DNA of 64,000 nt from Streptomyces sp. HUAS 15-9. Lineage in GTDB: Bacteria > Actinomycetota > Actinomycetes > Streptomycetales > Streptomycetaceae. Under the pieces are notes generated by a model. The model saw only the letters and a program-made list of their open reading frames with translations, did no database searches and was not told where the DNA came from. Position 1 is the stretch's first letter; every line of letters begins with the position of its first letter. The DNA lies in contig NZ_CP106798.1 in NCBI RefSeq assembly GCF_025642155.1, positions 8,184,001 through 8,248,000 of the forward strand. The letters are read 5' to 3'. Both the position numbers and the translations under genes were made by a program. Shown piece after piece: positions 1-64,000 of this stretch.

Positions 1-1250
1 CGCAGGGCGCCGGGCCGGATGCGGCAGTCGACAGGTGTGGGCAGCACCAGGGCCTCGCCGTCCACGCCGGCCTCGACATCCCCTTTGTCGCAGTCGACGA
101 CGACCTGCCGGGCGGTGACCGCGGTGAGCCCCTCGGCATTGCGTCCGCGCAGCAGTCCGGCAGCCTGGGCGGCGCTCTCCACCTTGACGCCGAGCACCCC
201 GAGCACGCCCAGGTCCATCCGCTCCCGATAGCCGAGGCCCGCCACGTCGTCCATGCGGTAGGGGTTGTTGCTGACCAGGACGGCCTGGGGCGTGTCGATG
301 ACGAGGTCGGGGCCGCCGGTGCCCGCGACGCGCGCGGTGAGCCGCGGCCCACGCTCGTGGGTGAGCAGTTCGGGCAGCAGATCCAGGGTCGTGCGCACCT
401 TGTCGTCCCGGTACGCGGGGCTCTGCACGACCGCCGCGTACGCCCCGAACGACGCGTTGTTCACGAAGGGGTGGTCGCCCGCGAAGCCGAGGTCGACCCG
501 GACCTCGACCCCGTCGCGAAGCGCGTCCAGGCATCCCGAGGGGTCGGCGCGATCGAGCCCGAGGTCCATGGCGAAGTGGTTGCGGGTTCCGGCGGAGATC
601 ACCAGGAACGGTACGTCGTGCTCCGCCGCGACGGCCGCGACCCGCGCCTGCGTCCCGTCCCCGCCCGCGACTCCGAGCAGATCGGCGCCTTCCGCGAGGG
701 CGGCACGGGCCAGCGCGACGACGTCTTCGGGCCCGTCCGCCCGGCCGGAGCCGAGCAGATGCACACGGGCTCCGAGCTCCTCGGCCTTCGCCTTCAGCCC
801 GAACCGCTCGACCTTCCCGCCCCCGGACCTCGGGTTCATGATCAGATACGGCCGTGCGGGAGGCGGCGTCTCGTACTCGACGACCCGTACGACATGCGAC
901 CGCGTGCCGCTGAGCGCGACCTGCCCGGTCCATACGGCCAGTACCCACAGGGCCAGCAGCAGGACGGGCAACCACAGCAGCCGCGCCACGGCGAAGAGCG
1001 CGATCGCGGTGGCGGGCGCGGCGACCGCGAGCACTCCGGCGGCGGCCCTGCGCCAACCCCGCCGGGTGAGCGTCCACCACAGTGCCGCCAGACTCACGGC
1101 GATCGACAGGCCCCCGACCAGCACGAGCACCACCCCGGCGGAGGACGCGGTACCGAGCGGTGCGAGCAGGGCCAGCCCGGCGAACGTCAACGACGCGCGC
1201 GCCGCCCACCGTTGCCGCGCGTGCGCCCGCTCGTCCAGCCCCGAGCCCAT
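1..1250 (-). CDS. Diacylglycerol/lipid kinase family protein, C-terminus cut by window edge
   Basis: Lipid kinase of the diacylglycerol kinase catalytic family (PF00781), expected to phosphorylate a membrane lipid with ATP. About 416 residues are readable. Hydrophobic segments occupy roughly residues 20-90; then comes the catalytic fold with the nucleotide loop NPRSGGGK, the VAGGDGT motif and PFLVISAGTRNHFAMD. The protein runs off the left edge near GEALVLPTPVDCRIRPG, so only the extreme C-terminus is missing. The start chosen is ATG at 1250, with GGAGG about 9 bases upstream. An in-frame GTG at 1289 would add 13 residues. It lies 64 bases downstream of the 121-residue gene, on the same strand, and may be co-transcribed with it. 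The enzyme class is secure; the lipid substrate is unknown. Confidence 0.85.
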   Translation of the reverse strand, partial: MGSGLDERAHARQRWAARASLTFAGLALLAPLGTASSAGVVLVLVGGLSIAVSLAALWWTLTRRGWRRAAAGVLAVAAPATAIALFAVARLLWLPVLLLALWVLAVWTGQVALSGTRSHVVRVVEYETPPPARPYLIMNPRSGGGKVERFGLKAKAEELGARVHLLGSGRADGPEDVVALARAALAEGADLLGVAGGDGTQARVAAVAAEHDVPFLVISAGTRNHFAMDLGLDRADPSGCLDALRDGVEVRVDLGFAGDHPFVNNASFGAYAAVVQSPAYRDDKVRTTLDLLPELLTHERGPRLTARVAGTGGPDLVIDTPQAVLVSNNPYRMDDVAGLGYRERMDLGVLGVLGVKVESAAQAAGLLRGRNAEGLTAVTARQVVVDCDKGDVEAGVDGEALVLPTPVDCRIRPGAL

Positions 1251-1314
1251 ACGTGGACCGCCTCCAGAACCCGCGCCCTTGTCCTCCACGTCCTGCTCCG
1301 CCTTTCCGGTGAGT

Positions 1315-1680
1315 TCAGGAGTCGGCGTCCTCGTCGCGCTCGTTCCGTGCCACGCGTTCGAAGTCCTCCCAGGCCTGCCGCTGGATCTCCTCGCCGTCCG
1401 CGAGCAGCTCCTCCAGGGGCGCTGCCTCGCCGGCCGGCGGAGTGAGTGCCTGCGTGAGTGTGTCGTAGAGGTACGCGCAGGCGTCGGTCTCGGTGGCGAA
1501 TCGCCGTACGACACTGTCCTGGGAACGCTCGCTCAGGCCGACGGTCCAGGCGTCCGCCGTACGACGCAGAAAGTAATGGGCGTCGGGCCGGGCCGGTGGG
1601 GCGGGGACACCGGCAATCTCGTAGAACGCCTCGGGAACGCCCGCCTCGCGGAGTCTTTCGACGAGTTCTGCTCTGTCCAT
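1315..1680 (-). CDS. Small unknown protein downstream of the TNT gene (candidate immunity protein)
   Basis: Acidic, cytoplasmic-looking 121-residue protein with no signal peptide or membrane segment. It begins MDRAELVERLREAGVP and contains an HYFLRRTADAWTVGLSER stretch followed by a DACAYLYDTL helix. I do not recognise a named domain. It lies 77 bases downstream of the secreted TNT-domain gene on the same strand and upstream of the lipid kinase. That position is where an immunity protein for a toxic NAD glycohydrolase would be expected; this is inference from context only. Start: ATG at 1680. The codon bias matches its neighbours, so it is probably a real gene. Confidence 0.7.
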   Translation of the reverse strand: MDRAELVERLREAGVPEAFYEIAGVPAPPARPDAHYFLRRTADAWTVGLSERSQDSVVRRFATETDACAYLYDTLTQALTPPAGEAAPLEELLADGEEIQRQAWEDFERVARNERDEDADS

Positions 1681-1757
1681 CGGGTCGGCCGGTCCTGTCC
1701 GTGGTCCCCTGGTGGTCTCCGGCTCCGCCGCCCGAGACCACCCAGGTTCTGCCGGGG

Positions 1758-2441
1758 TCAGGTTACCGGCAGCTCTTCCAGGTCCTTCGACACGACGAGC
1801 TGGGGGATCGGCTTGTCCGTCAGATACTGGAGCCCCAGGCCGGGCTGGCCGAACCAGGGCCTGATCGGGCCCGCGTGCACGGTGAACGACTTGAGGACCC
1901 GGTAGAGGTGATAGCCGTAGGGGTGCGCGGGGTCGAAGGTGTCGAGGTTGCTCGGCGGAATCGCGCGCTTGCCGTACGGCGTGCCCGCGGGGGCGAGGAA
2001 GCGGCCGAAGCCGCTGCCGAAGAGGTCGAGCAACTGCCCCGCGCGGAGCGTCAGGTCACGCTCGACCGGCTTGCCGTTCTGGAGGACGAAGCCGTTGTTG
2101 TCGGGGTACCACCAGCCGGACTTCTCCGTCTGCGGATCCGTCTGCCAGTAGCAGCCGAGGAACCAGTAGGCGTCCGTCCCGTCCGTGCGGTGGTAACCCT
2201 TCAGCATCTGGCCGAGGGCGCCCGTCCGGGGAAGGTCCGCCGGTCCCAGCCGCCAGTCGTCCATGAAGTACTTCTGGAGCGCAGGCGGCGCGGAGTTGTT
2301 CCCGCGGCCGCGGTGCTCGGTCGGGCAGTGGGCGATGCCGACCGGACCCTGCTGGGCGGCTTGAGCCGTGGCCGGTGCGATGCCGACCATCAGAAGCAGC
2401 CACGCGAGGGTGCTCCCCATGAGAGCGCGCAGTACGCGCAT
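1758..2441 (-). CDS. Secreted TNT-domain protein (probable NAD+ glycohydrolase)
   Basis: 227-residue exported protein. An N-terminal signal peptide (positively charged MRVLRALMG, hydrophobic core to about residue 28, AQA cleavage-like site) leads into a mature region. The C-terminal ~100 residues match the tuberculosis necrotizing toxin fold (TNT, formerly DUF4237): FLAPAGTPYGKRAIPP, then YHLYRVLKSFTVHAGPIRPWF and GQPGLGLQYL. TNT domains hydrolyse NAD+, and small secreted Streptomyces and fungal members act as extracellular NADases. There is no large fused delivery domain, so Sec export in a stand-alone form is likely. Two cysteines (in AHCPTEH and FLGCYWQ) could form a disulfide. The small gene after it may encode a cognate protector. 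Activity is inferred from family, not shown. Confidence 0.85.
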   Translation of the reverse strand: MRVLRALMGSTLAWLLLMVGIAPATAQAAQQGPVGIAHCPTEHRGRGNNSAPPALQKYFMDDWRLGPADLPRTGALGQMLKGYHRTDGTDAYWFLGCYWQTDPQTEKSGWWYPDNNGFVLQNGKPVERDLTLRAGQLLDLFGSGFGRFLAPAGTPYGKRAIPPSNLDTFDPAHPYGYHLYRVLKSFTVHAGPIRPWFGQPGLGLQYLTDKPIPQLVVSKDLEELPVT

Positions 2442-2646
2442 CCGGTATCCCTTCTCTCACTGGCGCCGCCAGGCGCCCGTGCTTCGATGCAGGGCTTAGT
2501 TCAGGGGCGGCATATGCGCGGACGAGCGATGAAACGCGCCCTGTCACCCGAACCGGTGGGCACAATTCATCGAATGGCCGAAGGGCCGGACACCGCGCAG
2601 CCGAGCGGCGCTCGAGGAAGTCAGAGGGAGGCCAGGCACGCTGGGC

Positions 2647-3948
2647 TCAGTCCCGCAGCCAGTTGCCGTGGAAGCCGAACGGCACCCGGGCCGGCAGCTG
2701 GACGGTGGCGACGGGATCGGCCGTGAGGTCGTCGGCGTCGAGGATGACCAGGTCGCTGCGGTCGGTGGTGGCGTCGTGGACGTACGTGACGAGCCAGCCG
2801 GGGCCGCCGGGCGTGTCGTCGGCGGGAGCGAACGCGGCCTCGCCGGGCGTGCGATGCGGGCCGAAGTCGTGCGCGAAGGCCGCTCCCGTGGTGAGGTCGT
2901 ACCGCACGAGGGAGTTGTCACAGGTCATGTGCCCGTGCGTGGACGCGAGACCGGTGAGCCGGTCGTCGACGCGGGGGAACTCGCCGGGCCGGTCGTCGCG
3001 TTGCTCCTCGCGGACCGTGCCCGTGGTCGGGTCGATGGTCCAGGTCCACAGGACGGCGTCCTCGGGCGGGGTGGTTCCCCGGTCGGTGCGCCGCCAGATC
3101 TCCGCGTAGCGCATGACGTGGACGACGATGGTGCCGTCCGGCGCGTCGTAGGCGTTGAGCGTGTGGAAGACGTAGCAGGGGTCGATGTCGAACCAGCGCA
3201 CGGCGCCGTGCGGATCGTCGCGGCGCAGCACGCCCAGCCGGGCGCCGTACTGGTCGTCCCAGCAGTAGGGCATGGTGGTGCCGGCCATGGCGAGTTCGAG
3301 GTCGAAGACGACGGGCAGGTCCATGAAGACGACGTGCTCGGCGGTCAGGGCGAAGTCGTGCAGCATGGTCGGCCCGGGCACCTCGACGGTCCTGCTGACG
3401 ACCAGTTCGCCCCAGGCGTCGGCCCGGTGGTAGGTGAGGTGCTCGGGCTCCAGGATTCCGTAGCCGAAGAAGTGCAGCTCTCCGGTGGTGGGGCAGGTCT
3501 TGGGGTGCGCGGTCATGGCGGTGTGCAGCCTGCCGCCGAAGTCGTAGGTGCCCTTGGTGTCCAGGTCGCAGCCGAGTTCGTACGGCAGGGCCGTCTCGAC
3601 CAGGGCGAGGGTGCGGCCCGCGTGCCTGACCACGTGGGTGTTGGCCGGTCCTGCGGTCAGATCGCGCCGCCCCTGCGCGTCGTACATCCGCGCCCCGTCG
3701 ATGAAGCTGCTGGTACGGACCCAGCGGTTGCGGTACGAGACGGCGCGACCGCCCTCGAGCCGTAAGCCATGGATCATTCCGTCACCGAAGAACCAGTGCC
3801 CGGAGGCGGCGTCGGCCGGATTGGGGCCGTTGCGCAGGTACCAGCCGGACAGCTCGGGCGGGATCGTGCCGGTCACCGGCAGGTCGTGCGCGGTGAGTTC
3901 CTCGGTGACCGGGGCGTAGTTGCCGGCGAGATGACGCGGGGTCGTCAT
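2647..3948 (-). CDS. Carotenoid oxygenase (RPE65/lignostilbene dioxygenase family)
   Basis: 433-residue non-haem Fe(II) dioxygenase of PF03055, which cleaves a double bond in carotenoids, apocarotenoids or stilbenes. The N-terminal signature LSGWYLRNGPNP and four candidate iron-ligand histidines are visible in TAHPKTCP, TMLHDFALT, FHTLNAYD and, near the C-terminus, PFGFHGNW. Length is normal for a bacterial member. Start is ATG 3948, overlapping the TGA stop of the upstream membrane-protein gene as ATGA, so the two are translationally coupled. No signal peptide. The operon is divergent from a PadR regulator, suggesting an inducible system. No phytoene or lycopene synthesis genes lie nearby, so the substrate may be an external aromatic stilbene or apocarotenoid (inference). 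Confidence 0.92.
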   Translation of the reverse strand: MTTPRHLAGNYAPVTEELTAHDLPVTGTIPPELSGWYLRNGPNPADAASGHWFFGDGMIHGLRLEGGRAVSYRNRWVRTSSFIDGARMYDAQGRRDLTAGPANTHVVRHAGRTLALVETALPYELGCDLDTKGTYDFGGRLHTAMTAHPKTCPTTGELHFFGYGILEPEHLTYHRADAWGELVVSRTVEVPGPTMLHDFALTAEHVVFMDLPVVFDLELAMAGTTMPYCWDDQYGARLGVLRRDDPHGAVRWFDIDPCYVFHTLNAYDAPDGTIVVHVMRYAEIWRRTDRGTTPPEDAVLWTWTIDPTTGTVREEQRDDRPGEFPRVDDRLTGLASTHGHMTCDNSLVRYDLTTGAAFAHDFGPHRTPGEAAFAPADDTPGGPGWLVTYVHDATTDRSDLVILDADDLTADPVATVQLPARVPFGFHGNWLRD

Positions 3949-4505
3949 CGGGCCACCTGCCCGGCCTTGGCCTGGACGTGGGCGACGTAGCGGATGGTGA
4001 ACACCATCGGGACGACGAAGCCGGCGATCTGGATGACTGTCGCGGTGGTGGAGTGGGCATCTCCCGCATGTGCCACCAGGGCGAGGACGACGGCGGTCAG
4101 CACGAAGGCCGCGGTCCATACGGCGGTGATGACGACGTTGGTGCGGACGAACGGCTTGAGCTTCCAGACCTCGGGCGGAGTGGTGCGCTTGGCGATGCCC
4201 AGGGTGAACGGCCTGCCGATGGCCAGCGAGACGCCGGCGATCACCGCGAGGGTGCCCGAGGAGAGGGCCGCGGAGTAGTCGTGCACACCCGAGTGCGGAT
4301 CGGCGAAGGCGACGGCGGCCAGTACGGCGAAGAAGACCGCCGAGCCCAACTCGATGATCAGCGCGTCGAATCCGGTGCCTGCCCTGACCTGCTGAACGAT
4401 GAGCGCCACGGCGACCACCAGTGCGGCTAGTGCCGACCACTGCCAGTCCCCCGAGGGGAGTACGGCGAAGACGATCCACGGCAGGAACGTACGCAGGTAG
4501 GACAT
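3945..4505 (-). CDS. Multi-pass membrane protein coupled to carotenoid oxygenase
   Basis: 186-residue integral membrane protein with about six hydrophobic segments, starting MSYLRTFLPWIVFAVLPSGD. A polar loop carries RPFTLGIAKRTTPPEVW. I recognise no named domain; the layout recalls small intracellular-septation-A-like membrane proteins. Start is ATG 4505, preceded by GGAGAAG; a longer in-frame version from 4604 would cross the promoter and is rejected. It is first in the two-gene operon with the carotenoid oxygenase and overlaps it by four bases. Its promoter lies in the shared intergenic region with padR. A role with the oxygenase, for example in handling a hydrophobic substrate, is inference from coupling. 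Confidence 0.82.
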   Translation of the reverse strand: MSYLRTFLPWIVFAVLPSGDWQWSALAALVVAVALIVQQVRAGTGFDALIIELGSAVFFAVLAAVAFADPHSGVHDYSAALSSGTLAVIAGVSLAIGRPFTLGIAKRTTPPEVWKLKPFVRTNVVITAVWTAAFVLTAVVLALVAHAGDAHSTTATVIQIAGFVVPMVFTIRYVAHVQAKAGQVAR

Positions 4506-4533
4506 GATCTTCTCCGTTTCGGGGTGTCTCTCG

Positions 4534-4573
4534 TGACATGTCAAAAGTAGAAGGTCCAGTAACGACATGTCAA
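4534..4573. promoter_or_regulatory. Paired GACATGTC palindromes, candidate PadR operators
   Basis: Two copies of the palindrome GACATGTC (4535-4542 and 4564-4571), the first within the 10-base palindrome TGACATGTCA (4534-4543), each followed by AA, 29 bases apart. They sit between the divergent padR and membrane-protein genes and overlap promoter elements on the minus strand. Assignment to PadR is inference from position. Confidence 0.55.
4544..4573 (-). promoter_or_regulatory. Promoter of the membrane protein/carotenoid oxygenase operon
   Basis: On the minus strand a consensus -35 TTGACA (4573-4568) and a TAnnnT-type -10 TACTTT (4549-4544) are separated by 18 bases. The -35 overlaps one GACATGTC palindrome and the other abuts the -10, so binding at either would be expected to repress. 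Confidence 0.6.
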
Positions 4574-4590
4574 TACTGGAATGTAAGAGG

Positions 4591-4602
4591 TACAGTGGAG
4601 AC
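4591..4602 (+). promoter_or_regulatory. -10 element of padR, probably giving a leaderless mRNA
   Basis: TACAGT (4591-4596) fits TAnnnT and ends six bases before the padR ATG at 4603, so transcription would begin at or next to the start codon. There is no clear -35 upstream. The GGAG at 4597-4600 is too close to the ATG to act as a normal ribosome site. Confidence 0.4.
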
Positions 4603-5115
4603 ATGAGCCTGAGACACGCACTGCTCGGTCTTCTGTCGGAGCACCCCGCCAGCGGTTACGACCTGCTGAAACGGTTCGAGACCTCGCTGGCCAACGTCTG
4701 GCCGGCCACACAGAGCCAGATCTACACGGAGCTGACCAAGCTGGCCGGCGCCGGACTGATCACGGTGGCGGCCGAGGGGCCGCGCGGCCGCAAGGAATAC
4801 GCCCTCACCGAGGACGGGCTGGCCGAACTGCGGCACTGGCTGACCGAGACGAAACCCCAGCGGAACACCCGTAGTGATCTGCTGCTGCGGGTCTTCTTCC
4901 TCGGAGTGCTCAAGCCGGAGCAGGCGCGCGCGTATCTGACCGAACTCACCGAGATGTCCGAGCGGAGTCACGCGGAGCTCGACCAGCTGGCGCGGGCCAT
5001 CGACTGGGACGACGACAACCTCTCCGTCTACGGCCGGATCGCCCTGGAGTACGGCCTGCGCTTCAACGCGATGCGCCAGGAGTGGGCCCGGTGGGCCGCT
5101 GACCAGATCGCGTAG
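4603..5115 (+). CDS. PadR family transcriptional regulator
   Basis: 170-residue PadR repressor. The N-terminal winged helix reads LRHALLGLLSEHPASGYDLL, then ATQSQIYTELTKLAGAGLI and the wing GRKEYALTEDG. The C-terminal half is the helical dimerisation region typical of the long PadR (PF10400-type) subfamily. ATG 4603 is preferred over the upstream in-frame ATG at 4567 because the conserved fold begins directly after it and the -10 lies between the two. It is divergent from the membrane protein/carotenoid oxygenase operon and probably controls that operon and itself. The ligand is unknown; PadR proteins often respond to phenolic compounds. Confidence 0.9.
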   Translation: MSLRHALLGLLSEHPASGYDLLKRFETSLANVWPATQSQIYTELTKLAGAGLITVAAEGPRGRKEYALTEDGLAELRHWLTETKPQRNTRSDLLLRVFFLGVLKPEQARAYLTELTEMSERSHAELDQLARAIDWDDDNLSVYGRIALEYGLRFNAMRQEWARWAADQIA

Positions 5116-5140
5116 GGATCGACGAGCGCTGCTGCCGAGC

Positions 5141-5161
5141 TAGACTATGACGGTCGTCATA
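5141..5161. promoter_or_regulatory. TetR operator and -10 upstream of the TetR gene
   Basis: Perfect 7-base inverted repeat TATGACG-GT-CGTCATA (5146-5161). It abuts the -10-like TAGACT (5141-5146), so it covers the expected transcription start of the TetR gene at 5190 and would give autorepression. The same site recurs upstream of the neighbouring tautomerase gene at 6324. Confidence 0.65.
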
Positions 5162-5189
5162 TCCAGCGGAGTGCGAGGAGAATCCGCAG

Positions 5190-5774
5190 GTGAACCAGAC
5201 CAGTCCGCAGACGCGCGAACGGATCGTGGCCGGTGCCGCCGACATGATCGGTCGACGTGGCCTGAATGCGACCAGCATCCGCGAGATGGCCAAGCATGCC
5301 AAGGCTCCGCTCGGCTCGACCTACCACTACTTCCCGGACGGCAAGCAGCAACTCGCCACGGAGGCCGTCCGTTACGCCGGTGAGACCGTCGCCCGGAGCC
5401 TGCGCAAGGAACTGCGGGCGGGTCCGGCCGCCGGCCTGCGGGCCTTCCTCGACCTGTGGCGCAAGATCGTCGTCGACACCGAGTTCCGTGCCGGATGCCC
5501 GGTCCTGGCGGTCTCCATCGAGGAGCCGCCGGCCGACGAGGTCCCCGCGGCAGTGGCGGCGGCCGCCGAGATCTTCGACGAGTGGGAGGGTCTGCTGGCA
5601 GCCTCCCTGCGCGAGCACGGCGCCGACTCCGACCAGGCCGCACAGCTCGCCACCCTCATCGTGGCTGCGGTCGAGGGAACGGTCGCCATGTGTCGCGCCA
5701 GGCGCAGCACTCAGCCGCTCGACCACACCGCCGAGCAACTGCGGAAGCTGGTCCTCGCGGCGATCGAGGACTGA
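5190..5774 (+). CDS. TetR family regulator (LmrA/YxaF type)
   Basis: 194-residue TetR/AcrR repressor. N-terminal helix-turn-helix RERIVAGAADMIGRRGLNAT..IREMAKHAKAPLGSTYHYFPDGKQQL; the STYHYF recognition helix and the C-terminal domain with FRAGCPVLAVSIE resemble the LmrA/YxaF group. The site TATGACG-GT-CGTCATA lies just upstream and also in front of the convergent tautomerase gene (5801-6313), so the two genes most likely form a regulon. GTG start at 5190; the upstream GAGGAGAATCCGCAG supplies a ribosome site. The ligand is unknown. Confidence 0.88.
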   Translation: MNQTSPQTRERIVAGAADMIGRRGLNATSIREMAKHAKAPLGSTYHYFPDGKQQLATEAVRYAGETVARSLRKELRAGPAAGLRAFLDLWRKIVVDTEFRAGCPVLAVSIEEPPADEVPAAVAAAAEIFDEWEGLLAASLREHGADSDQAAQLATLIVAAVEGTVAMCRARRSTQPLDHTAEQLRKLVLAAIED

Positions 5775-5800
5775 GCCGGCGCTCTGGGGGGGCGTTCGGA

Positions 5801-6313
5801 TCATCCCGGCGTCGCGGGGTTCTGGCCGCGGAAGCCTCCCTCGACGAGCGCCGCGCGGACCGCCTTGATCTTCTCCTCGGTGAACACGCCGCTGTCCAGG
5901 AGCGACAGGATGGACAGCACACCGCCGCGGGAGCCCCAGCTGCCCTCCTCGATGACTCGGAAGTTGACCCACCAGGTCGGTGGCGGCTCCTCGAGACCGC
6001 GGGCCCGCGCCATCGCGGCCAGCATGCGCTCGATGGCCTCGGCGCGGACCTCCTGGCGCCAGTCCCCGTCCATGACGGCCACGTCGATCACCATGACGTC
6101 GAGGTTCTCCGCCGTGTCCGCCAGCAGCCGGCCGCCGATGGCCATCATGCCGGGCTCGCGCTCCACGAAGTGCACCTGGAACCCGCCCCGCGCGGCCGGG
6201 GCGAACCGGCCGACCTCCGGTACCAGCGCGGCGTCCGTCAGCGTCTCGGCCAGCGTGCGCCGCTGGTCGAGGTCCAGGCGTCCCTCGCGGGCGACCACGG
6301 TGATCACGGTCAC
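5801..6313 (-). CDS. Tautomerase superfamily-like protein, duplicated domain, no Pro-1
   Basis: 170-residue protein starting MTVITVVAREGRLDLDQRRTL. It looks like two fused 4-oxalocrotonate-tautomerase-type beta-alpha-beta units: residues ~1-65, and ~75-135 with DVMVIDVAVMDGDW and TWWVNFRVIEEGSW. Family members normally use the N-terminal proline left after Met removal as the catalytic base; here residue 2 is Thr, so the N-terminal unit lacks it. The start is GTG 6313, preceded by AGGGGGTTGCC; no in-frame start followed by proline is apparent. Operators identical to the TetR site lie at 6324-6339 and, in weaker form, at 6358-6375. It is convergent with the TetR gene. The superfamily assignment is moderate; the reaction is unknown. 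Confidence 0.75.
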   Translation of the reverse strand: MTVITVVAREGRLDLDQRRTLAETLTDAALVPEVGRFAPAARGGFQVHFVEREPGMMAIGGRLLADTAENLDVMVIDVAVMDGDWRQEVRAEAIERMLAAMARARGLEEPPPTWWVNFRVIEEGSWGSRGGVLSILSLLDSGVFTEEKIKAVRAALVEGGFRGQNPATPG

Positions 6314-6323
6314 GGCAACCCCC

Positions 6324-6375
6324 TATGACGGTCGTTATAGGAGCAGCGCACACCGGATTATGACGAGTGTTATAA
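6324..6375. promoter_or_regulatory. Two TetR-type operators upstream of the tautomerase gene
   Basis: TATGACG-GT-CGTTATA (6324-6339) matches the operator at 5146 with one changed base. A second related repeat, TTATGACGAGTGTTATAA, lies at 6358-6375. They cover the promoter region of the minus-strand tautomerase gene. Confidence 0.6.
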
Positions 6376-6514
6376 GGGTCCTCGGTGCCGTAACGAGTCC
6401 TTGGCGCTGTCATGGGGAAGGAGTCCTGGGTGCTGCCATGGGGCGAACCGGATGACATGCTTCCCGCGTACTTCGACCCAGACCCAGTCCTGGACAGGGG
6501 CACCCGTGAGCACG

Positions 6515-7087
6515 TCAGGCTGCCCCGAGCCGGCTGCCCAGCCCCACGTTCCAGCGTCCCGCGCGACCGCTGAACTCGGTTGCGGTCAGGGGCGGTACGT
6601 CGAGACGCCAGAAGGCGGACTCCGGCGCTCCGAGTACGCGCACGGTCGCGGCGCGGACGATCTCCGGTTCCACCACCGCCACGGTACGGCCGGAGAACTG
6701 TGCTGCCTCGTCCAGCCAGTGTGCGACGCGGAGGCACAGCTCGTGCACCGACTCCCCGCCGTGCGGCGCCGCCTGAGGGTCCGTCAGCCAGCGAGCCATT
6801 CCGTCCGGCTCGGCGGTGCTGACGTCGTCCAGGGTGCGGCCTCGCCAGCGGCCCATGTCCATGCCGTTCAGCGAAGGCGAGTCGGTGGCGTCGAGGTTGA
6901 GCGCCGAGGCCGTCTCCCGGCAGCGGACGGTGGGGGAGGCGAGGGTTCGGTCGGCGGCCGGGAGAGCATCGGCGGCCGACCGGGCACGGGCCGTACCGGC
7001 CGAGTCCAGCGGGGATCCGTCGTCGAAGCGGGCCTGGCGGAGGGCCGCGTTCATCGCGGGCGAGATCAACATCACCCGGCTGGTCAT
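6515..7087 (-). CDS. Histidine phosphatase superfamily homologue lacking catalytic histidines
   Basis: 190-residue member of the phosphoglycerate-mutase-like histidine phosphatase superfamily by overall pattern: LDSAGTARARSAADALP, LASPTVRCRETASAL, PHGGESVHELCLRV. The nucleophile motif RHG is replaced by SPA (MLISPAMNAALRQARF), and the second catalytic His, normally in a TH-G motif, is replaced by Glu in VAVVEPEIVRAA. Both phosphotransfer histidines are therefore missing, and normal phosphatase activity is unlikely. Start is ATG 7087 with GGAG upstream; an in-frame ATG at 7111 is an alternative. Comparable degenerate proteins occur near cobalt-uptake (cbtAB) genes in other Streptomyces, but none is seen here. 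A 22-base tandem repeat lies just upstream. Confidence 0.78.
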   Translation of the reverse strand: MTSRVMLISPAMNAALRQARFDDGSPLDSAGTARARSAADALPAADRTLASPTVRCRETASALNLDATDSPSLNGMDMGRWRGRTLDDVSTAEPDGMARWLTDPQAAPHGGESVHELCLRVAHWLDEAAQFSGRTVAVVEPEIVRAATVRVLGAPESAFWRLDVPPLTATEFSGRAGRWNVGLGSRLGAA

Positions 7088-7100
7088 CCATTCACTCCGT

Positions 7101-7144
7101 TCATCAAGCATCGTCGCTCAGGTCATCAAGCATCGCCGCTCAGG
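7101..7144. repeat. Two-copy 22-base tandem repeat
   Basis: Units at 7101-7122 and 7123-7144 are identical except for one base (T or C at unit position 14). Each begins TCATCAAGCATCG and ends CGCTCAGG. The pair sits 14 bases upstream of the minus-strand phosphatase-like gene, in its leader or promoter. No function is known. Confidence 0.85.
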
Positions 7145-7272
7145 CGCGCTTCCGGCGACGGCGATCCGTGCGCCGTGCCTCCTCGGAGGTCTGCGTCTCG
7201 ATGGAGAGCCACACCCGTCCGTACGGTGCTCCAGCAGCTCGCGCGGTACCTTGGCCTGCCTCGCCGCGGCCG

Positions 7273-7644
7273 TCACTTCCAGGCCGTCTCCACGCAGGGC
7301 GGAGCCTCCGGCAAGTGCTTCTTCGCCCACTCTCCGAGCTCCCTCAGCGCGGGCTCCAGCGCGGCCCCGGACTCGGTCAGCCGGTAGGAGACCCGCAGCG
7401 GCGGTCCTTCGTCGACCTCGCGCACCACGAGTCCGGCGGCGCCGAGCTCGGCCAGCCGGTCGGAGAGCATGCGCTCGCTGATGCCGGGGACGGCCCGGCG
7501 CAGATCGGCGAAATGCGCCGGTTGTTCCACGAGTACGGCCACGATCGGGCCGCTCCAGCGCTTACCGAGCAGCTGGAAGACGCGAGTGATGCCGTCGTCC
7601 ACTCGCTTGCATGCCGCCACGTCGTGGTTCTGATCCGCCGCCAT
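7273..7644 (-). CDS. HxlR family transcriptional regulator
   Basis: 123-residue winged-helix regulator of the HxlR/MarR-like family. CKRVDDGITRVFQLLGKRWSG is the family hallmark with its conserved N-terminal Cys; FADLRRAVPGISERMLSDRLAEL is the recognition helix and VSYRLTESGAAL the wing. HxlR proteins commonly sense electrophiles or oxidants through that cysteine. Start ATG 7644 is preferred; an ATG at 7668 is in frame but has no ribosome site. It is divergent from an azoreductase gene, a classic YodB/AzoR2-type arrangement, with an inverted repeat between them. Confidence 0.88.
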   Translation of the reverse strand: MAADQNHDVAACKRVDDGITRVFQLLGKRWSGPIVAVLVEQPAHFADLRRAVPGISERMLSDRLAELGAAGLVVREVDEGPPLRVSYRLTESGAALEPALRELGEWAKKHLPEAPPCVETAWK

Positions 7645-7688
7645 GGGATCAGGGTACTGCCCTGCCATGAGGGAGTGAAAAAAAGTAA

Positions 7689-7715
7689 GTACCTGTGTTA
7701 GATATAGCTAGGTAC
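7689..7715. promoter_or_regulatory. Inverted repeat GTACCT-N15-AGGTAC, candidate HxlR operator
   Basis: Six-base perfect arms (7689-7694 and 7710-7715) lie between the divergent hxlR-like and azoR genes in an AT-rich stretch (TTAGATATAGCTA). Spacing and position fit a dimeric HxlR/YodB site controlling both genes. Confidence 0.6.
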
Positions 7716-7766
7716 GAAACCTTAGCCCGGCGGCTTCGCCTCGGGCTCGCTCTTCTGGAGACACGC

Positions 7767-8417
7767 ATGGCCACCTTGCTGCACATCGACTCGTCCGTCT
7801 TCCCGAGCGGGGGGTCCGCCTCCCGTGCCGTCGCGGACGTCTTTCGCAAGACCTGGCAGGAGCAGCACCCCGAGGGCACGGTGATCTACCGAGACCTGGC
7901 CTCGAACCCGGTCCCGCACATCACCGCCGACGCCCACACCGCCGGATTCGCCGATCCCGCGGCGCACACCCCCGAGCAGGCGGCGGCCTTCGCCGAGCGC
8001 GTGAGGCTGATCGAGGAACTGGAGCAGGCGGACGCGGTGCTGATCGGCGCGCCGATGTACAACTTCACGATCCCGTCGACCCTCAAGGCGTGGCTGGACA
8101 ACGTGATCCTGTTCGGCCGCACCGCTGGTGAGGCCCCCTCCGCGAAGGGCATCCCCGTCACCGTCGTGGCCAGCCGCGGCGGCTCCTACGCGCCGGGCAC
8201 CCCGCGTGAGCCCTTCGAGTACGTCCAGAACTACCTGAAGGCGATCCTCGCCGACACACTCGCCCTGGACCTGGACTTCATCGTCCCCGAACTCACCCTG
8301 GCCCCGCACAACCCGGCCATGGCCGAGCTCGTACCGCTCTTCGAGTCCTCCCGCGAACGCGCCCTGCAGGATGCGGCGACCAAGGCGAAGGCACTTGCCG
8401 AGCGTCTTGCCGCGTAA
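7767..8417 (+). CDS. azoR: FMN-dependent NADH-azoreductase (AzoR family)
   Basis: 216-residue flavodoxin-fold enzyme that uses NAD(P)H and FMN to reduce azo bonds and quinones. The N-terminus LLHIDSSVFPSGGSASR binds the FMN phosphate; GAPMYNFTIPSTLKAWLDNV and SRGGSYAPGT are family motifs. Length is normal (~200-215). ATG 7767 has GGAG nine bases upstream; an upstream in-frame ATG at 7695 lies inside the operator region and is rejected. It is divergent from an HxlR regulator that probably induces it under electrophile or quinone stress (as in the YodB/AzoR2 pair of Bacillus). Confidence 0.92.
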   Translation: MATLLHIDSSVFPSGGSASRAVADVFRKTWQEQHPEGTVIYRDLASNPVPHITADAHTAGFADPAAHTPEQAAAFAERVRLIEELEQADAVLIGAPMYNFTIPSTLKAWLDNVILFGRTAGEAPSAKGIPVTVVASRGGSYAPGTPREPFEYVQNYLKAILADTLALDLDFIVPELTLAPHNPAMAELVPLFESSRERALQDAATKAKALAERLAA

Positions 8418-8441
8418 CAGCGGCTGATTCGGACTGATTCG

Positions 8442-8464
8442 GTGACCGCTGGGCCACCGGTCAC
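8442..8464. terminator. Stem-loop between azoR and the DUF4177 gene
   Basis: Perfect 7-base stem GTGACCG/CGGTCAC around a 9-base loop, 25 bases after the azoR stop and between convergent genes. There is no U-run, as is usual in actinomycetes. Confidence 0.5.
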
Positions 8465-8540
8465 TCGAACGGGGAGCAGGCGAGCGCGAGGAACGCTCCG
8501 CTCGTCGCGCGCGTCCGCTCCCCGATCGACCGTTGTCTAC

Positions 8541-8756
8541 TTACGCCGACGGGCGCTCAAACGTCAGGAGGAGGCCCTCGACCGCTCCGGGACCTATGCG
8601 GCCCTTGACGTCGGCGGAGGTGATGGCCTTGAGGGCCCAACCCTGCTCGGCGTGCTTGTTGAGGACCTTCTCCAGCTTGTCGCTGTCCAGGGCGTCACCG
8701 ATCAGCGACTCCCGGAAGGTGACGACCTTGTACTGGTATGTGTAGGGGCTGCTCAT
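8541..8756 (-). CDS. DUF4177 domain protein
   Basis: 71-residue protein MSSPYTYQYKVVTFRES..LEKVLNKHAEQGWALKAITS..LLLTFERP. The Y-KVV-F start and the LN-HAEQGW-L motif are diagnostic of DUF4177, a small cytosolic family with no assigned biochemical function. ATG 8756 has AGGAGG nine bases upstream. Monocistronic; convergent with azoR. Confidence 0.85.
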   Translation of the reverse strand: MSSPYTYQYKVVTFRESLIGDALDSDKLEKVLNKHAEQGWALKAITSADVKGRIGPGAVEGLLLTFERPSA

Positions 8757-8959
8757 GGTGCGGAGTCCTCCTGCGGGTCAGCCCGGGTGGGCTGGGATGC
8801 GATGGCCGGGGTCAGCCAATCATCCCCGGGCACCGATGGGTACCTCGGGGCGCTTGTCGTGTCGCCCCGGCCGCCGGGGTATCAGCCTGGGTATCAAGGA
8901 CGTAGCGTGGCCCGCGGCGAGGGCGGATGCGCACGGCGACGGAACCTCATGGTGGCGTG

Positions 8960-9589
8960 ATGTGCTGGAGTGCGACGGCCGATCTCGTGGCCGGCACCGG
9001 TGTGGCGGCCGTTGGGGTGGCCTGTGTGGCACGCGTGCGCAGAAGCCGGGATCGTCCGCTCGCCGCCCTGCCGTTGCTGCTCGGGGCCCATCAGATCGTC
9101 GAGTCGATGGTCTGGGAAGCGGGCGGTGGCAGTGGGCCCGCCACCGTCGTCTGGGCCGTGATCGCGCTGCCGCTGCTGGCCGTCTGGGTCCCGGTGGCCG
9201 TGGTGTGCGCCGCCCCACGGCAGGCCCGGCGCGGGCTGGTCCTTCCCCTCGCGGTAGGAGTGCTGACGGGCGCGGTGCTCGTGTACGCCGTTGCCACCGG
9301 CCCGGTGACGGCCGAGATCCGCGGCCGCACGGTCGGCTACGCGGTCGACCTTTCCCATCCGCAACTACTCGTCGCGGGCTACCTGCTGGCCACCGTGGGC
9401 TCATTGCTCCTGTCCGGTGACCGGCGGCTGGTGGTGCTGGGGATCGTGGTCGCCGTCGGCGCGCTCGTCTGCTGGGCCCTGTGGCGCCTGGAGTTCGTCT
9501 CGACCTGGTGCGCGCTCGCGGCGGTGTGCTCGGTGGTCCTGCTCGGATGGACGGGTGCGCGCCCGGTCCCCTTGGAGGTACGGCCCTGA
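8960..9589 (+). CDS. DUF6629-like multi-pass membrane protein
   Basis: 209-residue membrane protein with six or seven hydrophobic helices. It begins MCWSATADLVAGTGVAAVGV, the signature start of a Streptomyces membrane family I associate with DUF6629; a GAHQIVESMVWE motif lies at the second helix. ATG 8960 is chosen because the conserved MCWSAT start follows directly; the longer GTG-type start at 8927 adds no conserved residues. Function unknown. About 110 bases separate it from rpmG. Confidence 0.75.
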   Translation: MCWSATADLVAGTGVAAVGVACVARVRRSRDRPLAALPLLLGAHQIVESMVWEAGGGSGPATVVWAVIALPLLAVWVPVAVVCAAPRQARRGLVLPLAVGVLTGAVLVYAVATGPVTAEIRGRTVGYAVDLSHPQLLVAGYLLATVGSLLLSGDRRLVVLGIVVAVGALVCWALWRLEFVSTWCALAAVCSVVLLGWTGARPVPLEVRP

Positions 9590-9699
9590 ATCGGACAGCC
9601 AGGCCGGAGAGTGCCCGGGAATGCGGCGATGAGGGCAGCTGTTACATCCGTAGCTGACATGCCCGGGACAAGATCGGGATGTGAGTGAAGGAGGAACTC

Positions 9700-9864
9700 A
9701 TGGCACGCACCAGCACACGCTCCGTGGTCAGGCTGAAGTCGACGGCGGGGACCGGAGTCACCTATGTGACGCGCAAGAGCCGTCTCAACGACCCTGACCG
9801 GCTCGAACTGCGCAAGTACGACCGAGTGGCGGGGGCGCACGTCCTGTTCCGCGAGGAGCGCTGA
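9700..9864 (+). CDS. rpmG: 50S ribosomal protein L33, zinc-free (C-) paralogue
   Basis: 54-residue L33 with the family pattern [29 protein letters not shown] ... LFREER (quoted in parts: [32 protein letters not shown]). It has no CxxC pair, so it is the zinc-independent form that replaces the zinc-binding L33 under zinc limitation. ATG 9700 follows GAAGGAGGAACTC. In Streptomyces such a gene is usually followed by an alternative rpmJ (L36); here that partner is only a remnant. No Zur-box-like AT-rich palindrome is visible upstream, unlike typical Zur-controlled copies. Some normally conserved positions differ (VVRLKS, GTGV), which may mean relaxed constraint. Confidence 0.9.
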
Positions 9865-9963
9865 ACGCAGCCGCAGCGCACGCTCACGCAGGTGGTACAC
9901 CGCCGGGGCGTGACCTTCGTCGTGAACAAGAAGAATCCACGCTTCAAGGCGCGCCAAGGCTGA
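9865..9963 (+). pseudogene. rpmJ: rpmJ (L36) remnant lacking its N-terminus
   Basis: From 9889 the sequence encodes QVVHRRGVTFVVNKKNPRF followed by KARQG and a TGA at 9961, the C-terminal two-thirds of the alternative (zinc-free) L36. The first ~16 residues, including the start codon, are missing. Instead the rpmG stop codon is followed in the same frame by a short unrelated stretch (TQPQRTLT). The only in-frame start is a GTG at 9892, without a ribosome site, giving 24 residues. This looks like a deletion that removed the rpmG-rpmJ junction. Confidence 0.82.
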
Positions 9964-9982
9964 CCGAAGGTGCGCCCGAGCC

Positions 9983-10015
9983 GACGGGCCGGGGCTGAGC
10001 GGCCCCCGACCCGTC
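9983..10015. terminator. GC-rich hairpin after rpmG/rpmJ remnant
   Basis: GACGGGCCGGGGC pairs with GGCCCCCGACCCGTC around a TGAGC loop, 20 bases after the remnant's stop. It is the first of two hairpins in a row. Confidence 0.6.
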
Positions 10016-10021
10016 CACTTC

Positions 10022-10057
10022 GATGGCCTCGGACCGTGAGAGCGGTCCGAGGTCATC
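10022..10057. terminator. Second strong hairpin
   Basis: Perfect 10-base stem CCTCGGACCG/CGGTCCGAGG (10027-10052) around TGAGAG, extended by GATG/CATC outside one mismatch. Isolates the rpmG unit from the sigma-factor gene. Confidence 0.65.
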
Positions 10058-10080
10058 GGCATGCCCGGGACCGGCCTCAC

Positions 10081-10094
10081 GTGACGTGGATCAC
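10081..10094. promoter_or_regulatory. Possible Crp-like site GTGA-N6-TCAC
   Basis: GTGACGTGGATCAC upstream of the ECF sigma gene matches the GTGA-N6-TCAC half-site pattern used by Crp/Fnr proteins. Only four bases per arm match, so chance is a serious alternative. Confidence 0.3.
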
Positions 10095-10173
10095 GCCCGG
10101 CGAGTGCAGCGCCGCGGGCAGGCCAGTGCCTTTTCTCTGATGTAGGCAGCCGGCAAGAACGGGGACCGCAGGG

Positions 10174-10683
10174 ATGGAGCAGCAGACACGGGCCGCTGAG
10201 TACGACGAGTTCGTGGCGTCCCGTTGGTCGGGGTTGTTCCATCTGGCCCGTCTGCTCACCGGAGGTGATCGGCATCGGGCCGAGGATCTGTTGCAGGAGT
10301 CATTGGTCAAGCTGTGGTTCGTCTGGCCGAAGATCGCCGACGAGGCGCCGGAGGCGTACGTACGCAAGGTGCTGGCCCGTGCCGCCGGACGCTCGGCCCG
10401 GCGTCGGTGGTGGGGTGAGCGTCCCGTCGAGGAACTGCCCGAGGTGGTGGCGACGGGCGACATGTCGGCGACCGTGGCCGAGCGTTCGCGGCTGGAGGCA
10501 GCACTCGCCCAGCTGAGTCCGCGGCAGCGGGCGGCCGTGGTCCTGCGCTATTACCAGGACCTGCCCGACCGGCAGGTCGCCGAGGTGCTGGGGTGCCCGG
10601 TGGGCACCGCGCGGTCCCATGCCTCGCGTGGAGTGGCCCGGCTGCGTCAGCTCCTGGCCGACGTCATCGAGCCGGTGAGGTGA
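10174..10683 (+). CDS. SigE-family ECF RNA polymerase sigma factor
   Basis: 169-residue ECF sigma factor. Region 2: EYDEFVASRWSGLFHLARLL and RAEDLLQESLVKLWFVWPKI; region 4: LAQLSPRQRAAVVLRYYQDL, then DRQVAEVLGCPVGTARSH. It belongs to the group annotated as SigE family in Streptomyces. ATG 10174 follows GGGACCGCAGGG. A gene for a membrane protein with an anti-sigma-like layout starts 10 bases after its stop, followed by two envelope glycosyltransferase genes, so the sigma factor probably responds to an envelope signal. Confidence 0.93.
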   Translation: MEQQTRAAEYDEFVASRWSGLFHLARLLTGGDRHRAEDLLQESLVKLWFVWPKIADEAPEAYVRKVLARAAGRSARRRWWGERPVEELPEVVATGDMSATVAERSRLEAALAQLSPRQRAAVVLRYYQDLPDRQVAEVLGCPVGTARSHASRGVARLRQLLADVIEPVR

Positions 10684-10693
10684 GGAAGGAGCC

Positions 10694-11218
10694 ATGGACC
10701 ACTTCGAGCGGCAGTTGGCGCGGCTGATGCACAGCGCCCAGGAGCACATCCCCTTCGAGCCCGAGCAGCGGGAGCGACTGCGGGCCGGTGTGCGGTCCCG
10801 CAGGCGTGTCCGCGCTGTGCAGAGGGCCGCCGGTTCCGCCCTGGCGGTCGCCGGACTCGGCATCGTCATCCTCCTGTGGCCCCACGCCCCGGTCAGGAAC
10901 GAACCCAGCGGTCCCGACCCGCGGCCCGCGATCAGTCCGTCGGACCCCGCCACCACGTCACCCACGCCGGACACCACCGAGAGCGAGACTCCCTCCTCGT
11001 CCGCGACGACGATCCCTCCGTACACCGGCGGCCCGCCGACGACCTCCGCACCGCCTGCCACGGAAGGGAGTTCGGACCCGAGCACCCCAGCCGCGACCGA
11101 GTCGGCGGACACGGCCACCTCGGGGAGCACGGTCACCGCACCCCCGCCCTCGGCGTCCTCGACGGCACGGGTCGACACGTCGGGCGAACCTTCGTCGGTG
11201 GTCAGCCCGAGCGGTTAG
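10694..11218 (+). CDS. Single-pass membrane protein, likely anti-sigma partner
   Basis: 174 residues: a cytoplasmic ~42-residue N-terminus (FERQLARLMHSAQEHIPFEP), one membrane helix near residues 45-63 (SALAVAGLGIVILLWPH), and an ~110-residue Ser/Thr/Pro-rich extracellular tail of low complexity. The gene lies 10 bases after the ECF sigma gene, the usual place for its anti-sigma factor. No HxxxCxxC zinc motif is present, so it is not a classic ZAS anti-sigma factor. The extracellular tail resembles a stalk or a substrate for O-mannosylation. Role inferred from position. Confidence 0.75.
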   Translation: MDHFERQLARLMHSAQEHIPFEPEQRERLRAGVRSRRRVRAVQRAAGSALAVAGLGIVILLWPHAPVRNEPSGPDPRPAISPSDPATTSPTPDTTESETPSSSATTIPPYTGGPPTTSAPPATEGSSDPSTPAATESADTATSGSTVTAPPPSASSTARVDTSGEPSSVVSPSG

Positions 11219-11320
11219 CACGCGCGGCACGTCCCCGGAACGCGTACACCACCCCTCATCCACCCGGCACTCCGGCGTGCCTTCGGCATGCCCCGCGAAC
11301 CATCACGAACAAGGAACAAC

Positions 11321-12580
11321 GTGACGAATCCAAGGTTGGCCTCGGCGCTGGACATCGCCCCTCTGCCACCACGGGCACCACTGCCGACGCACCATGACGA
11401 GCCCGTGCTGGACGTGGCGGTGCCGGTGTTCAACGAGGAGACGGACCTTGAGCCGAACGTACGGCGGCTGCATGCGCATCTGCGGGAGACGTTCCCCTAC
11501 CCGTTCCGGATCACCGTCGCGGACAACGCCAGTACCGACGCGACCCCGCGGATCGCCGCGCGCCTCGCCGAAGAACTGCCCGAGGTGGAGTGGATACGAC
11601 TGCGGGAAAAGGGGCGCGGCCGGGCGCTGCACGCGGCCTGGTCGGGGTCGCGGGCCCCTGTCGTCGCGTATGTCGATGTGGATCTGTCCACCGGTCTGGC
11701 GGCGCTGCTTCCCCTCGTCGCCCCGCTGATCTCGGGCCACTCCGACCTCGCCATCGGCACACGTCTGGCCCCCGGCTCACGCGTGGTCCGCGGGCCCAAG
11801 CGGGAGGTCATCTCGCGCGGTTACAACGCCCTGTTGCGCTGCACGCTCGCCGTGGGGTTCTCGGACGCCCAGTGCGGATTCAAGGCCGTACGGCGCGACG
11901 TCGCCGAGCGGCTGCTGCCCCTCGTACGCGACTCCGGCTGGTTCTTCGACACCGAACTGCTGGTGATCGCCGAGCGGGCCGGGCTGCGTATCCATGAAGT
12001 GCCGGTCGACTGGATCGACGACCCGGACAGCCGGGTCGACATCCGTGCCACCGTGCTCGCCGATCTGCGCGGCATCGCCCGGGTCGCCAGGGCGTTGGCC
12101 CGTGGCACGCTCCCATGGGCCGCGCTGACTCGCAGCAGAGCCGACGATCCACCCGACGGGCAGACCAGGCAACTGACGTGGTGCGCGGTCATAGGAGTGG
12201 CGAGCACACTCGCGCATCTGCTGCTGTTCATGGCGCTGCGCCCGGCCGCCGGGCAACAGGCCGCCAACGCCCTTGCGCTGCTGGCCTGTTCGATCGTCAA
12301 CACGGCCGCCAACCGGCGACTCACCTTCCGGCTGCGCGGTCGGCACGACGCCCTGCGCCATCAGGCCAGAGGACTGGTGACCTTCGTCGTGGGCCTGACG
12401 CTGACGGCGGGCTCGCTCGCCGCCCTGCACCTCGCGGCGCCCACGGCCGGCCGCGGCGCCGAACTCGCCGCACTGGCCGCCGCCCATCTCTCCGTGGCGC
12501 TGCTGCGGTTCCTGCTCATGCGGGCCTGGGCGTTCCGCGCCCGGCCCCGCCGACACCTGACGGGACCCGCCACTTCATGA
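11321..12580 (+). CDS. GT2 glycosyltransferase fused to a GtrA-like membrane domain
   Basis: 419-residue two-domain protein. Residues ~30-270 are a dolichol-phosphate-mannose-synthase-type GT2 domain: VAVPVFNEETDLEPNVRRL, DNASTDATPRIA, the metal-binding D119-V-D121 in YVDVDLSTG, and FDTELLVIAERAGLRIHEVP. Residues ~285-415 are four hydrophobic helices typical of GtrA-like flippase proteins (TWCAVIGVASTLAHLLLFMAL, then NTAANRRLTFRL). Such fusions make and move polyprenyl-phosphate sugars. GTG 11321 with AAGGA upstream is preferred to the ATG at 11288. It overlaps the next gene by ATGA. With the sigma factor and anti-sigma-like gene it may build an envelope glycan or glycosylate secreted proteins. 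Confidence 0.88.
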   Translation: MTNPRLASALDIAPLPPRAPLPTHHDEPVLDVAVPVFNEETDLEPNVRRLHAHLRETFPYPFRITVADNASTDATPRIAARLAEELPEVEWIRLREKGRGRALHAAWSGSRAPVVAYVDVDLSTGLAALLPLVAPLISGHSDLAIGTRLAPGSRVVRGPKREVISRGYNALLRCTLAVGFSDAQCGFKAVRRDVAERLLPLVRDSGWFFDTELLVIAERAGLRIHEVPVDWIDDPDSRVDIRATVLADLRGIARVARALARGTLPWAALTRSRADDPPDGQTRQLTWCAVIGVASTLAHLLLFMALRPAAGQQAANALALLACSIVNTAANRRLTFRLRGRHDALRHQARGLVTFVVGLTLTAGSLAALHLAAPTAGRGAELAALAAAHLSVALLRFLLMRAWAFRARPRRHLTGPATS

Positions 12581-13857
12581 ACACCCGTACCGACCCGACG
12601 CCGACCTTCACTCCGGCTGCTCTGCCCGGCCAGGAACCAGAACACCCGTCGCCCCCGACTCCCGGCCCGAGCCACCGCATACGCGAGACGGCCCGTCACT
12701 ACGCTCCCGCCCTGGCCCTGTACGGCGCCCTGAAGCTCATCGGCTTCTGCACCTTCATGTACCTGCTGCACTCCGCAGGGGACTACCGGACGAAGCACCC
12801 ACGGTTCGGCGGCGGAGCACATGCCTGGGACGTCCTGGGCACCTGGGACGGCTGGTGGTACCAGCAGATAGCGATGCACGGATACCACCCGGAGCTCGTG
12901 CCGGTGCCCGGTGCCACGGGTCTGATCACCCTCCAGGGCAACGCGGCGGCGTTCTTCCCGCTCTACCCCGCGTTGATGCGGCTCACCTCCGAGATCACCG
13001 GACTCGGCCCGTACGGCGCCGGCTTGCTGGTCTCCGTCGTCGCCTCGTTCGTCGCGGCCATGGGGATCTTCGCGGTGGCCGAACTGCTCGGTGGCCCGCG
13101 GGCCGGGTTGGCCGCGGCCGGCCTGTGGGCCGTATGGCCCGGTTCCGGCGTGGAGTGGGCGGTCTACTCCGACTCCCTCTACGTGGCTCTCGCCGCCTGG
13201 GCCTGCTACGCCGTACTCACCCACCGCTGGCTCACCGCGGGTCTTCTCACCTGCGCGGCGGGACTCAACCGCCCGACGGCCGCCGCCCTGATCGCGGCGC
13301 TCGCCGTCGCCGCGGCCGGCGCACTGCGCCACCGCCGCGACGGTGTCCTGCGCCCGCTGGCCGCGATGGCCCTGGCACCGCTCGGCCTGCTGGGGTACCT
13401 GGCCTGGGTCGGCCACCGAATGGGCGACTACGGCGGCTACTTCAAGCTCCAGGCCGGTGCCTGGGCGCATGAGTTCGACTACGGCCGGCAGACCCTGGAC
13501 GTGCTGACATCCGTCCCGGTGGGCCACTTCGACTACCTCTTCGCGTTCCCCTTCGAGGACGTCATCGGCGTCGCGACGGTCCTGCTGGCCCTCGCACTCA
13601 TCCCCCTGCTGATCCGGCTGCGGCCCCCGGTGGTGCTGGTCGTCCACACCGTCCTCACCATCGCCCTGGTCCTGGGCAGCCAGCAGATCTTCGGCAACGT
13701 CTCCCGCTATCTGCTCCCGGCCTTCCCGCTGTTCATCCCCCTCGCCATGGCCCTGCGCCGTCTGAGCCTGCCCCTCCAGTGCACGCTGCTCGGCATCGCG
13801 GCACTGGCCTCCGGCTCCTACGCGGGCTATGTCCTCTTCGAACTCGGGGTGCCGTAG
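12577..13857 (+). CDS. PIG-V/PMT-like integral membrane mannosyltransferase
   Basis: 426-residue membrane protein with 9-11 helices. The loop after helix 1, LGTWDGWWYQQIAMHGY, carries the acidic/aromatic signature of the PIG-V-type GT-C mannosyltransferases, which use lipid-linked mannose on the outer face. Other marks are FFPLYPALMRL and YSDSLYVALAAWACYAV. It starts at ATG 12577, overlapping the GT2-GtrA stop (ATGA), so it is translationally coupled to the enzyme that probably makes and flips its lipid-linked sugar donor. A possible acceptor is the Ser/Thr-rich membrane protein two genes upstream (inference). Confidence 0.88.
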   Translation: MNTRTDPTPTFTPAALPGQEPEHPSPPTPGPSHRIRETARHYAPALALYGALKLIGFCTFMYLLHSAGDYRTKHPRFGGGAHAWDVLGTWDGWWYQQIAMHGYHPELVPVPGATGLITLQGNAAAFFPLYPALMRLTSEITGLGPYGAGLLVSVVASFVAAMGIFAVAELLGGPRAGLAAAGLWAVWPGSGVEWAVYSDSLYVALAAWACYAVLTHRWLTAGLLTCAAGLNRPTAAALIAALAVAAAGALRHRRDGVLRPLAAMALAPLGLLGYLAWVGHRMGDYGGYFKLQAGAWAHEFDYGRQTLDVLTSVPVGHFDYLFAFPFEDVIGVATVLLALALIPLLIRLRPPVVLVVHTVLTIALVLGSQQIFGNVSRYLLPAFPLFIPLAMALRRLSLPLQCTLLGIAALASGSYAGYVLFELGVP

Positions 13858-14562
13858 TCAGCCGGCGTTCCAGCCCGGCACCGCCGGCAGCACCCGCTCT
13901 TCGACGCGGAACAACGCGGCGTCGTCGGGCGGCACGTCGTCCTGGCGCCAGATGGTCACCTCGAAGGTGCCGCCGCCGTCCTTGGGGTTCCTGGCGACCG
14001 TCAGGCAGCGGGCGATGCCCCCGGGTCCGGTATCGGCCTTGTTGCCGTTGAACGTGATGGCGATGGTCTGGTCCGAGTAGAGGACCGCCGGGTGCCCCAG
14101 GACGGTTTGCTTCTGCGCGTTCCGGCCCATGAGGTCGGCCGTCTCGGTGACCGAGAGATCGTCGTAGGAAGCCGAGAGCTTCACGGAGTAGGTCGGCAGC
14201 GCCACGTCCGCCTCGGGAGTGGCGATCCTGGTGCCGCCGGCGAGCTTGAACTCGCTTTCGCCGCCCGATGCGGTTTCCGCCTGCTCCGCCGGCGTTCCCA
14301 GCAGCCTGGGCAGGTCCGGACGGTTCAGCGCCGTGCACAGCCGCGCCCCGGACACACGCTTCGACGACTGCCTCTTTTTTGTATGAGCGCTCGAGGTGTC
14401 CGTGCTCGAGCGCACGGCCGGTCCGCTGTCACCGCCGCTGTTCCCGGAGACTTCATCCAGCCCCCACATACCGCCTATCAGGCCTCCCACCAGCACTACT
14501 GCCGCCGTTGCCCGGACCCCCGCACTCGGGCCCTTCTCGGATTCGGCGAAATCGTCGGCCAT
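13858..14562 (-). CDS. DUF6215-like membrane-anchored protein
   Basis: 234-residue protein with a short cytoplasmic N-terminus, one membrane helix (residues ~17-36, RATAAVVLVGGLIGGMWGLD) and an extracytoplasmic domain. Two cysteines (RLCTALNRPDL and IARCLTVARN) may form a disulfide. The start MADDFAESEKGPSAG and the layout match a Streptomyces family I know as DUF6215. Function unknown. It ends directly against the mannosyltransferase stop (convergent). Confidence 0.72.
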   Translation of the reverse strand: MADDFAESEKGPSAGVRATAAVVLVGGLIGGMWGLDEVSGNSGGDSGPAVRSSTDTSSAHTKKRQSSKRVSGARLCTALNRPDLPRLLGTPAEQAETASGGESEFKLAGGTRIATPEADVALPTYSVKLSASYDDLSVTETADLMGRNAQKQTVLGHPAVLYSDQTIAITFNGNKADTGPGGIARCLTVARNPKDGGGTFEVTIWRQDDVPPDDAALFRVEERVLPAVPGWNAG

Positions 14563-14850
14563 GTCCCCCCCACCTTGCTGTTCGCGCCCTATGCGTGTGC
14601 TGCGGAGCCTGATCGGTGATCATCTCGTGGGGAAACAGAGTTGTGACTGTGAAGATCGGGCATGTGGCGCACCTGAGTTGGGCGGACGCGATGCCGAAGG
14701 CCGTGCCGTCGTCCCGGCCGCCTCACCGACCACGACACACCGCACGAACAACGCATGACTGTGGCCGGATTAGTCGTCTGACGGGTGTTCGAAGCCGGTG
14801 ATACTCAGGGCTGGGCAATCCGCCCGATTTCCTACGTCCGGAGGCTGCTG

Positions 14851-15051
14851 ATGCCCCAGACCAGTGTTCACACCGCCGCAGTGCTCGACGCCTGGCTGTC
14901 GGGTGCCGAGAGCGCGTACGGCCAGATCAACCCCGCCGGGCCGCTCTACGTCGGCGGTGCCGCCGCCGAGGCTGCGCTCACCGACCCGAGCGACTCCCTC
15001 TACGGCTTCTGTTCCAGCCCGAGCGGGTCGCGCGGCAGTTGGTGCTGCTGA
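14851..15051 (+). CDS. Candidate class II lanthipeptide precursor peptide
   Basis: 66-residue peptide upstream of the lanM gene. The N-terminal ~43 residues are leader-like: MPQTSVHTAAVLDAWLSGAE, then NPAGPLYVGGAAAEAAL. The C-terminal end SLYGFCSSPSGSRGSWCC holds Cys54, Cys65 and Cys66 and many serines, which a LanM could dehydrate and join to the cysteines as lanthionine rings. A GG at residues 35-36 is a possible but unusual processing point. ATG 14851 has CGGAGG eight bases upstream; a longer start at 14785 would add 22 non-leader-like residues. Small NPAGPL..GG peptides with Cys-rich tails (DUF6229-type, from memory) sit beside lanM genes in other actinomycetes. No transporter or leader peptidase gene is adjacent. 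Confidence 0.68.
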   Translation: MPQTSVHTAAVLDAWLSGAESAYGQINPAGPLYVGGAAAEAALTDPSDSLYGFCSSPSGSRGSWCC

Positions 15052-15250
15052 TCGCCGGGGGCGTCACCAGACCCTGGGGCGCCACCACGCAGTGAGGTCC
15101 GAAGACAGGAGCGTGGGGAACCGCCTGCCGAGCACGGCCGGTCGCGCGGTTCCCCGCGTTGGTCCGGGGCGCCTGACAGGGCGCGGACGCGCGGCGGAAT
15201 GCGGCAGGCGGAATGCGGGATGCGGCTCGCGGAATGGGGACGGTGGACGG

Positions 15251-18133
15251 GTGAGCGGATCGGCGCCGGAGCAGACGGAACAGTCGGATCAGGCTGACGA
15301 GACGGGAGGGGGAAGACAGAGCGACGAGACGGAGTGGTTCACCCAACCCGTACGCCGCATCGCCCGTCCCTGGCGAGAGGAACTGGCCCGGCGGCTGACT
15401 GCCATCGACGCCTTGGGCCCGGCGGAGCGGGACGTGGTGCTGGAGGCCGGCCACACCGCCCTGCTCAGGTCCCTGCACGCGAAGCTGTCCCGGATGTTCC
15501 TGATCGAACTGCACGCACTGCGTATGGCGGCGGGGGCCGGGCCAGCCGACGAGGGCGCGGAAGGGGCCGGTCCCGATACAGGAACATGGGCCGCCTTCAT
15601 CGAGCAGGCCTGCGAGGAGGGCTATCTCGACCAGTTGGCCGGCCGATACCCCACCGTCGGCTCGCGGATCGCGGCCGTGGCACGGCTGTCGGTGGCGGCG
15701 ACAGCGGGCTTCGCCGAACGGCTCGCCGCGGACCGCGAGTTGCTGTGGCCGCTGCTGGGGGCACCGGCGGGGGAACTGCGAGAAGTCGCGTTCGGAGCGG
15801 GCGACAGCCACCGAGGCGGGCTGACCGTCAGCCGGGTGGACTTCGCCGGCGGAGGCGTCATGTACAAGCCCCGGCCGTCCGAGGCCGATGTGGCGCTGGG
15901 CGCCCTGCTGGACGAGCTGTATGAGGGCTTTCCCGGTGCCCCGGCGCCGCACGAGCGTATCCGGGTGCCGCGCACGCTGGCGCGCAAGGGCTACGGCTGG
16001 GCCGAGTTCGTCCGCCACCGCTACTGCGCGAACGACACCGAACTGACCGCGTTCTACCGCAACATCGGCCACTGGCTGGCCGTACTCCGCTTCACCGGCG
16101 GCACCGACATGCACGCCGAGAACATGATCGCCGCGGGACCGGTGCCGGTGATCGTGGACGCCGAGACACTCTTCGACGCCCCCGCGCCCTTCCCGCCCAG
16201 CGGCCGGGGCGACGCCGTGGACGTGGCCGCCGCGGCCATCCGCCGTACGGTGCTGCGTACCGGACTGCTGCCCGTACGCGGCACCGGCTTCGCGCTCGGC
16301 GGGGTGGACATCTCCGGAGTCGGGGCGCTGCCCGGCCAGCAGCCGCTGATCCCGAATCCGGTGATCGCGGACGGCGGCACCGCCGAGGCCCGCTTCGAGG
16401 TGGACCTGGTGGCCATGCCCGGCGCGGGCAACCACCCCAGCCCCACTCCGGTGTTGAGCACGTACTGGGACCGGATCCTGGCGGGCTTCCGCGAGATGAC
16501 CGCGTATCTGTACGGGCCCGGCATCGACCCGCATCTGCTGCTGCGCCGCTTCGAAGGCGCTCAGGCGCGACGGATCCTGCGGCCCACACAGGCGTACGTC
16601 GACATCGGCCGGATGCTGTGGCACCCAGCCTCGTTGCACGACGAGGCGGCGGCGGTCGAGCGCGCCCGGGACATCCTGCTGCGCAACGCGGAGGTGCTGC
16701 CCGGCGCACCGACGGACCGCGCGGCGATCGACGGCGAGATCGCTGAACTCCTCGCCGGCGACGTACCGATGTTCACCTTCACCGTGGACGCGGCGGCCGT
16801 ACGGACCACGGTCGAGGACTGGCGCACCGCCGACCTGGCGCTGGAGGAGTCGGTGATCCAGGACGCGCTGGTGGGCGCCTACCTCAATGAGCGTTCCCTG
16901 CCCGCGCGGGTGCAGGAGGCCGCCCGTGACCCGCACGCCCGTGACCGGGAGCGGCGCCGCCGTGAGCTGGCCGCGCGGATGGTACGGCGGCTGTGCGACG
17001 GTGCGGTGCGCGGCGAGGACGGCACGGTCACCTGGATCAGCCCCGTCTTCACCCCGGCCGGGTGGTCCATCAGGGTGCTCCCCGCCGACCTCTACACCGG
17101 GCAGGGCGGAGTTGCCCTGACCCTCGCGGAGTATGTGACCGAGGCGCGGGCAGGCAGGGCGGACCAGGTGCCGGGCGTCGCCGAGACGTACGAGGGGGCA
17201 CTACGGGTGCTGATCGGCACCGAGGACAAGACGCCGACCCCGTCGCCCGGGGCCTTCAGCGGTGCCGCCTCCCAGGTGTGGACGTGGCTCGCGCTGCACC
17301 GGGTGCTCGGTGAGGACCGGCTGCTGGAGCGGGCCGCCGAAAGGGCGCTGCTGCTCGCCGAGGGGCGACTGGTCGAGGACGACATCGAGGTGGACCTCCT
17401 CAACGGGGCGGCCGGCGGAATCGTCCCCCTGCTCAACCTGGCAGCGGAGACCGGACAGGACCGCTGGCTCGGCGCCGCCGCGCACATCGGCCGCCGGCTG
17501 GCCGGGCTGGTCACGGTCGACGCGAGCGGCGCCCGCTGGATGACCCGGCTCAACCCCGAGGGAATCGGCGGGTTCGCCCACGGCGCCACCGGAATCGGCT
17601 GGGCGCTGACCCGGCTCGCCCTGAGCGACGCGGGTTCCGCGGCGGAACGGCGCGGCTGGACCCACCTCGCTGAACAGGCCTTCGCCTACCAGGAGTCCCT
17701 CTACCAGCCCGAGCACGGCAACTGGCTCGACGTACGCGTCGGCGCCGAGGAGGACTTCTTCACCAGTTGGTGCCACGGCAGCGCGGGCGTCGGCATCGGC
17801 ATGCTCGACCTCCACCGGCGTACGGGCGATCCCGCCCATCTCGACATGGCCCGGCGCGCGGCACGCGCCTGCGCCGCCGAGGGGTTCGGCTGGAGCCACA
17901 CCCTGTGCCACGGCGACCTCGGCCTCTGGGAGTTTCTGACGTCGATGAACTTCGGTGACCCGGCCGACCTCGACGGCGAGATCCTCACGGGCCTCGAACA
18001 ACGCGGCCCGGTCGGCGGCCTGGCCCGCGAAGCGTTCTCACCCAGCCTCATGTCCGGACTGTCAGGCGTCCTCCACACCCTGCTCCGTATGCACCCCGCG
18101 GCCACCTTGCCCAACCCTCTGCTCCTGGACTGA
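15251..18133 (+). CDS. lanM: Class II lanthipeptide synthetase LanM
   Basis: 960-residue bifunctional enzyme. The N-terminal DUF4135 dehydratase (to ~residue 560) uses ATP to phosphorylate and eliminate Ser/Thr of a precursor; it contains GGGVMYKPRPSEADVALG, WAEFVRHRYC and TGGTDMHAENMI (His288). The C-terminal LanC-like cyclase (from ~residue 600) adds Cys thiols across the dehydro residues; its zinc ligands are visible as Cys841 (SWCHGSAGVG) and Cys886-His887 (LCHGDLGLWEF). Length is at the normal LanM range. GTG 15251 is chosen because the reading frame upstream of it overlaps the precursor gene and is low-complexity Arg/Pro-rich. It follows the candidate precursor by 199 bases. No lanT, protease or tailoring gene follows; downstream is gene debris. 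Confidence 0.93.
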   Translation: MSGSAPEQTEQSDQADETGGGRQSDETEWFTQPVRRIARPWREELARRLTAIDALGPAERDVVLEAGHTALLRSLHAKLSRMFLIELHALRMAAGAGPADEGAEGAGPDTGTWAAFIEQACEEGYLDQLAGRYPTVGSRIAAVARLSVAATAGFAERLAADRELLWPLLGAPAGELREVAFGAGDSHRGGLTVSRVDFAGGGVMYKPRPSEADVALGALLDELYEGFPGAPAPHERIRVPRTLARKGYGWAEFVRHRYCANDTELTAFYRNIGHWLAVLRFTGGTDMHAENMIAAGPVPVIVDAETLFDAPAPFPPSGRGDAVDVAAAAIRRTVLRTGLLPVRGTGFALGGVDISGVGALPGQQPLIPNPVIADGGTAEARFEVDLVAMPGAGNHPSPTPVLSTYWDRILAGFREMTAYLYGPGIDPHLLLRRFEGAQARRILRPTQAYVDIGRMLWHPASLHDEAAAVERARDILLRNAEVLPGAPTDRAAIDGEIAELLAGDVPMFTFTVDAAAVRTTVEDWRTADLALEESVIQDALVGAYLNERSLPARVQEAARDPHARDRERRRRELAARMVRRLCDGAVRGEDGTVTWISPVFTPAGWSIRVLPADLYTGQGGVALTLAEYVTEARAGRADQVPGVAETYEGALRVLIGTEDKTPTPSPGAFSGAASQVWTWLALHRVLGEDRLLERAAERALLLAEGRLVEDDIEVDLLNGAAGGIVPLLNLAAETGQDRWLGAAAHIGRRLAGLVTVDASGARWMTRLNPEGIGGFAHGATGIGWALTRLALSDAGSAAERRGWTHLAEQAFAYQESLYQPEHGNWLDVRVGAEEDFFTSWCHGSAGVGIGMLDLHRRTGDPAHLDMARRAARACAAEGFGWSHTLCHGDLGLWEFLTSMNFGDPADLDGEILTGLEQRGPVGGLAREAFSPSLMSGLSGVLHTLLRMHPAATLPNPLLLD

Positions 18134-18181
18134 TGGATGGCAGCGGCGGTGTCAGTGGCGGCTGCTTTCATGGCTTTATGA

Positions 18182-18260
18182 ACACCGAACTGGGGCACGC
18201 TCACCGGCGCCGTGTGCTTCTCGCTCGGGGGCCTGCTCCAGCTCTTCGAACACCCCTAGG
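18182..18260 (+). pseudogene. Fragment of a small membrane protein C-terminus
   Basis: After an in-frame TGA at 18179-18181 the sequence reads NWGTLTGAVCFSLGGLLQLF and ends EHP-TAG at 18260. It resembles the last helix of a small membrane protein (YrhK-like in flavour) with no start codon or upstream coding region. Probably debris; too short to be certain. Confidence 0.35.
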
Positions 18261-18340
18261 GGGCCGCAGGGCGACTCGGCCGACACCCACTTACGGCGAG
18301 GACAGCGAGAAGCACCCCGCAGTCCTCGCCGCGAGGGCCG

Positions 18341-18553
18341 TCATAGCAGGGGTGGGGCGGGGGGAAGCGCAGGGTGCGACGGCATGGCCGGTCTGGCAAC
18401 CGGCGTGCCGGTCTCGAAGGAACCGATGGAGTGCCCCGTCCGCATCACTGCCTCGAGGTCGCGCCGTATGCTCGCGGCAGCGTCGCGGACCCGCGCGGGC
18501 ACGTCACCGCGCTCGGCAATGAGCTGGTGATAGATGGGGGCGTCCTGAAACAT
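18341..18553 (-). CDS. Small conserved Streptomyces protein of unknown function
   Basis: 70-residue protein starting MFQDAPIYHQLIAERGDVPA, then RVRDAAASIRRDLEAVMR and a Pro/Ala-rich tail ending PALPPAPPLL. The first 40 residues resemble a widespread short actinomycete family (M-F-x-D-x-PIY-x-QL-x-AERGD pattern, from memory) with no known role. ATG 18553 with GGAAGG upstream is preferred; longer starts add 43 residues without that pattern. It lies in a region of gene debris but appears intact. Confidence 0.65.
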   Translation of the reverse strand: MFQDAPIYHQLIAERGDVPARVRDAAASIRRDLEAVMRTGHSIGSFETGTPVARPAMPSHPALPPAPPLL

Positions 18554-18702
18554 GGGCAACGTGGCCTTCCGATCGGCGGTTTCAACCGCTTTGCAACGGC
18601 TGCCGAGTGTACGGCCCCCCATCACCACCCGTGTCCGCGGGATCGCCCCCTGAGATGCCGACGCCGACAACTCCGCTCGCACTGATCAAAGAGGGAATTC
18701 CC

Positions 18703-19241
18703 ATGCCTGAGGAACGATCAGGGGTCGACTTGTCCTCGACCGGTTTCGACGCCGCACGGTGCGCCACCGACCTTGGTGTGTACCGGGCCTGGCCCACGGG
18801 ACGTTTCGCATGACTCGACACCGCGGGCGAACCACTTGCCGCACAGGTCACCGGGCTCAACGCCCTGGCGGCAGCCCTTGCGGCCCATGACCTGACGCTG
18901 CCGCGGGACTTCATGACCTTTCAGACCGGCGCCGACCCGTACCTCGCGCTGGACGAGGTTTCGGTGACCGGCTGCTGGTCCGACGTCTCGCAGCCGCTGC
19001 CCCGTCCAGTGGAGCCTGGTGCCTTCCTCGTGCGGTTTCTGCGTGATCAGCAGGACTACGTCATCTGTCACCTCTACCACCGCCCGGCGCACATCTCGAC
19101 CACGAGTACGAGGCACGGTGCGACGGGGAAGGGACGGAGACCGAACTCGACGATGCGGAGGAGCAGCGGGCCGCCATCCTCTGGTGCGCGCCGTCGTTCG
19201 AGGAGCAACTGCGTGACTGCTTGCGGCACTACGCCACCTGA
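18703..19241 (+). pseudogene. Broken unknown Streptomyces gene: nonsense codon plus frameshift
   Basis: ATG 18703 opens MPEERSGVDLSSTGFDAARC and meets a TGA at 18811-18813. The same frame continues LDTAGEPLAAQVTGLNALAA, LTLPRDFMTFQTGADPYLAL and VTGCWSDVSQPLPRPVEPG to about 19086 (YVICHLYHRP). There the frame must shift to read DHEYEARCDGEGTETELDD and AILWCAPSFEEQLRDCL, ending at TGA 19241. Together they form one recognisable acidic cytosolic protein of unknown function common in Streptomyces. At least two lesions, possibly also a shortened end, indicate decay. Confidence 0.8.
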
Positions 19242-19259
19242 AGTCCCTCAGCCTGACGT

Positions 19260-20000
19260 TCAGGACAGCGCCGAGCGCCTGGGCGGTGGTGGCATCGCGC
19301 GCAGCAGTTCCCACAGGGGGCGCGAGCCGGAGGCCCACACGCCCAGTGTCCGGCGGTCGACGACATGCAGGCGCTGCTGCTTGGCGAACGCGACCGCCGG
19401 TGCGGTGACTCTTCCGTTCGTCACGATCACCGCGACGTCCGCCCCGTGCACCTGCCGGGCCGTCCCGTTGAGCACCTGAAGATCCGGCGTGCCAACGGCC
19501 GAGCCCCGGACCCCGTCGCGGCGGTGCTTGCACTGGATCACCCAGCGCCGCCCGTAAGGGTCCGTCGCCTTCACGTCCGCGCCCAGATCGCCACCGCCGC
19601 CGACCCGCTGAGCGTCCGCACAGCCGTCCCTGCGCATCAGGTCCCGTACCGCGTCCTCGAACCGGGCATGATGCAGCGCGTCCAACTGCAGCAGCGCATA
19701 CCTCAGGCCCTGTGCGCGAACGGCCTCCCATCGGGCCCGCTGTTGCCGGTTGTAGAACCAGCCGACGGCTGCGAGCGCGGCGAGCACCAGGCCGACGACC
19801 AGGACCCACCAGTGCGCCAGCAGCCAGTTGACCACCGTCACCACCACGCCGATCACTGCGACGCCTGCCACGAGAAGGCCGATCAGCTGGGCGTCCCGCT
19901 GCTTTTGTCGCCGCCTGCCGGGCCGCCGAGTACGCCGCCGCGCGGGCGAGCGGCGCCGGGTCACCGCTGCGTCCCGGCGGAGCGGAAGTGGACCGGACAC
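19260..20000 (-). CDS. Membrane-anchored Mrr-type restriction endonuclease-like protein
   Basis: 246 residues: an Arg-rich cytosolic N-terminus, two membrane helices (residues ~38-80), and a C-terminal Mrr_cat nuclease fold. The motif FEDAVRDLMRRDGCADAQRV, GGGGDLGADVKAT and WVIQCKHRR gives the expected catalytic D-(Q/E)xK set (Asp of GADV, QCK). Mrr-type enzymes cut modified or foreign DNA; membrane-anchored versions are common in Streptomyces but their role is unproven. No methyltransferase partner adjoins. ATG 20000 is the first good start. It is convergent with the broken gene at 18703. Confidence 0.85.
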   Translation of the reverse strand: MSGPLPLRRDAAVTRRRSPARRRTRRPGRRRQKQRDAQLIGLLVAGVAVIGVVVTVVNWLLAHWWVLVVGLVLAALAAVGWFYNRQQRARWEAVRAQGLRYALLQLDALHHARFEDAVRDLMRRDGCADAQRVGGGGDLGADVKATDPYGRRWVIQCKHRRDGVRGSAVGTPDLQVLNGTARQVHGADVAVIVTNGRVTAPAVAFAKQQRLHVVDRRTLGVWASGSRPLWELLRAMPPPPRRSALS

Positions 20001-20189
20001 CTCACGTACCGCACGTATGACCGGACTTCAGGCACAGCTGCCTCCCCCTGGTAGCGCTGACAAGCAGTCAGGGAATCACCACACGCGGTGATCCAGGAAG
20101 ACCGGAACAGGTCGCCGTACGTGCAACTCCCCGCCTGCGCGGGAAAGTTGGTGTGGGAAACTGTTGGTACCCGTTGAGAGGAGCGCGGT

Positions 20190-20987
20190 GTGACCCAGGA
20201 CGGCGTGCGTGCCGACGAGATAGACACCAGCAGGCCGCATCCTGCCCGGATCTACGACTACCTGCTGGGCGGCAAGGACAACTACGAGGTGGACCGCGAG
20301 GCCGGTGACGAGCTCGCCGCCGCGGCGCCCGAGGCACGGATCGGTGTACGGGCCAACCGCGCCTTCATGCAACGGGCTGTCCGGCACGTCGTGGGCAGCG
20401 GTGTCCGACAGATCCTCGACATCGGTACCGGGCTGCCCACCTCGCCGAACGTGCACGAGATCGCTCAGGCGGCGGCACCGGACGTGCGCGTCGCGTACGT
20501 CGACAACGATCCGATCGTGAGCGCGCACGGCAACGCGCTGCTGAGCCACTCCGGCAAGACCAGCATCGTGCTCGGCGACCTGCGCGACCCGCGCGCCATC
20601 GTGGATCACCCCGACGTCCGCCAGGTCATCGACTTCGACGAGCCGGTCGCCCTGCTCCTCGTCGCCGTCCTGCACTTCCTCACCGACGCGGAGCAGCCCG
20701 CGGAGGTGGTCGCCACCCTGCGCGACGCGCTCCCGCCCGGCAGCTTCCTGGTGCTCTCGCATGCCACGGGCGACTTCGCCGATCGCAGTGGAGCGCAGGC
20801 TGTCTACAACAAGGCCACAGCCACGCTGAATCTGCGCTCCCGCGCCGAGGTGGAGCGATTCCTCGACGGCTTCGAGCTCATTGAGCCCGGCCTGGCCCAG
20901 GTCCCGTTCTGGCGCCCGGACGTCCCGCCACCGGCCAGATCCGCCGAGATCGGCTTCTACGGGGGCGTGGCGCGCAAGGCCGGCTGA
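20190..20987 (+). CDS. SAM-dependent methyltransferase (PF04672 family)
   Basis: 265-residue Rossmann-fold protein of the actinomycete family formerly DUF574. Signature start RPHPARIYDYLLGGKDNYEV; SAM-binding loop ILDIGTGLPTSPNVHEIA; acidic end of strand 2 VAYVDNDPIV; LHFLTDAEQPAEVVATL near the active site. These are paralogous in Streptomyces and their substrates are unknown. GTG 20190 is preceded by GAGAGGAGCGCG. Monocistronic. Confidence 0.92.
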   Translation: MTQDGVRADEIDTSRPHPARIYDYLLGGKDNYEVDREAGDELAAAAPEARIGVRANRAFMQRAVRHVVGSGVRQILDIGTGLPTSPNVHEIAQAAAPDVRVAYVDNDPIVSAHGNALLSHSGKTSIVLGDLRDPRAIVDHPDVRQVIDFDEPVALLLVAVLHFLTDAEQPAEVVATLRDALPPGSFLVLSHATGDFADRSGAQAVYNKATATLNLRSRAEVERFLDGFELIEPGLAQVPFWRPDVPPPARSAEIGFYGGVARKAG

Positions 20988-21024
20988 ATCGGCGTCCGCA
21001 GCGCCGGGTCGGCACCCCTTCCTC

Positions 21025-22089
21025 TCACATTCGGCCAGGGCCTCCTGCTTCCGGATCCGCGCCCGGGTGAACGGGCGGAACAGGTATGTGGGATGCCGGC
21101 TGCCCGGGCCAGGGGAACGGCGTCGGCGCAACGGGCAAAGGCCCGTACGGTGCGGCGAAGGGGACCGGTGGCGCGGGGGGAGGGAGCGGCGCAGGGGCCG
21201 TACGGACCGGCGGACGGCGGCGCGTCAGCCACACCACCGCCGCCGTGTACAGGGCCACGCTCGCGACGTCGAGTGCCACGATCTGCCAGCCCGCGTCGGC
21301 GGCGGTGTCGTCGCTCTTGAGCCCGTCGACGACGGCGGCCGAGAGCCCGAAGGCGACGAGGTTGTTGACCGTGTGCAGCGCTATGGCCGCCTCCAGACCG
21401 CCGGTGCGCCAGGTCAGCCAGCCCGCCGTCATCCCGACCACCACCAGGTCGGCGAAGCCCCAGGGCGTGCCCCAGCCGTGCGCGGCGGCGAACAGGAAGG
21501 CCTGGGGCAGCAGCGCCCACCAGGGCGAACGCAGGAACGCGCCCACTGCCTGCGTCAGCCAGCCACGGAAGACATACTCCTCGGCGGCCGCCTGCAACGG
21601 CACCAGTACGACGAGCATGGCCAACGCGGGCACGAACACATCCCAGCCCGCCCACCGGGACTCCGCCCCGTCGTCCGCGGGCAGCAGGAGCATGCCGCCC
21701 ATCGCCAGGCCGAAGACGGGCGCGGCCACTGCCCCGCACAGGGCGAGCCAACGCCATCTCAGCCTCCCGGTGACCGAGGAGAGCGTCCCCGCCGGGCGTC
21801 GACCGATCCAGCGCACGGCCAGCAGTACGACAGGTGTCCCCGCGGCGATGAGCAGCAGGCTGACGGCGGTGTCCGGCACGGGGCCGAACTCCACTGTTCC
21901 GTCCGGCGCTTCGGGGTACCCCTCACTGGAGCCCCAGCCGGAGATGACCGCGTCGAGCACGCCCACCGTGATCATGTAGGCAACGGCCATGAACAGGGTC
22001 CCCACCAGCGGACGCCACCATCGGTACCGCACCGAGAGCCGGGCCAGCCGATGGTAGGGGAGTGGTTGGGGAAGCAGCGGATGTGTCAT
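21025..22089 (-). CDS. CPBP family intramembrane metalloprotease
   Basis: 354-residue membrane protein of the CAAX protease/bacteriocin-processing family (Abi, PF02517). The Glu-Glu motif AAAEEYVFRGW (Glu170, Glu171, Arg175), His204 in FAAAHGWG and His239 in ALHTVNN are the expected catalytic set. Eight or so helices; the C-terminal ~60 residues are Pro-rich and cytosolic. ATG 22089 begins MTHPLLPQPLPYHRLARL; an in-frame start at 22125 is possible. Substrate unknown. It lies 7 kb from lanM, so a link to peptide maturation is not supported. Confidence 0.9.
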   Translation of the reverse strand: MTHPLLPQPLPYHRLARLSVRYRWWRPLVGTLFMAVAYMITVGVLDAVISGWGSSEGYPEAPDGTVEFGPVPDTAVSLLLIAAGTPVVLLAVRWIGRRPAGTLSSVTGRLRWRWLALCGAVAAPVFGLAMGGMLLLPADDGAESRWAGWDVFVPALAMLVVLVPLQAAAEEYVFRGWLTQAVGAFLRSPWWALLPQAFLFAAAHGWGTPWGFADLVVVGMTAGWLTWRTGGLEAAIALHTVNNLVAFGLSAAVVDGLKSDDTAADAGWQIVALDVASVALYTAAVVWLTRRRPPVRTAPAPLPPPAPPVPFAAPYGPLPVAPTPFPWPGQPASHIPVPPVHPGADPEAGGPGRM

Positions 22090-22226
22090 ACCGGCAGCTT
22101 GCCTGCCGGCTCCCTGCTCCGGCATCGCCCTGCGGCACGACCGGTGCCTCTATCGCTGGGTAGGGACCGGTCTCGGTCCGAGGGCAGACGTCCTGCGCCC
22201 GGGTTCCGCATACGCTCGTGGGCGAC

Positions 22227-24578
22227 ATGGAGACGATACGCAACTGGCTTCTGCCGACCGTGCTGGCGGCCGTACAGATGACCTGGCTGTGGCCGGGGCT
22301 GGGGCCGGCCGAACCGCCCGGCACCCTGGGCGTGATCGGTGTCGTGTGCGCGCTTTCCGTGGAGACCGTCGCGCTGGGCCGGCGACGGCGGACCCCCGTG
22401 CGGGCGCTCACCTGGGCACTGGGCGCCCTCGTCCTGGGCCAGGTGGCCTGGCCGGACGGCTGTGTCAGTGTCGGCACACTGATCGCCGTGTACTCCGTCG
22501 CCGTCCGCTGCCCGGTGCCGGTGACGCGCCGGGCCGTTGCCGCGGCGCTGGGCGTCGAGTGGCTGATGGCCGTCGTACAACTGGGTTTCCGCGCCTCGCT
22601 CCTTGGGGAGATGGCGATCGCCACGGTCGTGTACGTCCTGTGCGCGGGTCTGGGCGAGGCGCGCCGCCAGTGGCTCGCGGGCCGGCTGACCGCGGCGCGA
22701 CGGCTGGCCGGGGCGGAGAACGCCCGCAGGCTGGCCGGCGATCACGAACGCCACCGGCTCGCCCGCGAACTGCATGATGTGAGCGCCCATCACCTCACCT
22801 CGGTCGTCGTCACCGTCGACGCCGCGCGTCGGCTGGGGGACAGCAGGCCCGACCTGACCGCCGAGGCGCTGTCGTTCGCGGAGCGCACCGGCACCGAGAC
22901 GCTGACCGCGTTGCAGCGACTCGTCGGACTCCTGCGCGACACCGACCATCTGGGCCCGCGGCCGATGAGCGGACAGATCGAGGAACTGGTCGCGGGGTTC
23001 GGCCGGTTGGGCCGCCCCGTCACCACACAACTCCCCGACGATCTGGCCGGCCCGGCGGCCGAGGCGATCCACGGCATCGTCCGCGAAGCCCTGACGAACG
23101 TCCTGCGGTACGCCCCCGGCGCCGCCGCGCGGGTGACCGTGCGACGCGAGAGCGGTCTGCTGGAACTGACCGTGGACAATGCGCCGCCCCGCGCGTCCGC
23201 GGCGCACGACACCGGCGGCCTGGGCGCAGGACGCGGAGTGGCCGGGATGCGGGAACGCGCGGCGGCGGTGGGAGGCGAGCTGACCGCCGGTCCCCGCTCC
23301 GACGGCGGCTGGCGGGTCCGTGCGACGCTGCCCGACGACACAGGGCCCCGGCATCCGCCCGGCCAGGAGTGGCGGCGCGACATCCTGCGGGAACAGCGCC
23401 TGGCCGACCCCGCGCTGGCGTTCACGGCGACGATCGTCCCGGTGGTCCTCGTCCTCGCGGACACGGAGGACTGGCCCGTGCACATCAGGCGCGCCGAGGC
23501 ACCCGGACTGCTGTTGGTCGCCCTGCTGCTGGCGCTCCACGCGCTGCCCCTGCTGTGGCGCAGGCGCGCCCCCTGGGCGGCATTCCTCACCGTGCTGGCC
23601 ACGGCATGGCTGTGGCCCGTGGCCGCCGTCGCGGTGCCCCTGTCCTCACGGGTGTCGCAGTTCTTCACCGGGGGGACGCTGACGGAGACGCTGGCTCTGT
23701 ACGCGGTTGCCGCCTATGGGCGGGGTGCCGCCCGCACCTGGCCGGCGGTGGGCGCGACGGCGCTCGGCGTGGCGGGCACCCTCACCGCCACCGCGTCCGC
23801 GGACGGCTCGATGATGGACGAGAGAGCCAGTTGGCCCAACGCGGTGCTGATGGTCGTCGTGTTGTGCGTCGTACTGGCTCCCGTCCTCGCCTCTGTGTGG
23901 GCGAGCGGCCTGCTCGTACGCCGGCGCCGGGTGCGCGTCCTGGCCCATGACGACTTCGCGCTCGCCAACTCGATGTGGCACGCCTACCGGGCCGCCGAGG
24001 CCGAACGGCACCGGCTGGCGCTCAAGTTGCGCGACGCCGTGCTGGACCGTACGGCCTCGGTCGTCGACCTGGCCCGGCAGGGAGGGCTCGAGGAGGTCGC
24101 CGCCGCTGCCCGGTCCGCCCTCGCCGCCATGCGCGAGCTGTTGCACAACCTCGGCGGCGAGTCGGAGGAGCCCGGCAGCAGGCTCGCCCCGTCCCCGACC
24201 GCGGCGGACCTCGACATGCTGTGCCACACCCTTCGGGCCGCGGGGCGGGACGTGCGGCTGCGGGGCCTGTCGGACGCAGCACGGGGCCTTCCGCCGTCCG
24301 TGAGCGTCTCGGTGTACCGCAATGTCGAAACGGCGCTCGGCGCGGGCGACCGGGGCCCGGCCCGGGTGACCCTGAGACGACGCCGCGACACCGTGCACAT
24401 CACGGTGTCGGGAGTGCGGCTGGCCGTCGCCGGCCCGGTCGCCGAACGGCTGAGCGTGCAGGCCGACACGGGAGAGGGACGGATCACGTTCGAACCGACC
24501 GGTACTGTACGGGTGTCATTGCCGGTCGGCCCCGCGCCGGCCCCCGTCCAGGAGGTGTCCCCGTCGCCATACGCGTGA
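22227..24578 (+). CDS. NarL-type sensor histidine kinase fused to a second, degenerate kinase module
   Basis: 783 residues. Module 1: N-terminal membrane helices, HisKA_3 box RELHDVSAHHLTSVVV with the phospho-His at 183, and an HATPase domain with EALTNVLRYAP (N box) and GLGAGRGVAGMRERA. Module 2 (from ~residue 395): another set of membrane helices, then a DHp-like helix RHRLALKLRDAVLDRT in which the phospho-His position is Arg, and an ATPase-like end with VYRNVETALGAGD but no intact N or G boxes. The second unit is thus probably a regulatory pseudokinase. Start ATG 22227 or GTG 22218. The stop overlaps the response-regulator start (GTGA). Confidence 0.88.
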   Translation: METIRNWLLPTVLAAVQMTWLWPGLGPAEPPGTLGVIGVVCALSVETVALGRRRRTPVRALTWALGALVLGQVAWPDGCVSVGTLIAVYSVAVRCPVPVTRRAVAAALGVEWLMAVVQLGFRASLLGEMAIATVVYVLCAGLGEARRQWLAGRLTAARRLAGAENARRLAGDHERHRLARELHDVSAHHLTSVVVTVDAARRLGDSRPDLTAEALSFAERTGTETLTALQRLVGLLRDTDHLGPRPMSGQIEELVAGFGRLGRPVTTQLPDDLAGPAAEAIHGIVREALTNVLRYAPGAAARVTVRRESGLLELTVDNAPPRASAAHDTGGLGAGRGVAGMRERAAAVGGELTAGPRSDGGWRVRATLPDDTGPRHPPGQEWRRDILREQRLADPALAFTATIVPVVLVLADTEDWPVHIRRAEAPGLLLVALLLALHALPLLWRRRAPWAAFLTVLATAWLWPVAAVAVPLSSRVSQFFTGGTLTETLALYAVAAYGRGAARTWPAVGATALGVAGTLTATASADGSMMDERASWPNAVLMVVVLCVVLAPVLASVWASGLLVRRRRVRVLAHDDFALANSMWHAYRAAEAERHRLALKLRDAVLDRTASVVDLARQGGLEEVAAAARSALAAMRELLHNLGGESEEPGSRLAPSPTAADLDMLCHTLRAAGRDVRLRGLSDAARGLPPSVSVSVYRNVETALGAGDRGPARVTLRRRRDTVHITVSGVRLAVAGPVAERLSVQADTGEGRITFEPTGTVRVSLPVGPAPAPVQEVSPSPYA

Positions 24579-25234
24579 TCGTCGTCGACGACCAAGCCGT
24601 GGTCCGGGCCGGCTTCGCCGCCATCGTGGACGCCGAACCCGACCTGACCGTCGTGGCCGAGGCCGGTGACGGAGCCGCCGCGGTGTCGCTCGCCACCGCC
24701 GAGACACCCGACCTCGTCATGATGGACATCCGGATGCCGGGCATGGACGGACTCACCGCGACCCGCCTGATCACCGCACTGGAGAACGGGCCGCGGGTGC
24801 TGGTGCTCACCACGTTCGACCTCGACGAGTATGTGTACGAGGCACTGCGCGCCGGCGCGTCCGGGTTCCTGCTCAAGGACGCGCATCCGGAGGAACTGCT
24901 GACCGCCATCCGCGTCGTCGCCGCCGGAGACGGGATCCTGGCCCCGGCCGTGACCCGCCGTCTCATCGACACCTTCGCGCACAACGCCCCACAACCGCCC
25001 CCGGTGACCGGTGCGCTCGGCCGGCTCACCCCGCGCGAGAGGGAAGTGCTGCTGAAGATCGCCGGCGGTCTGACCAACGCCGAGATCGGAGCCGAACTGG
25101 GCGTGACCACGGGCACCGTGAAGACCCATGTGAACGCCCTGCTGTCCAAACTCGGGCTGCGCGACCGGGTCCAGGCCACGATTCTCGCCTACGAGAGCGG
25201 ACTGGTCCGTCCCCGCGGTATCGGGACGTCCTGA
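24575..25234 (+). CDS. NarL/FixJ-type response regulator
   Basis: 219-residue regulator. Receiver domain: IVVDDQAVVRAGF, phosphoacceptor in DLVMMDIRMPGMDG, VLTTFDLDEYVYEAL with the conserved Thr, and FLLKDAHPEELL with Lys. C-terminal LuxR helix-turn-helix: LTPREREVLLKIAGGL, then TVKTHVNALLSKLGL. Start: GTG 24575 overlaps the kinase stop as GTGA. The first beta strand would be unusually short; an AGGAGG at 24550-24555 is better placed for a start at the ATA of 24569 or nearby, so the true N-terminus could be two residues longer. Partner of the tandem kinase. Confidence 0.92.
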   Translation: MIVVDDQAVVRAGFAAIVDAEPDLTVVAEAGDGAAAVSLATAETPDLVMMDIRMPGMDGLTATRLITALENGPRVLVLTTFDLDEYVYEALRAGASGFLLKDAHPEELLTAIRVVAAGDGILAPAVTRRLIDTFAHNAPQPPPVTGALGRLTPREREVLLKIAGGLTNAEIGAELGVTTGTVKTHVNALLSKLGLRDRVQATILAYESGLVRPRGIGTS

Positions 25235-25260
25235 AGAGCCGGGGCGGTCATACTGTGCGC

Positions 25261-25920
25261 ATGCGTCTCGGGGTGGTCACCGCGATCCTCTACTGCCTGC
25301 AGTTCAGCCGGGAGTTGAATGACGAGCAAGTCGAGCGCATCGCCCGAATGGTCCTGGAACAGCCCATCTACGACCTCCCCGTCGAGGAGCAGTACGCGGG
25401 CATCGAGGCGGCCCTGGCCGAGGACGCCGGGGAGCAGGACCTGGCCTGGCAACCGCATGACGAGCCGGCCGTACGGGACTTCCTGCGGCGCCTGCTGGAG
25501 CGTCTGGACGCGTTGCGGCCATGGCAGGAACCGCCTTCGCGCAGCCTGGGGTTCAACCGCTGGCAGGAGTACAAACGCGGGGCGCTCCTGGCTCACGTAC
25601 GGCTGTACTCGCCGGCGCAGGACACTCTGCACGCCAGGCTGCGCACCGTGCCCGATGACGAGGACCGGTTGCGGGCGGTGGTGCTGCGGCTGCGCTCCGG
25701 GGACGAAGTCGCCGTGGTGGCACCGCCGTTGCCGGACGGATACGATGCGGTGCTGATGGCCGTGCCGCCGCATCGGCCCGCCGCGCAGGTGATCGAGGCG
25801 TTCGTCACCCACACCGGATACGAGCGTGAGCGGGTGTCCGAGGCGGTACGACGGCGCTGGGGACGGGGCGGACACCGGGAGCAAAAGGTGCCTCCCGGTG
25901 TGCGGCCACTGCGGGACTGA
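25261..25920 (+). CDS. Protein of unknown function
   Basis: 219-residue soluble protein, rich in charged residues, beginning MRLGVVTAILYCLQFSRELN. It contains IYDLPVEEQYAGIEAALAED, PWQEPPSRSLGFNRW and a basic C-terminus. I recognise no domain, membrane segment or catalytic motif. ATG 25261 is used; an in-frame GTG at 25255 is two codons earlier. No clear ribosome site is visible. A CATACT -10-like hexamer six bases before the ATG would fit a leaderless message. It is 26 bases after the response regulator and convergent with the next gene. Confidence 0.65.
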   Translation: MRLGVVTAILYCLQFSRELNDEQVERIARMVLEQPIYDLPVEEQYAGIEAALAEDAGEQDLAWQPHDEPAVRDFLRRLLERLDALRPWQEPPSRSLGFNRWQEYKRGALLAHVRLYSPAQDTLHARLRTVPDDEDRLRAVVLRLRSGDEVAVVAPPLPDGYDAVLMAVPPHRPAAQVIEAFVTHTGYERERVSEAVRRRWGRGGHREQKVPPGVRPLRD

Positions 25921-25932
25921 ACCCGCCGCGAT

Positions 25933-26484
25933 TCAAAGGACGTCGAGGCCATCGCCGCGGGCTACGACCTGGTCGTGCACCGCGGCATACAGCTTCGACA
26001 TGGCGTCCCGGACCCGTTCGAGATCCTCGTCGTCCAGCGCGGCGAGGGCGTTGGCCGCGGCCTGGCGCACCGGATGGGGTACTTCGTCCTCGGCCGCGAG
26101 CCGGTAGGCGACGGTGCGGCGTGCGGCGCGCTCTTCGTCCGTGACGCCACCGACGTTCATCGGGAAGACGGCCGCCTGGTAGTTGGCCACGCCGACGAGG
26201 ACGCCGTGCGCGATGCCGTCGGCGGAGCCGCGCGTCGTCGCCTCCCGCCGGGCGGCACTGAAACCGGCCATGGCCCGCCGCCGAACGAGCAACGCGCCGA
26301 CGACGGAACCCGCCCCGGCGACCGCCCCTGCGACAAGTGCCACGATCCAGCCGCCGAGAAGAGCGCCGAGAAGTCCGCCCGATGCGGTCACCAGGCAGGC
26401 TATGCCGGCCGTCACCAGCATGAGGGCGCGTGCGGGTGTCAGGGTCTTCACGCCGTGCAGTCTGCCAGGCCGGCGGCGCCCCAT
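25933..26484 (-). CDS. Membrane protein with two N-terminal helices, unknown function
   Basis: 183 residues: two hydrophobic segments (residues ~18-75, LMLVTAGIACLVTASGGLLG) followed by a soluble domain with FSAARREATTRGSADGIAHG and a long helical C-terminus (VRQAAANALAALDDEDLERV). No named domain recognised. ATG 26484 preceded by AAGGGAACGAGACG is used; a GTG at 26451 (VKTLTPARAL) is a second choice. Divergent from the S1-domain gene at 26557. Confidence 0.65.
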   Translation of the reverse strand: MGRRRPGRLHGVKTLTPARALMLVTAGIACLVTASGGLLGALLGGWIVALVAGAVAGAGSVVGALLVRRRAMAGFSAARREATTRGSADGIAHGVLVGVANYQAAVFPMNVGGVTDEERAARRTVAYRLAAEDEVPHPVRQAAANALAALDDEDLERVRDAMSKLYAAVHDQVVARGDGLDVL

Positions 26485-26556
26485 CGACGTCTCGTTCCCT
26501 TCCTTCCCGCGGAAATCCCTTGGGACGACGTCGGTCTCGTACGGGAACATGGGGCT

Positions 26557-27801
26557 GTGCCACTGCCCTACGTCTACCGCGTCACCAAGTACGACCCCGC
26601 CGACCGCGACGAACACGGCCACTACACCGGCGATGAGGACGTCGTCAGCGATCACGGCGAGGTCGAGTCGGCCTACCTTGCGGCCGTCGAGGCCTTCGCC
26701 ACGGATGCCGGTGTCGACCGCCTCTCCGTACGCGAGCCACAGATCCCCGGCCTTGTGCACTTCGGTGCCGAGCCGCCCATGAGGGACTTCGGGCTGGACG
26801 GACTCTTCCCCGGCCCGGTCGGCTTCCACGACGGAGCGGAGATACCGCTCGCCACAGGGCTGGAACTGGTGCGGGTCATGCTGCGCGACGGCGGAGCCTG
26901 GTGCCGGCTGGAAGTGGAGGGTGTTTTCGCGGTGCACGTCGGCCGGGACCAGTACCTCTACGTCGGCAGCAACCGGCCCGGCGAGCAGGCGGCGGCACGG
27001 ACCCGCGCCCTCGGCCTGTTCCCGGAACGCCTGACCGCCTCCCCGTACGACATGGACACCGACGGGGAACAGCAGGTCCAGCGACCGGGCGACGACGAGT
27101 TCTGGGCCGCCCTGCACTGGTCGGTCACCTCGGGACGCGCCGGGCTCCTGGAGGAGACCTACGTCGAAGGCGCCTCACGCCGGCACCGCCTCACCTCCGA
27201 CACGATCGACTCGGTACGGGCCGGGATCGCTCCCCGCGCCCGGCTGGCCGTGTGGCCGGACCTGTCCTCCGACATCGACGCGGTCCTCGGGGTCTTCCCC
27301 GCCGACGGCCTGGTGGAAGGCGTCTGGCAGGACGAGGACGGCCGGATCCACGGCGTCGTCACCGACGAGAGCGGATATCAGGAGTTGGCCGACCGGATCT
27401 CGGGCGCCGTGGCCGCGGCGCTCCTTTCCCTGTACGCGGACGAACGTGTGCCTCTGTCCGCAGCCGTCATGCCCGACCCGGACGGAGTGGTACGCGCCCT
27501 CTGGCGCACCGATCCGACACCGGGCGACCGGAGCTGGGCCTTCCGAAAGACCCTTGGGCGAGGCGACATCGTCACCGGCACGGTGAGCTGCATCGCCGAA
27601 ATCGGCGTCACCTTCGTGGACCTGGGCGGCTGCGTGGCGTTGATCAATCTCCCCGAGCTCTCCTGGCGACACGTCGACCACCCCTGCGACATCCTCTCCG
27701 TCGGTCAGGAGATCAACGCCAAGATCCTCGACATCGACCCGGTACGCGAACGCGTCTCACTCTCCCTCAAGGCCTTGCACGAAGAGCGGACAACTCCGTG
27801 A
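26557..27801 (+). CDS. S1 RNA-binding domain protein
   Basis: 414 residues starting MPLPYVYRVTKYDPADRDEH. Residues ~1-320 are an unassigned region; residues ~330-405 form an S1/OB-fold: LGRGDIVTGTVSCIAEIGVT, then LINLPELSWRHVDHPCDILS and VSLSLKALHEE. S1 domains bind RNA, often on ribosomes. GTG 26557 is chosen because the conserved start follows it; the frame remains open far upstream without coding character. Its stop overlaps the LRV-repeat gene start (GTGA), so the two proteins are made together. Confidence 0.82.
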   Translation: MPLPYVYRVTKYDPADRDEHGHYTGDEDVVSDHGEVESAYLAAVEAFATDAGVDRLSVREPQIPGLVHFGAEPPMRDFGLDGLFPGPVGFHDGAEIPLATGLELVRVMLRDGGAWCRLEVEGVFAVHVGRDQYLYVGSNRPGEQAAARTRALGLFPERLTASPYDMDTDGEQQVQRPGDDEFWAALHWSVTSGRAGLLEETYVEGASRRHRLTSDTIDSVRAGIAPRARLAVWPDLSSDIDAVLGVFPADGLVEGVWQDEDGRIHGVVTDESGYQELADRISGAVAAALLSLYADERVPLSAAVMPDPDGVVRALWRTDPTPGDRSWAFRKTLGRGDIVTGTVSCIAEIGVTFVDLGGCVALINLPELSWRHVDHPCDILSVGQEINAKILDIDPVRERVSLSLKALHEERTTP

Positions 27802-29309
27802 ACCATGTGCTGTGCGGGCTCGCCGTCAACCCGTCCCTCCCGGCCGATCTGGTCGACCGGCTGATCGAGATCGCGGACACCGAAGTCGCCGAGGCGCTCG
27901 CGTACCGCCATGACCTCAGCCATGCCCAGGCGGTCGCGCTGGCCGGGCGCGTCGAGGAGGCAGCCGTGCATCTCGCCTACGAAGGGAGGCTGACCGTCGC
28001 CGACATCGATCCGGTGGCACAGCCGTGGGCCGCGCTCGCCCTGCTGGAGGAGAACGCGGGTAGTGCGGAGTGGGCTCGCCTGCTCGCCGCGGACCCGGTC
28101 GTGGAGCACCGGGAGAGACTGGCTGCCTGCCCCGGCCTGCCGTCCGACGTCCTGGAGACACTCGCCGCCGACCCGGACATACGCGTCGTCGCGGAACTCG
28201 CGCTGTGGACGACGCCGGACATGGCGGTCCGGCTCGCGCGGCACCCGCACGCCGAAGTCCGCAGCGCGGTGGCGGCCAACGAGTCGACGCCGCCGGATGT
28301 CCTGGCGATGCTGGTCACGGGTGAGGGCATACCGCCGGCCCAGCGGTGTCTGGTCTGCGATCGCGAGGCTACGCCCTTCGTGCACGATCCGAACTGCCCA
28401 CGGACCGACTGCGATCTGTCGCCGGGCGCCGCGTGCGACGGTTCCCATGAGTCCACCGTTCACGCGCTGCGGGAGAGGGCCCTGCGTAATCCGGCCACGC
28501 CCGTCGACGTTCTCGTCGGCTTTGCCGACCACTCCTCACCGGTGCTGCACTGGGAGTTGGCCGCCCGCCCGGACCTGCCGCCGCAGCTCTGCGAAAGGTT
28601 TGCCGATGATCCCGCTCCCGGGGTCCGGGCCGACCTCGCGAAGAATCCCGTGATCGGTGAGGCACTGATGCGCGCGCTGGCCACCGACCCCAGCCCGGAC
28701 GTGCGGCGCCACGTCGCACTCAACCCGAACGTGCCCCTCGACCTGCTCACCGACCTGGCCGGCACGGCAAAGATCGGCTCGACCCTGCTGCCCCGCATCG
28801 CCGCCGCTTCTCCGGCCGAGGTCATGGATCTGGCCAAGTCCCCGCACCCGGGCGTACGGATGCTCGTGGCCGAACGACGTGATCTGCCGGACGAGATCCG
28901 CGACGCACTGGCCGTCGATCCCGACGCGAAGGTGCTCAAGTCGATCGCCGGGCACCCGGGGCTGTCCGAAGCCCAGTTGCGCTCCATGGTCGACCGGCAC
29001 GGCGTCCGGGTCGCCGCCAAGGTGGCGGCCAACCCGGACACTCCGCCCGTGCTGCTGGAGGAGCTGACACGGCACGAACCGCCGGTGCAGAAAGCCTTCC
29101 GTGTGGTGGCCCGGCACCGCAACGCCACGCCCCTGGCGCTGCTGGCCTGCCTGGCGGACCGGCAGGCCCGGCCCATGGCCGCCAAGCACCCGGCCCTGCC
29201 GCCCGACGTGCTGACCGACCTGCTCGCCGACGACGACTGGCGGGTGGTCGAGGCGGCGGCCGCCAACCCCGCGCTGCCGCTCGCCGTGATGTCCGAGCTG
29301 GTGCCCTGA
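27798..29309 (+). CDS. Leucine-rich-repeat-variant (LRV) protein with an internal Cys cluster
   Basis: 503 residues of ~24-residue alpha-helical repeats of LRV/HEAT type, e.g. LAADPDIRVVAELALWTTPD, RHPHAEVRSAVAANESTPPD and ATDPSPDVRRHVALNPNVPL. The repeats are broken at residues ~184-216 by five cysteines (Cys184, 187, 200, 205, 213) in RCLVCDRE..NCPRTDCDL..ACDGSH, a plausible zinc or Fe-S site. LRV proteins are known with an N-terminal Fe-S cluster; here it is internal. GTG 27798 overlaps the S1 gene's stop. Probably a protein-protein scaffold working with the S1 protein; role unknown. Convergent with the permease. Confidence 0.82.
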   Translation: MNHVLCGLAVNPSLPADLVDRLIEIADTEVAEALAYRHDLSHAQAVALAGRVEEAAVHLAYEGRLTVADIDPVAQPWAALALLEENAGSAEWARLLAADPVVEHRERLAACPGLPSDVLETLAADPDIRVVAELALWTTPDMAVRLARHPHAEVRSAVAANESTPPDVLAMLVTGEGIPPAQRCLVCDREATPFVHDPNCPRTDCDLSPGAACDGSHESTVHALRERALRNPATPVDVLVGFADHSSPVLHWELAARPDLPPQLCERFADDPAPGVRADLAKNPVIGEALMRALATDPSPDVRRHVALNPNVPLDLLTDLAGTAKIGSTLLPRIAAASPAEVMDLAKSPHPGVRMLVAERRDLPDEIRDALAVDPDAKVLKSIAGHPGLSEAQLRSMVDRHGVRVAAKVAANPDTPPVLLEELTRHEPPVQKAFRVVARHRNATPLALLACLADRQARPMAAKHPALPPDVLTDLLADDDWRVVEAAAANPALPLAVMSELVP

Positions 29310-29312
29310 CGC

Positions 29313-30959
29313 TCAGACGACGCCCTCCTCCTCCGGCACGACGACCTGGTCGACCATGTGCTGGATCTGTTCCGTCGGCAGCGCGACCGCCATGGCCCAG
29401 TAGTAGATGCCGAGGCTGAACGCGGACGTGACGGCGATGTCCCACCACAACGGGAACCACGGGTGCTTGAGGGGCCCGAAGTCGCTGAGGTAGACGATCA
29501 GCCCCATGCCGATCAGGTAGGCGGGCAGCCACTGGGCCGCGCGCAGGTCGAGCTGGGGCGTGATGGGGTTCATCTCGAACACCCGGTTGGCGATCAGGAT
29601 GACGTAGCCGATGAGGATCGCGATGCCGAGCTTCCAGTCGGTGGCCCAACCGGACCACAGGATCAGCAGGTTGGCGACGATGAAGGCCAGCGGTGACATC
29701 CAGTTGCCGCCGGGCAGCCGGTAGGGACGGTGCGCGTCGGGCAGCCGCCTGCGGAACACACCGAAGGACAGCGGAGCACCGGCGTACATGAGCACACTGG
29801 CACTGGTGATCAGTCCGACGAGGGAGCGCCAGCTGGGGAACGGCAGGAAGCAGACGCACCCGATGACGAACGCGGTGAGCAGGCCGATCCAGGGGACTCC
29901 GCGCCGGTTGGTGGCCTCGAACGCGGAGGGCACATAGCCGTTGCGGCTGAGGCCGTAGGAGACCCGGGAGGATCCGGTGATGTAGATCAGGCCGGTCCCG
30001 GCGGGGGAGACGACGGCGTCGAGGTAGAGGACCGTGGCCAGCCAGCCCAGGCCGATGAGCGTGGCGACCTGGGCGAACGGACCGCTCAGGGCGGTGAACG
30101 CGGAGGTGGCCCAGTGGCTGCCGATCTGCGAGGCGGGCAGCGCGGCGAGGAAGGTGACCTGGAGAAGGATGTAGATCACGATGCCGATGACGATCGATCC
30201 GATCACCGCCCGCGGGATGTCGCGCTTGGGGTGGGCGCTCTCACCGGCGAGCTGGTCGGCCTGCTCGAAGCCCAGCAGCGCGAAGATGATGCCGCTGGTG
30301 GAGACGGCGGACAGGATGCCCTTGGCCCCGTAGGGGTCGAATCCGTCGGCCGCGGTGAAGTTGCCGGTGTGGAACTGGGCAACGGCCAGCACGAAGATCG
30401 TCAGCAGCGGGACGCCGACCTTCCACCAGGTCGCCGCGCTGTTGGTGCGGGCGAGCAGACGGATGCTGAGGAAGTTGATGGCCGTGATGACCGCCATCAG
30501 TCCCACCGCGACGGCGATGCCGGGCGGGGTCAGGACATGCTCGCCGCCTCTGATCTTCTCCCAGCCGCTCGCCCAGGAGTAGTGCTGGGCGTAGGTGATC
30601 ATCGCCAGCACCTCGATGGGTGCCACCGTGGCAGCCTGCAGCCAGGAGAACCAGCCGAAGGAAGCGCCCGCGGCGCCGCCGTAGGCGTAGTGGGGGAAGC
30701 GGGCGGTCCCGCCGGAGACCGGATACATCCCGCCGAGCTCGGCGTGCACCAGCGCCAGGATCAGGATCGCGAGGCCGCCGATGCCCCAGGAGATGATCGC
30801 CGCGGGCCCGGCCGCCGCCAGGGCCCCCTGCGCGCCGAACAGCCATCCGGATCCGGTGATCGACCCCTCCGAGGCCCAGATGAGCCCGATGAAGCCGATC
30901 TCGCGCCTCAGCCCCGGCCGATGGGTTCCCGCGGCCGGCGACTTTTCCGATACGGCCAT
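29313..30959 (-). CDS. APC-family amino acid permease
   Basis: 548-residue membrane transporter with ~13-14 helices. The first helix has the family hallmark FIGLIWASEGSITGSGWLFG, followed by ELGGMYPVSGGTARFPHYAY and GFEQADQLAGESAHPKRDIP (the conserved loop of cation-coupled amino acid permeases). Close to annotated APC permeases of Streptomyces and Mycobacterium. ATG 30959 with GAGGGGGTG upstream. Substrate not predictable. Monocistronic. Confidence 0.92.
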   Translation of the reverse strand: MAVSEKSPAAGTHRPGLRREIGFIGLIWASEGSITGSGWLFGAQGALAAAGPAAIISWGIGGLAILILALVHAELGGMYPVSGGTARFPHYAYGGAAGASFGWFSWLQAATVAPIEVLAMITYAQHYSWASGWEKIRGGEHVLTPPGIAVAVGLMAVITAINFLSIRLLARTNSAATWWKVGVPLLTIFVLAVAQFHTGNFTAADGFDPYGAKGILSAVSTSGIIFALLGFEQADQLAGESAHPKRDIPRAVIGSIVIGIVIYILLQVTFLAALPASQIGSHWATSAFTALSGPFAQVATLIGLGWLATVLYLDAVVSPAGTGLIYITGSSRVSYGLSRNGYVPSAFEATNRRGVPWIGLLTAFVIGCVCFLPFPSWRSLVGLITSASVLMYAGAPLSFGVFRRRLPDAHRPYRLPGGNWMSPLAFIVANLLILWSGWATDWKLGIAILIGYVILIANRVFEMNPITPQLDLRAAQWLPAYLIGMGLIVYLSDFGPLKHPWFPLWWDIAVTSAFSLGIYYWAMAVALPTEQIQHMVDQVVVPEEEGVV

Positions 30960-31097
30960 GTGCCACACCCCCTCACAAGGGTGATGCCGCTCTCCATCGT
31001 GCCACTGTGCGAGGCACTTGGCCGGGGCCGTGAGCTGGAAAATCGACCGATGAGTGGGCTGCCGCGGACCTGGTCACCGTGCGGGAGACGCGGAACG

Positions 31098-31631
31098 TCA
31101 GCTTGGTGGGTCCGCGTCGGGGCAGCCCGTCAGCTGACGTGACGACCACTGGAGGTGCAGGAGCTTGTAGGCGCGGCGGAAGATGTAGGCCGCCGTGGGC
31201 AGTTCGACGAAGACGGCCAGCGCGGCGGACGCCCAGACGTCGGGCGTACCGACGGCGAGTGACGCGTCGAACCACGCGTCGCACACGAGCAGCACCGCGG
31301 TCGCCAGTGCCGGGATCACCACGGCACGGTGCCGGCGGAAACCGAGGACGGCTGTGGCCGTGAAGGCGGCGAGCAGCAGCAGATCGAAGCCGACCCAGGT
31401 CACCCGCCAGGAGTGGACCTGATAGTCGGAGGGGAGCGTCAGCCCGAGGATCACTGTCCAGGGAATGAGGCCCAGCGCGGACGCGGCCAGCAACTTGATG
31501 GTGTGCCGACGGCGCCGCTCGAACGGCTCGTCCCGGCCGGGGCGGCGCGCGGCGGCGGAGCGTGTCGGCGAGGCGGTCTCCATGCGCGGGCGCGGGGCGG
31601 CCGTCGCCGGAGTGCTGGTTGCCTGGCTCAT
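31098..31631 (-). CDS. Membrane protein, unknown function
   Basis: 177 residues: a 45-residue basic cytosolic start (MSQATSTPATAAPRPRMETA) and four hydrophobic helices (LAASALGLIPWTVILGLTLP, LLLLAAFTATAVLG, VIPALATAVLLVCDAW, AALAVFVELPTAAYIF). The arrangement with DAWFDASLAVG resembles small Streptomyces proteins of unknown role. ATG 31631 overlaps the stop of the 89-residue gene (ATGA). Second gene of a two-gene unit. Confidence 0.78.
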   Translation of the reverse strand: MSQATSTPATAAPRPRMETASPTRSAAARRPGRDEPFERRRRHTIKLLAASALGLIPWTVILGLTLPSDYQVHSWRVTWVGFDLLLLAAFTATAVLGFRRHRAVVIPALATAVLLVCDAWFDASLAVGTPDVWASAALAVFVELPTAAYIFRRAYKLLHLQWSSRQLTGCPDADPPS

Positions 31632-31897
31632 CGCCGGACCGGTCCGTCGACCGGCCCGTGCGCCCGTGCGGGGTACCGGTTCGCCGTGCGCCCGGCGGTC
31701 AGCCAGCCGAGAGTGGCCAGGAGCACTCCGGCCAGAGCGTTCGGGAGCTGCCGGCTCAGCAGCATCACGAGGGCCGCCGCGTCCAGGCCCACGACCAGGA
31801 GAACGAGTACGACACGGCGCCGTGCCGCCCGTGGGTCCCCGGTCGCCCGTCGACGGCCGGGGCGGGTGTGCAGAAGGCCCGGTGTGAGGACGCTCAT
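31628..31897 (-). CDS. Small membrane protein, unknown function
   Basis: 89 residues with two hydrophobic segments (VVLVLLVVGLDAAALVMLL; ALAGVLLATLGWLTAG) between basic ends. ATG 31897 with GGGAGAGGTG eight bases upstream is clearly better than the upstream in-frame start at 32044. Translationally coupled to the four-helix membrane protein. No domain recognised. Confidence 0.72.
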   Translation of the reverse strand: MSVLTPGLLHTRPGRRRATGDPRAARRRVVLVLLVVGLDAAALVMLLSRQLPNALAGVLLATLGWLTAGRTANRYPARAHGPVDGPVRR

Positions 31898-32227
31898 CGC
31901 CGTCACCTCTCCCGGCGCTCTGGGGTGTGGTCCATGTCCGCCTCCAGCGAAAAACGCGGATGCACACGACAACCGAGGAAGCCCGCGCCGGTATTTCCGG
32001 ATCCCGCCAGGAGAGCTGTCGTCGGCGCGTGACGTGGGACACACACTCCCCGAGCCCGTCTGCGCGGCCCTGAGTTCACCTCCCCACGATCAACGAATCA
32101 GATGGAGACTGACTCGGCTGTCGCTCGATTCAAAGCGGCCGTACGTGATGCGAATCGGCTGTACGCGGATATTCGGGAGCGTCGACGAGCCCATGGGCGG
32201 GCACGGGCACGGTACGGCAGGCAGGAG
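31898..32227. other. Gene-free stretch upstream of the FAD monooxygenase
   Basis: No coding region with actinomycete codon bias on either strand. It must hold the promoter of the minus-strand membrane-protein pair, but no clear -35/-10 pair is visible. GC content drops after about 32080. Confidence 0.5.
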
Positions 32228-32271
32228 TATGATATTCATCGCGTGATGAATTACTGCCGATGAATTACTGC
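32228..32271. promoter_or_regulatory. -10 element, 18-base palindrome and direct repeats before the FAD monooxygenase
   Basis: TATGAT (32228-32233) is a near-consensus -10. It abuts the palindrome ATTCATC-GCGT-GATGAAT (32234-32251). The right arm starts a 13-base perfect direct repeat GATGAATTACTGC (32245-32257 and 32259-32271). The AT-rich operator covers the expected transcription start, fitting a MarR- or TetR-type repressor encoded elsewhere. Confidence 0.6.
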
Positions 32272-32293
32272 TCTCCCGAAAGGCAGGGCCGTG

Positions 32294-33526
32294 ATGGAGC
32301 GGACCACGTGTTGTGTAGTGGGAGGTGGCCCCGCCGGCATGGTGCTCGCGCTGCTGCTGGCGCGGGCCGGTGTCGCGGTGACGGTGCTGGAGAAGCACGG
32401 TGACTTCCTGCGTGACTTCCGCGGTGACACCGTGCACCCCTCGACGCTGGCGTTGCTCGACGACCTGGGTCTGGCCGAGCGCTTCGCGCAACTGCCGCAG
32501 CGCAGGGTGCGCACCGTCCAACTGCCCATCGGGGCCGGCCGGTCGCCGGTCACGGTCGCGGATCTCGCGGTGCTGCGCGGCCCGTACAACTACGTCGCGA
32601 TGGTGCCCCAGTGGGACCTGCTGGACCTCCTCGCGGACGAGGCCCGGCGCGAGCCGTCCTTCGACCTGTGGATGAACACCGAGGCGACCTCCTTCCTGGT
32701 CGAGGGCGGACGGGTGACCGGAGTGCGCTACCGCACCGCCGAGGGCGCCACCGGCGAGCTGCGTGCCGTCCTCACGGTCGCCTGCGACGGCCGCGGGTCG
32801 CTGGCCCGCTCCCGGCCGGAGCTGGGGCTGCGCCGCTTCGGCTGCCCGATGGACGCCTGGTGGTTCCGGCTGCCGCGGCACGAGGGCGATCCGAGCGGGC
32901 TCGTCGGCGGCGCCGGCGATCACTTCCTGACCGCGATGATCGACCGCGGGGACTACTGGCAGTGCGCCGCGCTCATTCCCAAGGGCACCGACGCGGAGCG
33001 CCGGGCCGCCGGTCTCGAGCGATTCCGGGCCGACTTCGCCGCCGCCGTCCCGTGGGTCGCGGACCGTACGGACCGGCTGCGCTCATGGGACGAGGTCAAG
33101 CTCCTCGACGTACGTCTGGACCGGCTGCGCCGCTGGCATCGCCCCGGACTGCTGTGCATCGGTGACGCCGCGCACGCGATGTCCCCGGTCTTCGGCATCG
33201 GTATCAACCTCGCCGTGGAGGACGCGGTGGCCGCCGCCCGGTATCTCGTCGAGCCGCTGCGCCGCGGGGGCGTGGGCCTGCACGACGTACGCGGTCTGCA
33301 GCGCCGTCGCCTGCTCACCACGGTCGTCACACAGACGCTCCAGCGGATCGCCCATGCCCGTGTCATCGCTCCCGTACTGCGGGGGCAGCCGCCCCTGGGC
33401 AGCGTGGAACGCGCCCAGCGCATGGCCGGTCTGCTCACAGGATCACGGTTCGTACGGCGTCTGCCCGCGTACTTCATCGGGTACGGCGCGCTGCGTGAGC
33501 GGCCACCGGCCGTGGCCGTCCGATAG
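32294..33526 (+). CDS. FAD-dependent monooxygenase (PF01494 group A)
   Basis: 410-residue flavin hydroxylase. FAD-binding GxGxxG in CCVVGGGPAGMVLALLLARA, the DG region CDGRGSLARSRPELGL, and the GD motif LLCIGDAAHAMSPVFGIGIN. Length and motifs fit aromatic hydroxylases of the PHBH fold. ATG 32294 (or GTG 32291 one codon earlier) follows GGCAGGG. No pathway genes are adjacent. A strong operator-like palindrome lies upstream, but no regulator gene adjoins, so control is probably in trans. Substrate unknown. Confidence 0.9.
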   Translation: MERTTCCVVGGGPAGMVLALLLARAGVAVTVLEKHGDFLRDFRGDTVHPSTLALLDDLGLAERFAQLPQRRVRTVQLPIGAGRSPVTVADLAVLRGPYNYVAMVPQWDLLDLLADEARREPSFDLWMNTEATSFLVEGGRVTGVRYRTAEGATGELRAVLTVACDGRGSLARSRPELGLRRFGCPMDAWWFRLPRHEGDPSGLVGGAGDHFLTAMIDRGDYWQCAALIPKGTDAERRAAGLERFRADFAAAVPWVADRTDRLRSWDEVKLLDVRLDRLRRWHRPGLLCIGDAAHAMSPVFGIGINLAVEDAVAAARYLVEPLRRGGVGLHDVRGLQRRRLLTTVVTQTLQRIAHARVIAPVLRGQPPLGSVERAQRMAGLLTGSRFVRRLPAYFIGYGALRERPPAVAVR

Positions 33527-33658
33527 TCGCGGAGCGTCAGCCGCGAGGTGAGACGTTCCTATACGTGAACATTGCTCGCGTAGGTGTACAGCTCCGGAGG
33601 TGCTGTGCAAGGCTCCCGCCAACCCCTTGCACCGCAGCCTCGTTGAGGGAAGGCGCCC

Positions 33659-34404
33659 ATGAGTGTTTCCCGGCGTACTGTGCTGGCCTCGGCCGCCGGA
33701 GTCACGACCGCGGCCACGTGTACCGCTACCGGGCAGGCCGCCCAGGCAGCCGAACAGCCGTCGGTGAACGCGGTGCGCGCCCTGCGGGACGCGGCCGACT
33801 ACGCGGTCGGGAAGATCGCGGCTGTCGCGCCCGGAGTGAGTGCCTTCCCCGTCGGGACGAAGTTCGAGAAATGGGTGTACTCCCAGAGCGGGGACTGGGT
33901 CGGCGGCTTCTGGCCGGGGACGCTCTGGATGGCGTATCTCCACAGCGGGGACGACGCGTTCCGCACACGGGCCCTCGAATCGGCGGGGCGGCTCGCTCCC
34001 CGCCGGTACGACACCACCCCCACGACCTGGGCTTCCTCTTCTCTCCCTCCTGGGTCACGGCCTGGCGCCTCACCGTGCGCCCCGGCAGCCCCATTGACAT
34101 CAAGGACGCGTCGGCCGGCGCGATCATGGCCTGCGGGCTGCTCGACCTGTCCGCCGCGACCGGCAGACACCGCTACCGCGAGGCGGCACCGCGCCTGCTC
34201 GTCGCGCTCTCGCGGACCTGTCTGACCAGGAAGTCGTCCCGCGCCGAAGCGGTCGTGGCCCGCTGCACGCGCAACCGTCCGGCCGAGGACGGGATCGAGA
34301 TATCGCTCCCCTACGCCGACTACTACCTGCTCGAGGGCATCCTCCGCGTCCTCGAGCCGCAGGACGTCGACCGGGCCATCGACCTGTCGACGGTACCCGC
34401 GTGA
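33659..34404 (+). pseudogene. Broken GH88-type unsaturated glucuronyl hydrolase
   Basis: ATG 33659 starts a twin-arginine-like signal (MSVSRRTVLASAAGVTTAA) and a GH88/GH105-like domain: KFEKWVYSQSGDWVGGFWPG and TLWMAYLHSGDDAFRTRALE. Near 34015 the frame shifts by one base; the other frame continues HDLGFLFSPSWVTAWRLTV and, after an apparent internal deletion, SPIDIKDASAGAIMACGLLD, then EISLPYADYYLLEGILRVL to TGA 34404. Intact enzymes remove unsaturated uronic acids from lyase products. At ~245 residues this is well short of the usual ~370, so it is dead. Confidence 0.82.
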
Positions 34405-34504
34405 GCCGACCCGAGAGGTGAAGCCGTCGAGGCCGCCGCGCGTAAATCGCATGATTCCGGATGAACGGCGAGTTTTCCCTCGGCCCGGATAGGGTCGGAA
34501 CACT

Positions 34505-36199
34505 GTGAACTACTACGAGCTGGGCAGCCACCGCCGACGTGTGACGACAGCGTCCCCCGAGGCCCAGACCTGGTTCGACCGTGGACTGGTGTGGACGTAC
34601 GCCTTCAACCACGAGGAGGCCGTCCGCTGCTTCGAACGCGCCGCCGAGGCCGATCCCGACTGCGCCATGGCCCACTGGGGCGTCGCCTACGCCCTGGGCC
34701 CCAACTACAACAAACCCTGGGAGTTCTTCGACGAGCACGACCTGGCGCGGACCGTCGAACGCACCCACGCCGCCGTGGAGCGAGCGCACGCCACGGCGGC
34801 GTCCGCCACCCCGGTGGAGCGTGCCCTGATCGAGGCGCTGCGCGCCCGCTACCCGCGGGCGGAGGCCGAGGACCTCGAGGGTCTGTCGGTGTGGAGCGCG
34901 GCCTACGCCGAGAGCATGCGGGCCGTCCACCGGCTGGCGCCCGACGACCTCGACGTGGCGACCCTGTACGCGGACGCCTTGATGAACCTCACCCCCTGGC
35001 AGCTGTGGGACATCCGCACCGGCCTCCCGGCCGCCGAGGCACGCACGCCGGAGGCCAAGGACGTGCTCGAGCGGGCGATGGCGACGGAGGCGGGCACCTC
35101 GCACCCCGGCCTGCTGCACATGTACATCCACCTGATGGAGATGTCCCCGACGCCCGAGGCGGCCCTGCCGGTCGCCGATCGGCTGCGGGGCCTGGTGCCC
35201 GACGCCGGACATCTGCAGCACATGCCGTCCCATCTGGAAGTGCTGTGCGGCGACTACCGGAGGGTGGTTTCCGACAACGCCGCGGCGATCGCCGCCGACG
35301 AGAAGTTCCACGCGCGCGAGGGCGCCTTGAACTTCTACACCCTGTATCGATGCCACAACTACCACTTCCGGATCTACGGCGCGATGTTCCTGGGCCGCCT
35401 CCAGGACGCGCTCGAGACGGCGGATCGGCTCGAGGCCGCCGTGCCGGAGGAGCTGCTGCGCGTGGAGAGCCCGCCCATGGCCGACTGGCTGGAGGGGTTC
35501 CTCGCGATGCGGGTGCACGTGCTGATCCGCTTCGGCCGATGGGACGACGTACTGCGCCTGCCCATGCCCGCCGACCCGCGGCTGTACTGCGTCAGCACCG
35601 CGATGCTGCATTACGCGCGCGGCGTCGCCCTCTCCGCCACCGGCCGGATCACCGAGGCCGAGGCGGAGCGTGCGCTCTTCCGGGAGGCGGTGAGCCGGGT
35701 CCCGGGGTCACGCATGCTGTTCAACAACACGTGCGCGGACATCCTGGCCATCGCCTCGGAGATGCTCGACGGCGAACTGGACTACCGCAAGGGTGACTTC
35801 GACGCCGCCTTCGCCGCGCTGCGCCGCTCGATCGAGCTGGACGACAACCTTCCCTACGACGAACCGTGGGGTTGGATGCAGCCGACCCGGCACGCCTACG
35901 GCGCGCTGTTGCTGGAGCGGGGCCTGATCGCGGAGGCCGAGGCGGTCTACCGCGCCGACCTGGGCCTGGACGACACGCTTCCCCGGCCGCAGCAACACCC
36001 CAACAACGTCTGGTCGTTGCACGGGTACCACGAATGCCTCCAGCGGCTCGGCAGGACCGGTGAGGCACAGATCGTGGCCCAGCAGCTGAAGTTCGCGGCC
36101 GCGACGGCGGACGTACCGATCACGGCGTCCTGCTTCTGCCGTCTGGCCGCGGGGCCGCACGACGCCTCGGGCGACGGCTGCTGCACACCACGGACGTGA
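34505..36199 (+). CDS. TPR-repeat protein
   Basis: 564 residues made of tetratricopeptide-like helix pairs: AQTWFDRGLVWTYAFNHEEA, AVRCFERAAEADPDCAMAHW, and later DAAFAALRRSIELDDNLPYD and LERGLIAEAEAVYRADLGLD. The middle has HPGLLHMYIHLMEMSPTPEA and LQHMPSHLEVLCGDY, conserved in a bacterial TPR family of unknown role. The last 40 residues hold five cysteines (SCFCRLAAG, GDGCCTPRT). Cytosolic, no signal. GTG 34505 opens the conserved MNYYELGSHRRRV start. Convergent with the DUF3883 gene, separated by a hairpin. Confidence 0.85.
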   Translation: MNYYELGSHRRRVTTASPEAQTWFDRGLVWTYAFNHEEAVRCFERAAEADPDCAMAHWGVAYALGPNYNKPWEFFDEHDLARTVERTHAAVERAHATAASATPVERALIEALRARYPRAEAEDLEGLSVWSAAYAESMRAVHRLAPDDLDVATLYADALMNLTPWQLWDIRTGLPAAEARTPEAKDVLERAMATEAGTSHPGLLHMYIHLMEMSPTPEAALPVADRLRGLVPDAGHLQHMPSHLEVLCGDYRRVVSDNAAAIAADEKFHAREGALNFYTLYRCHNYHFRIYGAMFLGRLQDALETADRLEAAVPEELLRVESPPMADWLEGFLAMRVHVLIRFGRWDDVLRLPMPADPRLYCVSTAMLHYARGVALSATGRITEAEAERALFREAVSRVPGSRMLFNNTCADILAIASEMLDGELDYRKGDFDAAFAALRRSIELDDNLPYDEPWGWMQPTRHAYGALLLERGLIAEAEAVYRADLGLDDTLPRPQQHPNNVWSLHGYHECLQRLGRTGEAQIVAQQLKFAAATADVPITASCFCRLAAGPHDASGDGCCTPRT

Positions 36200-36204
36200 G
36201 ATGA

Positions 36205-36243
36205 GTTCCCGCGGCGCCCGGCGCCGCCCCGGTGCCGCGGAAC
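36205..36243. terminator. Bidirectional hairpin between convergent genes
   Basis: GTTCCCGCGGCGCC pairs with GGTGCCGCGGAAC across a GC-rich loop (one bulge, one mismatch), between the TPR gene stop (36199) and the DUF3883 stop (36244). Confidence 0.6.
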
Positions 36244-36636
36244 TCAGTGCAGCCGCTCGGCCTCGTCGTACTCGGCCGCCTTGAACGTGGGCCAGTACGT
36301 GATCTGCGGCTTGGACCGCTCGATCATCGCCAGCAGCGCCTTCCCGTGCACGACGCGCACCGCGACCTCCGCGCCGTCGCGGCCAGCGAGGTTGTCGACC
36401 ACGTAAAGGTAATAGCGCTCGGGGTCGGCCTTCGCGGCTGTCAGCTGCCGCTGCTCCAGCGGCAGTGCCTCGCTGCGCGCCGAGCGGCTGAAGGCCTTCA
36501 CCTCGATCATCCGCGGCGGACTCTCGACGTCGTACGGGAGGCCCGAGGTACGGACGTCCTTCGGATCACGTCCGGCGGCCCGCTCCAAGGCCATCACATG
36601 CGTGATGGCAGCCTGTTCCGTCTCCCTGTTGCCCAC
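36244..36636 (-). CDS. DUF3883 (NOV C-terminal-like) domain protein
   Basis: 130-residue cytosolic protein: ITHVMALERAAGRDPKDVRT, GLPYDVESPPRMIEVKAFSR, LPLEQRQLTAAKADPERYYL, YVVDNLAG. This is the DUF3883/NO-VEIN C-terminal pattern, a PD-(D/E)xK nuclease-like fold; the D..EVK set (YDVESPPRMIEVKAF) is present. These domains often occur in defence genes, but here it stands alone. GTG 36636 has GAGGGGGTGCC upstream. Nuclease activity not proven. Confidence 0.78.
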   Translation of the reverse strand: MGNRETEQAAITHVMALERAAGRDPKDVRTSGLPYDVESPPRMIEVKAFSRSARSEALPLEQRQLTAAKADPERYYLYVVDNLAGRDGAEVAVRVVHGKALLAMIERSKPQITYWPTFKAAEYDEAERLH

Positions 36637-36763
36637 GGCACCCCCTCGTCGCGGCCACCCATGATGCCGTGAAGTTCCTCGGCTCGGGAAGCGAATCCGA
36701 TTCGACGCCGCATTGGCATGGACCTGACGGTGAGGGGTTGGCTAGGCTCTGCTGCGCCATGAA

Positions 36764-36777
36764 TGAGAGCGCTCTCG
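36764..36777. promoter_or_regulatory. LacI-type palindrome upstream of the serine protease
   Basis: GAGAGCGCTCTC (36765-36776) has the central GCGC symmetry of LacI-family operators such as the Streptomyces CebR site. It lies 51 bases before the protease ATG, near a TAGGCT -10-like hexamer at 36743. Confidence 0.4.
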
Positions 36778-36827
36778 GGAATCGGCTGTTCCATCCCCCA
36801 CTCCTGGAACGACGAAGGGCAACTCCC

Positions 36828-38003
36828 ATGAGACGCACGAGAATCGCGCACGTCGGCGTGGCTGTTCTGCTGATGCTCGGTGGCCTGGCCGCGGCAGGTA
36901 CGTTCCCCGCCTCGGCGAGCGGCTCCGAGGCAGGTCCCGCCGAGCCCGCAGCGCCCGCCGTACCCGCTTCCGGCGGCGTGCTGTCCGCCGTGCAGCGTGC
37001 TTTCGGCCTGTCCCGGGACCAGGCCGAGACTCGGCTCGCGGCCGAGCGGACCGCCACGGCGCTCGATCCGAAGGCACGCCGCGCGGCCGGGGCTGCCTAT
37101 GCGGGCTCCTGGTTCGACGACTCACACGGTCGTTTGACGGTGGCGCTCACCCCGGACGCGTCGGCCGCCACCCGTCGCACGATCCGAGCCGCCGGGGCCG
37201 GTATCCGCACGGTCGAGCACAGCCTGCGGCAGCTGAACGCGGCGAAGGCGCGCATCGACCGGCTGTCCGCCCCTGACGCGGTGAGCAGTTGGCACGTCGA
37301 TCCGGCGGCCAACACCGTCGTCGTCGACATCGTCCGCGACCGCCGTGCTGACAACGATGTCCAGCGCTTCGTGTCCCGGGCTCGCGAGGCGGGCCCCGTG
37401 ACCGTCGAGACCGTCTCGGCGGCGCCGCAGACCTTCGCCGCGGGCACGGTCGGCGGCGATCCCTACTACACGGGCAACGTCCGCTGTTCCATCGGGTTCT
37501 CGGTGTACGGCGGCTTCGTCACGGCCGGTCACTGCGGCCGGCCGGGCGCCGGGGTCAGCGGCTGGGACGGCTCGTACATCGGCACCTTCCGGGGCTCCTC
37601 GTTCCCGGGCGACGACTACGCCTGGGTCAGCGTGGGCAGCGGGTGGTGGACGGTGCCGGTCGTGCTGGGCTGGGGCACCGTGCCCGACCAGCTCGTGCGC
37701 GGCTCGGCCGTAGCCCCCGTCGGCTCCTCGATCTGCCGTTCGGGATCGACGTCGCACTGGCACTGCGGGACGGTGCTGGCCACCAACGAGACCGTCAACT
37801 ACAGCCAGGGCACGGTGTATCAGCTGACCAAGACGAGCGTCTGCGCCGAACCCGGCGACTCCGGAGGGTCGTTCATCAGCGGAGACCAGGCGCAGGGCGT
37901 CACCTCCGGCGGCTGGGGCAACTGCACCGGCGGCGGTGAGACCTGGTTCCAGCCGGTCAACGAGATCCTCAACCGCTACGGGCTGACCCTGCACACATAC
38001 TGA
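36828..38003 (+). CDS. Secreted S1 serine protease (streptogrisin/alpha-lytic type) with prodomain
   Basis: 391-residue exported protease. Signal peptide (residues 1-~32, MRRTRIAHVGVAVLLMLGGL); alpha-lytic-type prodomain (~80-195) acting as folding chaperone; mature chymotrypsin fold from about residue 205. The catalytic triad is visible: His235 (VTAGHCG), Asp262/263 (FPGDDYAW), Ser345 (PGDSGGS). Cysteines suit two or three disulfides. ATG 36828 follows GACGAAGGGC. No chitin-binding tail. Probably degrades extracellular protein; a LacI-type palindrome upstream may link it to carbon supply. Confidence 0.92.
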   Translation: MRRTRIAHVGVAVLLMLGGLAAAGTFPASASGSEAGPAEPAAPAVPASGGVLSAVQRAFGLSRDQAETRLAAERTATALDPKARRAAGAAYAGSWFDDSHGRLTVALTPDASAATRRTIRAAGAGIRTVEHSLRQLNAAKARIDRLSAPDAVSSWHVDPAANTVVVDIVRDRRADNDVQRFVSRAREAGPVTVETVSAAPQTFAAGTVGGDPYYTGNVRCSIGFSVYGGFVTAGHCGRPGAGVSGWDGSYIGTFRGSSFPGDDYAWVSVGSGWWTVPVVLGWGTVPDQLVRGSAVAPVGSSICRSGSTSHWHCGTVLATNETVNYSQGTVYQLTKTSVCAEPGDSGGSFISGDQAQGVTSGGWGNCTGGGETWFQPVNEILNRYGLTLHTY

Positions 38004-38026
38004 CCGCCCCCTGCGGTCGCGTTGCC

Positions 38027-38056
38027 GGGGTTCCGCGCGAGGTCCGGCGGAACCCC
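38027..38056. terminator. Hairpin after the serine protease gene
   Basis: Perfect 10-base stem GGGGTTCCGC/GCGGAACCCC with a 10-base loop, 24 bases after the protease stop and before the GH2 gene. Confidence 0.65.
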
Positions 38057-38094
38057 ACAGACCGCAGTGCCGCACAGACCAGGGAGCAGACATC

Positions 38095-40467
38095 ATGCCG
38101 AGACTCCTGTCCCCCCGAGCGTCCTCGACCCCCGGGCCGCGCCGGGCCTGGAGACAACTGCCGGCCGCCGTCGCGGTGTTGACGCTGACCGTCACCGCCC
38201 TGCTGGCCTCCGGCGCTCACCCCTCCCGTGCCGCCGAGGCCGCCTGGACCCCCAGACCCGCGCCGATGTCCACCCCATGGACGGACCAGGTCTCCGTGGA
38301 CCACCCCCTGCCGGACTATCCGCGCCCGCAGCTCACCCGCCCCGACTGGGCCGATCTGAACGGCATTTGGGACTTCGCCGTCACCTCCCGTGACGCCGCT
38401 CAGCCTTCGACGTTCGCCGAGCGGATCCGGGTGCCGTTCGTGCCGGAGTCCGCGCTCTCCGGCATCCAGCGCAAGATCACCGCGAATGACAAGCTCTGGT
38501 ACAAGCGTTCCTTCACCGTGCCCTCCGGCTGGCGCGGGCGTCGCGTCCAGCTCAACTTCGGCGCCTCCGACGGGGAGACGACCGTCTGGATCAACGGCCG
38601 GCAGGCGGGCGCCGTACACCGCGGCGGCTACGACTCCTTCTCGTACGACATCACGCCCCTGCTGAACGACGGCACCAACACCGTCGTCGTGTCCGTGTAC
38701 GACCCGACGGAGACCGGCGGCCAGGCCATCGGCAAGCAGCGCGTCCAGGACGTCACCCCGCACCCCGGCCACAGCATCGTCTACACCGCCTCGTCGGGCA
38801 TCTGGCAGACCGTCTGGCTGGAACCGACCGCCGCGGCGCACATCACCCGGCTCGACATGGTCCCGCATCTGGAGGACGGCACACTGCACGTGACGGTGTG
38901 CGGCGCCGCGGCCCAGGGCGCGCCCGTCAAGGTCACGGTCTCCAGCGGGGGCACCCCCGTCGGCAGCGCCACGGGCACGGTCGGCACCGAATTCTCCGTG
39001 CCCGTCCCGAACACCCACCTGTGGACGCCCGACGACCCCTTCCTCTACGACATCACCGCCCAGCTCACCGGGAGCCCCGGCGCCGACCGGGTCGGCGGTT
39101 ACACCGGCATGCGCTCGATCGCGGTGAAGGAGGCGAACGGGGTGCGCCGGCCCGTACTCAACGGCCGGTTCGTCTTCCAGACGGGCACCCTGGACCAGGG
39201 CTACTGGCCCGACGGCATCTACACCGCGCCCACCGACGACGCCCTCAGGTTCGACCTCCAGAAGCACAAGGACCTCGGCTTCAACATGGTGCGCAAACAC
39301 ATCAAGGTGGAGCCGCAGCGCTGGTTCTACTGGGCGGACCGGCTCGGGCTGCTGGTGTGGCAGGACATGCCGTCCATGGACAGCGCCAGGACGCCGGACG
39401 GCGCGGCCCGCACCCAGTGGGAGAGCGAGTACCGGGCCGTCATCGACCAGCACCGCAGCTCGGCCGCGCTGATCCAGTGGGTCGACCAGAACGAGGGCTG
39501 GGGCCAGTACGACCAGACGCGCATCGCGGACATGGTCAAGGCGTACGACCCCTCGCGCCTCGTCGACAACATGAGCGGGGTCAACTGCTGTGCCGCCCAG
39601 GACGGAGGCAACGGCGACGTGATCGACAACCACAACTATGTCGGCCCCGGAAACACCCCGACGGAGTCGGTACGTGCCTCGGTGCTGGGTGAGTACGGCG
39701 GCCTCGGCTACCGGGTCCCCGGCCACGAGTGGTACCCGGGTGGCGGCTTCAGCTACGAGGACCAGCCCAGCCCGGCCGCTCTCGACGACCGGCTCGTCGG
39801 CCTGCTGGACGGCATCCGGGAGAACTCCATGCCCGCGGGCGGTCTGTCGGCCTCCGTCTACACACAGATCACCGATGTGGAGAACGAGGCGAACGGGCTG
39901 ATGACCTACGACCGCCAGGTCGTCAAGGTCGACGAGGCCCGCGTCCGAGCGGCCAACCAGGCGCTGATCGCCGCGTCCCGTACGCTCGGGCCGACGGTGA
40001 AGCTGCCGCTGGAGAGGTATGTGTCGATCCGAGTCACCACACCCGGCTACACCGACCGCTACATCCGTCACTACGACGGGCTCGGCTACACCGAGGTGGT
40101 GACCGGGGCAAGCGGCGCCCTGCTGAAGCAGGACGCCACCTGGAAGGTGAAGCCGGGCCTCGCCAACAAGCTGTGCTATTCCTTCGAGTCCCGCAATTAC
40201 CCGGGTGAATACCTGCGCCACCGCGACTTCCGTGTCCGGCGCGAGGCGGGCGACGACTCGGCGCTCTACAAGGCCGACGCGACATGGTGCCCCGTCCAGG
40301 GCAGCGAAGGCATCCGGCTCTCGGCTTCCAACTACCCGGGCCAGTATCTGCGGCACATGAACGCCGAGCTGTGGCTGGCACAGCGGGGCGGCTCGCACGC
40401 CTGGGACGACCCGGGCACCTTCACCGAGGACACCACCTGGGCCGTCCAGGGCCCCTGGGCACCCTGA
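38095..40467 (+). CDS. Secreted GH2 glycosidase with C-terminal AbfB (CBM42-like) domain
   Basis: 790-residue exported enzyme. Signal peptide to about residue 47; GH2 sugar-binding domain (~75-245, KLWYKRSFTVPSGWRGRRV, FNF-like WINGRQAG); beta-sandwich (~255-350); TIM barrel with the acid/base Glu467 in DQNEGWGQY and the likely nucleophile Glu533 in LGEYGGLG; C-terminal beta-trefoil AbfB-type domain (~645-785) with RYIRHYDGLGY, GEYLRHRDFRVR and GQYLRHMNAEL. AbfB modules bind arabinose side chains, so the target is probably an arabinose-bearing plant polysaccharide (inference). GH2 specificity cannot be read directly. Confidence 0.9.
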   Translation: MPRLLSPRASSTPGPRRAWRQLPAAVAVLTLTVTALLASGAHPSRAAEAAWTPRPAPMSTPWTDQVSVDHPLPDYPRPQLTRPDWADLNGIWDFAVTSRDAAQPSTFAERIRVPFVPESALSGIQRKITANDKLWYKRSFTVPSGWRGRRVQLNFGASDGETTVWINGRQAGAVHRGGYDSFSYDITPLLNDGTNTVVVSVYDPTETGGQAIGKQRVQDVTPHPGHSIVYTASSGIWQTVWLEPTAAAHITRLDMVPHLEDGTLHVTVCGAAAQGAPVKVTVSSGGTPVGSATGTVGTEFSVPVPNTHLWTPDDPFLYDITAQLTGSPGADRVGGYTGMRSIAVKEANGVRRPVLNGRFVFQTGTLDQGYWPDGIYTAPTDDALRFDLQKHKDLGFNMVRKHIKVEPQRWFYWADRLGLLVWQDMPSMDSARTPDGAARTQWESEYRAVIDQHRSSAALIQWVDQNEGWGQYDQTRIADMVKAYDPSRLVDNMSGVNCCAAQDGGNGDVIDNHNYVGPGNTPTESVRASVLGEYGGLGYRVPGHEWYPGGGFSYEDQPSPAALDDRLVGLLDGIRENSMPAGGLSASVYTQITDVENEANGLMTYDRQVVKVDEARVRAANQALIAASRTLGPTVKLPLERYVSIRVTTPGYTDRYIRHYDGLGYTEVVTGASGALLKQDATWKVKPGLANKLCYSFESRNYPGEYLRHRDFRVRREAGDDSALYKADATWCPVQGSEGIRLSASNYPGQYLRHMNAELWLAQRGGSHAWDDPGTFTEDTTWAVQGPWAP

Positions 40468-40489
40468 ACACGGGAGATGTCCTCCGTGA

Positions 40490-40645
40490 CTACCAGTAAT
40501 GGCGTCGACCGGCCACCGCGTGGCCCATGGAGCCCAGGATCCAGAAAATGGCGCCGAGCACCACGAGAATGATTCCGATGGTCCACAGAATCGAGATTCC
40601 GGTGACGAAGCCGACAACGAGCAGGACAAGACCGAGGATAAGCAT
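40490..40645 (-). CDS. DUF6131 family small membrane protein
   Basis: 51-residue protein with two membrane helices, MLILGLVLLVVGFVTGISIL and IGIILVVLGAIFWILGSMGH, ending GRRHYW. This start and the tail are typical of DUF6131, a small actinomycete membrane family of unknown role. ATG 40645 has GGAGGAGG seven bases upstream, an unusually strong ribosome site. The stop TAG is at 40490. Base composition is less GC-rich than the neighbours. Confidence 0.85.
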   Translation of the reverse strand: MLILGLVLLVVGFVTGISILWTIGIILVVLGAIFWILGSMGHAVAGRRHYW

Positions 40646-40738
40646 GACCGCCTCCTCCGCTGATAACTGAGGTCTCCGACTTCGAGTACCCCCAGGAACG
40701 TTCGACTATCTGCTCGGCACTCGAATTTCCCGCCGTGC

Positions 40739-41353
40739 TCAGCTCTGTGTGACGAGCCCTTGGCCGGCCGACTCGTCGGTGGCTCCCCGCGCCACCAGCA
40801 GAAGGGCGTCGACGAGATCGTCCGCCGGGCTGCCGGTGGCCAGGCGGCGGAGCTGCAGGCCCATCACCACGGCGACGGTGGTGGCCGCCAGGCGCTCCGC
40901 GTCCGGGACGCCCAGGGCGGTGAGGATCTGGGCGGCGAGCCGGTCGTAGGCCCGGAACGCCTCCGACGCCGCCGCGCGCAGCCGCTCGTCGCGCCCGGCG
41001 TGGATGTACAGCTCGAAGGGTGCGAGATGCGCGGTGTCCAGGGCCGTACCGCAGGCCACCTGGCCGGCCAGGGACGCCGCGTCGTCTATGTCGAGGTTCT
41101 CGGTCTGGCACTGGTCGGCCAGCTCCGTGAAGTGCCGGGCCTCCTCGCGCACGAAGTACAGCAGGCTCTCGCGCAGCAGGTCGTGCTGCGTCTCGAAGTG
41201 GTAGGTGACGGAGCCGAGCGAGACACCGGCCTCCCTGGCGATCCTTCTGTTGGTGACCGCCGCGACTCCGCCGTCGCCGATGATCTGCAGGACGGCGGTG
41301 ATGATGCGCTGACGTGTCGGGGTGGTGAGGGCGGCCTTGGGCATGCCGCCCAT
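40739..41353 (-). CDS. TetR family transcriptional regulator
   Basis: 204-residue TetR repressor. HTH: RQRIITAVLQIIGDGGVAAV, NRRIAREAGVSLGSVTYHFE; the C-terminal ligand-binding half is all-helical. ATG 41353 has a GGTGGA ribosome site; an ATG three codons later (41344) is an alternative. It is divergent from an SDR gene with an 18-base perfect palindrome between them, so it probably represses that gene. Confidence 0.9.
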   Translation of the reverse strand: MGGMPKAALTTPTRQRIITAVLQIIGDGGVAAVTNRRIAREAGVSLGSVTYHFETQHDLLRESLLYFVREEARHFTELADQCQTENLDIDDAASLAGQVACGTALDTAHLAPFELYIHAGRDERLRAAASEAFRAYDRLAAQILTALGVPDAERLAATTVAVVMGLQLRRLATGSPADDLVDALLLVARGATDESAGQGLVTQS

Positions 41354-41485
41354 TGTTCCACCCGTGGTGTGCGCCGGACGACGTACGAGGTCACAGCGGT
41401 GCAGGCGGACTGACGGCACCTCAGCTCCGCTGCGGCCGCAGGGCGTTGGCGGGGTACACCGGTGGACAGGAACCCCCACCCTCCC

Positions 41486-41506
41486 TATTGTTCGTTCGAA
41501 CGAACA
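41486..41506. promoter_or_regulatory. 18-base perfect palindrome and -10, TetR operator for the SDR gene
   Basis: TGTTCGTTCGAACGAACA (41489-41506) is perfectly symmetric and overlaps the -10-like TATTGT (41486-41491), just before GGAGG and the SDR start at 41523. Confidence 0.7.
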
Positions 41507-41522
41507 GGACCGGAGGATAGTC

Positions 41523-42314
41523 GTGCACATCGCTGGGACAACCGTTCTGCTGACCGGAGTCACGGGCGGCATCGGCGGGGCACTGGCCGCCGAGCTGGCG
41601 GCCCGGGGCGCGGATCTCGTTCTCACCGGCCGCCGCCGTGAGGCGCTGGACCCGCTGGCCGAGCGCTTCGGTGCCCGGACGATCCTCGCCGACCTCGCCG
41701 ATCCGGACGACGTGCAACGCCTCGCCGAGGAGGCGGCCGGCACGCAGATCCTCATCGCCAACGCGGCCCTGCCCTCCAGCGGCGATGTACTGGACTACAC
41801 GCCGGAGCAGATCGACCGGTCGATCGCCGTCAACCTGCGCGCGCCCGCGATGCTCGCGCGCCTGCTCGCCGAGGACATGGTGACGGCGGGCCGTGGGCAC
41901 ATCTGCTTCGTCGGATCGTTGTCAGGAATGGCGGCCACCAAGTCGTCGTCGATGTACACCGCGACGAAGTTCGGGCTGCGCGGCTTCTCCCTGTCCTTCC
42001 GCCAGGATCTGCACGGCACGGGCGTGGGTGTCTCGATCGTCCAGCCCGGCTTCGTACGCGAGCTGGGCATGTTCGCGAACACGGGCTCCTCGACGCCGGG
42101 CGGCGTACGCACCGTTGCGCCGGAGCGGGTCGTCAAGGGCGTGATGCGCGCGATCGAGCGTGACGTCGCCGAGATCAACGTCGCCCCGCTGGAACTGAAG
42201 TTCCTCACGAAGATCGCTTCGCAGTTCCCGGGTTTCGCGGAGCGGATACAGCGTCTGGCGGCACCGGACCAGACGATGAAGAAGATCGTGGAGGCCCAAC
42301 GGACCAGCCGCTGA
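41523..42314 (+). CDS. Short-chain dehydrogenase/reductase
   Basis: 263-residue SDR. Cofactor loop TVLLTGVTGGIGGALAAELA, NAG-type motif IANAALPSSG, catalytic Ser-Tyr-Lys in FVGSLSGMAATKSSSMYTATK. The Arg-rich segment after strand 2 (TGRRREAL) suggests NADP(H). GTG 41523 follows GGAGGATAGTC. C-terminal VAPLELKFLTKIASQFPGF is typical of lipid-acting SDRs. Regulated by the divergent TetR gene. Substrate unknown. Confidence 0.92.
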   Translation: MHIAGTTVLLTGVTGGIGGALAAELAARGADLVLTGRRREALDPLAERFGARTILADLADPDDVQRLAEEAAGTQILIANAALPSSGDVLDYTPEQIDRSIAVNLRAPAMLARLLAEDMVTAGRGHICFVGSLSGMAATKSSSMYTATKFGLRGFSLSFRQDLHGTGVGVSIVQPGFVRELGMFANTGSSTPGGVRTVAPERVVKGVMRAIERDVAEINVAPLELKFLTKIASQFPGFAERIQRLAAPDQTMKKIVEAQRTSR

Positions 42315-42679
42315 GCCGCTCGCCAACCGCCCTGCGCTCCGGAGTCGTCTTCCGCGCCCGGAAAACGGTTGGCCGGCTCGGCGACCCGTTGCTGGAGCAC
42401 CTGTGCCCGAACTGTTCCCGGCCTCTGAGGTGTGCCGGGCGCGACTTCGCTCCGCCGCCGAAGCGGGATGTTCGGGCGTGGTCCGTGGTGGCCGCGGTCC
42501 TCGGCGAGGGTCTTCGATATGAGGGACGCGAGGTATGCGGGTGCGGCAGAGAGCCGAAGTACCGTCCGCGGACGCGCGCCGGACTGCGAGCACGCCGGAC
42601 GCACCGCTCGCCCGCCTCGGCGGTGGGCGTGCTCCCCGGCTGCCGGCATCGCCGCGTGGGCGGCGGGTTCGTCGCCGTA
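42315..42679. other. Gene-free stretch after the SDR gene
   Basis: No convincing coding region. An 8-base inverted repeat GCCAACCG/CGGTTGGC (42322-42329 and 42366-42373) just after the SDR stop could be a weak terminator. The remainder shows no recognisable signal. Confidence 0.45.
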
Positions 42680-42957
42680 CTAGCGGCCGGCCAGGGCCGC
42701 GCCCCTGTTGAGGTCTTCCAGCTCGGTGAGATGGGACCAAGTGAAGTCGGCGGTCCGGGTGTCCGGGAGCGCGAGGGAGACGGCCGTCCCCGACGCTCGT
42801 CGGTCCGGATCAGGTGTGTGCAGGCGATGGTGCCCCGCGGGAGGCCGAGCCGTGCCACCAGGTCGTGGATCAGGTGGTCGGCCTCCCGCAGGCTCGCCGT
42901 CCCGGCGTCCACCCCGAGGACGGAGTGGACGCCGGGCGCGCCGTGTGGTGCGCTCAT
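42680..42957 (-). pseudogene. Frameshifted small gene of unknown function
   Basis: ATG 42957 opens MSAPHGAPGVHSVLGVDAGT and reads DHLIHDLVARLGLPRGTIAC and THLIRTDERR. Around 42790 coding potential moves to another frame, ASGTAVSLALPDTRTADFTW then HLTELEDLNRGAALAGR, with TAG at 42680. Joined, this would be a ~92-residue protein I do not recognise. Its start overlaps the stop of the upstream His-rich gene (ATGA), so the two were an operon. One indel suffices; a sequencing error is possible. Confidence 0.6.
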
Positions 42958-43240
42958 GCGGGCAGGACCCACATGGGGTTGGAGTAGAACCACAGGTCCT
43001 TCCACGGCTCGGCGTCCCCGACCACGTCCATGGCCGGTCCCGCCGGGTCCACGGAGGCACCGCGCAGGCCGACGGCCGTACGGTTGCCGTCGGTGCCGCG
43101 CAGCCGGACGTAGCACGGCTTGTCGACCTGCCCCTCGTCGGGGACCGACATGTCGAGGGCGGGCGGAGCATGGAGGTGTCGCCGCTTCCGTGGTGGTGAT
43201 GGTGGTGGTGACCGTCGTCGTGTCCGTGGCCGTGGCTCAT
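42954..43240 (-). pseudogene. Frameshifted His-rich small gene
   Basis: ATG 43240 opens MSHGHGHDDGHHHHHHHGSG, a metal-binding-looking His-rich start. Near 43170 the frame changes; the other frame reads LDMSVPDEGQVDKPCYVRLR, TAVGLRGASVDPAGPAMDVV and EPWKDLWFYSNPMWVLPA to TGA 42954. The latter part resembles the C-terminal end of CehA/McbA-type PHP metallohydrolases (my recollection), so this may be a large internal deletion of such a gene. Two lesions in two adjacent genes make decay more likely than error. Confidence 0.6.
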
Positions 43241-43309
43241 GCTCAACTCCGCGGGCGGCAGGGACGTACACGCGATGTGCGACGAGGGCCCGTTCGATAC
43301 CGGCGGGGG

Positions 43310-43327
43310 CCGCTGATGCGTCAGCGG
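43310..43327. terminator. Short perfect stem-loop
   Basis: CCGCTGA-TGCG-TCAGCGG: 7-base perfect stem, 4-base loop, between the divergent His-rich remnant and the 425-residue gene. Could equally be an operator for the remnant operon. Confidence 0.4.
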
Positions 43328-43357
43328 TCGGTCCCGAGAGGTGAGTTCATTCCTATC

Positions 43358-43387
43358 TTGACAGCTCAGCGGCCGTTTTCGTAGGAC
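43358..43387 (+). promoter_or_regulatory. Sigma70-type promoter for the 425-residue gene
   Basis: Consensus -35 TTGACA (43358-43363), 18-base spacer, -10 TAGGAC (43382-43387). Predicted start about 50 bases before ATG 43446. Confidence 0.5.
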
Positions 43388-43445
43388 GAATGGCACAGCT
43401 CGCCGGCATTGTCCCGCCCATTGTCCGGCTCTCAGAATCTCCGTC

Positions 43446-44723
43446 ATGGATCACTCCGAGAACGTTGATCAGGACGCGGTGATGAGAGCACGGACGACGC
43501 TGCTCGGCTCCGGCCGGCTGAGCCTTGTCCGGCAGGTCGAGGCGTACCGGGTGCTGGCCGAGGTGAGTCCGCTGACGTATCTGCCGAAGCTGGCGCAGGC
43601 ACTGGAGTCGTACGGATACGCGCCGGAGTTCCGGGACCGGTCGGATGTCCGACTGGCTCTGCGAGCCGAGGCCGCGGCTACGGCCCGGCGTATCGACGCG
43701 AGCGATCCGAACAGGACCGAGCTGCTCGTTCGTGTCCTGAACGCCCATCAGCGCGAGTTGTACGAGGCCGGTCGGCGAGCGGAGGGCTTCGCGCTGTGCG
43801 AGGAGATGGCGGCGGCGGGGCGGTGGGGTTTCGAGCGGGGGCAGGTGTCGAGCCCCGCGTACGGGCACGGGCGTCTGGCGGTCGTACTGGCCGAGGACGG
43901 ACGTCACTCGGAGGCCGCGGAGGTCTGCGGAACAATCGCCCGCGCACAGGGGTCCGGAAGCCCGAACGAGGTCTCCTTCTGGGACATGGTCGAGTGGGCG
44001 GCCGCTCTGGAGGCCGCCGGATGTGACGACGCGGCGCTCGAGGTCTTCGCGGAACTCGTGGACGCGACCCGCGACGAAGTCGACGCCGGTAGTACATCCA
44101 TGGCCATCCTGGCGTGGACGCTCGTCCAGCACGCGCGCATGCTGGACGCCGCCGGCCACCGCGCCGAGGCCCAAGGGGAACGGAAAGAAGTCCTCGCCCT
44201 CCTCACCGAGTTGGCGGAGACAGGGGAACGCAGGAGCTGGAGCACCAGCCTTTCGTGCTGGGTCACTCTGCTCGCCGTGTCGGGACGGTCGGCCGAGCCC
44301 GCGGCATCCCCGACCGCACCGGCACCCGCGTTCGGCTCGGCCCTTCTCCACTGGTCGCCCGACATCAAGGAGGCCTACTTCGACGGTCTGGCCACTCTCG
44401 CCCAGGAGGCCGCCACACTGAGGGAGGGGGCCGACGCCGCCCCGCACCGATACATCGCCGAACAGGTCGCCCTGCACGGCAGGTTGGCCATCCGCGCGGC
44501 GGTTTTCTGGGAGAGCCGCACGCATCGCAGGCCGGAGCTGCTGCGCCCGGTCTTCGACGAAGGCGTGGCACTGGCCCGACGCCTGGTCGATCTCGCCGGC
44601 CCGGAACGGGGCCGGGAGGCGCTGGTCAGGGCCCTGACCGACCGCTCCATGTGCCTGGTCGGCGTCAAGCAGTACGGCGCGGCGCATGACGACTTCGTAG
44701 AGGTCATCGCCCTGCTCGACTGA
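43446..44723 (+). CDS. Helical-repeat protein of unknown function
   Basis: 425 residues, almost entirely alpha-helical and Ala/Glu-rich, with TPR-like spacing: RQVEAYRVLAEVSPLTYLPK, HQRELYEAGRRAEGFALCEE, AALEAAGCDDAALEVFAEL, RSMCLVGVKQYGAAHDDFVE. Streptomyces genomes carry families of such proteins, often near regulators, but I cannot name it. No signal or membrane segment. ATG 43446. Convergent with the cold-shock gene. Confidence 0.78.
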   Translation: MDHSENVDQDAVMRARTTLLGSGRLSLVRQVEAYRVLAEVSPLTYLPKLAQALESYGYAPEFRDRSDVRLALRAEAAATARRIDASDPNRTELLVRVLNAHQRELYEAGRRAEGFALCEEMAAAGRWGFERGQVSSPAYGHGRLAVVLAEDGRHSEAAEVCGTIARAQGSGSPNEVSFWDMVEWAAALEAAGCDDAALEVFAELVDATRDEVDAGSTSMAILAWTLVQHARMLDAAGHRAEAQGERKEVLALLTELAETGERRSWSTSLSCWVTLLAVSGRSAEPAASPTAPAPAFGSALLHWSPDIKEAYFDGLATLAQEAATLREGADAAPHRYIAEQVALHGRLAIRAAVFWESRTHRRPELLRPVFDEGVALARRLVDLAGPERGREALVRALTDRSMCLVGVKQYGAAHDDFVEVIALLD

Positions 44724-44744
44724 TCGGCCGGATACCCGTCCGTG

Positions 44745-44969
44745 TCAGGTGGACCGAGGCACGATGCTCACCGCGCGGTAGTCGTACCCGTCCTGTTCGA
44801 AGCCGGGGGCTTCCCATGTGAGGTCGACCTGTTGGCCGGGCGACAGCGTATGGAACCCGGTCACCTGGATGTCGGAGAAGTGGCCCCAGCAACCGCCGGG
44901 AGTCTCGGGGGAGTCGAGCACACCCCACCCTTCCTCGTCGTGCCACTCGCGTACGGTCGCAGTCACCAT
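44745..44969 (-). CDS. Cold-shock-domain protein
   Basis: 74-residue CSD protein: MVTATVREWHDEEGWGVLDS has the RNP1-like GWGVLDS in place of the usual KGFGFI, and GHFSDIQVTGFHTLSPGQQV corresponds to RNP2 (usual VFVHFS). It binds single-stranded nucleic acid by homology. The changed aromatic positions make it a divergent member, as is frequent for secondary Streptomyces CSD proteins. ATG 44969. Confidence 0.85.
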   Translation of the reverse strand: MVTATVREWHDEEGWGVLDSPETPGGCWGHFSDIQVTGFHTLSPGQQVDLTWEAPGFEQDGYDYRAVSIVPRST

Positions 44970-45039
44970 GCCCGTACCCTACGGGCGCGCGGGGGCGACG
45001 GTGTCGCCGGGTCCCTTTGACTGCCGGACCTGTGCAACG

Positions 45040-45080
45040 GAGAGGCCGGCTCCACGCCTTGGGCGTCGAGCCGGCCTCTC
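45040..45080. terminator. Long hairpin downstream of argG
   Basis: GAGAGGCCGGCTC/GAGCCGGCCTCTC, 13 perfect pairs, extended after one mismatch by ACGCC/GGCGT around TTG: a stem of about 19 pairs, 48 bases beyond the argG stop. Confidence 0.75.
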
Positions 45081-45127
45081 CTGCGCGCGGAGCTGCGTGC
45101 GGAGCGTTCCGCTCGGCGGCGGGTTGG

Positions 45128-46642
<1,515 letters not shown>

Positions 46643-46716
46643 CTACTGGGTGGTGCGGGTCGCCGGGTGACGTGGGGGCCGCCGCGCTCGGGCACGGCGG
46701 CCGCCCTGTGCCCATC

Positions 46717-48315
46717 TCAGCCCTGCCCCGCCAGGGCTTCGCCGAGGACTTCTTCGGCGGTTTTCAGGGCCGCGGCGCGGTCCTCGGTGACCAGGCCGAT
46801 GCGCGTGCGTCGATCGAGCAGGTCGGCGGCGTCGAGTGCGCCTTCGTGCCGTACGGCCCAGAGCAACTCGGCGCGGGTGACGGGGTGGTCGGGCAGGACG
46901 GGGTCTTTCAGGTGCGGGGTCCGTACGGCCAGGGCCTGGACGGCCGCCGCCTCGGTGCCGTAGCGGCGGACCAGGCGCCGGGGTGCGGGCAGGGTGGCGA
47001 GCCGGGCCGGAGCGGCGGCGCCGACGAGCGGCAGCGTGGCCGTGGGGGAGGGTCCGGCGTGCAGACGGCCGGCGGAGGCGGCGGCGTCGACGGCGTCCTC
47101 GGCCATGCGCCGGTAGGTGGTGAGTTTGCCGCCGACCACGGTGACGACGCCGTCCGGGGACGTCAGTACCGCGTGCCGCCGGGAGATGTCGGCGGTGCGG
47201 GACTGCTCGCCGGAGCCCGTGGGCGTGGTGTCCAGCAGGGGCCGCAGTCCGGCGAAGGCGCCCACGACGTCGGCACGGTGGACCGGGACGTCCAGGACGG
47301 AACCGAGGACGTCGAGCAGGAAGCCGATGTCGGTCTCCGGGACCTCCGGCACATCGGGGACGGGGCCGTCGACGGGTTCGTCGGTGAGGCCGACGTACAC
47401 CCGGCCGTCACCCTGCGGCAGGACGAGGACGAAGCGGTTGGTCTCGCCGGGGATCGGTATGTGCATCCCGGCGGGCAGCGAGCCCAGGCGCTCGGCGCGC
47501 AGCACCAGGTGGGTGCCCCGCGAGGGCCGGATCCGGATGCCGTCGACCAGGTCGCCCGCCCACACGCCCGACGCGTTGATCACGGCACGGGCGCGGATCT
47601 CGCCCTCCTCGCCGGTGAGTTCGTCGCGGACGCGGGCCCCCGCTCCGGTCAGCTCCAGTGCCCTGACCCGGGTGAGGATCCGGGCGCCCTTGGCGGCCGC
47701 GGTGCGGGCGAGGGCGGTCACCAGGCGGGCGTCGTCGGTGAGCCTGCCGTCCCAGGACAGCAGGCCTCCGCGCAGGCCGTCGGTGCGCAGGGCGGGGGCC
47801 AGGTTGCGCGTCTCGACCGCGGACAGCCGACGCGGGCCCGGCAGGGTGGCGCGGGCCGTGCGGGCCGCCAGGCGCAGGCCGTCACCGGCCCGGAACCCGG
47901 CCCAGGCCAGGGTCGCCTGGGCGCGTGAGACCAGCGGGGTCAGGGGGAGGACGAACGGCTGGGCGGAAACCAGATGGGGTGCGGTCCGCTCCATCAGCAC
48001 GCCCCGCTCGACGGCGCTCTCGTGGGCCACGTCGAGCTGTCCCGAGGCCAGGTAGCGCAGGCCTCCGTGGATCAGTTTCGAGCTCCAGCGCGAAGTGCCG
48101 AAGGCCAGGTCGTGGGCGTCGACGGCGGCGACCGTCAGCCCGCGGGCCGCCGCGTCGAGGGCGGCTCCGGCGCCGGTGGCGCCGAGACCGACGACCAGGA
48201 CGTCCACGGCCGGTCCGCCCGCGGTCCGGGCCAGGTCGCGGGTGCGGCGGGCGGCGGACAGCGACGAACCGGGGACGGGTGCGGTGGCATGGGCCGGGCT
48301 GCTGGTGGGGCTCAT
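46717..48315 (-). CDS. glpD: FAD-dependent glycerol-3-phosphate dehydrogenase
   Basis: 532-residue flavoenzyme oxidising sn-glycerol 3-phosphate to dihydroxyacetone phosphate at the membrane. FAD-binding VLVVGLGATGAGAALDAAAR; KLIHGGLRYLASGQLDVAHE is the GlpD hallmark; GGKLTTYRRMAEDAVDAA near the FAD end; C-terminal DAO_C domain with LLWAVRHEGALDAADLL. ATG 48315 overlaps the TetR stop (ATGA). Here it is divergent from an alkyl-DHAP-synthase-like gene rather than next to glpF/glpK, suggesting it supplies DHAP for lipid synthesis or catabolises a glycerolipid product. Confidence 0.93.
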   Translation of the reverse strand: MSPTSSPAHATAPVPGSSLSAARRTRDLARTAGGPAVDVLVVGLGATGAGAALDAAARGLTVAAVDAHDLAFGTSRWSSKLIHGGLRYLASGQLDVAHESAVERGVLMERTAPHLVSAQPFVLPLTPLVSRAQATLAWAGFRAGDGLRLAARTARATLPGPRRLSAVETRNLAPALRTDGLRGGLLSWDGRLTDDARLVTALARTAAAKGARILTRVRALELTGAGARVRDELTGEEGEIRARAVINASGVWAGDLVDGIRIRPSRGTHLVLRAERLGSLPAGMHIPIPGETNRFVLVLPQGDGRVYVGLTDEPVDGPVPDVPEVPETDIGFLLDVLGSVLDVPVHRADVVGAFAGLRPLLDTTPTGSGEQSRTADISRRHAVLTSPDGVVTVVGGKLTTYRRMAEDAVDAAASAGRLHAGPSPTATLPLVGAAAPARLATLPAPRRLVRRYGTEAAAVQALAVRTPHLKDPVLPDHPVTRAELLWAVRHEGALDAADLLDRRTRIGLVTEDRAAALKTAEEVLGEALAGQG

Positions 48316-48911
48316 GGGGTGAGGGTCCTCTCCAGGATGGTCCGCAGCTCCGTGAGGAAGGCGGCGGTGGTCAGGTCCGGGTCGTCCTCGTCGGTCATGG
48401 TCCGCAGCGACAGGGTGAAGGACTGGACGATCAGAAGCAGGGACCGTGCCTGTCTGTCGAGGTGGCAGGCACGCACCGATCCGTCGGCGTGTCCGTCGCG
48501 CAGGCCGGTGGCCAGAAGCTCCAGCAGGGCGTTCTGGCTCGCGCCGCGGCGGTCCAGTACGTAGGGCAGGAGCAGCTCGGGGTCGACATCGACGATCTTG
48601 CGGAAGAGCGGATGGTCGCGGAACGCCCGCACCCCGCCCACGAGTCCCTCGACGATCAGTTCGCGCGCCGAGCGGTCCGGGCTGGGCTCGGGCATGGCGC
48701 CGGTGGCCACGTCGACCCACTCGCGCGTCATCAGGTCGCCGACGAGTGTGCGTACGTCCGGCCAGCGCCGGTACAGCGTCATGCGCGAGACGCCCGCGCG
48801 GCGGGCCACATCGGTCAGGGTGGTGCGGCGGACGCCGACGGCCAGGACGCAGTCGCGCACCGCGTCGAGCACCGGATCGCTGTCCGCATGGTTGTGACGA
48901 ATAGGCGTCAT
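48312..48911 (-). CDS. TetR family regulator coupled to glpD
   Basis: 199-residue TetR protein: DAVRDCVLAVGVRRTTLTDV, ARRAGVSRMTLYRRWPDVRT. ATG 48911 is immediately next to the repeated GTGTAAC motif, and no ribosome site precedes it. Its stop overlaps the glpD start (ATGA), so they are co-translated. It probably represses its own operon and the divergent FAD oxidase operon. The ligand may be a lipid or acyl-CoA (inference). Confidence 0.9.
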   Translation of the reverse strand: MTPIRHNHADSDPVLDAVRDCVLAVGVRRTTLTDVARRAGVSRMTLYRRWPDVRTLVGDLMTREWVDVATGAMPEPSPDRSARELIVEGLVGGVRAFRDHPLFRKIVDVDPELLLPYVLDRRGASQNALLELLATGLRDGHADGSVRACHLDRQARSLLLIVQSFTLSLRTMTDEDDPDLTTAAFLTELRTILERTLTP

Positions 48912-48926
48912 GTGTAACAGTGTAAC
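48912..48926. promoter_or_regulatory. GTGTAAC direct repeat, candidate TetR operator
   Basis: GTGTAAC occurs at 48912-48918 and 48920-48926. On the minus strand it contains TACACT (48924-48919), a TAnnnT -10 that ends seven bases from the TetR ATG and so fits a leaderless transcript. It lies between the divergent units. Confidence 0.5.
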
Positions 48927-48989
48927 GCCCTTGCGGCGGCGCCCGGCAGACGGGCACGACGCGGAAACGACCGATGAGGACAAACCGCC

Positions 48990-50585
48990 ATGGACATGCT
49001 GTGGAGTGGCTGGGGTGACCCGGCCAAGGCGGCACCGCTGCCCGAGACGGTGATCGGGCTGCTGCGCGATCTGCTCGGCGTCAAACCCCGTACCGCACCC
49101 CCGCTGCGGCTGGAGGAGATCGCCGTCCCCGGCACCCCCCTCGACTCCGCCGTACTCGAAGAACTGTCCGCGGCCGTCGGCGGCGAGGCGCACGTCCGTA
49201 CGGACGCGGAGACGCGTATCCGGCACACGCGCGGCAAGTCCACGCCCGACCTGCTGCGGATCCGCGTCGGAGACATCGCCGACACCCCCGCGGCCGTAGT
49301 CCTCCCCGCCGGACACGACGAGGTCCTGGCCGTCCTGCGGGTGTGCGCCCGATACGGCCTCGGCGCCGTCCCGTTCGGCGGCGGCACGTCCGTCGTCGGC
49401 GGCCTGGCCCCGGCGCGGCGAGGCCCCTTCATCGCCCTCGATCTGCGCCGCATGGACCGACTGGTCGCCGTCGACCCGGTCTCCCGCACCGCCACCCTGC
49501 AACCGGGCCTGCGCGCCCCCGAGGCCGAACGCCTGCTGGCCGAACACGGCTTCACCCTCGGCCACTTCCCGCAGTCCTACGAGTGGGCCACCATCGGCGG
49601 ATTCGCCGCGGCCCGCTCCAGCGGCCAGGCCTCCGCCGGATACGGCCGCTTCGACGAGATGGTGCTGGGCCTCACCCTCGCCACTCCCGAGGGCACCCTC
49701 GACGTCGGCCGCGCTCCGCGCTCCGCCGCGGGCCCCGACCTGCGCCAGCTGATCCTCGGCTCCGAGGGCGCGTTCGGCGTGATCACCTCGGTCACCGTGC
49801 GCGTACGGCCGCGGCCGCGCGCCCGCCACTACGAAGGCTGGCGCTTCGCCTCCTTCGAGGAGGGCGGCGCCGCACTGCGCCGGCTCGCCCAGGACGGACC
49901 GCGTCCCACGGTGCTGCGCCTGTCCGACGAGACCGAGACACTGATCGGTCTCGCCCAGCCCGACGCGATCGGAGCGGACGGTGTGCAGCAGAGCGCCGGA
50001 TGCCTCGCGATCGTCGGGTTCGAGGGCACCGAGAAGGACACCGCCCGCCGCAAGGAGTCGGCCGCCGCCGTCCTGCGCGAGTGCGGCGGCACCTACGTGG
50101 GAACGGAGCCGGGAGAGCGCTGGGCCCACGGCCGGTACTCGGCGCCCTACCTGCGGGACGCGCTGCTGGACGCGGGCGCGTTCGCCGAGACGCTGGAGAC
50201 AGCCGCCTTCTGGTCCCGGATCCCCGAGCTCTACAACGCGGTCCGCACGGCACTGACCACCGCCCTCACCGAGGCCGGCACACCGCCCTTGGTCATGTGC
50301 CACATCTCCCACGTCTACGAGAACGGCGCCTCGCTGTACTTCACCGTCGTCAGCGCACAGGGCGACGACCCCGTCGCCCACTGGGCCCCGGCCAAGGAAG
50401 CGGCCAACGAGGCGATCCTCGCCGCCGGCGGCACGATCAGCCACCACCACGGCGTGGGCACCGACCACCGCGACTGGTACGTCCGGGAGGTCGGCACCCT
50501 GGGCATCGAAGCCCTGCGGGCCGTCAAGCGCAGACTGGACCCCGACCAGCTGCTCAACCCCGGCGTCCTCCTGCCCACCGACTGA
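48990..50585 (+). CDS. FAD-binding oxidase of the alkyl-DHAP synthase (AGPS) type
   Basis: 531-residue VAO/PCMH flavoprotein. The start LWSGWGDPAKAAPLPE is AGPS-like. FAD-binding: VLPAGHDEVLAVLRVCARYG, PFGGGTSVVGG, GHFPQSYEWATIGGFAAARS, GSEGAFGVITSVTVRV. The C-terminal HHHGVG (His485-Gly490) is the active-site motif of alkylglycerone-phosphate synthase, which exchanges an acyl for an alkyl group on DHAP. Many bacterial homologues are annotated only as FAD-binding oxidase, so ether-bond formation is inference supported by the glpD and lipid-kinase neighbours. ATG 48990 follows GAGGACAAACCGCC. Confidence 0.88.
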   Translation: MDMLWSGWGDPAKAAPLPETVIGLLRDLLGVKPRTAPPLRLEEIAVPGTPLDSAVLEELSAAVGGEAHVRTDAETRIRHTRGKSTPDLLRIRVGDIADTPAAVVLPAGHDEVLAVLRVCARYGLGAVPFGGGTSVVGGLAPARRGPFIALDLRRMDRLVAVDPVSRTATLQPGLRAPEAERLLAEHGFTLGHFPQSYEWATIGGFAAARSSGQASAGYGRFDEMVLGLTLATPEGTLDVGRAPRSAAGPDLRQLILGSEGAFGVITSVTVRVRPRPRARHYEGWRFASFEEGGAALRRLAQDGPRPTVLRLSDETETLIGLAQPDAIGADGVQQSAGCLAIVGFEGTEKDTARRKESAAAVLRECGGTYVGTEPGERWAHGRYSAPYLRDALLDAGAFAETLETAAFWSRIPELYNAVRTALTTALTEAGTPPLVMCHISHVYENGASLYFTVVSAQGDDPVAHWAPAKEAANEAILAAGGTISHHHGVGTDHRDWYVREVGTLGIEALRAVKRRLDPDQLLNPGVLLPTD

Positions 50586-50668
50586 CCCGACCCGCCGACC
50601 CACCTCGCCCTTCGTCCGTACAGCCCCAGCACACCGGCTCCCGAATCACCGCCCCCGGAGGCTCACCC

Positions 50669-51550
50669 ATGCGACAGTTCACCGCCGTCGTCAACCCCAC
50701 CGCGGGCGGATCCAGCGCGGCGGCCGCGCTGATCCAGGTGGCACGCGTGCTGCGCGAGGCCGGGGCGGAACTGGAGACGGAGTACAGCCGCAGCCTGGCC
50801 CACGCCCAGGACATCGCCCGCGGCGCGGGGGAGCGGGGCCGGGTGGTGCTCGCCGTCGGCGGTGACGGCATCACCGGCGGCATCGGCGGCGCGCTCAGCG
50901 GCACCGACACCGTGTTCGGCATCGTTCCGGCCGGACGGGGCAACGACTTCGCGCGGGCGCTGGAGCTGCCCTCCGACCCCGATGCCCTGGCCCGCATCCT
51001 GCTCGACCGGGAGCCGCGCCCGGTCGACACGATCGAGGTGCGCTCGGCCGTCCACGACGGGACGGTCGTCCTCGGCAGCGTGTACGCGGGCGTCGACGCG
51101 CTGGCCAACCGCCACGCCAACCACGCGCGACTGCTCAAGGGCGCCGCGTCGTACTACGCGGGGGGCCTGCGGGCCGTGACCACATGGCGCCCGGCGGACT
51201 ACCGGATCACCGTGGACGGAGAGGAGCACGCCCTGCGCGGCTACACCGTCGTGGCCGCCAACTCCGCCTACTACGGCTCCGGCCGCATGATCGCCCCCGA
51301 AGCCCGCGTGGACGACGGCCTCCTGGAGGTCGTGATGATCCGCGAGGCCCCGCGCCACCTCTTCTTCACCCTGATGAACGAGCTCAAGTCCGGCGCACAC
51401 GTCGCGCGCCCGGAGGTCCGCATCCTGAGGGGCCGCGAGATCCGCATCGAGGCCGACCGCCAGGTGCCGTACGGCGCCGACGGCGAGGTGGAGGCGGAAC
51501 TCCCCGTCACGGTGAAGGTGCTGCCCGGCGCGCTGAAGGTGCTGCACTGA
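50669..51550 (+). CDS. Diacylglycerol/lipid kinase (YegS/DgkB-like)
   Basis: 293-residue soluble lipid kinase. NPTAGGSSAAAALIQVARVL nucleotide loop, VVLAVGGDGITGGIGGALS (GGDGT-type), FGIVPAGRGNDFARAL, and the C-terminal YGADGEVEAELPVTVKVLPG. Follows the AGPS-like gene by 83 bases with CCGGAGG before ATG 50669, so is co-transcribed. In this setting its substrate could be an alkyl or diacyl glycerol. A second kinase of the same family lies at 1-1250. Confidence 0.9.
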   Translation: MRQFTAVVNPTAGGSSAAAALIQVARVLREAGAELETEYSRSLAHAQDIARGAGERGRVVLAVGGDGITGGIGGALSGTDTVFGIVPAGRGNDFARALELPSDPDALARILLDREPRPVDTIEVRSAVHDGTVVLGSVYAGVDALANRHANHARLLKGAASYYAGGLRAVTTWRPADYRITVDGEEHALRGYTVVAANSAYYGSGRMIAPEARVDDGLLEVVMIREAPRHLFFTLMNELKSGAHVARPEVRILRGREIRIEADRQVPYGADGEVEAELPVTVKVLPGALKVLH

Positions 51551-51604
51551 CGACTGGCTGACGGCGCTGTACCGACGACCGGGCGGTGTGTCACACATGT
51601 CAGC

Positions 51605-53608
51605 TCATCGCTGCCCCGCATCCGCATCCGCTGCCCGGCGTGCCGCGAAGTCGGCGAACCACGACAGCATCCCGAAGTGCGTGACCGCCCCTTCGCTGCC
51701 GACGTCGGCGACGCGAGCGCCTTGCAGGATCCGTTTGACCGGCACCTCCAGCTTCTTTCCGGTCACCGTACGCGGCACGGCGGGCACCGGCACGATCGCG
51801 TCGGGTACGTGCCGCGGGGACAGTTCCCGCCTGATCGCCGCCGTGATCCGCTGCCGCAGGCCGTCGTCGAGTGCCGCGCCGTCGGCCGTCACCACGAACA
51901 GCGGCATGTAGTAGTCGCCGTCGTCCAGTTCGACGCCGACGACCAGACTGTCCACGACGCCCGGCACCTGTTCCACCACGGAGTAGATGTCGGCCGACCC
52001 CATCCGCACTCCCATGCGGTTGAGCGTGGAGTCCGAGCGCCCCGACACCACGAGCGACAGGTCCTTGTCGATGGTGATCCAGTCGCCGTGACGCCAGACG
52101 CCGGGATAGGTGTCGAAGTAACTCGCCCGGTAGCGGATGTCGTCGGGGTCGTCGACGAACCGCAGCGGCATGGACGGCAGCGGGGCCCTCACCACCAGTT
52201 CACCCTGCTCACCGGTCAGGGGCCGGCCCGCGTCGTCCCACGAGGCCAGGGCCACGCCCAGGCAGGGACCCGAAATGCGTCCCGCACGGACCGGGAGCAG
52301 GGGTGAGCCGCCCGCGAGTGCCGAACAGACGTCGGTTCCGCCGCAGATCGACTGGAGCCGGCCGCCCGGGGCGAGCCGGTCGTACACCCAGTGCCAGGTG
52401 CTCCGCGCCATCGCCGACCCGGTCTGTACGACGGAACGCAGCGCGCCGAGGTCGAGGTCGGCTGCCGGGTGCAGGCCCGAACGTTCCACGGCCGCGAGGT
52501 AGGCCGCGCCGACGCCGACCACGGTGGCCCGGGTGCGCTCCGCGACCCGCCATACGCCGGCCGCGTCGGGGTGGGTGGGGCTGCCGTCGTACAGGACGAC
52601 CGTGCTGCCGTGGAGCAGCCCGCCGACGAGGAAGTTCCACACCATCCAGCTCGTGGAGGTGACGAACAGGTAGCGGTCCTCGGGGCGCAGGTCGACGCCC
52701 AGCCCCAGCGCCTTCAGTAGTTCCACGACGATGCCGCCGTGCCCCTGCACGATGCCCTTGGGGATGCCGGTGGTGCCCGACGACCACAGGATCCACAGCG
52801 GATGGTCGAAGGGCACGTCGGCGAAGACCGGCGCCGCCTCGGTGGTCGGCAGCGCCGACCACACGCGGACGGCGACGTCGGAGCGCATCGGCCGCTCCAG
52901 GGTTGTGCCGGGGAACAGGTGGTCTATGAGCAGCAGGTGACGGACCGTCGGCAGACCGTGCAGCAGCTCGGCGACCGTGGTCCGCCTGTCGTACTCCTTG
53001 CCCCCGTAGCGGTATCCGTCCACGGCGACGAGGACGGCCGGCCGGGCCTGTCCGAGGCGGGCGAGCACGCTGGGCGTGCCGAAGTCGGGGGAGCACGCCG
53101 TCCATACGGCCCCCACGGCGGCGGTGGCCAGCAGGGCCACCACCGCCTGCGGCAGGTTGGTGAGATATCCGGCGACGCAGTCGCCGGGCCCGACGCCCAT
53201 GTCGCGCAGTGCCGCCGCGGCATCGGCGACGTCACGGCGCAGTTGCTCCCACGACGTCTCGACCGGGGCGCCGTCCTCGGTCACGCTCACCAGCGCCGGA
53301 CGCACGTCGGTGGCCTGGGCGAGGCAGCGTTCCGCGAAGTTGAGTCGTGCGCCGGTGAACCAGCGGGCGCCCGGCATGGTGGCGTCGGCCAGTACCTCGT
53401 CGTACCCGGACACCGAGTCGAGCCCGTAGAACTCCCAGACGGCCGACCAGAATCCCGTCAGGTCGGTGGCGCTCCACCGCCACAGCGTGGCGTAGTCGGG
53501 GAAGTCCAGCCCCCGGGTCTCCGCCAGCCATTCCATGAACACCGCGACATTGGAGTCCTCCAGTTCACGGCGGCCAGGCGACCAGAGCGGTTCGTCCTCC
53601 GTGTTCAT
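51605..53608 (-). CDS. Acetoacetate-CoA ligase (acetoacetyl-CoA synthetase)
   Basis: 667-residue adenylate-forming enzyme, normal length for the family. N-terminal ACAS_N region; AMP-binding P-loop ILWSSGTTGIPKGIVQGHGG; SIYG-like GGTDVCSALAGGSPLLPV; hinge and C-terminal VVSGRSDSTLNRMGVRMGSA, catalytic Lys in TVTGKKLEVPVKRILQG. It converts acetoacetate, ATP and CoA to acetoacetyl-CoA. ATG 53608 overlaps the hydrolase stop (ATGA). Last gene of a six-gene operon whose first enzyme (BKACE) releases acetoacetate or acetoacetyl-CoA-level products, so it feeds them into central metabolism. Confidence 0.93.
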   Translation of the reverse strand: MNTEDEPLWSPGRRELEDSNVAVFMEWLAETRGLDFPDYATLWRWSATDLTGFWSAVWEFYGLDSVSGYDEVLADATMPGARWFTGARLNFAERCLAQATDVRPALVSVTEDGAPVETSWEQLRRDVADAAAALRDMGVGPGDCVAGYLTNLPQAVVALLATAAVGAVWTACSPDFGTPSVLARLGQARPAVLVAVDGYRYGGKEYDRRTTVAELLHGLPTVRHLLLIDHLFPGTTLERPMRSDVAVRVWSALPTTEAAPVFADVPFDHPLWILWSSGTTGIPKGIVQGHGGIVVELLKALGLGVDLRPEDRYLFVTSTSWMVWNFLVGGLLHGSTVVLYDGSPTHPDAAGVWRVAERTRATVVGVGAAYLAAVERSGLHPAADLDLGALRSVVQTGSAMARSTWHWVYDRLAPGGRLQSICGGTDVCSALAGGSPLLPVRAGRISGPCLGVALASWDDAGRPLTGEQGELVVRAPLPSMPLRFVDDPDDIRYRASYFDTYPGVWRHGDWITIDKDLSLVVSGRSDSTLNRMGVRMGSADIYSVVEQVPGVVDSLVVGVELDDGDYYMPLFVVTADGAALDDGLRQRITAAIRRELSPRHVPDAIVPVPAVPRTVTGKKLEVPVKRILQGARVADVGSEGAVTHFGMLSWFADFAARRAADADAGQR

Positions 53609-54246
53609 GTGTGCCGTCCTGTGGCCGACATGGGGAGCGGAGTGCCGACCGGTGCCCGAGGCGTCGTACGACCGGACTCCAGCTCGCGCAGGAGGTCCTC
53701 GGCGAGGGACCAGTCACCGTGTCCGGACGCCGGGTTGAGGTGCCCGACGGGGCCGAGGGACACGAGGCGGCTGCCCCAGTCGCGCGCAAGTGCCGCGACG
53801 CGCTCGGCGGTGGCGAGCGGGTCGTTCGCGCTGGCCGCCACCACGCTGGGGAACGGCAGCGGTCGGCGGGGTACGGGCGTCCAGCCGCTCTCCGCCAGTT
53901 CACCGGGGGTGGGGTAGCCCTCCGGGAGGGGGGTCTCGAAGTCCGGCGGCGTCGCGAGCAGCGCGCCGCGGATGTCCGCGTGATGCCGTTGGGCCCAGTG
54001 CACCGTGGTCATCACGCCCGCACTGTGGGCGACGAGGACGACGGGCCCGGTCACAGTGGCGAGCGTTGCGGCCAGGTTGGCGACCTGGGCGTCGCGGCTG
54101 AGCCGGTCCCGCGTCACCGGGGGAGTGACGCGGACGCTCCGGCCGGCTACGGCGAGCCGCGTGGCCAGCAGCGTCTGCCAGTGTTCTGCCACGTGGTCGC
54201 GCAGGCCGGGGACGATCACCACGGTGGGTGCCATGGGGTGGGTCAT
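53605..54246 (-). CDS. RBBP9/YdeN-type alpha/beta hydrolase
   Basis: 213-residue serine hydrolase. TVVIVPGLRDHVAEHWQTLL is the RBBP9/YdeN start; nucleophile elbow VVLVAHSAGVMTTVHWA (Ser in HSAG); acid in SANDPLATAERV; His in GPVGHLNPASGHGDW. ATG 54246 overlaps the MFS stop (ATGA), and its own stop overlaps the acetoacetyl-CoA synthetase start. May cleave an ester intermediate of the operon's pathway. Confidence 0.88.
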   Translation of the reverse strand: MTHPMAPTVVIVPGLRDHVAEHWQTLLATRLAVAGRSVRVTPPVTRDRLSRDAQVANLAATLATVTGPVVLVAHSAGVMTTVHWAQRHHADIRGALLATPPDFETPLPEGYPTPGELAESGWTPVPRRPLPFPSVVAASANDPLATAERVAALARDWGSRLVSLGPVGHLNPASGHGDWSLAEDLLRELESGRTTPRAPVGTPLPMSATGRHT

Positions 54247-55583
54247 GAGGAGACCTCCGACGGTGTCCGCGTCTCGGCACGTGCGGCGAGACCGTCGATA
54301 CGGAGCAGATCGCGTTCGTACCAGTGGCGCCCGATGAGGAAGGCGACGGTGGCCGCGACCGCGGTGAGCGGCACGACGCGCAGGGCGCCGAGGAGTCCGA
54401 TGCGATCCGCGAGAGCGCCGGTGACGGCGGGTCCGGGCGCCAGTCCGAGCAGGCTGTTGGCGAGGGTGAGGGTGGCGAAGGCGGTCGCGGCGACGGATGC
54501 GGGGGTCAGATTGGCGACCATGGCCGCCGCCGGTCCGGCCGTGCCGGCCGACAGCAGGCACCCGGCGGCCAGAGCGGCCAACTGGGCCGGGCCGGTGGGC
54601 AGTCGGAAGGCGAGCGACAGCAGCACGAGTGAGCTCAGGCTGCAGGCGACGGCCACGCCCCACTTGCGGATGGGGGCGGTGGCGCTGATTCGGTCGGAGG
54701 CGATGCCACCGGCGATCATCCCGATGCCGATGACCAGCGCGAAGACGCCCGCGACCGCGCCCGCCCGTGCGGGGGCCATGTGGTAGTAGCGGTCGAAGAA
54801 ACTGGGCAGCCAGGCCAGGAGCGTGGCGGCCACGAACAGTTGAAGGCCGCTGCCGATGTAGGCGCTGATGACGGAGACGGAGGAGAACAGCCGGGGCAGA
54901 TGACCGCGCAGGGGTTCATGGGCGGTCGTGCCGTCGGCGTCGTCCGCCGACCGTCCTTGCGGCTTGAGTCTGCTCTCCTTGACGACTGTTCCGTACACAG
55001 CGGCGAGCACCAACCCGAACAGGCCCATCACCGCGAACGCCCAGCGCCATCCGGCCACTTGGGCCACGGCCCCGCCGAGGGCGACGCCGAGTACGGAGCC
55101 GAAGGCGCCGCCGGCGATGAACGCGCCGGAGAGGGTGGCCCGCATGGTGAGCGGGAAGATGCTGAGGACCACGGCGATGCCCACACTGCCGTACGCGGCC
55201 TCACCGATGCCGACGAAGAGGCGGCCGACGAACATTTCGCCGTAGTTCGCGGAGACCGCGCAGCCCAGGGTGGCCAGGCTCCACAGCAGGGCGGCGATGA
55301 GCAGGCTGCGGACCCGCCCCCACCGGTCGGCAACCAGGGACATGGGGAAGGTGAGCACCCCGACCGTCAGCGCCACCACACCGCTGAGCGATCCCAGTGC
55401 GGCGTCCGACAGCAGCCATTGCGCCTTCAGCATCGGGAAGACGGCGTTGAGTACCTGTCGGGACATGTAGTCGGACAGGAGCAGGCCGAAACCGAGCGCG
55501 AAGACGGTCCACGCATAGCCCCGGGACACGGGCCAGACCGGTACGGACGGGCCCGTGGCGGGCGCAGTGGTGTGAAACTCCAT
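54243..55583 (-). CDS. MFS transporter
   Basis: 446-residue transporter with 12 helices; signature loop ADRWGRVRSLLIAALLWSLA between helices 2 and 3 and a second-half IASDRISATAPIRKW. It resembles the anion:cation symporter and sugar-phosphate type carriers for organic acids. ATG 55583 has GAGG eight bases upstream; starts at 55589 and 55592 are also in frame. Lies between the dioxygenase and hydrolase genes, so it probably imports the pathway's substrate. Confidence 0.88.
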   Translation of the reverse strand: MEFHTTAPATGPSVPVWPVSRGYAWTVFALGFGLLLSDYMSRQVLNAVFPMLKAQWLLSDAALGSLSGVVALTVGVLTFPMSLVADRWGRVRSLLIAALLWSLATLGCAVSANYGEMFVGRLFVGIGEAAYGSVGIAVVLSIFPLTMRATLSGAFIAGGAFGSVLGVALGGAVAQVAGWRWAFAVMGLFGLVLAAVYGTVVKESRLKPQGRSADDADGTTAHEPLRGHLPRLFSSVSVISAYIGSGLQLFVAATLLAWLPSFFDRYYHMAPARAGAVAGVFALVIGIGMIAGGIASDRISATAPIRKWGVAVACSLSSLVLLSLAFRLPTGPAQLAALAAGCLLSAGTAGPAAAMVANLTPASVAATAFATLTLANSLLGLAPGPAVTGALADRIGLLGALRVVPLTAVAATVAFLIGRHWYERDLLRIDGLAARAETRTPSEVSS

Positions 55584-55617
55584 TGTCATCACCTCGACTG
55601 CTTGATTGAGGGGCAGG

Positions 55618-56538
55618 TCAGAACGGTCTGTCGCCGACGATCCCGGCGCGCTCCATCTTGCGGACGGCGGGCCAGTAGTCCTGGACGGCGTAGTGCTGGG
55701 TGGAGCGGTTGTCCCAGATGGCGACGCTGTTCGGCCGCCAGCGGAAGCGCACCTGGTACTCGGGGATCGCCGCCTGGCTGATCAGATAGGTGAGCAGATG
55801 ACTCGCGCCCGGTGCGTAGTCCTGCCCGAAGCGGACGTTGCGGGGCGTGTGGTAGTTGACGAAATGGGTGGCGAACGCGTTGACGAAGAGGATCTTCTCG
55901 GCGGTCTCCGGATGGGTGCGGACGACGGGGTGCTCAGCGTCGGGGAACCGCTCCTTGAGCGCGTGGCGCTGCTCCTCGGGCAGTACGGCGCCGAAGGAGG
56001 CCTCGATGCTGTGCCGGGCGCGCAACCCCTCGATCTGCGTCTTGATGTGCTCGGGCAGCCGCCGGTAGGCCTCGGCCATGTTGACCCAGATCGTGTCGCC
56101 GCCCACCGGGGGAGACTCGATGCAGCGGAGCACGGCGCCCATGGACGGGTCGGTGCGCCAGGTGCCGTCGGTGTGCAGGGCGTTTTCGTAGTGCTCGGCC
56201 GGGCTGTCCAGGTCCTTGTAGATGCGTACCAGGCCAGGGTGGTCGGGGTCGCTGTCGGCGACGGGGTGCTCCTCCAGCGGACCGAACCGCTCGGCGAAGG
56301 CGACATGGTCGGCGCGCGTGATGTCCTGGTCCCGCAGGAACAGGACCTTGTACTGCAGCAGCAGGCTTTTGAGCTGTGCGAACAGGTCGTCGTCTCGGGC
56401 GGCGTCGGCCAGGTTCACGCCGCTGAGCTCGGCTCCGATGGTGCAGGTGAGCGGCTCGACCTCGATCGAGGTGCGCAGGGCGGCCGGGCGGACGAGCGCC
56501 GGGGCCCGCCCTTGGGACGGTGAGAGGGTGTCTGGCAT
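55618..56538 (-). CDS. TauD/TfdA-type Fe(II)/2-oxoglutarate dioxygenase
   Basis: 306-residue dioxygenase. Iron ligands His122 and Asp124 in LHTDGTWRTD and His282 in NRSTQHYAVQDYWP; 2-oxoglutarate-binding Arg in the C-terminal RKMERAGIVG. Length and motifs match taurine and 2,4-D dioxygenases. Such enzymes hydroxylate next to a heteroatom and release an aldehyde or ketone. ATG 56538. It lies 19 bases after the quinone-oxidoreductase gene in the BKACE operon. Confidence 0.92.
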   Translation of the reverse strand: MPDTLSPSQGRAPALVRPAALRTSIEVEPLTCTIGAELSGVNLADAARDDDLFAQLKSLLLQYKVLFLRDQDITRADHVAFAERFGPLEEHPVADSDPDHPGLVRIYKDLDSPAEHYENALHTDGTWRTDPSMGAVLRCIESPPVGGDTIWVNMAEAYRRLPEHIKTQIEGLRARHSIEASFGAVLPEEQRHALKERFPDAEHPVVRTHPETAEKILFVNAFATHFVNYHTPRNVRFGQDYAPGASHLLTYLISQAAIPEYQVRFRWRPNSVAIWDNRSTQHYAVQDYWPAVRKMERAGIVGDRPF

Positions 56539-56557
56539 GGGTGATCACTCCCTGGTT

Positions 56558-57532
56558 TCACAGGACGAAGACGGACGAGCCCGTGGTCCGGCCGGCTTCC
56601 AGATCGCGATGGGCCTGTACGGCGTCCGAGAGGCCGTAGCGCTGGTTGATCTCGATGGTGATGCGGCCCGCGGCGACGTGGCCGAACAGTTCCTCGGCCA
56701 GGGCGTCGCGCTCGGCCGGGTCGGTGATGTAGTCGGCAAGGGCGGGGCGTGTGACGAACAGCGAGCCGTGTACGGCGAGTTGCATGGCGTCGATCGGTGG
56801 CACGGGTCCGGACGCGGTGCCGAAGCAGACCAGCAGGCCACGGCGGGCCAGCGACGCCAGCGAGCCGGTGAAGGTGTCCTTGCCGATGCTGTCGAGGACG
56901 ACGCGGACGCCCGCGCCGTCGGTCAGCTCGCGGACCCGGGCGGGTACGTCCTCGTGCCGGTAGCGGATGACGTGCTCGCATCCGTGCGCCAGGGCGATCT
57001 CCGCCTTCTCCTCGCTGGAGACCGTCCCGATCACACGGATGCCGAGCAGCGCGGCCCACTGCGACACGATCAGCCCCACACCGCCGGCCGCGGCGTGCAG
57101 CAGCACGGTGTCCCCGGGCCGCAAGGGGTGGATCCTACGCAGCAGATAGGCCGCTGTCAGGCCGCGCATGGTCATCGCGGCCGCCGTCTCGCAGCCGATC
57201 TCGGGGGGCAGCCCGATCAGGTGCGAGGCGTCCATGACCCGCTCGGTGCTGTAGGCGCCGAGCGGGCTCCCGGTGTACGTCACCCGGTCTCCCTCGGTCA
57301 CGTGGGTGACGCCCTCGCCGACCGCCTCCACCACGCCCGCGGCCTCGACACCGATGCCGTCGGGCAGGCGTACCGGGTAGAGCCCGGTACGGAAGTAGGT
57401 GTCGGCGAAATTGAGCCCCACCGCCTCGTGCCGGATGCGCACCTGGCCCGGCCCAGGATCGCCGACGCTCACCTCCTCCCAGGTCAGGACGTCAGGTCCA
57501 CCGGTTTCGTAGAAGCGGACGGCGTTGGCCAC
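56558..57532 (-). CDS. NADPH:quinone oxidoreductase family (zinc-free MDR)
   Basis: 324-residue medium-chain reductase: VRFYETGGPDVLTWEEVSVG, GLNFADTYFRTGLYP, HAAAGGVGLIVSQWAALLG (NADPH loop), VVLDSIGKDTF. No catalytic zinc cysteines; typical QOR/crotonase-reductase-like length. GTG 57532 with GGAG upstream is preferred over an in-frame start at 57622 that would run into the BKACE gene. Second gene of the operon. May reduce an enone or quinone intermediate. Confidence 0.9.
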   Translation of the reverse strand: MANAVRFYETGGPDVLTWEEVSVGDPGPGQVRIRHEAVGLNFADTYFRTGLYPVRLPDGIGVEAAGVVEAVGEGVTHVTEGDRVTYTGSPLGAYSTERVMDASHLIGLPPEIGCETAAAMTMRGLTAAYLLRRIHPLRPGDTVLLHAAAGGVGLIVSQWAALLGIRVIGTVSSEEKAEIALAHGCEHVIRYRHEDVPARVRELTDGAGVRVVLDSIGKDTFTGSLASLARRGLLVCFGTASGPVPPIDAMQLAVHGSLFVTRPALADYITDPAERDALAEELFGHVAAGRITIEINQRYGLSDAVQAHRDLEAGRTTGSSVFVL

Positions 57533-57575
57533 GAAGAGCTCCGAAGGGTCGTACGGGTGGGGGAGGGCGGGCCGG

Positions 57576-58634
57576 TCAGGCGGAGACGTCGCGCAGCATG
57601 AAACCGCGTCGGCCGGGAACACGGTTGGGCACCATGCCGAGCCGGGCGAGGGTCTCGTCGGCGTCCGCGTAGTACTCGCCGAGCTGGTAGATCCGCCTGG
57701 CGTCGGCCCCGGTGGCGATCTCGCGGCCGAGCGCCTCGGAGATCTTGACCATCTGCTCGACCTGCTCCACCGACGACATGCGCTCGCCCTTGCCGCGCCA
57801 GAGGTTGTCCTCGTTGCCGACGCGGACGTGCTGGCCGAGGGCGATGGCGACGGCGTTCATGGGGGCCACGGCGCGCATGGAGCTCTCGATGGTGAGGACG
57901 GCGCCGTCCGGGACGCGGCGGATGAACTCGACCAGGTCGGCGGGGTGCCGTCCGGCAAAACCGCCGCCGATGGCGACGTAGTTGAGGATCAGCGGACCGG
58001 TGTAGAGGCCGGCGCGGATCAGTCGCTCCACGGTCTCCAGCTGTGCCAGGTGGGCCAGCTGGAAGTGCGGCTGGATGCCGTTCGCGTGCAGCCGCTTGAG
58101 GTGTTCGAGATAGAACTCCGGACCGGCCTCGACGACCATGTCCCGGTAGGCCCGGTAGTAGTCCGGCTTCGCGATCGAGGTGCCCTCCAGATCGTCGTCG
58201 TTCATGATCTCGACGATGTTCATCTGGCTGGTGTTGATGGCGATCGTGACCTGGTCCGGGGCCGGGTCGAGCTCGGCCAGCAGATGGCGGGTGTCGTAGG
58301 CGAGCCACTTCGCGTCGCCGCCCTCGCCCTCCGGAGCGAAGGAAATGGAGCCGCCGATCTGCAGGACCATGTCCGGCACCGCCTCGCGCAGCCGGCCCAG
58401 CAGCTCATTGAACATCGACATCCGCTTGGAGCCCCGGCCGTCGAGCTCGCGCACATGGATGTGCAGCACCGTGGCTCCGGCGTTGTAGCAGTCGACAGCG
58501 GCCTGTACGTGCTCGTCCATGGTGACCGGAATGTCGTCCGCGTCCCCGGGCAGCCACTCCGGGCCGTACGGGGCGGCCTGGATCACCAGCTTTTCCTGGT
58601 TCTCGGGGAACAGCGAGTCGTCGTGGAAGTGCAC
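57576..58634 (-). CDS. BKACE: beta-keto acid cleavage enzyme
   Basis: 352-residue member of the former DUF849 family (3-keto-5-aminohexanoate cleavage enzyme and relatives). It condenses a beta-keto acid with acetyl-CoA and splits it to acetoacetate plus a new CoA ester. Metal ligands are in VHFHDDSLFPENQEKL and ATVLHIHVRELDG (HxH); IAINTSQMNIVEIMNDDDLE, AIGGGFAGRHPADL and GQHVRVGNEDNLW are also family-typical. GTG 58634 with AAGGAG seven bases upstream. First gene of the operon, 345 bases from the AraC gene. Substrate among the known BKACE classes (dehydrocarnitine, beta-ketoadipate-like and others) cannot be read. Confidence 0.92.
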   Translation of the reverse strand: MHFHDDSLFPENQEKLVIQAAPYGPEWLPGDADDIPVTMDEHVQAAVDCYNAGATVLHIHVRELDGRGSKRMSMFNELLGRLREAVPDMVLQIGGSISFAPEGEGGDAKWLAYDTRHLLAELDPAPDQVTIAINTSQMNIVEIMNDDDLEGTSIAKPDYYRAYRDMVVEAGPEFYLEHLKRLHANGIQPHFQLAHLAQLETVERLIRAGLYTGPLILNYVAIGGGFAGRHPADLVEFIRRVPDGAVLTIESSMRAVAPMNAVAIALGQHVRVGNEDNLWRGKGERMSSVEQVEQMVKISEALGREIATGADARRIYQLGEYYADADETLARLGMVPNRVPGRRGFMLRDVSA

Positions 58635-58979
58635 GATGCATCTCCTTGTCGATAAGTCGAGTGGGGTGATCGCGTGCCGAGGGCATCGGCGGATGCGACG
58701 ACCGGGACGCGGGTGACAGCTGCCGGCGCCGGTCGTGAGAGGGACGGGGCACGACGCACCCGGGTGGGAATTGCGGTCGGTTCGGAGAAGCACGCCCGAG
58801 GGGAGTGACGGAGCGTGCCCTCCGGACCGACCGGCTGTGCGGTGGTGTCACCGTAGGGCGGTCACTTCCGGCCCGTTTGCCCTGGAGGGACAGGTGACTT
58901 GTCATTTCGGGACACGAGGCCCGCACGCGTCGCCCGCGGCCGGCCTGAACCTCCGGGCCGGTGGGCGTCGGCTGCCCTG
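58635..58979. other. Leader/promoter region of the BKACE operon
   Basis: No coding region. It should hold the operon promoter and AraC-type binding sites. TGTCCC (minus strand) occurs twice about 22 bases apart near 58890-58915 with AAATGACAAGTCACC between, a spacing of two helical turns that would fit an AraC dimer. No consensus -35/-10 pair seen. Confidence 0.4.
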
Positions 58980-59990
58980 TCAGTCCCGGGATGCGGCTCG
59001 CGCCTTGCGCCACTCCCGCGGGCCGGTCCCGAACTGATCACGGAACCACCGCGAGAACGCGCTCAGCGAGGAGAAGCCCAGCAGGGTCGAGACCTCGGTC
59101 AGCGACCGGTTGGGATTCGCCACGAACCGTTCGGCGAGCGCCGTACGCGTGGAGTTGAGCAGCGATGAGAACGTCTGGCCCGATCGGGCCAGATGCCGGT
59201 GCACGGTGCGCCGGTCCACACCGAGGCTGCGTGCGACCTGTTCGATGGAGCACCGGCCGGTCGGCAGGAGCGCCTCGATCAACTCGCGCACCCGATCCGC
59301 CTCACCGCCCTCGGGGGGAGCCGCGATGGGCTCGAAGAGCTGCCGGGTGTAGCTGCGCAGTTGCGCGTCCGCCATGGCATTGGGGGCATCCAGGTCCTCG
59401 GTGTACAGGACGATGCCGTTGGAGCACCGGTCGAACTGCGTCAGCGGCCCGAAGATTCGGCGGTGCGTCCCGGTGTCCTTCGGCGCCGGGTGTGCGAAGC
59501 ACACCGACGCCGGTCGCCACTGGCTGCCCAGGAACCCGCACAGGATGCGGTGGAATGCGCCCACGGCGAGTTCCACCGCCTGCCGGACCGGTGCCGTCTC
59601 ACCCAGCCGGATGTCCACCTTGAGCGTGGCGACCCCGTTCGCCTCGGACAGGCGGGTGCTGAGAGCCTCGTTGTAGGTGTGCTGGTGGCGGATGAGCAGG
59701 TCCAGGGCGCTGCGGACGTCGGGCTCCTCCCGTACGAGCAGACTGATGGGGCCCAGATTGGAGAAGCGGCGCCGCTCCGCCAGCAGGAGGCCGAAGTCAT
59801 CGCGGCCGCAGGCGGCGGCCGTGAGGTCGAGCAGCCGGGCCACGGCCGCGCCGGAGATCCACCGGTCCTGCACGGCCAGGTCGGCCGTGTCCAGACCGAC
59901 GCCCCGCATGAGCGCGCGGGGATCGAGACCGAAGGACCGGCTCAGCTCCACATAGCCGTTCAGCGCGGCGGTGCGGGACAGGGGCCTCAT
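58980..59990 (-). CDS. AraC family regulator (OruR/arabinose-bd type)
   Basis: 336-residue regulator. Residues ~20-210 are the PF12625-type ligand domain (LNGYVELSRSFGLDPRALMR, WISGAAVARLLDLTAAACGR); the C-terminus is an AraC double helix-turn-helix, SIEQVARSLGVDRRTVHRHL and LTEVSTLLGFSSLSAFSRWF. This subgroup often activates amino-acid or carnitine-type catabolic operons. ATG 59990. It lies upstream of the BKACE operon on the same strand and divergent from a second TauD-type gene; likely activator of both. Confidence 0.92.
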   Translation of the reverse strand: MRPLSRTAALNGYVELSRSFGLDPRALMRGVGLDTADLAVQDRWISGAAVARLLDLTAAACGRDDFGLLLAERRRFSNLGPISLLVREEPDVRSALDLLIRHQHTYNEALSTRLSEANGVATLKVDIRLGETAPVRQAVELAVGAFHRILCGFLGSQWRPASVCFAHPAPKDTGTHRRIFGPLTQFDRCSNGIVLYTEDLDAPNAMADAQLRSYTRQLFEPIAAPPEGGEADRVRELIEALLPTGRCSIEQVARSLGVDRRTVHRHLARSGQTFSSLLNSTRTALAERFVANPNRSLTEVSTLLGFSSLSAFSRWFRDQFGTGPREWRKARAASRD

Positions 59991-60167
59991 GGACACTCTC
60001 CAGGGGACGGGTCCCCAGAAGTTAAGTTTCCCGTCTCCTCGGGTCAAGCATCGCGCGCAACCGATCCATACCATCCCTGCAACGCGAGCCCGGTCGGCAC
60101 ACGGGCCGCACGTCCATCGCCCACACGCCCGACGGCCGTACCGGCGCGTCAGACAGGGAGGCGGCAC

Positions 60168-61298
60168 ATGGCCCAGCCGGCACACTCGCGGATCGGCCCG
60201 GTCCAGCCCTTCACCGGCCCCGCTCTGTGGTACGGCCCCGACCTCGCGGGCCGCGAGGACTGGGTCGTACGGCTCACCGCGCACCACCGCGACGAACTGC
60301 GCACCGCCCTGCGCACCGCGCGTGCCCGGGGCGCCACCCTGCTCAGGATGACCAGGGACGACTTCCCCCTGCCCGGCGTCAGTGCCGAGCTGGAGCACGC
60401 GGCCGCGCTGCTGCGCGCAGGCCGCGGCTTCGTCCTGATCCGCGGCCTGCCGGTGGACGGGCTCGGCGACACGGACGCGAGCACCGTGCTGCGGGGTGTC
60501 GGCCAGTACCTGGGGCGGCCGGTACCGCAGACCGCCGACGGACGCACGCTGTGCCACATCCGGGAGGCGGACCCCAGGGAGGACTCCGCCCGCCCGCCCT
60601 CCTACCCGACCCGGCCGGGGCTGCCGCTCCACACGGACGAGTCGGACCTGCTCGGCCTGCTGTGCCTGCGGCCGGCCCGCTCCGGCGGACGCACGGTCCT
60701 GGCCAGTGCGGCAGCCGTGCACAACACGATGCTCGCCGCCCGTCCCGACTTCACCCGGCGCCTCTACGACACCTACTTCTTCGCCCAGTGCGAGGAGAAG
60801 GACGTCCCGGGCGAACGGTCCTATCTGGGCGCCCCGCTCATCACCCGGCACGGTACCCGGCCCAGCATGCGGTACGACCGGGAGTGCCTGGAGGCGGGAG
60901 AGGCCCTCCTCCAGAACGGGCGCAGGACGGGGCCGCCCGACGCGGACCGGGAGCTGTTCGACCTCGTGGACGCGACGGCCGCCTCCGCGGCCCTCCGGCT
61001 GGACCTGGACCTGCGGGCTGGTGACCTGCTCCTGGTGGACAACCACGTCGTCCTCCATGGCCGCACCCCCTTCGAGGACCACTCCGAGCCAGGGAGCAAA
61101 CGCCACCTGCTGCGCCTGTGGCTGGCCCGGCAGGAGACACATCCGCTGCCCGACGGACCCGCCGAACGCCACGGCGCCCCGCACACGCGCGCCGGCATCC
61201 CGCCGCGCGACGTCATTCGCCCCCGGGCGCTGCGTCCGGCGCACACTTCACTGAGGAGGTCGGGAAGGCCGCGGCCGACACCGGGGCGACCTGCCTGA
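60168..61298 (+). CDS. TauD/TfdA-family dioxygenase, clavaminate-synthase-like
   Basis: 376-residue dioxygenase longer than TauD. RGFVLIRGLPVDGLGDTDAS, GQYLGRPVPQTADGRTLCHI, iron ligands His155 and Asp157 in LHTDESDLLGLL, distal His297 in NHVVLHGRTPFED, Arg in RHLLRLWLARQE. The motif order resembles bacterial proteins annotated as TauD family or clavaminate-synthase-like. ATG 60168 with AGGGAGG upstream. The final ~50 residues are Pro/Arg-rich and may not fold. Divergent from araC; probably part of the same catabolic regulon. Confidence 0.88.
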   Translation: MAQPAHSRIGPVQPFTGPALWYGPDLAGREDWVVRLTAHHRDELRTALRTARARGATLLRMTRDDFPLPGVSAELEHAAALLRAGRGFVLIRGLPVDGLGDTDASTVLRGVGQYLGRPVPQTADGRTLCHIREADPREDSARPPSYPTRPGLPLHTDESDLLGLLCLRPARSGGRTVLASAAAVHNTMLAARPDFTRRLYDTYFFAQCEEKDVPGERSYLGAPLITRHGTRPSMRYDRECLEAGEALLQNGRRTGPPDADRELFDLVDATAASAALRLDLDLRAGDLLLVDNHVVLHGRTPFEDHSEPGSKRHLLRLWLARQETHPLPDGPAERHGAPHTRAGIPPRDVIRPRALRPAHTSLRRSGRPRPTPGRPA

Positions 61299-61365
61299 TC
61301 AGCCTGATCACGGGACGGTGCGGCCGGCTGATCCTTCCGTCGGCTGCGGATGCGGTGCCGCGCGC

Positions 61366-62208
61366 TCACGACCTCGCGGGCTGGTCGGCGATCAGCAGCG
61401 TGATGTCCGCAGGGCGGAAGCCCAGGCGCGCGTAGATGCGGGCGACGGTGTCCTCCGCATACGCGAGGAAGACCGTGTGCACCCCGTGGTCGCGAGCGTG
61501 GGTGGCCAGAGCCGCCGTGACGGCCGCGGCCAGGCCCTGGCGGCGTGCGGTGGGGAGGGTGCCGACACCGCCGATCTCGGTGGTGCCGCCTGCCGGGTGG
61601 TAGTGGCCGGCGGCGAGCGGGGTGCCGTCCGGTACGAGGGCGGCGACGAGTCGTTTGTGCCCGGCGCGGATGCTGGGGCGGATGGTCTCGACGGTGCCGT
61701 CCGCGATCAACTTCTCGGCCTCTGCTTGCAGTTGCCTCGGCCCTGCGGAGCCCGCTGCCGTGTTCTTGGTGAAGGCCAGGCGGGGCAGGGCGAGGACTGC
61801 GGGCAGGGCCGGATCGTCCGCCGTCAGCGCACGGATCGTGACGCCGGCCGGCAGGGGCTGCGCGGGGAGCCGGTGGTGTGGGTCGAGGGCCATCAACGGG
61901 CGTTCCGCCACCGGGAGGCCGGCGGCCTCGATGTGGGCGCGCAGGGTCGGGGCGGCCTCGGCGAGCCACTCGAAGGCCTCCGGTACGCCGAGTTCACGTT
62001 GCCGGGCGCGTACGCGGTCGATGTCGGCCGAGGTGACGCTTCCGGAGCCCTCCTCGGTGGGCTGAGCGTGGTTCGGACCGCCGTAATAAGGGGTTCCCGG
62101 CTCCTTTCTCACGAACAGCCGCAGCGGGCCGTGCTCTTCGGCGTCCGCGAACAGCAGGGGCACGGTGGCGTAGTACCGCTCGATACGGGCACACAGCGAG
62201 TCGCTCAT
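61366..62208 (-). CDS. GNAT-family N-acetyltransferase
   Basis: 280-residue protein with an N-terminal region (~1-120) and a C-terminal GNAT fold: acetyl-CoA loop VGTLPTARRQGLAAAVTAAL (the R/Q-xx-G-x-A/G pattern), strand HTVFLAYAEDTVARIYARLG and FRPADITLLIAD. Typical of acetyltransferases with a large N-terminal GNAT-like half. ATG 62208 is used; an ATG three codons earlier (62217) is equally possible. Sixteen bases downstream of the DUF6745 gene on the same strand. Substrate unknown. Confidence 0.87.
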   Translation of the reverse strand: MSDSLCARIERYYATVPLLFADAEEHGPLRLFVRKEPGTPYYGGPNHAQPTEEGSGSVTSADIDRVRARQRELGVPEAFEWLAEAAPTLRAHIEAAGLPVAERPLMALDPHHRLPAQPLPAGVTIRALTADDPALPAVLALPRLAFTKNTAAGSAGPRQLQAEAEKLIADGTVETIRPSIRAGHKRLVAALVPDGTPLAAGHYHPAGGTTEIGGVGTLPTARRQGLAAAVTAALATHARDHGVHTVFLAYAEDTVARIYARLGFRPADITLLIADQPARS

Positions 62209-62223
62209 CCGGCGCATCCCGGC

Positions 62224-63348
62224 TCACGTCTCCCGCAGCGGCGCGTACGTCTCCGCCGACACCCCGAACGTCCAGGCGACGCCCTCCCGGGCCGTCCGGG
62301 TCCTCGGCGGGACCCGCAGCCAGTAGGTGCGCCGGGTTCCGTCCGGCTCCGGCGTGGAGTTGAGGACCTCCACCATCACGACCGCCTCGTCACCGTCCAG
62401 GTCGATCCGCCAGAGCGTGCCCGTCTCGTCCTGGTGCACGGGGCGTGCTCCGGAGTCCTCGAGGTAGCGGTCGTAGCCGTAGTACTCCAGCATCACCCGG
62501 CGCAGCTCGGCGTTCTCCTCGGCGCGGATCCGCTCCGGCGTCAGGGTGCGAAGCTCCGCGAGGAAGGCGGCCGGAACGGGCATGCCGCGCCAGGCGTACA
62601 GGGCGAAACCGTCCGGATAGGCGAGGGCCGGGCCGTGCCCACGGTCCAGGCGGCCCGCTTCGTCGCGGTGCAGGACGGCGGGGCGTTCGCACACGACCGC
62701 CACCTTGGCGAACGGCCACCACCAGCCGGCGCTCCGGCACACTTCGCCCAGCCCGTCGAGCGGCGCCCGGTCGGTGGGGAAGGCGGCGAGCCAGGGTGCG
62801 TCGTGCTGGCCCAGTACGGCGTCCAGCAGGAGCAGCCGGATCTCCGCCTCTTGGCGGGAGCGGGCCGCCCGGTCCGGCGTTCCGTCCTCCTCGGACGCAC
62901 CGGGACCCGCGGCCCCGCCAGGGCCGCCCGGGGCTGTGCCGGTGAGCTCCTCCAGCACGCCTTGGCGGATGCGTTCCACGAGCGCCTGCGTGTTCTCCCA
63001 CAGCACGCCGCCGGTGACCGCCCAGTGCGCCGACCAGCCCACCGCCCCCAACTCCGCGTGGAGTCGGCCGCGTTCGACCGCCCACGGAGCGGTGCGCACC
63101 GCCTCCCGGACACTGGGACCGGTGTCCTCCATGCCGCGTATCAGGGTGATCGCCTCGCGGGGCGAGCCGGCCCACACCACGCGCTCAGGCTCCGCGAGCC
63201 CGGCCCGTCGATAGGCCAGGCGGACACCCCGCTCGGCGCGCTCCCGGTCGGCGGGAGCCGTCTTCGCGGCACACGCGCGCCACAGCGCGGTCTCCTCGAA
63301 CACCCCGGCCCGCGTGCCGAGTTCCGCCGCGCTGTCCACGTTGCTCAT
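62224..63348 (-). CDS. DUF6745 domain protein
   Basis: 374-residue cytosolic protein. GVRLAYRRAGLAEPERVVWA and SPREAITLIRGM near the N-terminus and YLEDSGARPVHQDETGTLWR near the C-terminus match the DUF6745 pattern of Streptomyces proteins. The centre contains PDGFALYAWRGMPVPAAFLA. No catalytic motif is evident. ATG 63348 has GGAG six bases upstream. It follows the small partner gene by 32 bases in the same operon. Confidence 0.8.
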   Translation of the reverse strand: MSNVDSAAELGTRAGVFEETALWRACAAKTAPADRERAERGVRLAYRRAGLAEPERVVWAGSPREAITLIRGMEDTGPSVREAVRTAPWAVERGRLHAELGAVGWSAHWAVTGGVLWENTQALVERIRQGVLEELTGTAPGGPGGAAGPGASEEDGTPDRAARSRQEAEIRLLLLDAVLGQHDAPWLAAFPTDRAPLDGLGEVCRSAGWWWPFAKVAVVCERPAVLHRDEAGRLDRGHGPALAYPDGFALYAWRGMPVPAAFLAELRTLTPERIRAEENAELRRVMLEYYGYDRYLEDSGARPVHQDETGTLWRIDLDGDEAVVMVEVLNSTPEPDGTRRTYWLRVPPRTRTAREGVAWTFGVSAETYAPLRET

Positions 63349-63380
63349 CGTCTGCTCCGTCACCTTCCGCCGTACCTCGC

Positions 63381-63707
63381 TCAGTCCGCCACGATCCGCA
63401 CGGACCCCGGCACGTACTCCCGCTGCCGGATCACCCGGTACCACCCCTTGGGCAGGGCGATCGCCGCGTGCTCCTCGTGGACCACCCGTCCGTCCTGGGG
63501 CAGATGCAGCAGCATCGGTCCGAACGGCCCCGGCTCCCGCACCAGTTCGCCCGGCCCGACGATCGCGTGCGCATGACCGGTGACCTCGCCGAGCGCCAGC
63601 ACGAGCCGGCCCCGCCCGTCGCGCGGCTCCCTCGGCGCCGCGGCGACATGCGACGGCACCGCTTCCTCGGTCACGGGCACGATCAGCACGTCTCCCTGCC
63701 GGTACAC
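63381..63707 (-). CDS. Small conserved partner of DUF6745
   Basis: 108-residue beta-rich protein: VYRQGDVLIVPVTEEAVPSH, LALGEVTGHAHAIVGPGELV, PMLLHLPQDGRVVHEEHAAI, LPKGWYRVIRQREYVPG. GTG 63707 is preferred because GGGGAGG lies six bases upstream; an in-frame GTG at 63734 is the alternative. Found in the same context as DUF6745 in other actinomycetes (recollection). No known activity. First gene of the DUF6745 operon, divergent from the STM4015-like gene. Confidence 0.78.
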   Translation of the reverse strand: MYRQGDVLIVPVTEEAVPSHVAAAPREPRDGRGRLVLALGEVTGHAHAIVGPGELVREPGPFGPMLLHLPQDGRVVHEEHAAIALPKGWYRVIRQREYVPGSVRIVAD

Positions 63708-63771
63708 GGCATGCCTCCCCTCCGGCCGGGGCACCGCGCACCGGCCTCATGCCACAGACAGTAGAAGCCGC

Positions 63772-63818
63772 CACTGACAACGGGCCGTACCAAGGCCCCC
63801 AGCACCCCGTTGTCAGTG
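63772..63818. promoter_or_regulatory. 13-base perfect inverted repeat between the divergent operons
   Basis: CACTGACAACGGG (63772-63784) and CCCGTTGTCAGTG (63806-63818) are exact reverse complements 21 bases apart. Each arm carries TTGTCA, so each could be a -35 or half of an operator for the divergent DUF6745 and STM4015-like genes. CCAAG/CTTGG repeats lie beside them. Confidence 0.6.
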
Positions 63819-63880
63819 CTTCTTGGTAGAACTGCGGCATCACGGAACGGACGACCCACTTTCGCCACAGGAGCAGCCGC

Positions 63881-64000
63881 ATGACCATCGGTGACCACCT
63901 CGACGCGCTGTACCGGCTGCCTGCCCACACCTTCCCCGGCCCGGACGCCCGCACGGACGACCTGCCCGAAGCGGAGTCCGTCGCCTGGCGCATCACCAGC
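63881..64000 (+). CDS. STM4015 family protein, 5' end only
   Basis: Forty residues are visible: MTIGDHLDALYRLPAHTFPG, PDARTDDLPEAESVAWRITS. This start is typical of STM4015-family leucine-rich-repeat proteins, which in Streptomyces lead an STM4011-4015 gene set including radical SAM proteins. ATG 63881 has AGGAG nine bases upstream. The rest lies beyond the window, so the assignment is provisional. Confidence 0.6.
   Translation, partial: MTIGDHLDALYRLPAHTFPGPDARTDDLPEAESVAWRITS

What the first reader, a model, noticed from the sequence alone, without database searches (positions are those of the whole stretch)
14851..18133. Compact class II lanthipeptide locus with an unusual Cys-Ser-rich precursor
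A complete LanM (zinc ligands Cys841, Cys886, His887; dehydratase motif around His288) follows a 66-residue peptide whose end SLYGFCSSPSGSRGSWCC supplies three Cys and many Ser. The leader has a PAGPLYVGG block rather than the common ELxxVxGG pattern, and no transporter, protease or tailoring enzyme is adjacent. Maturation and export would need genes elsewhere. The product would have a terminal Cys-Cys, allowing overlapping rings.
Basis: partly seen in the sequence, partly recalled or inferred. Interest (0 to 1): 0.72.

Follow-up and report, generated by a model that had tools for sequence, protein, structure and literature searches.

The report
Two-gene lanthipeptide cassette, known precursor family
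This Streptomyces locus is a real, self-contained pair of genes, a small precursor peptide and the enzyme expected to staple it into rings, belonging to a known precursor family (DUF6229) but to a little-studied branch that seems to have lost one of the family's rings as a unit.

Summary
In detail: a 66-aa peptide (14851-15051) precedes a complete LanM (GTG 15251 to 18133, 960 aa). The peptide is no orphan: it is a strong member of Pfam DUF6229 (77.7 bits, cut-off 25), a precursor family with one structurally solved product, rhodanocin. A homologue lies upstream of lanM in 50 of 52 related loci. In 34 distinct Streptomyces genes the core is nearly invariant (dN/dS 0.059; 0.42 for residues 2-26). 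The conserved unit is promoter-lanA-lanM: a conserved promoter-like block (14762-14806) precedes it, and flanking DNA mostly differs (24 upstream flank types in 32 loci). No exporter or protease is conserved beside it; an NHLM-type exporter lies about 229 kb away. The sister clade matches rhodanocin's Thr6/Cys8/Cys11/Thr12/Ser14 spacing; in this clade Thr6 and Cys11, the two ends of one rhodanocin ring, are both absent (Gly52, Pro57). Across 110 distinct cores, Ser/Thr6 is present in 73 of 75 with Cys11 and 0 of 35 without, but this reflects only one or two evolutionary events. New variant of a known kind; chemistry, export and function untested.

The parts
14762..14806 (+). Conserved promoter-like block TGGCCGGATT..TCTGAC-17-GATACTC; -35-like 14777-14782, -10-like 14800-14805
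   Evidence: Conservation begins near 14750-14760 in 34 aligned upstream regions and hardly any column further upstream is conserved; pattern in 32 of 35 loci (window included) with 65-66-aa precursors, 0 of 16 others. Not found by the sigma-70 scanner, which needs 9 of 12 matches; promoter role is inferred.
14840..14844 (+). Ribosome-binding site GGAGG of lanA
   Evidence: Sequence; GGAGG upstream of 51 of 51 precursors examined, window included.
14851..15051 (+). lanA: 66-aa DUF6229 lanthipeptide precursor
   Evidence: PF19740 77.7 bits, cut-off 25; homologues upstream of lanM in 50 of 52 loci.
14929..14958 (+). Leader signature NPAGPLYVGG (residues 27-36)
   Evidence: dN/dS 0.006 over 34 distinct Streptomyces lanA; N27-L32 invariant in a 14-sequence family alignment.
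14992..15048 (+). Core region, residues 48-66 DSLYGFCSSPSGSRGSWCC (native cleavage site unknown); predicted ring residues Cys54, Ser58, Ser60, Cys65/66; Gly52 and Pro57 stand where rhodanocin has Thr6 and Cys11
   Evidence: dN/dS 0.059; position coupling; rhodanocin rings from PMC9576775 section 15.
15251..18133 (+). lanM: class II lanthipeptide synthetase, 960 aa, GTG start; dehydratase motifs GDSH 184-187, YKPR 205-208, TDMHAEN 285-291, VDAETLF 302-308, RPTQ 444-447; cyclase zinc ligands Cys841, Cys886, His887
   Evidence: TIGR03897 488.5 bits; PF13575 and PF05147; aligns with solved LicM2 6ST5 over residues 97-960 and, in the dehydratase, with CylM 5DZT; motif positions.

Best explanation
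A stand-alone class II lanthipeptide cassette. One promoter drives lanA and lanM; LanM binds the DUF6229 leader, dehydrates Ser/Thr of the C-terminal core and adds Cys54, Cys65 and Cys66 to give lanthionines. By homology with rhodanocin the most likely links are Cys54 with Ser60 (Cys on the N-terminal side) and Ser58 with Cys65 or Cys66, with the remaining Cys joined to one of Ser55/56/63 or free; the first rhodanocin ring (Thr6-Cys11) is absent because both of its partners are absent in this clade. Leader removal and export are done in trans by unlinked proteins, the chromosomal NHLM-type C39-ABC exporter being one candidate. The product is probably a secreted antimicrobial or signal peptide. 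Shown here: genes, families, motifs, linkage, conservation, cassette boundaries. Inferred: promoter role, modification, ring pattern, export route, activity.
For: Family matches; alignment with solved LanM enzymes; YKP and WCHG in 48 of 48 related LanM rows (rows were chosen by having DxHxEN and a second CHG, so those two motifs are present by construction, and 5 of 53 sequences were dropped for lack of such a frame); precursor upstream of lanM in 50 of 52 loci, the exceptions being a contig fragment that starts inside lanM (L054) and a 31%-identity Labilithrix LanM (L063); purifying selection on the core; conserved promoter-like block; 561 of 561 cassette pairs align, whereas 10 of 496 upstream and 11 of 561 downstream flank pairs do; T-x-C-x-x-C-T-x-S of the sister clade has the spacing of rhodanocin Thr6/Cys8/Cys11/Thr12/Ser14, and counting from the Asp in Dyella silvae and Fulvimonas relatives gives these numbers; of 110 distinct cores, Ser/Thr6 in 73 of 75 with Cys11 and 0 of 35 without, Cys8 in 109, Ser/Thr12 in 110, Ser14 in 109 (spacing is fixed by the search pattern, 15 of 177 peptides did not fit it); NHLM-type exporter genes in the own genome.
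Against: No product is known. The ring inference rests on one solved relative whose sequence I did not see, and none of 177 peptides nor those of 34 further loci shows its full spacing with Thr18 and Cys23; the C-terminal part of rhodanocin therefore has no match here, and Ser58 to Cys65/66 spans 7-8 residues against 11. The coupling of positions 6 and 11 rests on one well-supported event (two on the best tree), so the Fisher p of 1e-26 is not a valid significance; other positions also differ between the clades (offsets -8, +6, -10). Some dehydratase motifs are not universal in the relatives: GD(S/T)H 43 of 48, DxET 37 of 48, (R/K)P(T/S) 42 of 48; the window's LanM has all. A C39 peptidase occurs in 6 of 6 Streptomyces with the cassette but also in 28 of 34 in which the peptide search found none, so it gives no co-occurrence support. 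The rhodanocin precursor's possible double-Gly site was not cut by LahT150 (that this is a C39 protease domain is recalled).
Confidence: 0.75

Rival explanations
1. Same class II lanthipeptide cassette, but with a ring pattern unlike rhodanocin: with Pro57 in place of Cys11 the three Cys are re-paired, for example as small C-terminal rings Ser58/Ser60/Ser63 to Cys65/Cys66.
For: Five Ser between Cys54 and Cys65 allow many pairings; DUF6229 is reported to hold at least two groups with different ring patterns (PMC9576775 passage); 27 Lysobacter class II precursors, 21 of them DUF6229, fell into six families that appear to differ in topology (PMC11451712 passage). No peptide here shows the full rhodanocin spacing.
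Against: Position 12 is Ser/Thr in 110 of 110 distinct cores, Cys8 and Ser14 in 109 each, at the same spacing in both clades (the spacing is fixed by the pattern).
Confidence: 0.33
2. The product is an intracellular or developmental signal peptide rather than a secreted antibiotic: no exporter, protease or immunity gene is conserved beside it, and the core hardly varies.
For: No neighbour family conserved beyond 5-6 of 53 sequences; core dN/dS 0.059; single copy in the own genome.
Against: Antimicrobial lanthipeptides with conserved targets may also be invariant (general knowledge); unclustered proteases are known for lanthipeptides (PMC8960859, start of abstract); the rhodanocin fragment had weak activity against K. 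pneumoniae (126 uM, PMC9576775); sporadic distribution (6 of 199 genomes of the genus with a convincing match to this peptide, own included) argues against a core developmental role.
Confidence: 0.25
3. Decaying or silent locus without a working product.
For: No linked export or processing genes conserved.
Against: Strong purifying selection on core and leader signature, intact LanM motifs, conserved promoter-like block.
Confidence: 0.03

Closest known systems
Rhodanocin (LanII of Dyella sp. 333MFSha; DUF6229 precursor WP_043693394.1; PMC9576775)
   Same: Same Pfam precursor family, class II lanthipeptide, possible GG motif; positions 8, 12, 14 and a C-terminal Cys retained.
   Different: Thr6 and Cys11 (first ring) absent; shorter C-terminal segment ending in Cys-Cys; Actinomycetota. 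Its LanM was not compared; LanM of two Oleiagrimonas (Rhodanobacteraceae) is 40-41% identical (L059, L060).
Group B DUF6229 precursors (core S/T-x-C-S-S-C-T/S-G/A-S...CC; Streptomyces, Kitasatospora, Myxococcota)
   Same: Leader, gene order in the 12 Streptomyces loci, LanM 53-55% identical there, Cys8/Ser14/terminal CC.
   Different: Retain Ser/Thr6 and Cys11; 0 of the 12 loci carry the full promoter pattern. LanM of the Kitasatospora and Myxococcota members was not examined.
Lysobacter DUF6229 precursors, incl. the one in the deposited lysobactin cluster (PMC11451712, PMC9576775)
   Same: Same leader family; class II clusters.
   Different: Authors report other Cys/Ser/Thr positions; DUF6229 relatives seen here include differently spaced cores such as CGTAC.
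Mersacidin/lichenicidin family type 2 lantibiotics
   Same: Class II LanM; one database source gives this name to a close homologue (P0009).
   Different: No NCBIfam model matched the peptide at E up to 1.

Membership tests
Class II lanthipeptide biosynthetic locus | LanM: fused DUF4135-type dehydratase and LanC-like cyclase | tested here: met
   TIGR03897 488.5 bits over cut-off 304; PF13575 and PF05147
Class II lanthipeptide biosynthetic locus | Cyclase zinc ligands Cys-Cys-His and dehydratase motifs in this LanM | tested here: met
   Alignment with LicM2; motif positions
Class II lanthipeptide biosynthetic locus | Adjacent precursor with leader and Ser/Thr/Cys core | tested here: met
Class II lanthipeptide biosynthetic locus | (Methyl)lanthionine in the product | not testable with these tools
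   Needs expression and mass spectrometry
Class II lanthipeptide biosynthetic locus | Linked LanT with C39 peptidase (usual, not universal) | tested here: not met
   The only C39 match of the genome is at G000:C1:7969337-7969732, about 229 kb away; tblastn with that protein hit 4 of 53 cassette sequences, in the ATPase part only
DUF6229 (PF19740) | Profile match over curated cut-off | tested here: met
   77.7 bits, cut-off 25, residues 7-66
Rhodanocin subgroup | Thr6-Cys11 ring partners | tested here: not met
   Gly52 and Pro57 at these positions; 0 of 35 distinct cores without Cys11 have Ser/Thr6
Rhodanocin subgroup | Cys8-Ser14 and Thr12-C-terminal Cys partners | tested here: inconclusive
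   Residues Cys54, Ser60, Ser58, Cys65/66 present; Ser58-Cys65/66 distance 7-8, not 11; links not testable
Mersacidin/lichenicidin family | NCBIfam model match | tested here: not met
   No NCBIfam hit for the peptide at E up to 1

The most novel reading that the evidence does not exclude
A self-contained promoter-lanA-lanM cassette that has spread among streptomycetes and amycolatopsids without a conserved export or immunity gene, making a near-invariant peptide in which one ring of the rhodanocin scaffold was lost as a unit (both partners together), leaving interlocked rings with a Cys placed before its dehydroalanine; maturation is delegated to a widespread unlinked C39 exporter (NHLM type in this genome), so one exporter would serve several unlinked RiPP cassettes.
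Probability: 0.2. Interest if true: 0.62.

Novelty: new variant of a known kind. Interest (0 to 1): 0.42.

Why it matters
It gives a conserved two-gene system in which loss of a lanthionine ring seems readable from sequence and can be tested: putting sister-clade and this-clade precursors through their LanMs would show whether ring topology in DUF6229 is set by residue pairs and whether the remaining rings form without the first. It also poses a clean question of how a lanthipeptide with no conserved linked transporter or protease is matured.

Tried and rejected
Chance ORF: rejected (family match, conservation, linkage). Mersacidin-type leader: no NCBIfam match. Conserved neighbouring genes: two clusterings. 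Beyond lanM and ORFs overlapping the peptide on either strand, one search gave one family in 6 loci and three: two in 6 loci, scattered in position and strand, and one in 5 loci (about 710 aa, all minus strand, 44-4605 bp downstream; L018, L021, L032, L033, L034, which also share a downstream flank type). RNA families 12000-20000: none. Sigma-70 and terminator scan of 14500-15300: none; the promoter claim rests on conservation only. Rhodanocin's own precursor: its full spacing was found neither among the peptides of 34 loci L069-L102, which include 30 loci of the survey in which 33 of 147 genomes had a DUF6229 match, nor among 177 other peptides; a protein search with the Dyella silvae relative found 10 proteins, all of that type. 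Its numbering is taken from the paper. Fisher test of the coupling: reported, not treated as significance because of common descent. Structure prediction was not run: a single-chain LanM model would not show the peptide bound.

Limits of counts: the lanM loci came from a scan with short patterns of this LanM, so close relatives are favoured. The A1 search scored 7989 candidates and found 268 proteins, of which the 120 listed were used; this makes 126 proteins, which are 90%-identity clusters. Of 177 peptides 15 did not fit the core pattern (10 CGTAC type, 3 with garbled frames, 2 truncated) and were left out of the coupling count. The 2 of 75 cores with Cys11 that lack Ser/Thr at position 6 have Thr one residue earlier (P0094, P0098). 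In the first LanM tree rows L025, L051 and L052 seem to have been taken in a wrong frame (long branches); one search repeats it with frames chosen by motif, dropping L013, L044, L053, L054 and L061, and still warns of long branches (L063, L060, and a join inside group B). The precursor tree has 10 of 148 inner branches well supported. The survey used this one peptide as query and may miss group B precursors; its seventh genome (G118, 33% identity) is not counted as a true match (no Cys-Cys core in its frame).
Full report
What is there. The window is 64 kb of a 9.26-Mb contig (G000:C1:8184001-8248000); the genus, Streptomyces, is inferred from the nearest named loci. A 66-codon ORF starts at 14851 behind GGAGG (14840-14844) and ends at 15051; a LanM gene follows from GTG 15251 to 18133.

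Identity. The peptide matches PF19740 DUF6229 with 77.7 bits against a cut-off of 25 and no NCBIfam model. LanM matches TIGR03897 with 488.5 bits over 304, carries PF13575 and PF05147, and aligns with LicM2 (6ST5) over residues 97-960 and, in the dehydratase, with CylM (5DZT). The own genome has no second DUF6229 match over the cut-off.

Relatives. A scan of genome contigs with LanM gave 52 loci; 50 carry a DUF6229 precursor upstream on the same strand. The two without are a contig fragment that starts inside lanM (L054) and a 31%-identity Labilithrix protein (L063). The precursors fall into three sets: A, core ..LYGFCSSPSGSxGSWCC with small changes (36 loci, of which two Amycolatopsis have LYAFCSSP(S/T)GSHGSWCC, plus the window); B..TxCSSC(T/S)GS....CC (12 Streptomyces loci, small changes); C, two Oleiagrimonas. 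In a LanM tree of 48 rows A is one side of a branch (support 100) and so is B (86), with a long-branch warning inside B. Among 199 genomes of the genus (own included) 7 matched this peptide, one of them not a true match, so the cassette is sporadic; a phylum-wide survey with the family model found one genome over the cut-off, the own one, among 396, against 33 of 147 in the family of Oleiagrimonas.

Selection. Over 34 distinct Streptomyces lanA genes of 66 codons, dN/dS is 0.42 for residues 2-26, 0.006 for 27-36 (NPAGPLYVGG), 0.081 for 37-47 and 0.059 for 48-66. Cys54, Ser55, Ser56, Pro57, Gly59, Ser60, Gly62, Ser63, Cys65 and Cys66 are invariant in these 34; residue 58 is Ser (32) or Thr (2).

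A cassette. Alignment of 260 bp upstream of 34 group A genes shows hardly a conserved column up to about 14750 and strong conservation from there to the start codon. The block contains TGGCCGGATT, then TCTGAC, 17 bp and GATACTC; the whole pattern is found in 32 of 35 loci with 65-66-aa precursors, window included, and 0 of 16 others (2 Amycolatopsis, 12 group B, 2 Oleiagrimonas). After the LanM stop, sequences differ at once between most loci. In group A with an intact lanM frame, four-kilobase flanks fall into 24 types in 32 loci upstream and 26 types in 34 loci downstream, while 561 of 561 cassette pairs align; the window's own flanks match no other locus. The unit is therefore promoter-like block, lanA and lanM. 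Whether it moved or the chromosome arms around it were rearranged is not decided.

Rings. In rhodanocin, the one DUF6229 product with a solved structure that I found, NMR gave Thr6-Cys11, Cys8-Ser14 and Thr12-Cys23, with Dhb18; the peptide had been cut by AspN, and its possible double-Gly site was not cut by LahT150 (PMC9576775, section 15 read in full; discussion passage). The rhodanocin sequence is not in the text I could read. Counting from the Asp of Dyella silvae and Fulvimonas relatives (DIAL(V/L)(S/T)xCSSCTAS..) gives Ser/Thr6, Cys8, Cys11, Thr12, Ser14, the same numbers; but these relatives end in Cys-Cys at 19-20, and no peptide I examined has the full spacing with Thr18 and Cys23. 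In these coordinates the window peptide has Gly52 at 6, Cys54 at 8, Pro57 at 11, Ser58 at 12, Ser60 at 14 and Cys65/66 at the end. So the two partners of the first rhodanocin ring are both absent and the others present.

Coupling. Over 110 distinct 24-residue tails Ser/Thr at 6 occurs in 73 of 75 with Cys11 and in 0 of 35 without; of 23 offsets tried this is the only one with such separation, though others also differ between the clades. The two exceptions have Thr one residue earlier. On a tree of 151 precursors built without the two residues there are only 2 changes of Cys11 and 3 of position 6, one independent pair on well-supported branches and two on the best tree, so this is a suggestive joint loss and no statistical proof. 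A Streptacidiphilus precursor (LMAFCSSPTGS.., P0047) and one with Ala at 11 and Gly at 6 (P0062) keep the rule.

Export. No exporter or protease family is conserved near lanM; tblastn with the genome's C39-ABC protein hit 4 of 53 cassette sequences, in the ATPase part only. The own genome has one C39 peptidase match, about 229 kb away, in an NHLM-type set (TIGR03796 1019 bits, TIGR03797 889 bits, TIGR03794 161 bits, each over its cut-off). A C39 match is found in 6 of 6 tested Streptomyces with the cassette and in 28 of 34 others: available, but not specific; whether those are NHLM sets was not tested. That NHLM systems export double-glycine leader peptides is recalled, not tested here. The GG after NPAGPLYV is not kept in distant relatives (141 of 174), which speaks against a family-wide GG cleavage site.

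Literature. DUF6229 occurs in 2 papers of the library, rhodanocin in 1, and none of five core or leader strings in any; a search for orphan LanM loci without a transporter and one for unclustered export were read as listings only. I read section 15 and passages of PMC9576775, and passages of PMC11451712 and PMC7268733. The text of PMC7268733 holds no 'CSSP'; supplementary files could not be read, so this group may be listed there. I found no description of the Pro57 subgroup in print within these searches.

Verdict. A sound finding whose interpretation is right in kind. The precursor is a member of a known family, the subgroup is a new variant by its missing ring pair and cassette organisation, and the chemistry and function remain to be shown.

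Noticed in passing
G000:C1:7964746-7970622 (L067:4747-10623, minus strand), outside the window: NHLM-type peptide export set (C39-ABC, second ABC, HlyD-like) in the own genome; a C39 match is present in 34 of 40 Streptomyces tested.
   Followed up: partly
G000:C1:8284121-8285458 (L068:9122-10459, minus strand), outside the window: A second LanC-like protein (445 aa, PF05147 69 bits) with no dehydratase domain in that ORF, below the cut-offs of the three lanthipeptide synthetase models it matches; its neighbours were not worked out.
   Followed up: partly
window 21028-22125 (-) and 20190-20984 (+): Rce1-like CAAX protease and a PF04672 SAM methyltransferase 2-3 kb downstream of lanM; neither is in a family found in 5 or more related loci.
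   Followed up: partly
L088, L098, L100 and L072 (genomes of the family of Oleiagrimonas): Some genomes carry two to four DUF6229 precursors with very different cores (for example ..TTQSCASGCICC or ..TTCSVGRGCACC), sometimes in tandem; L072 has a core without a Cys-Cys end (..LRCDTIVAQYCFG).
   Followed up: no
P0118 (Wenjunlia vitaminophila): DUF6229 precursor in which Cys8 is replaced by Leu while Cys11 and Ser14 remain: a possible loss of another ring.
   Followed up: no
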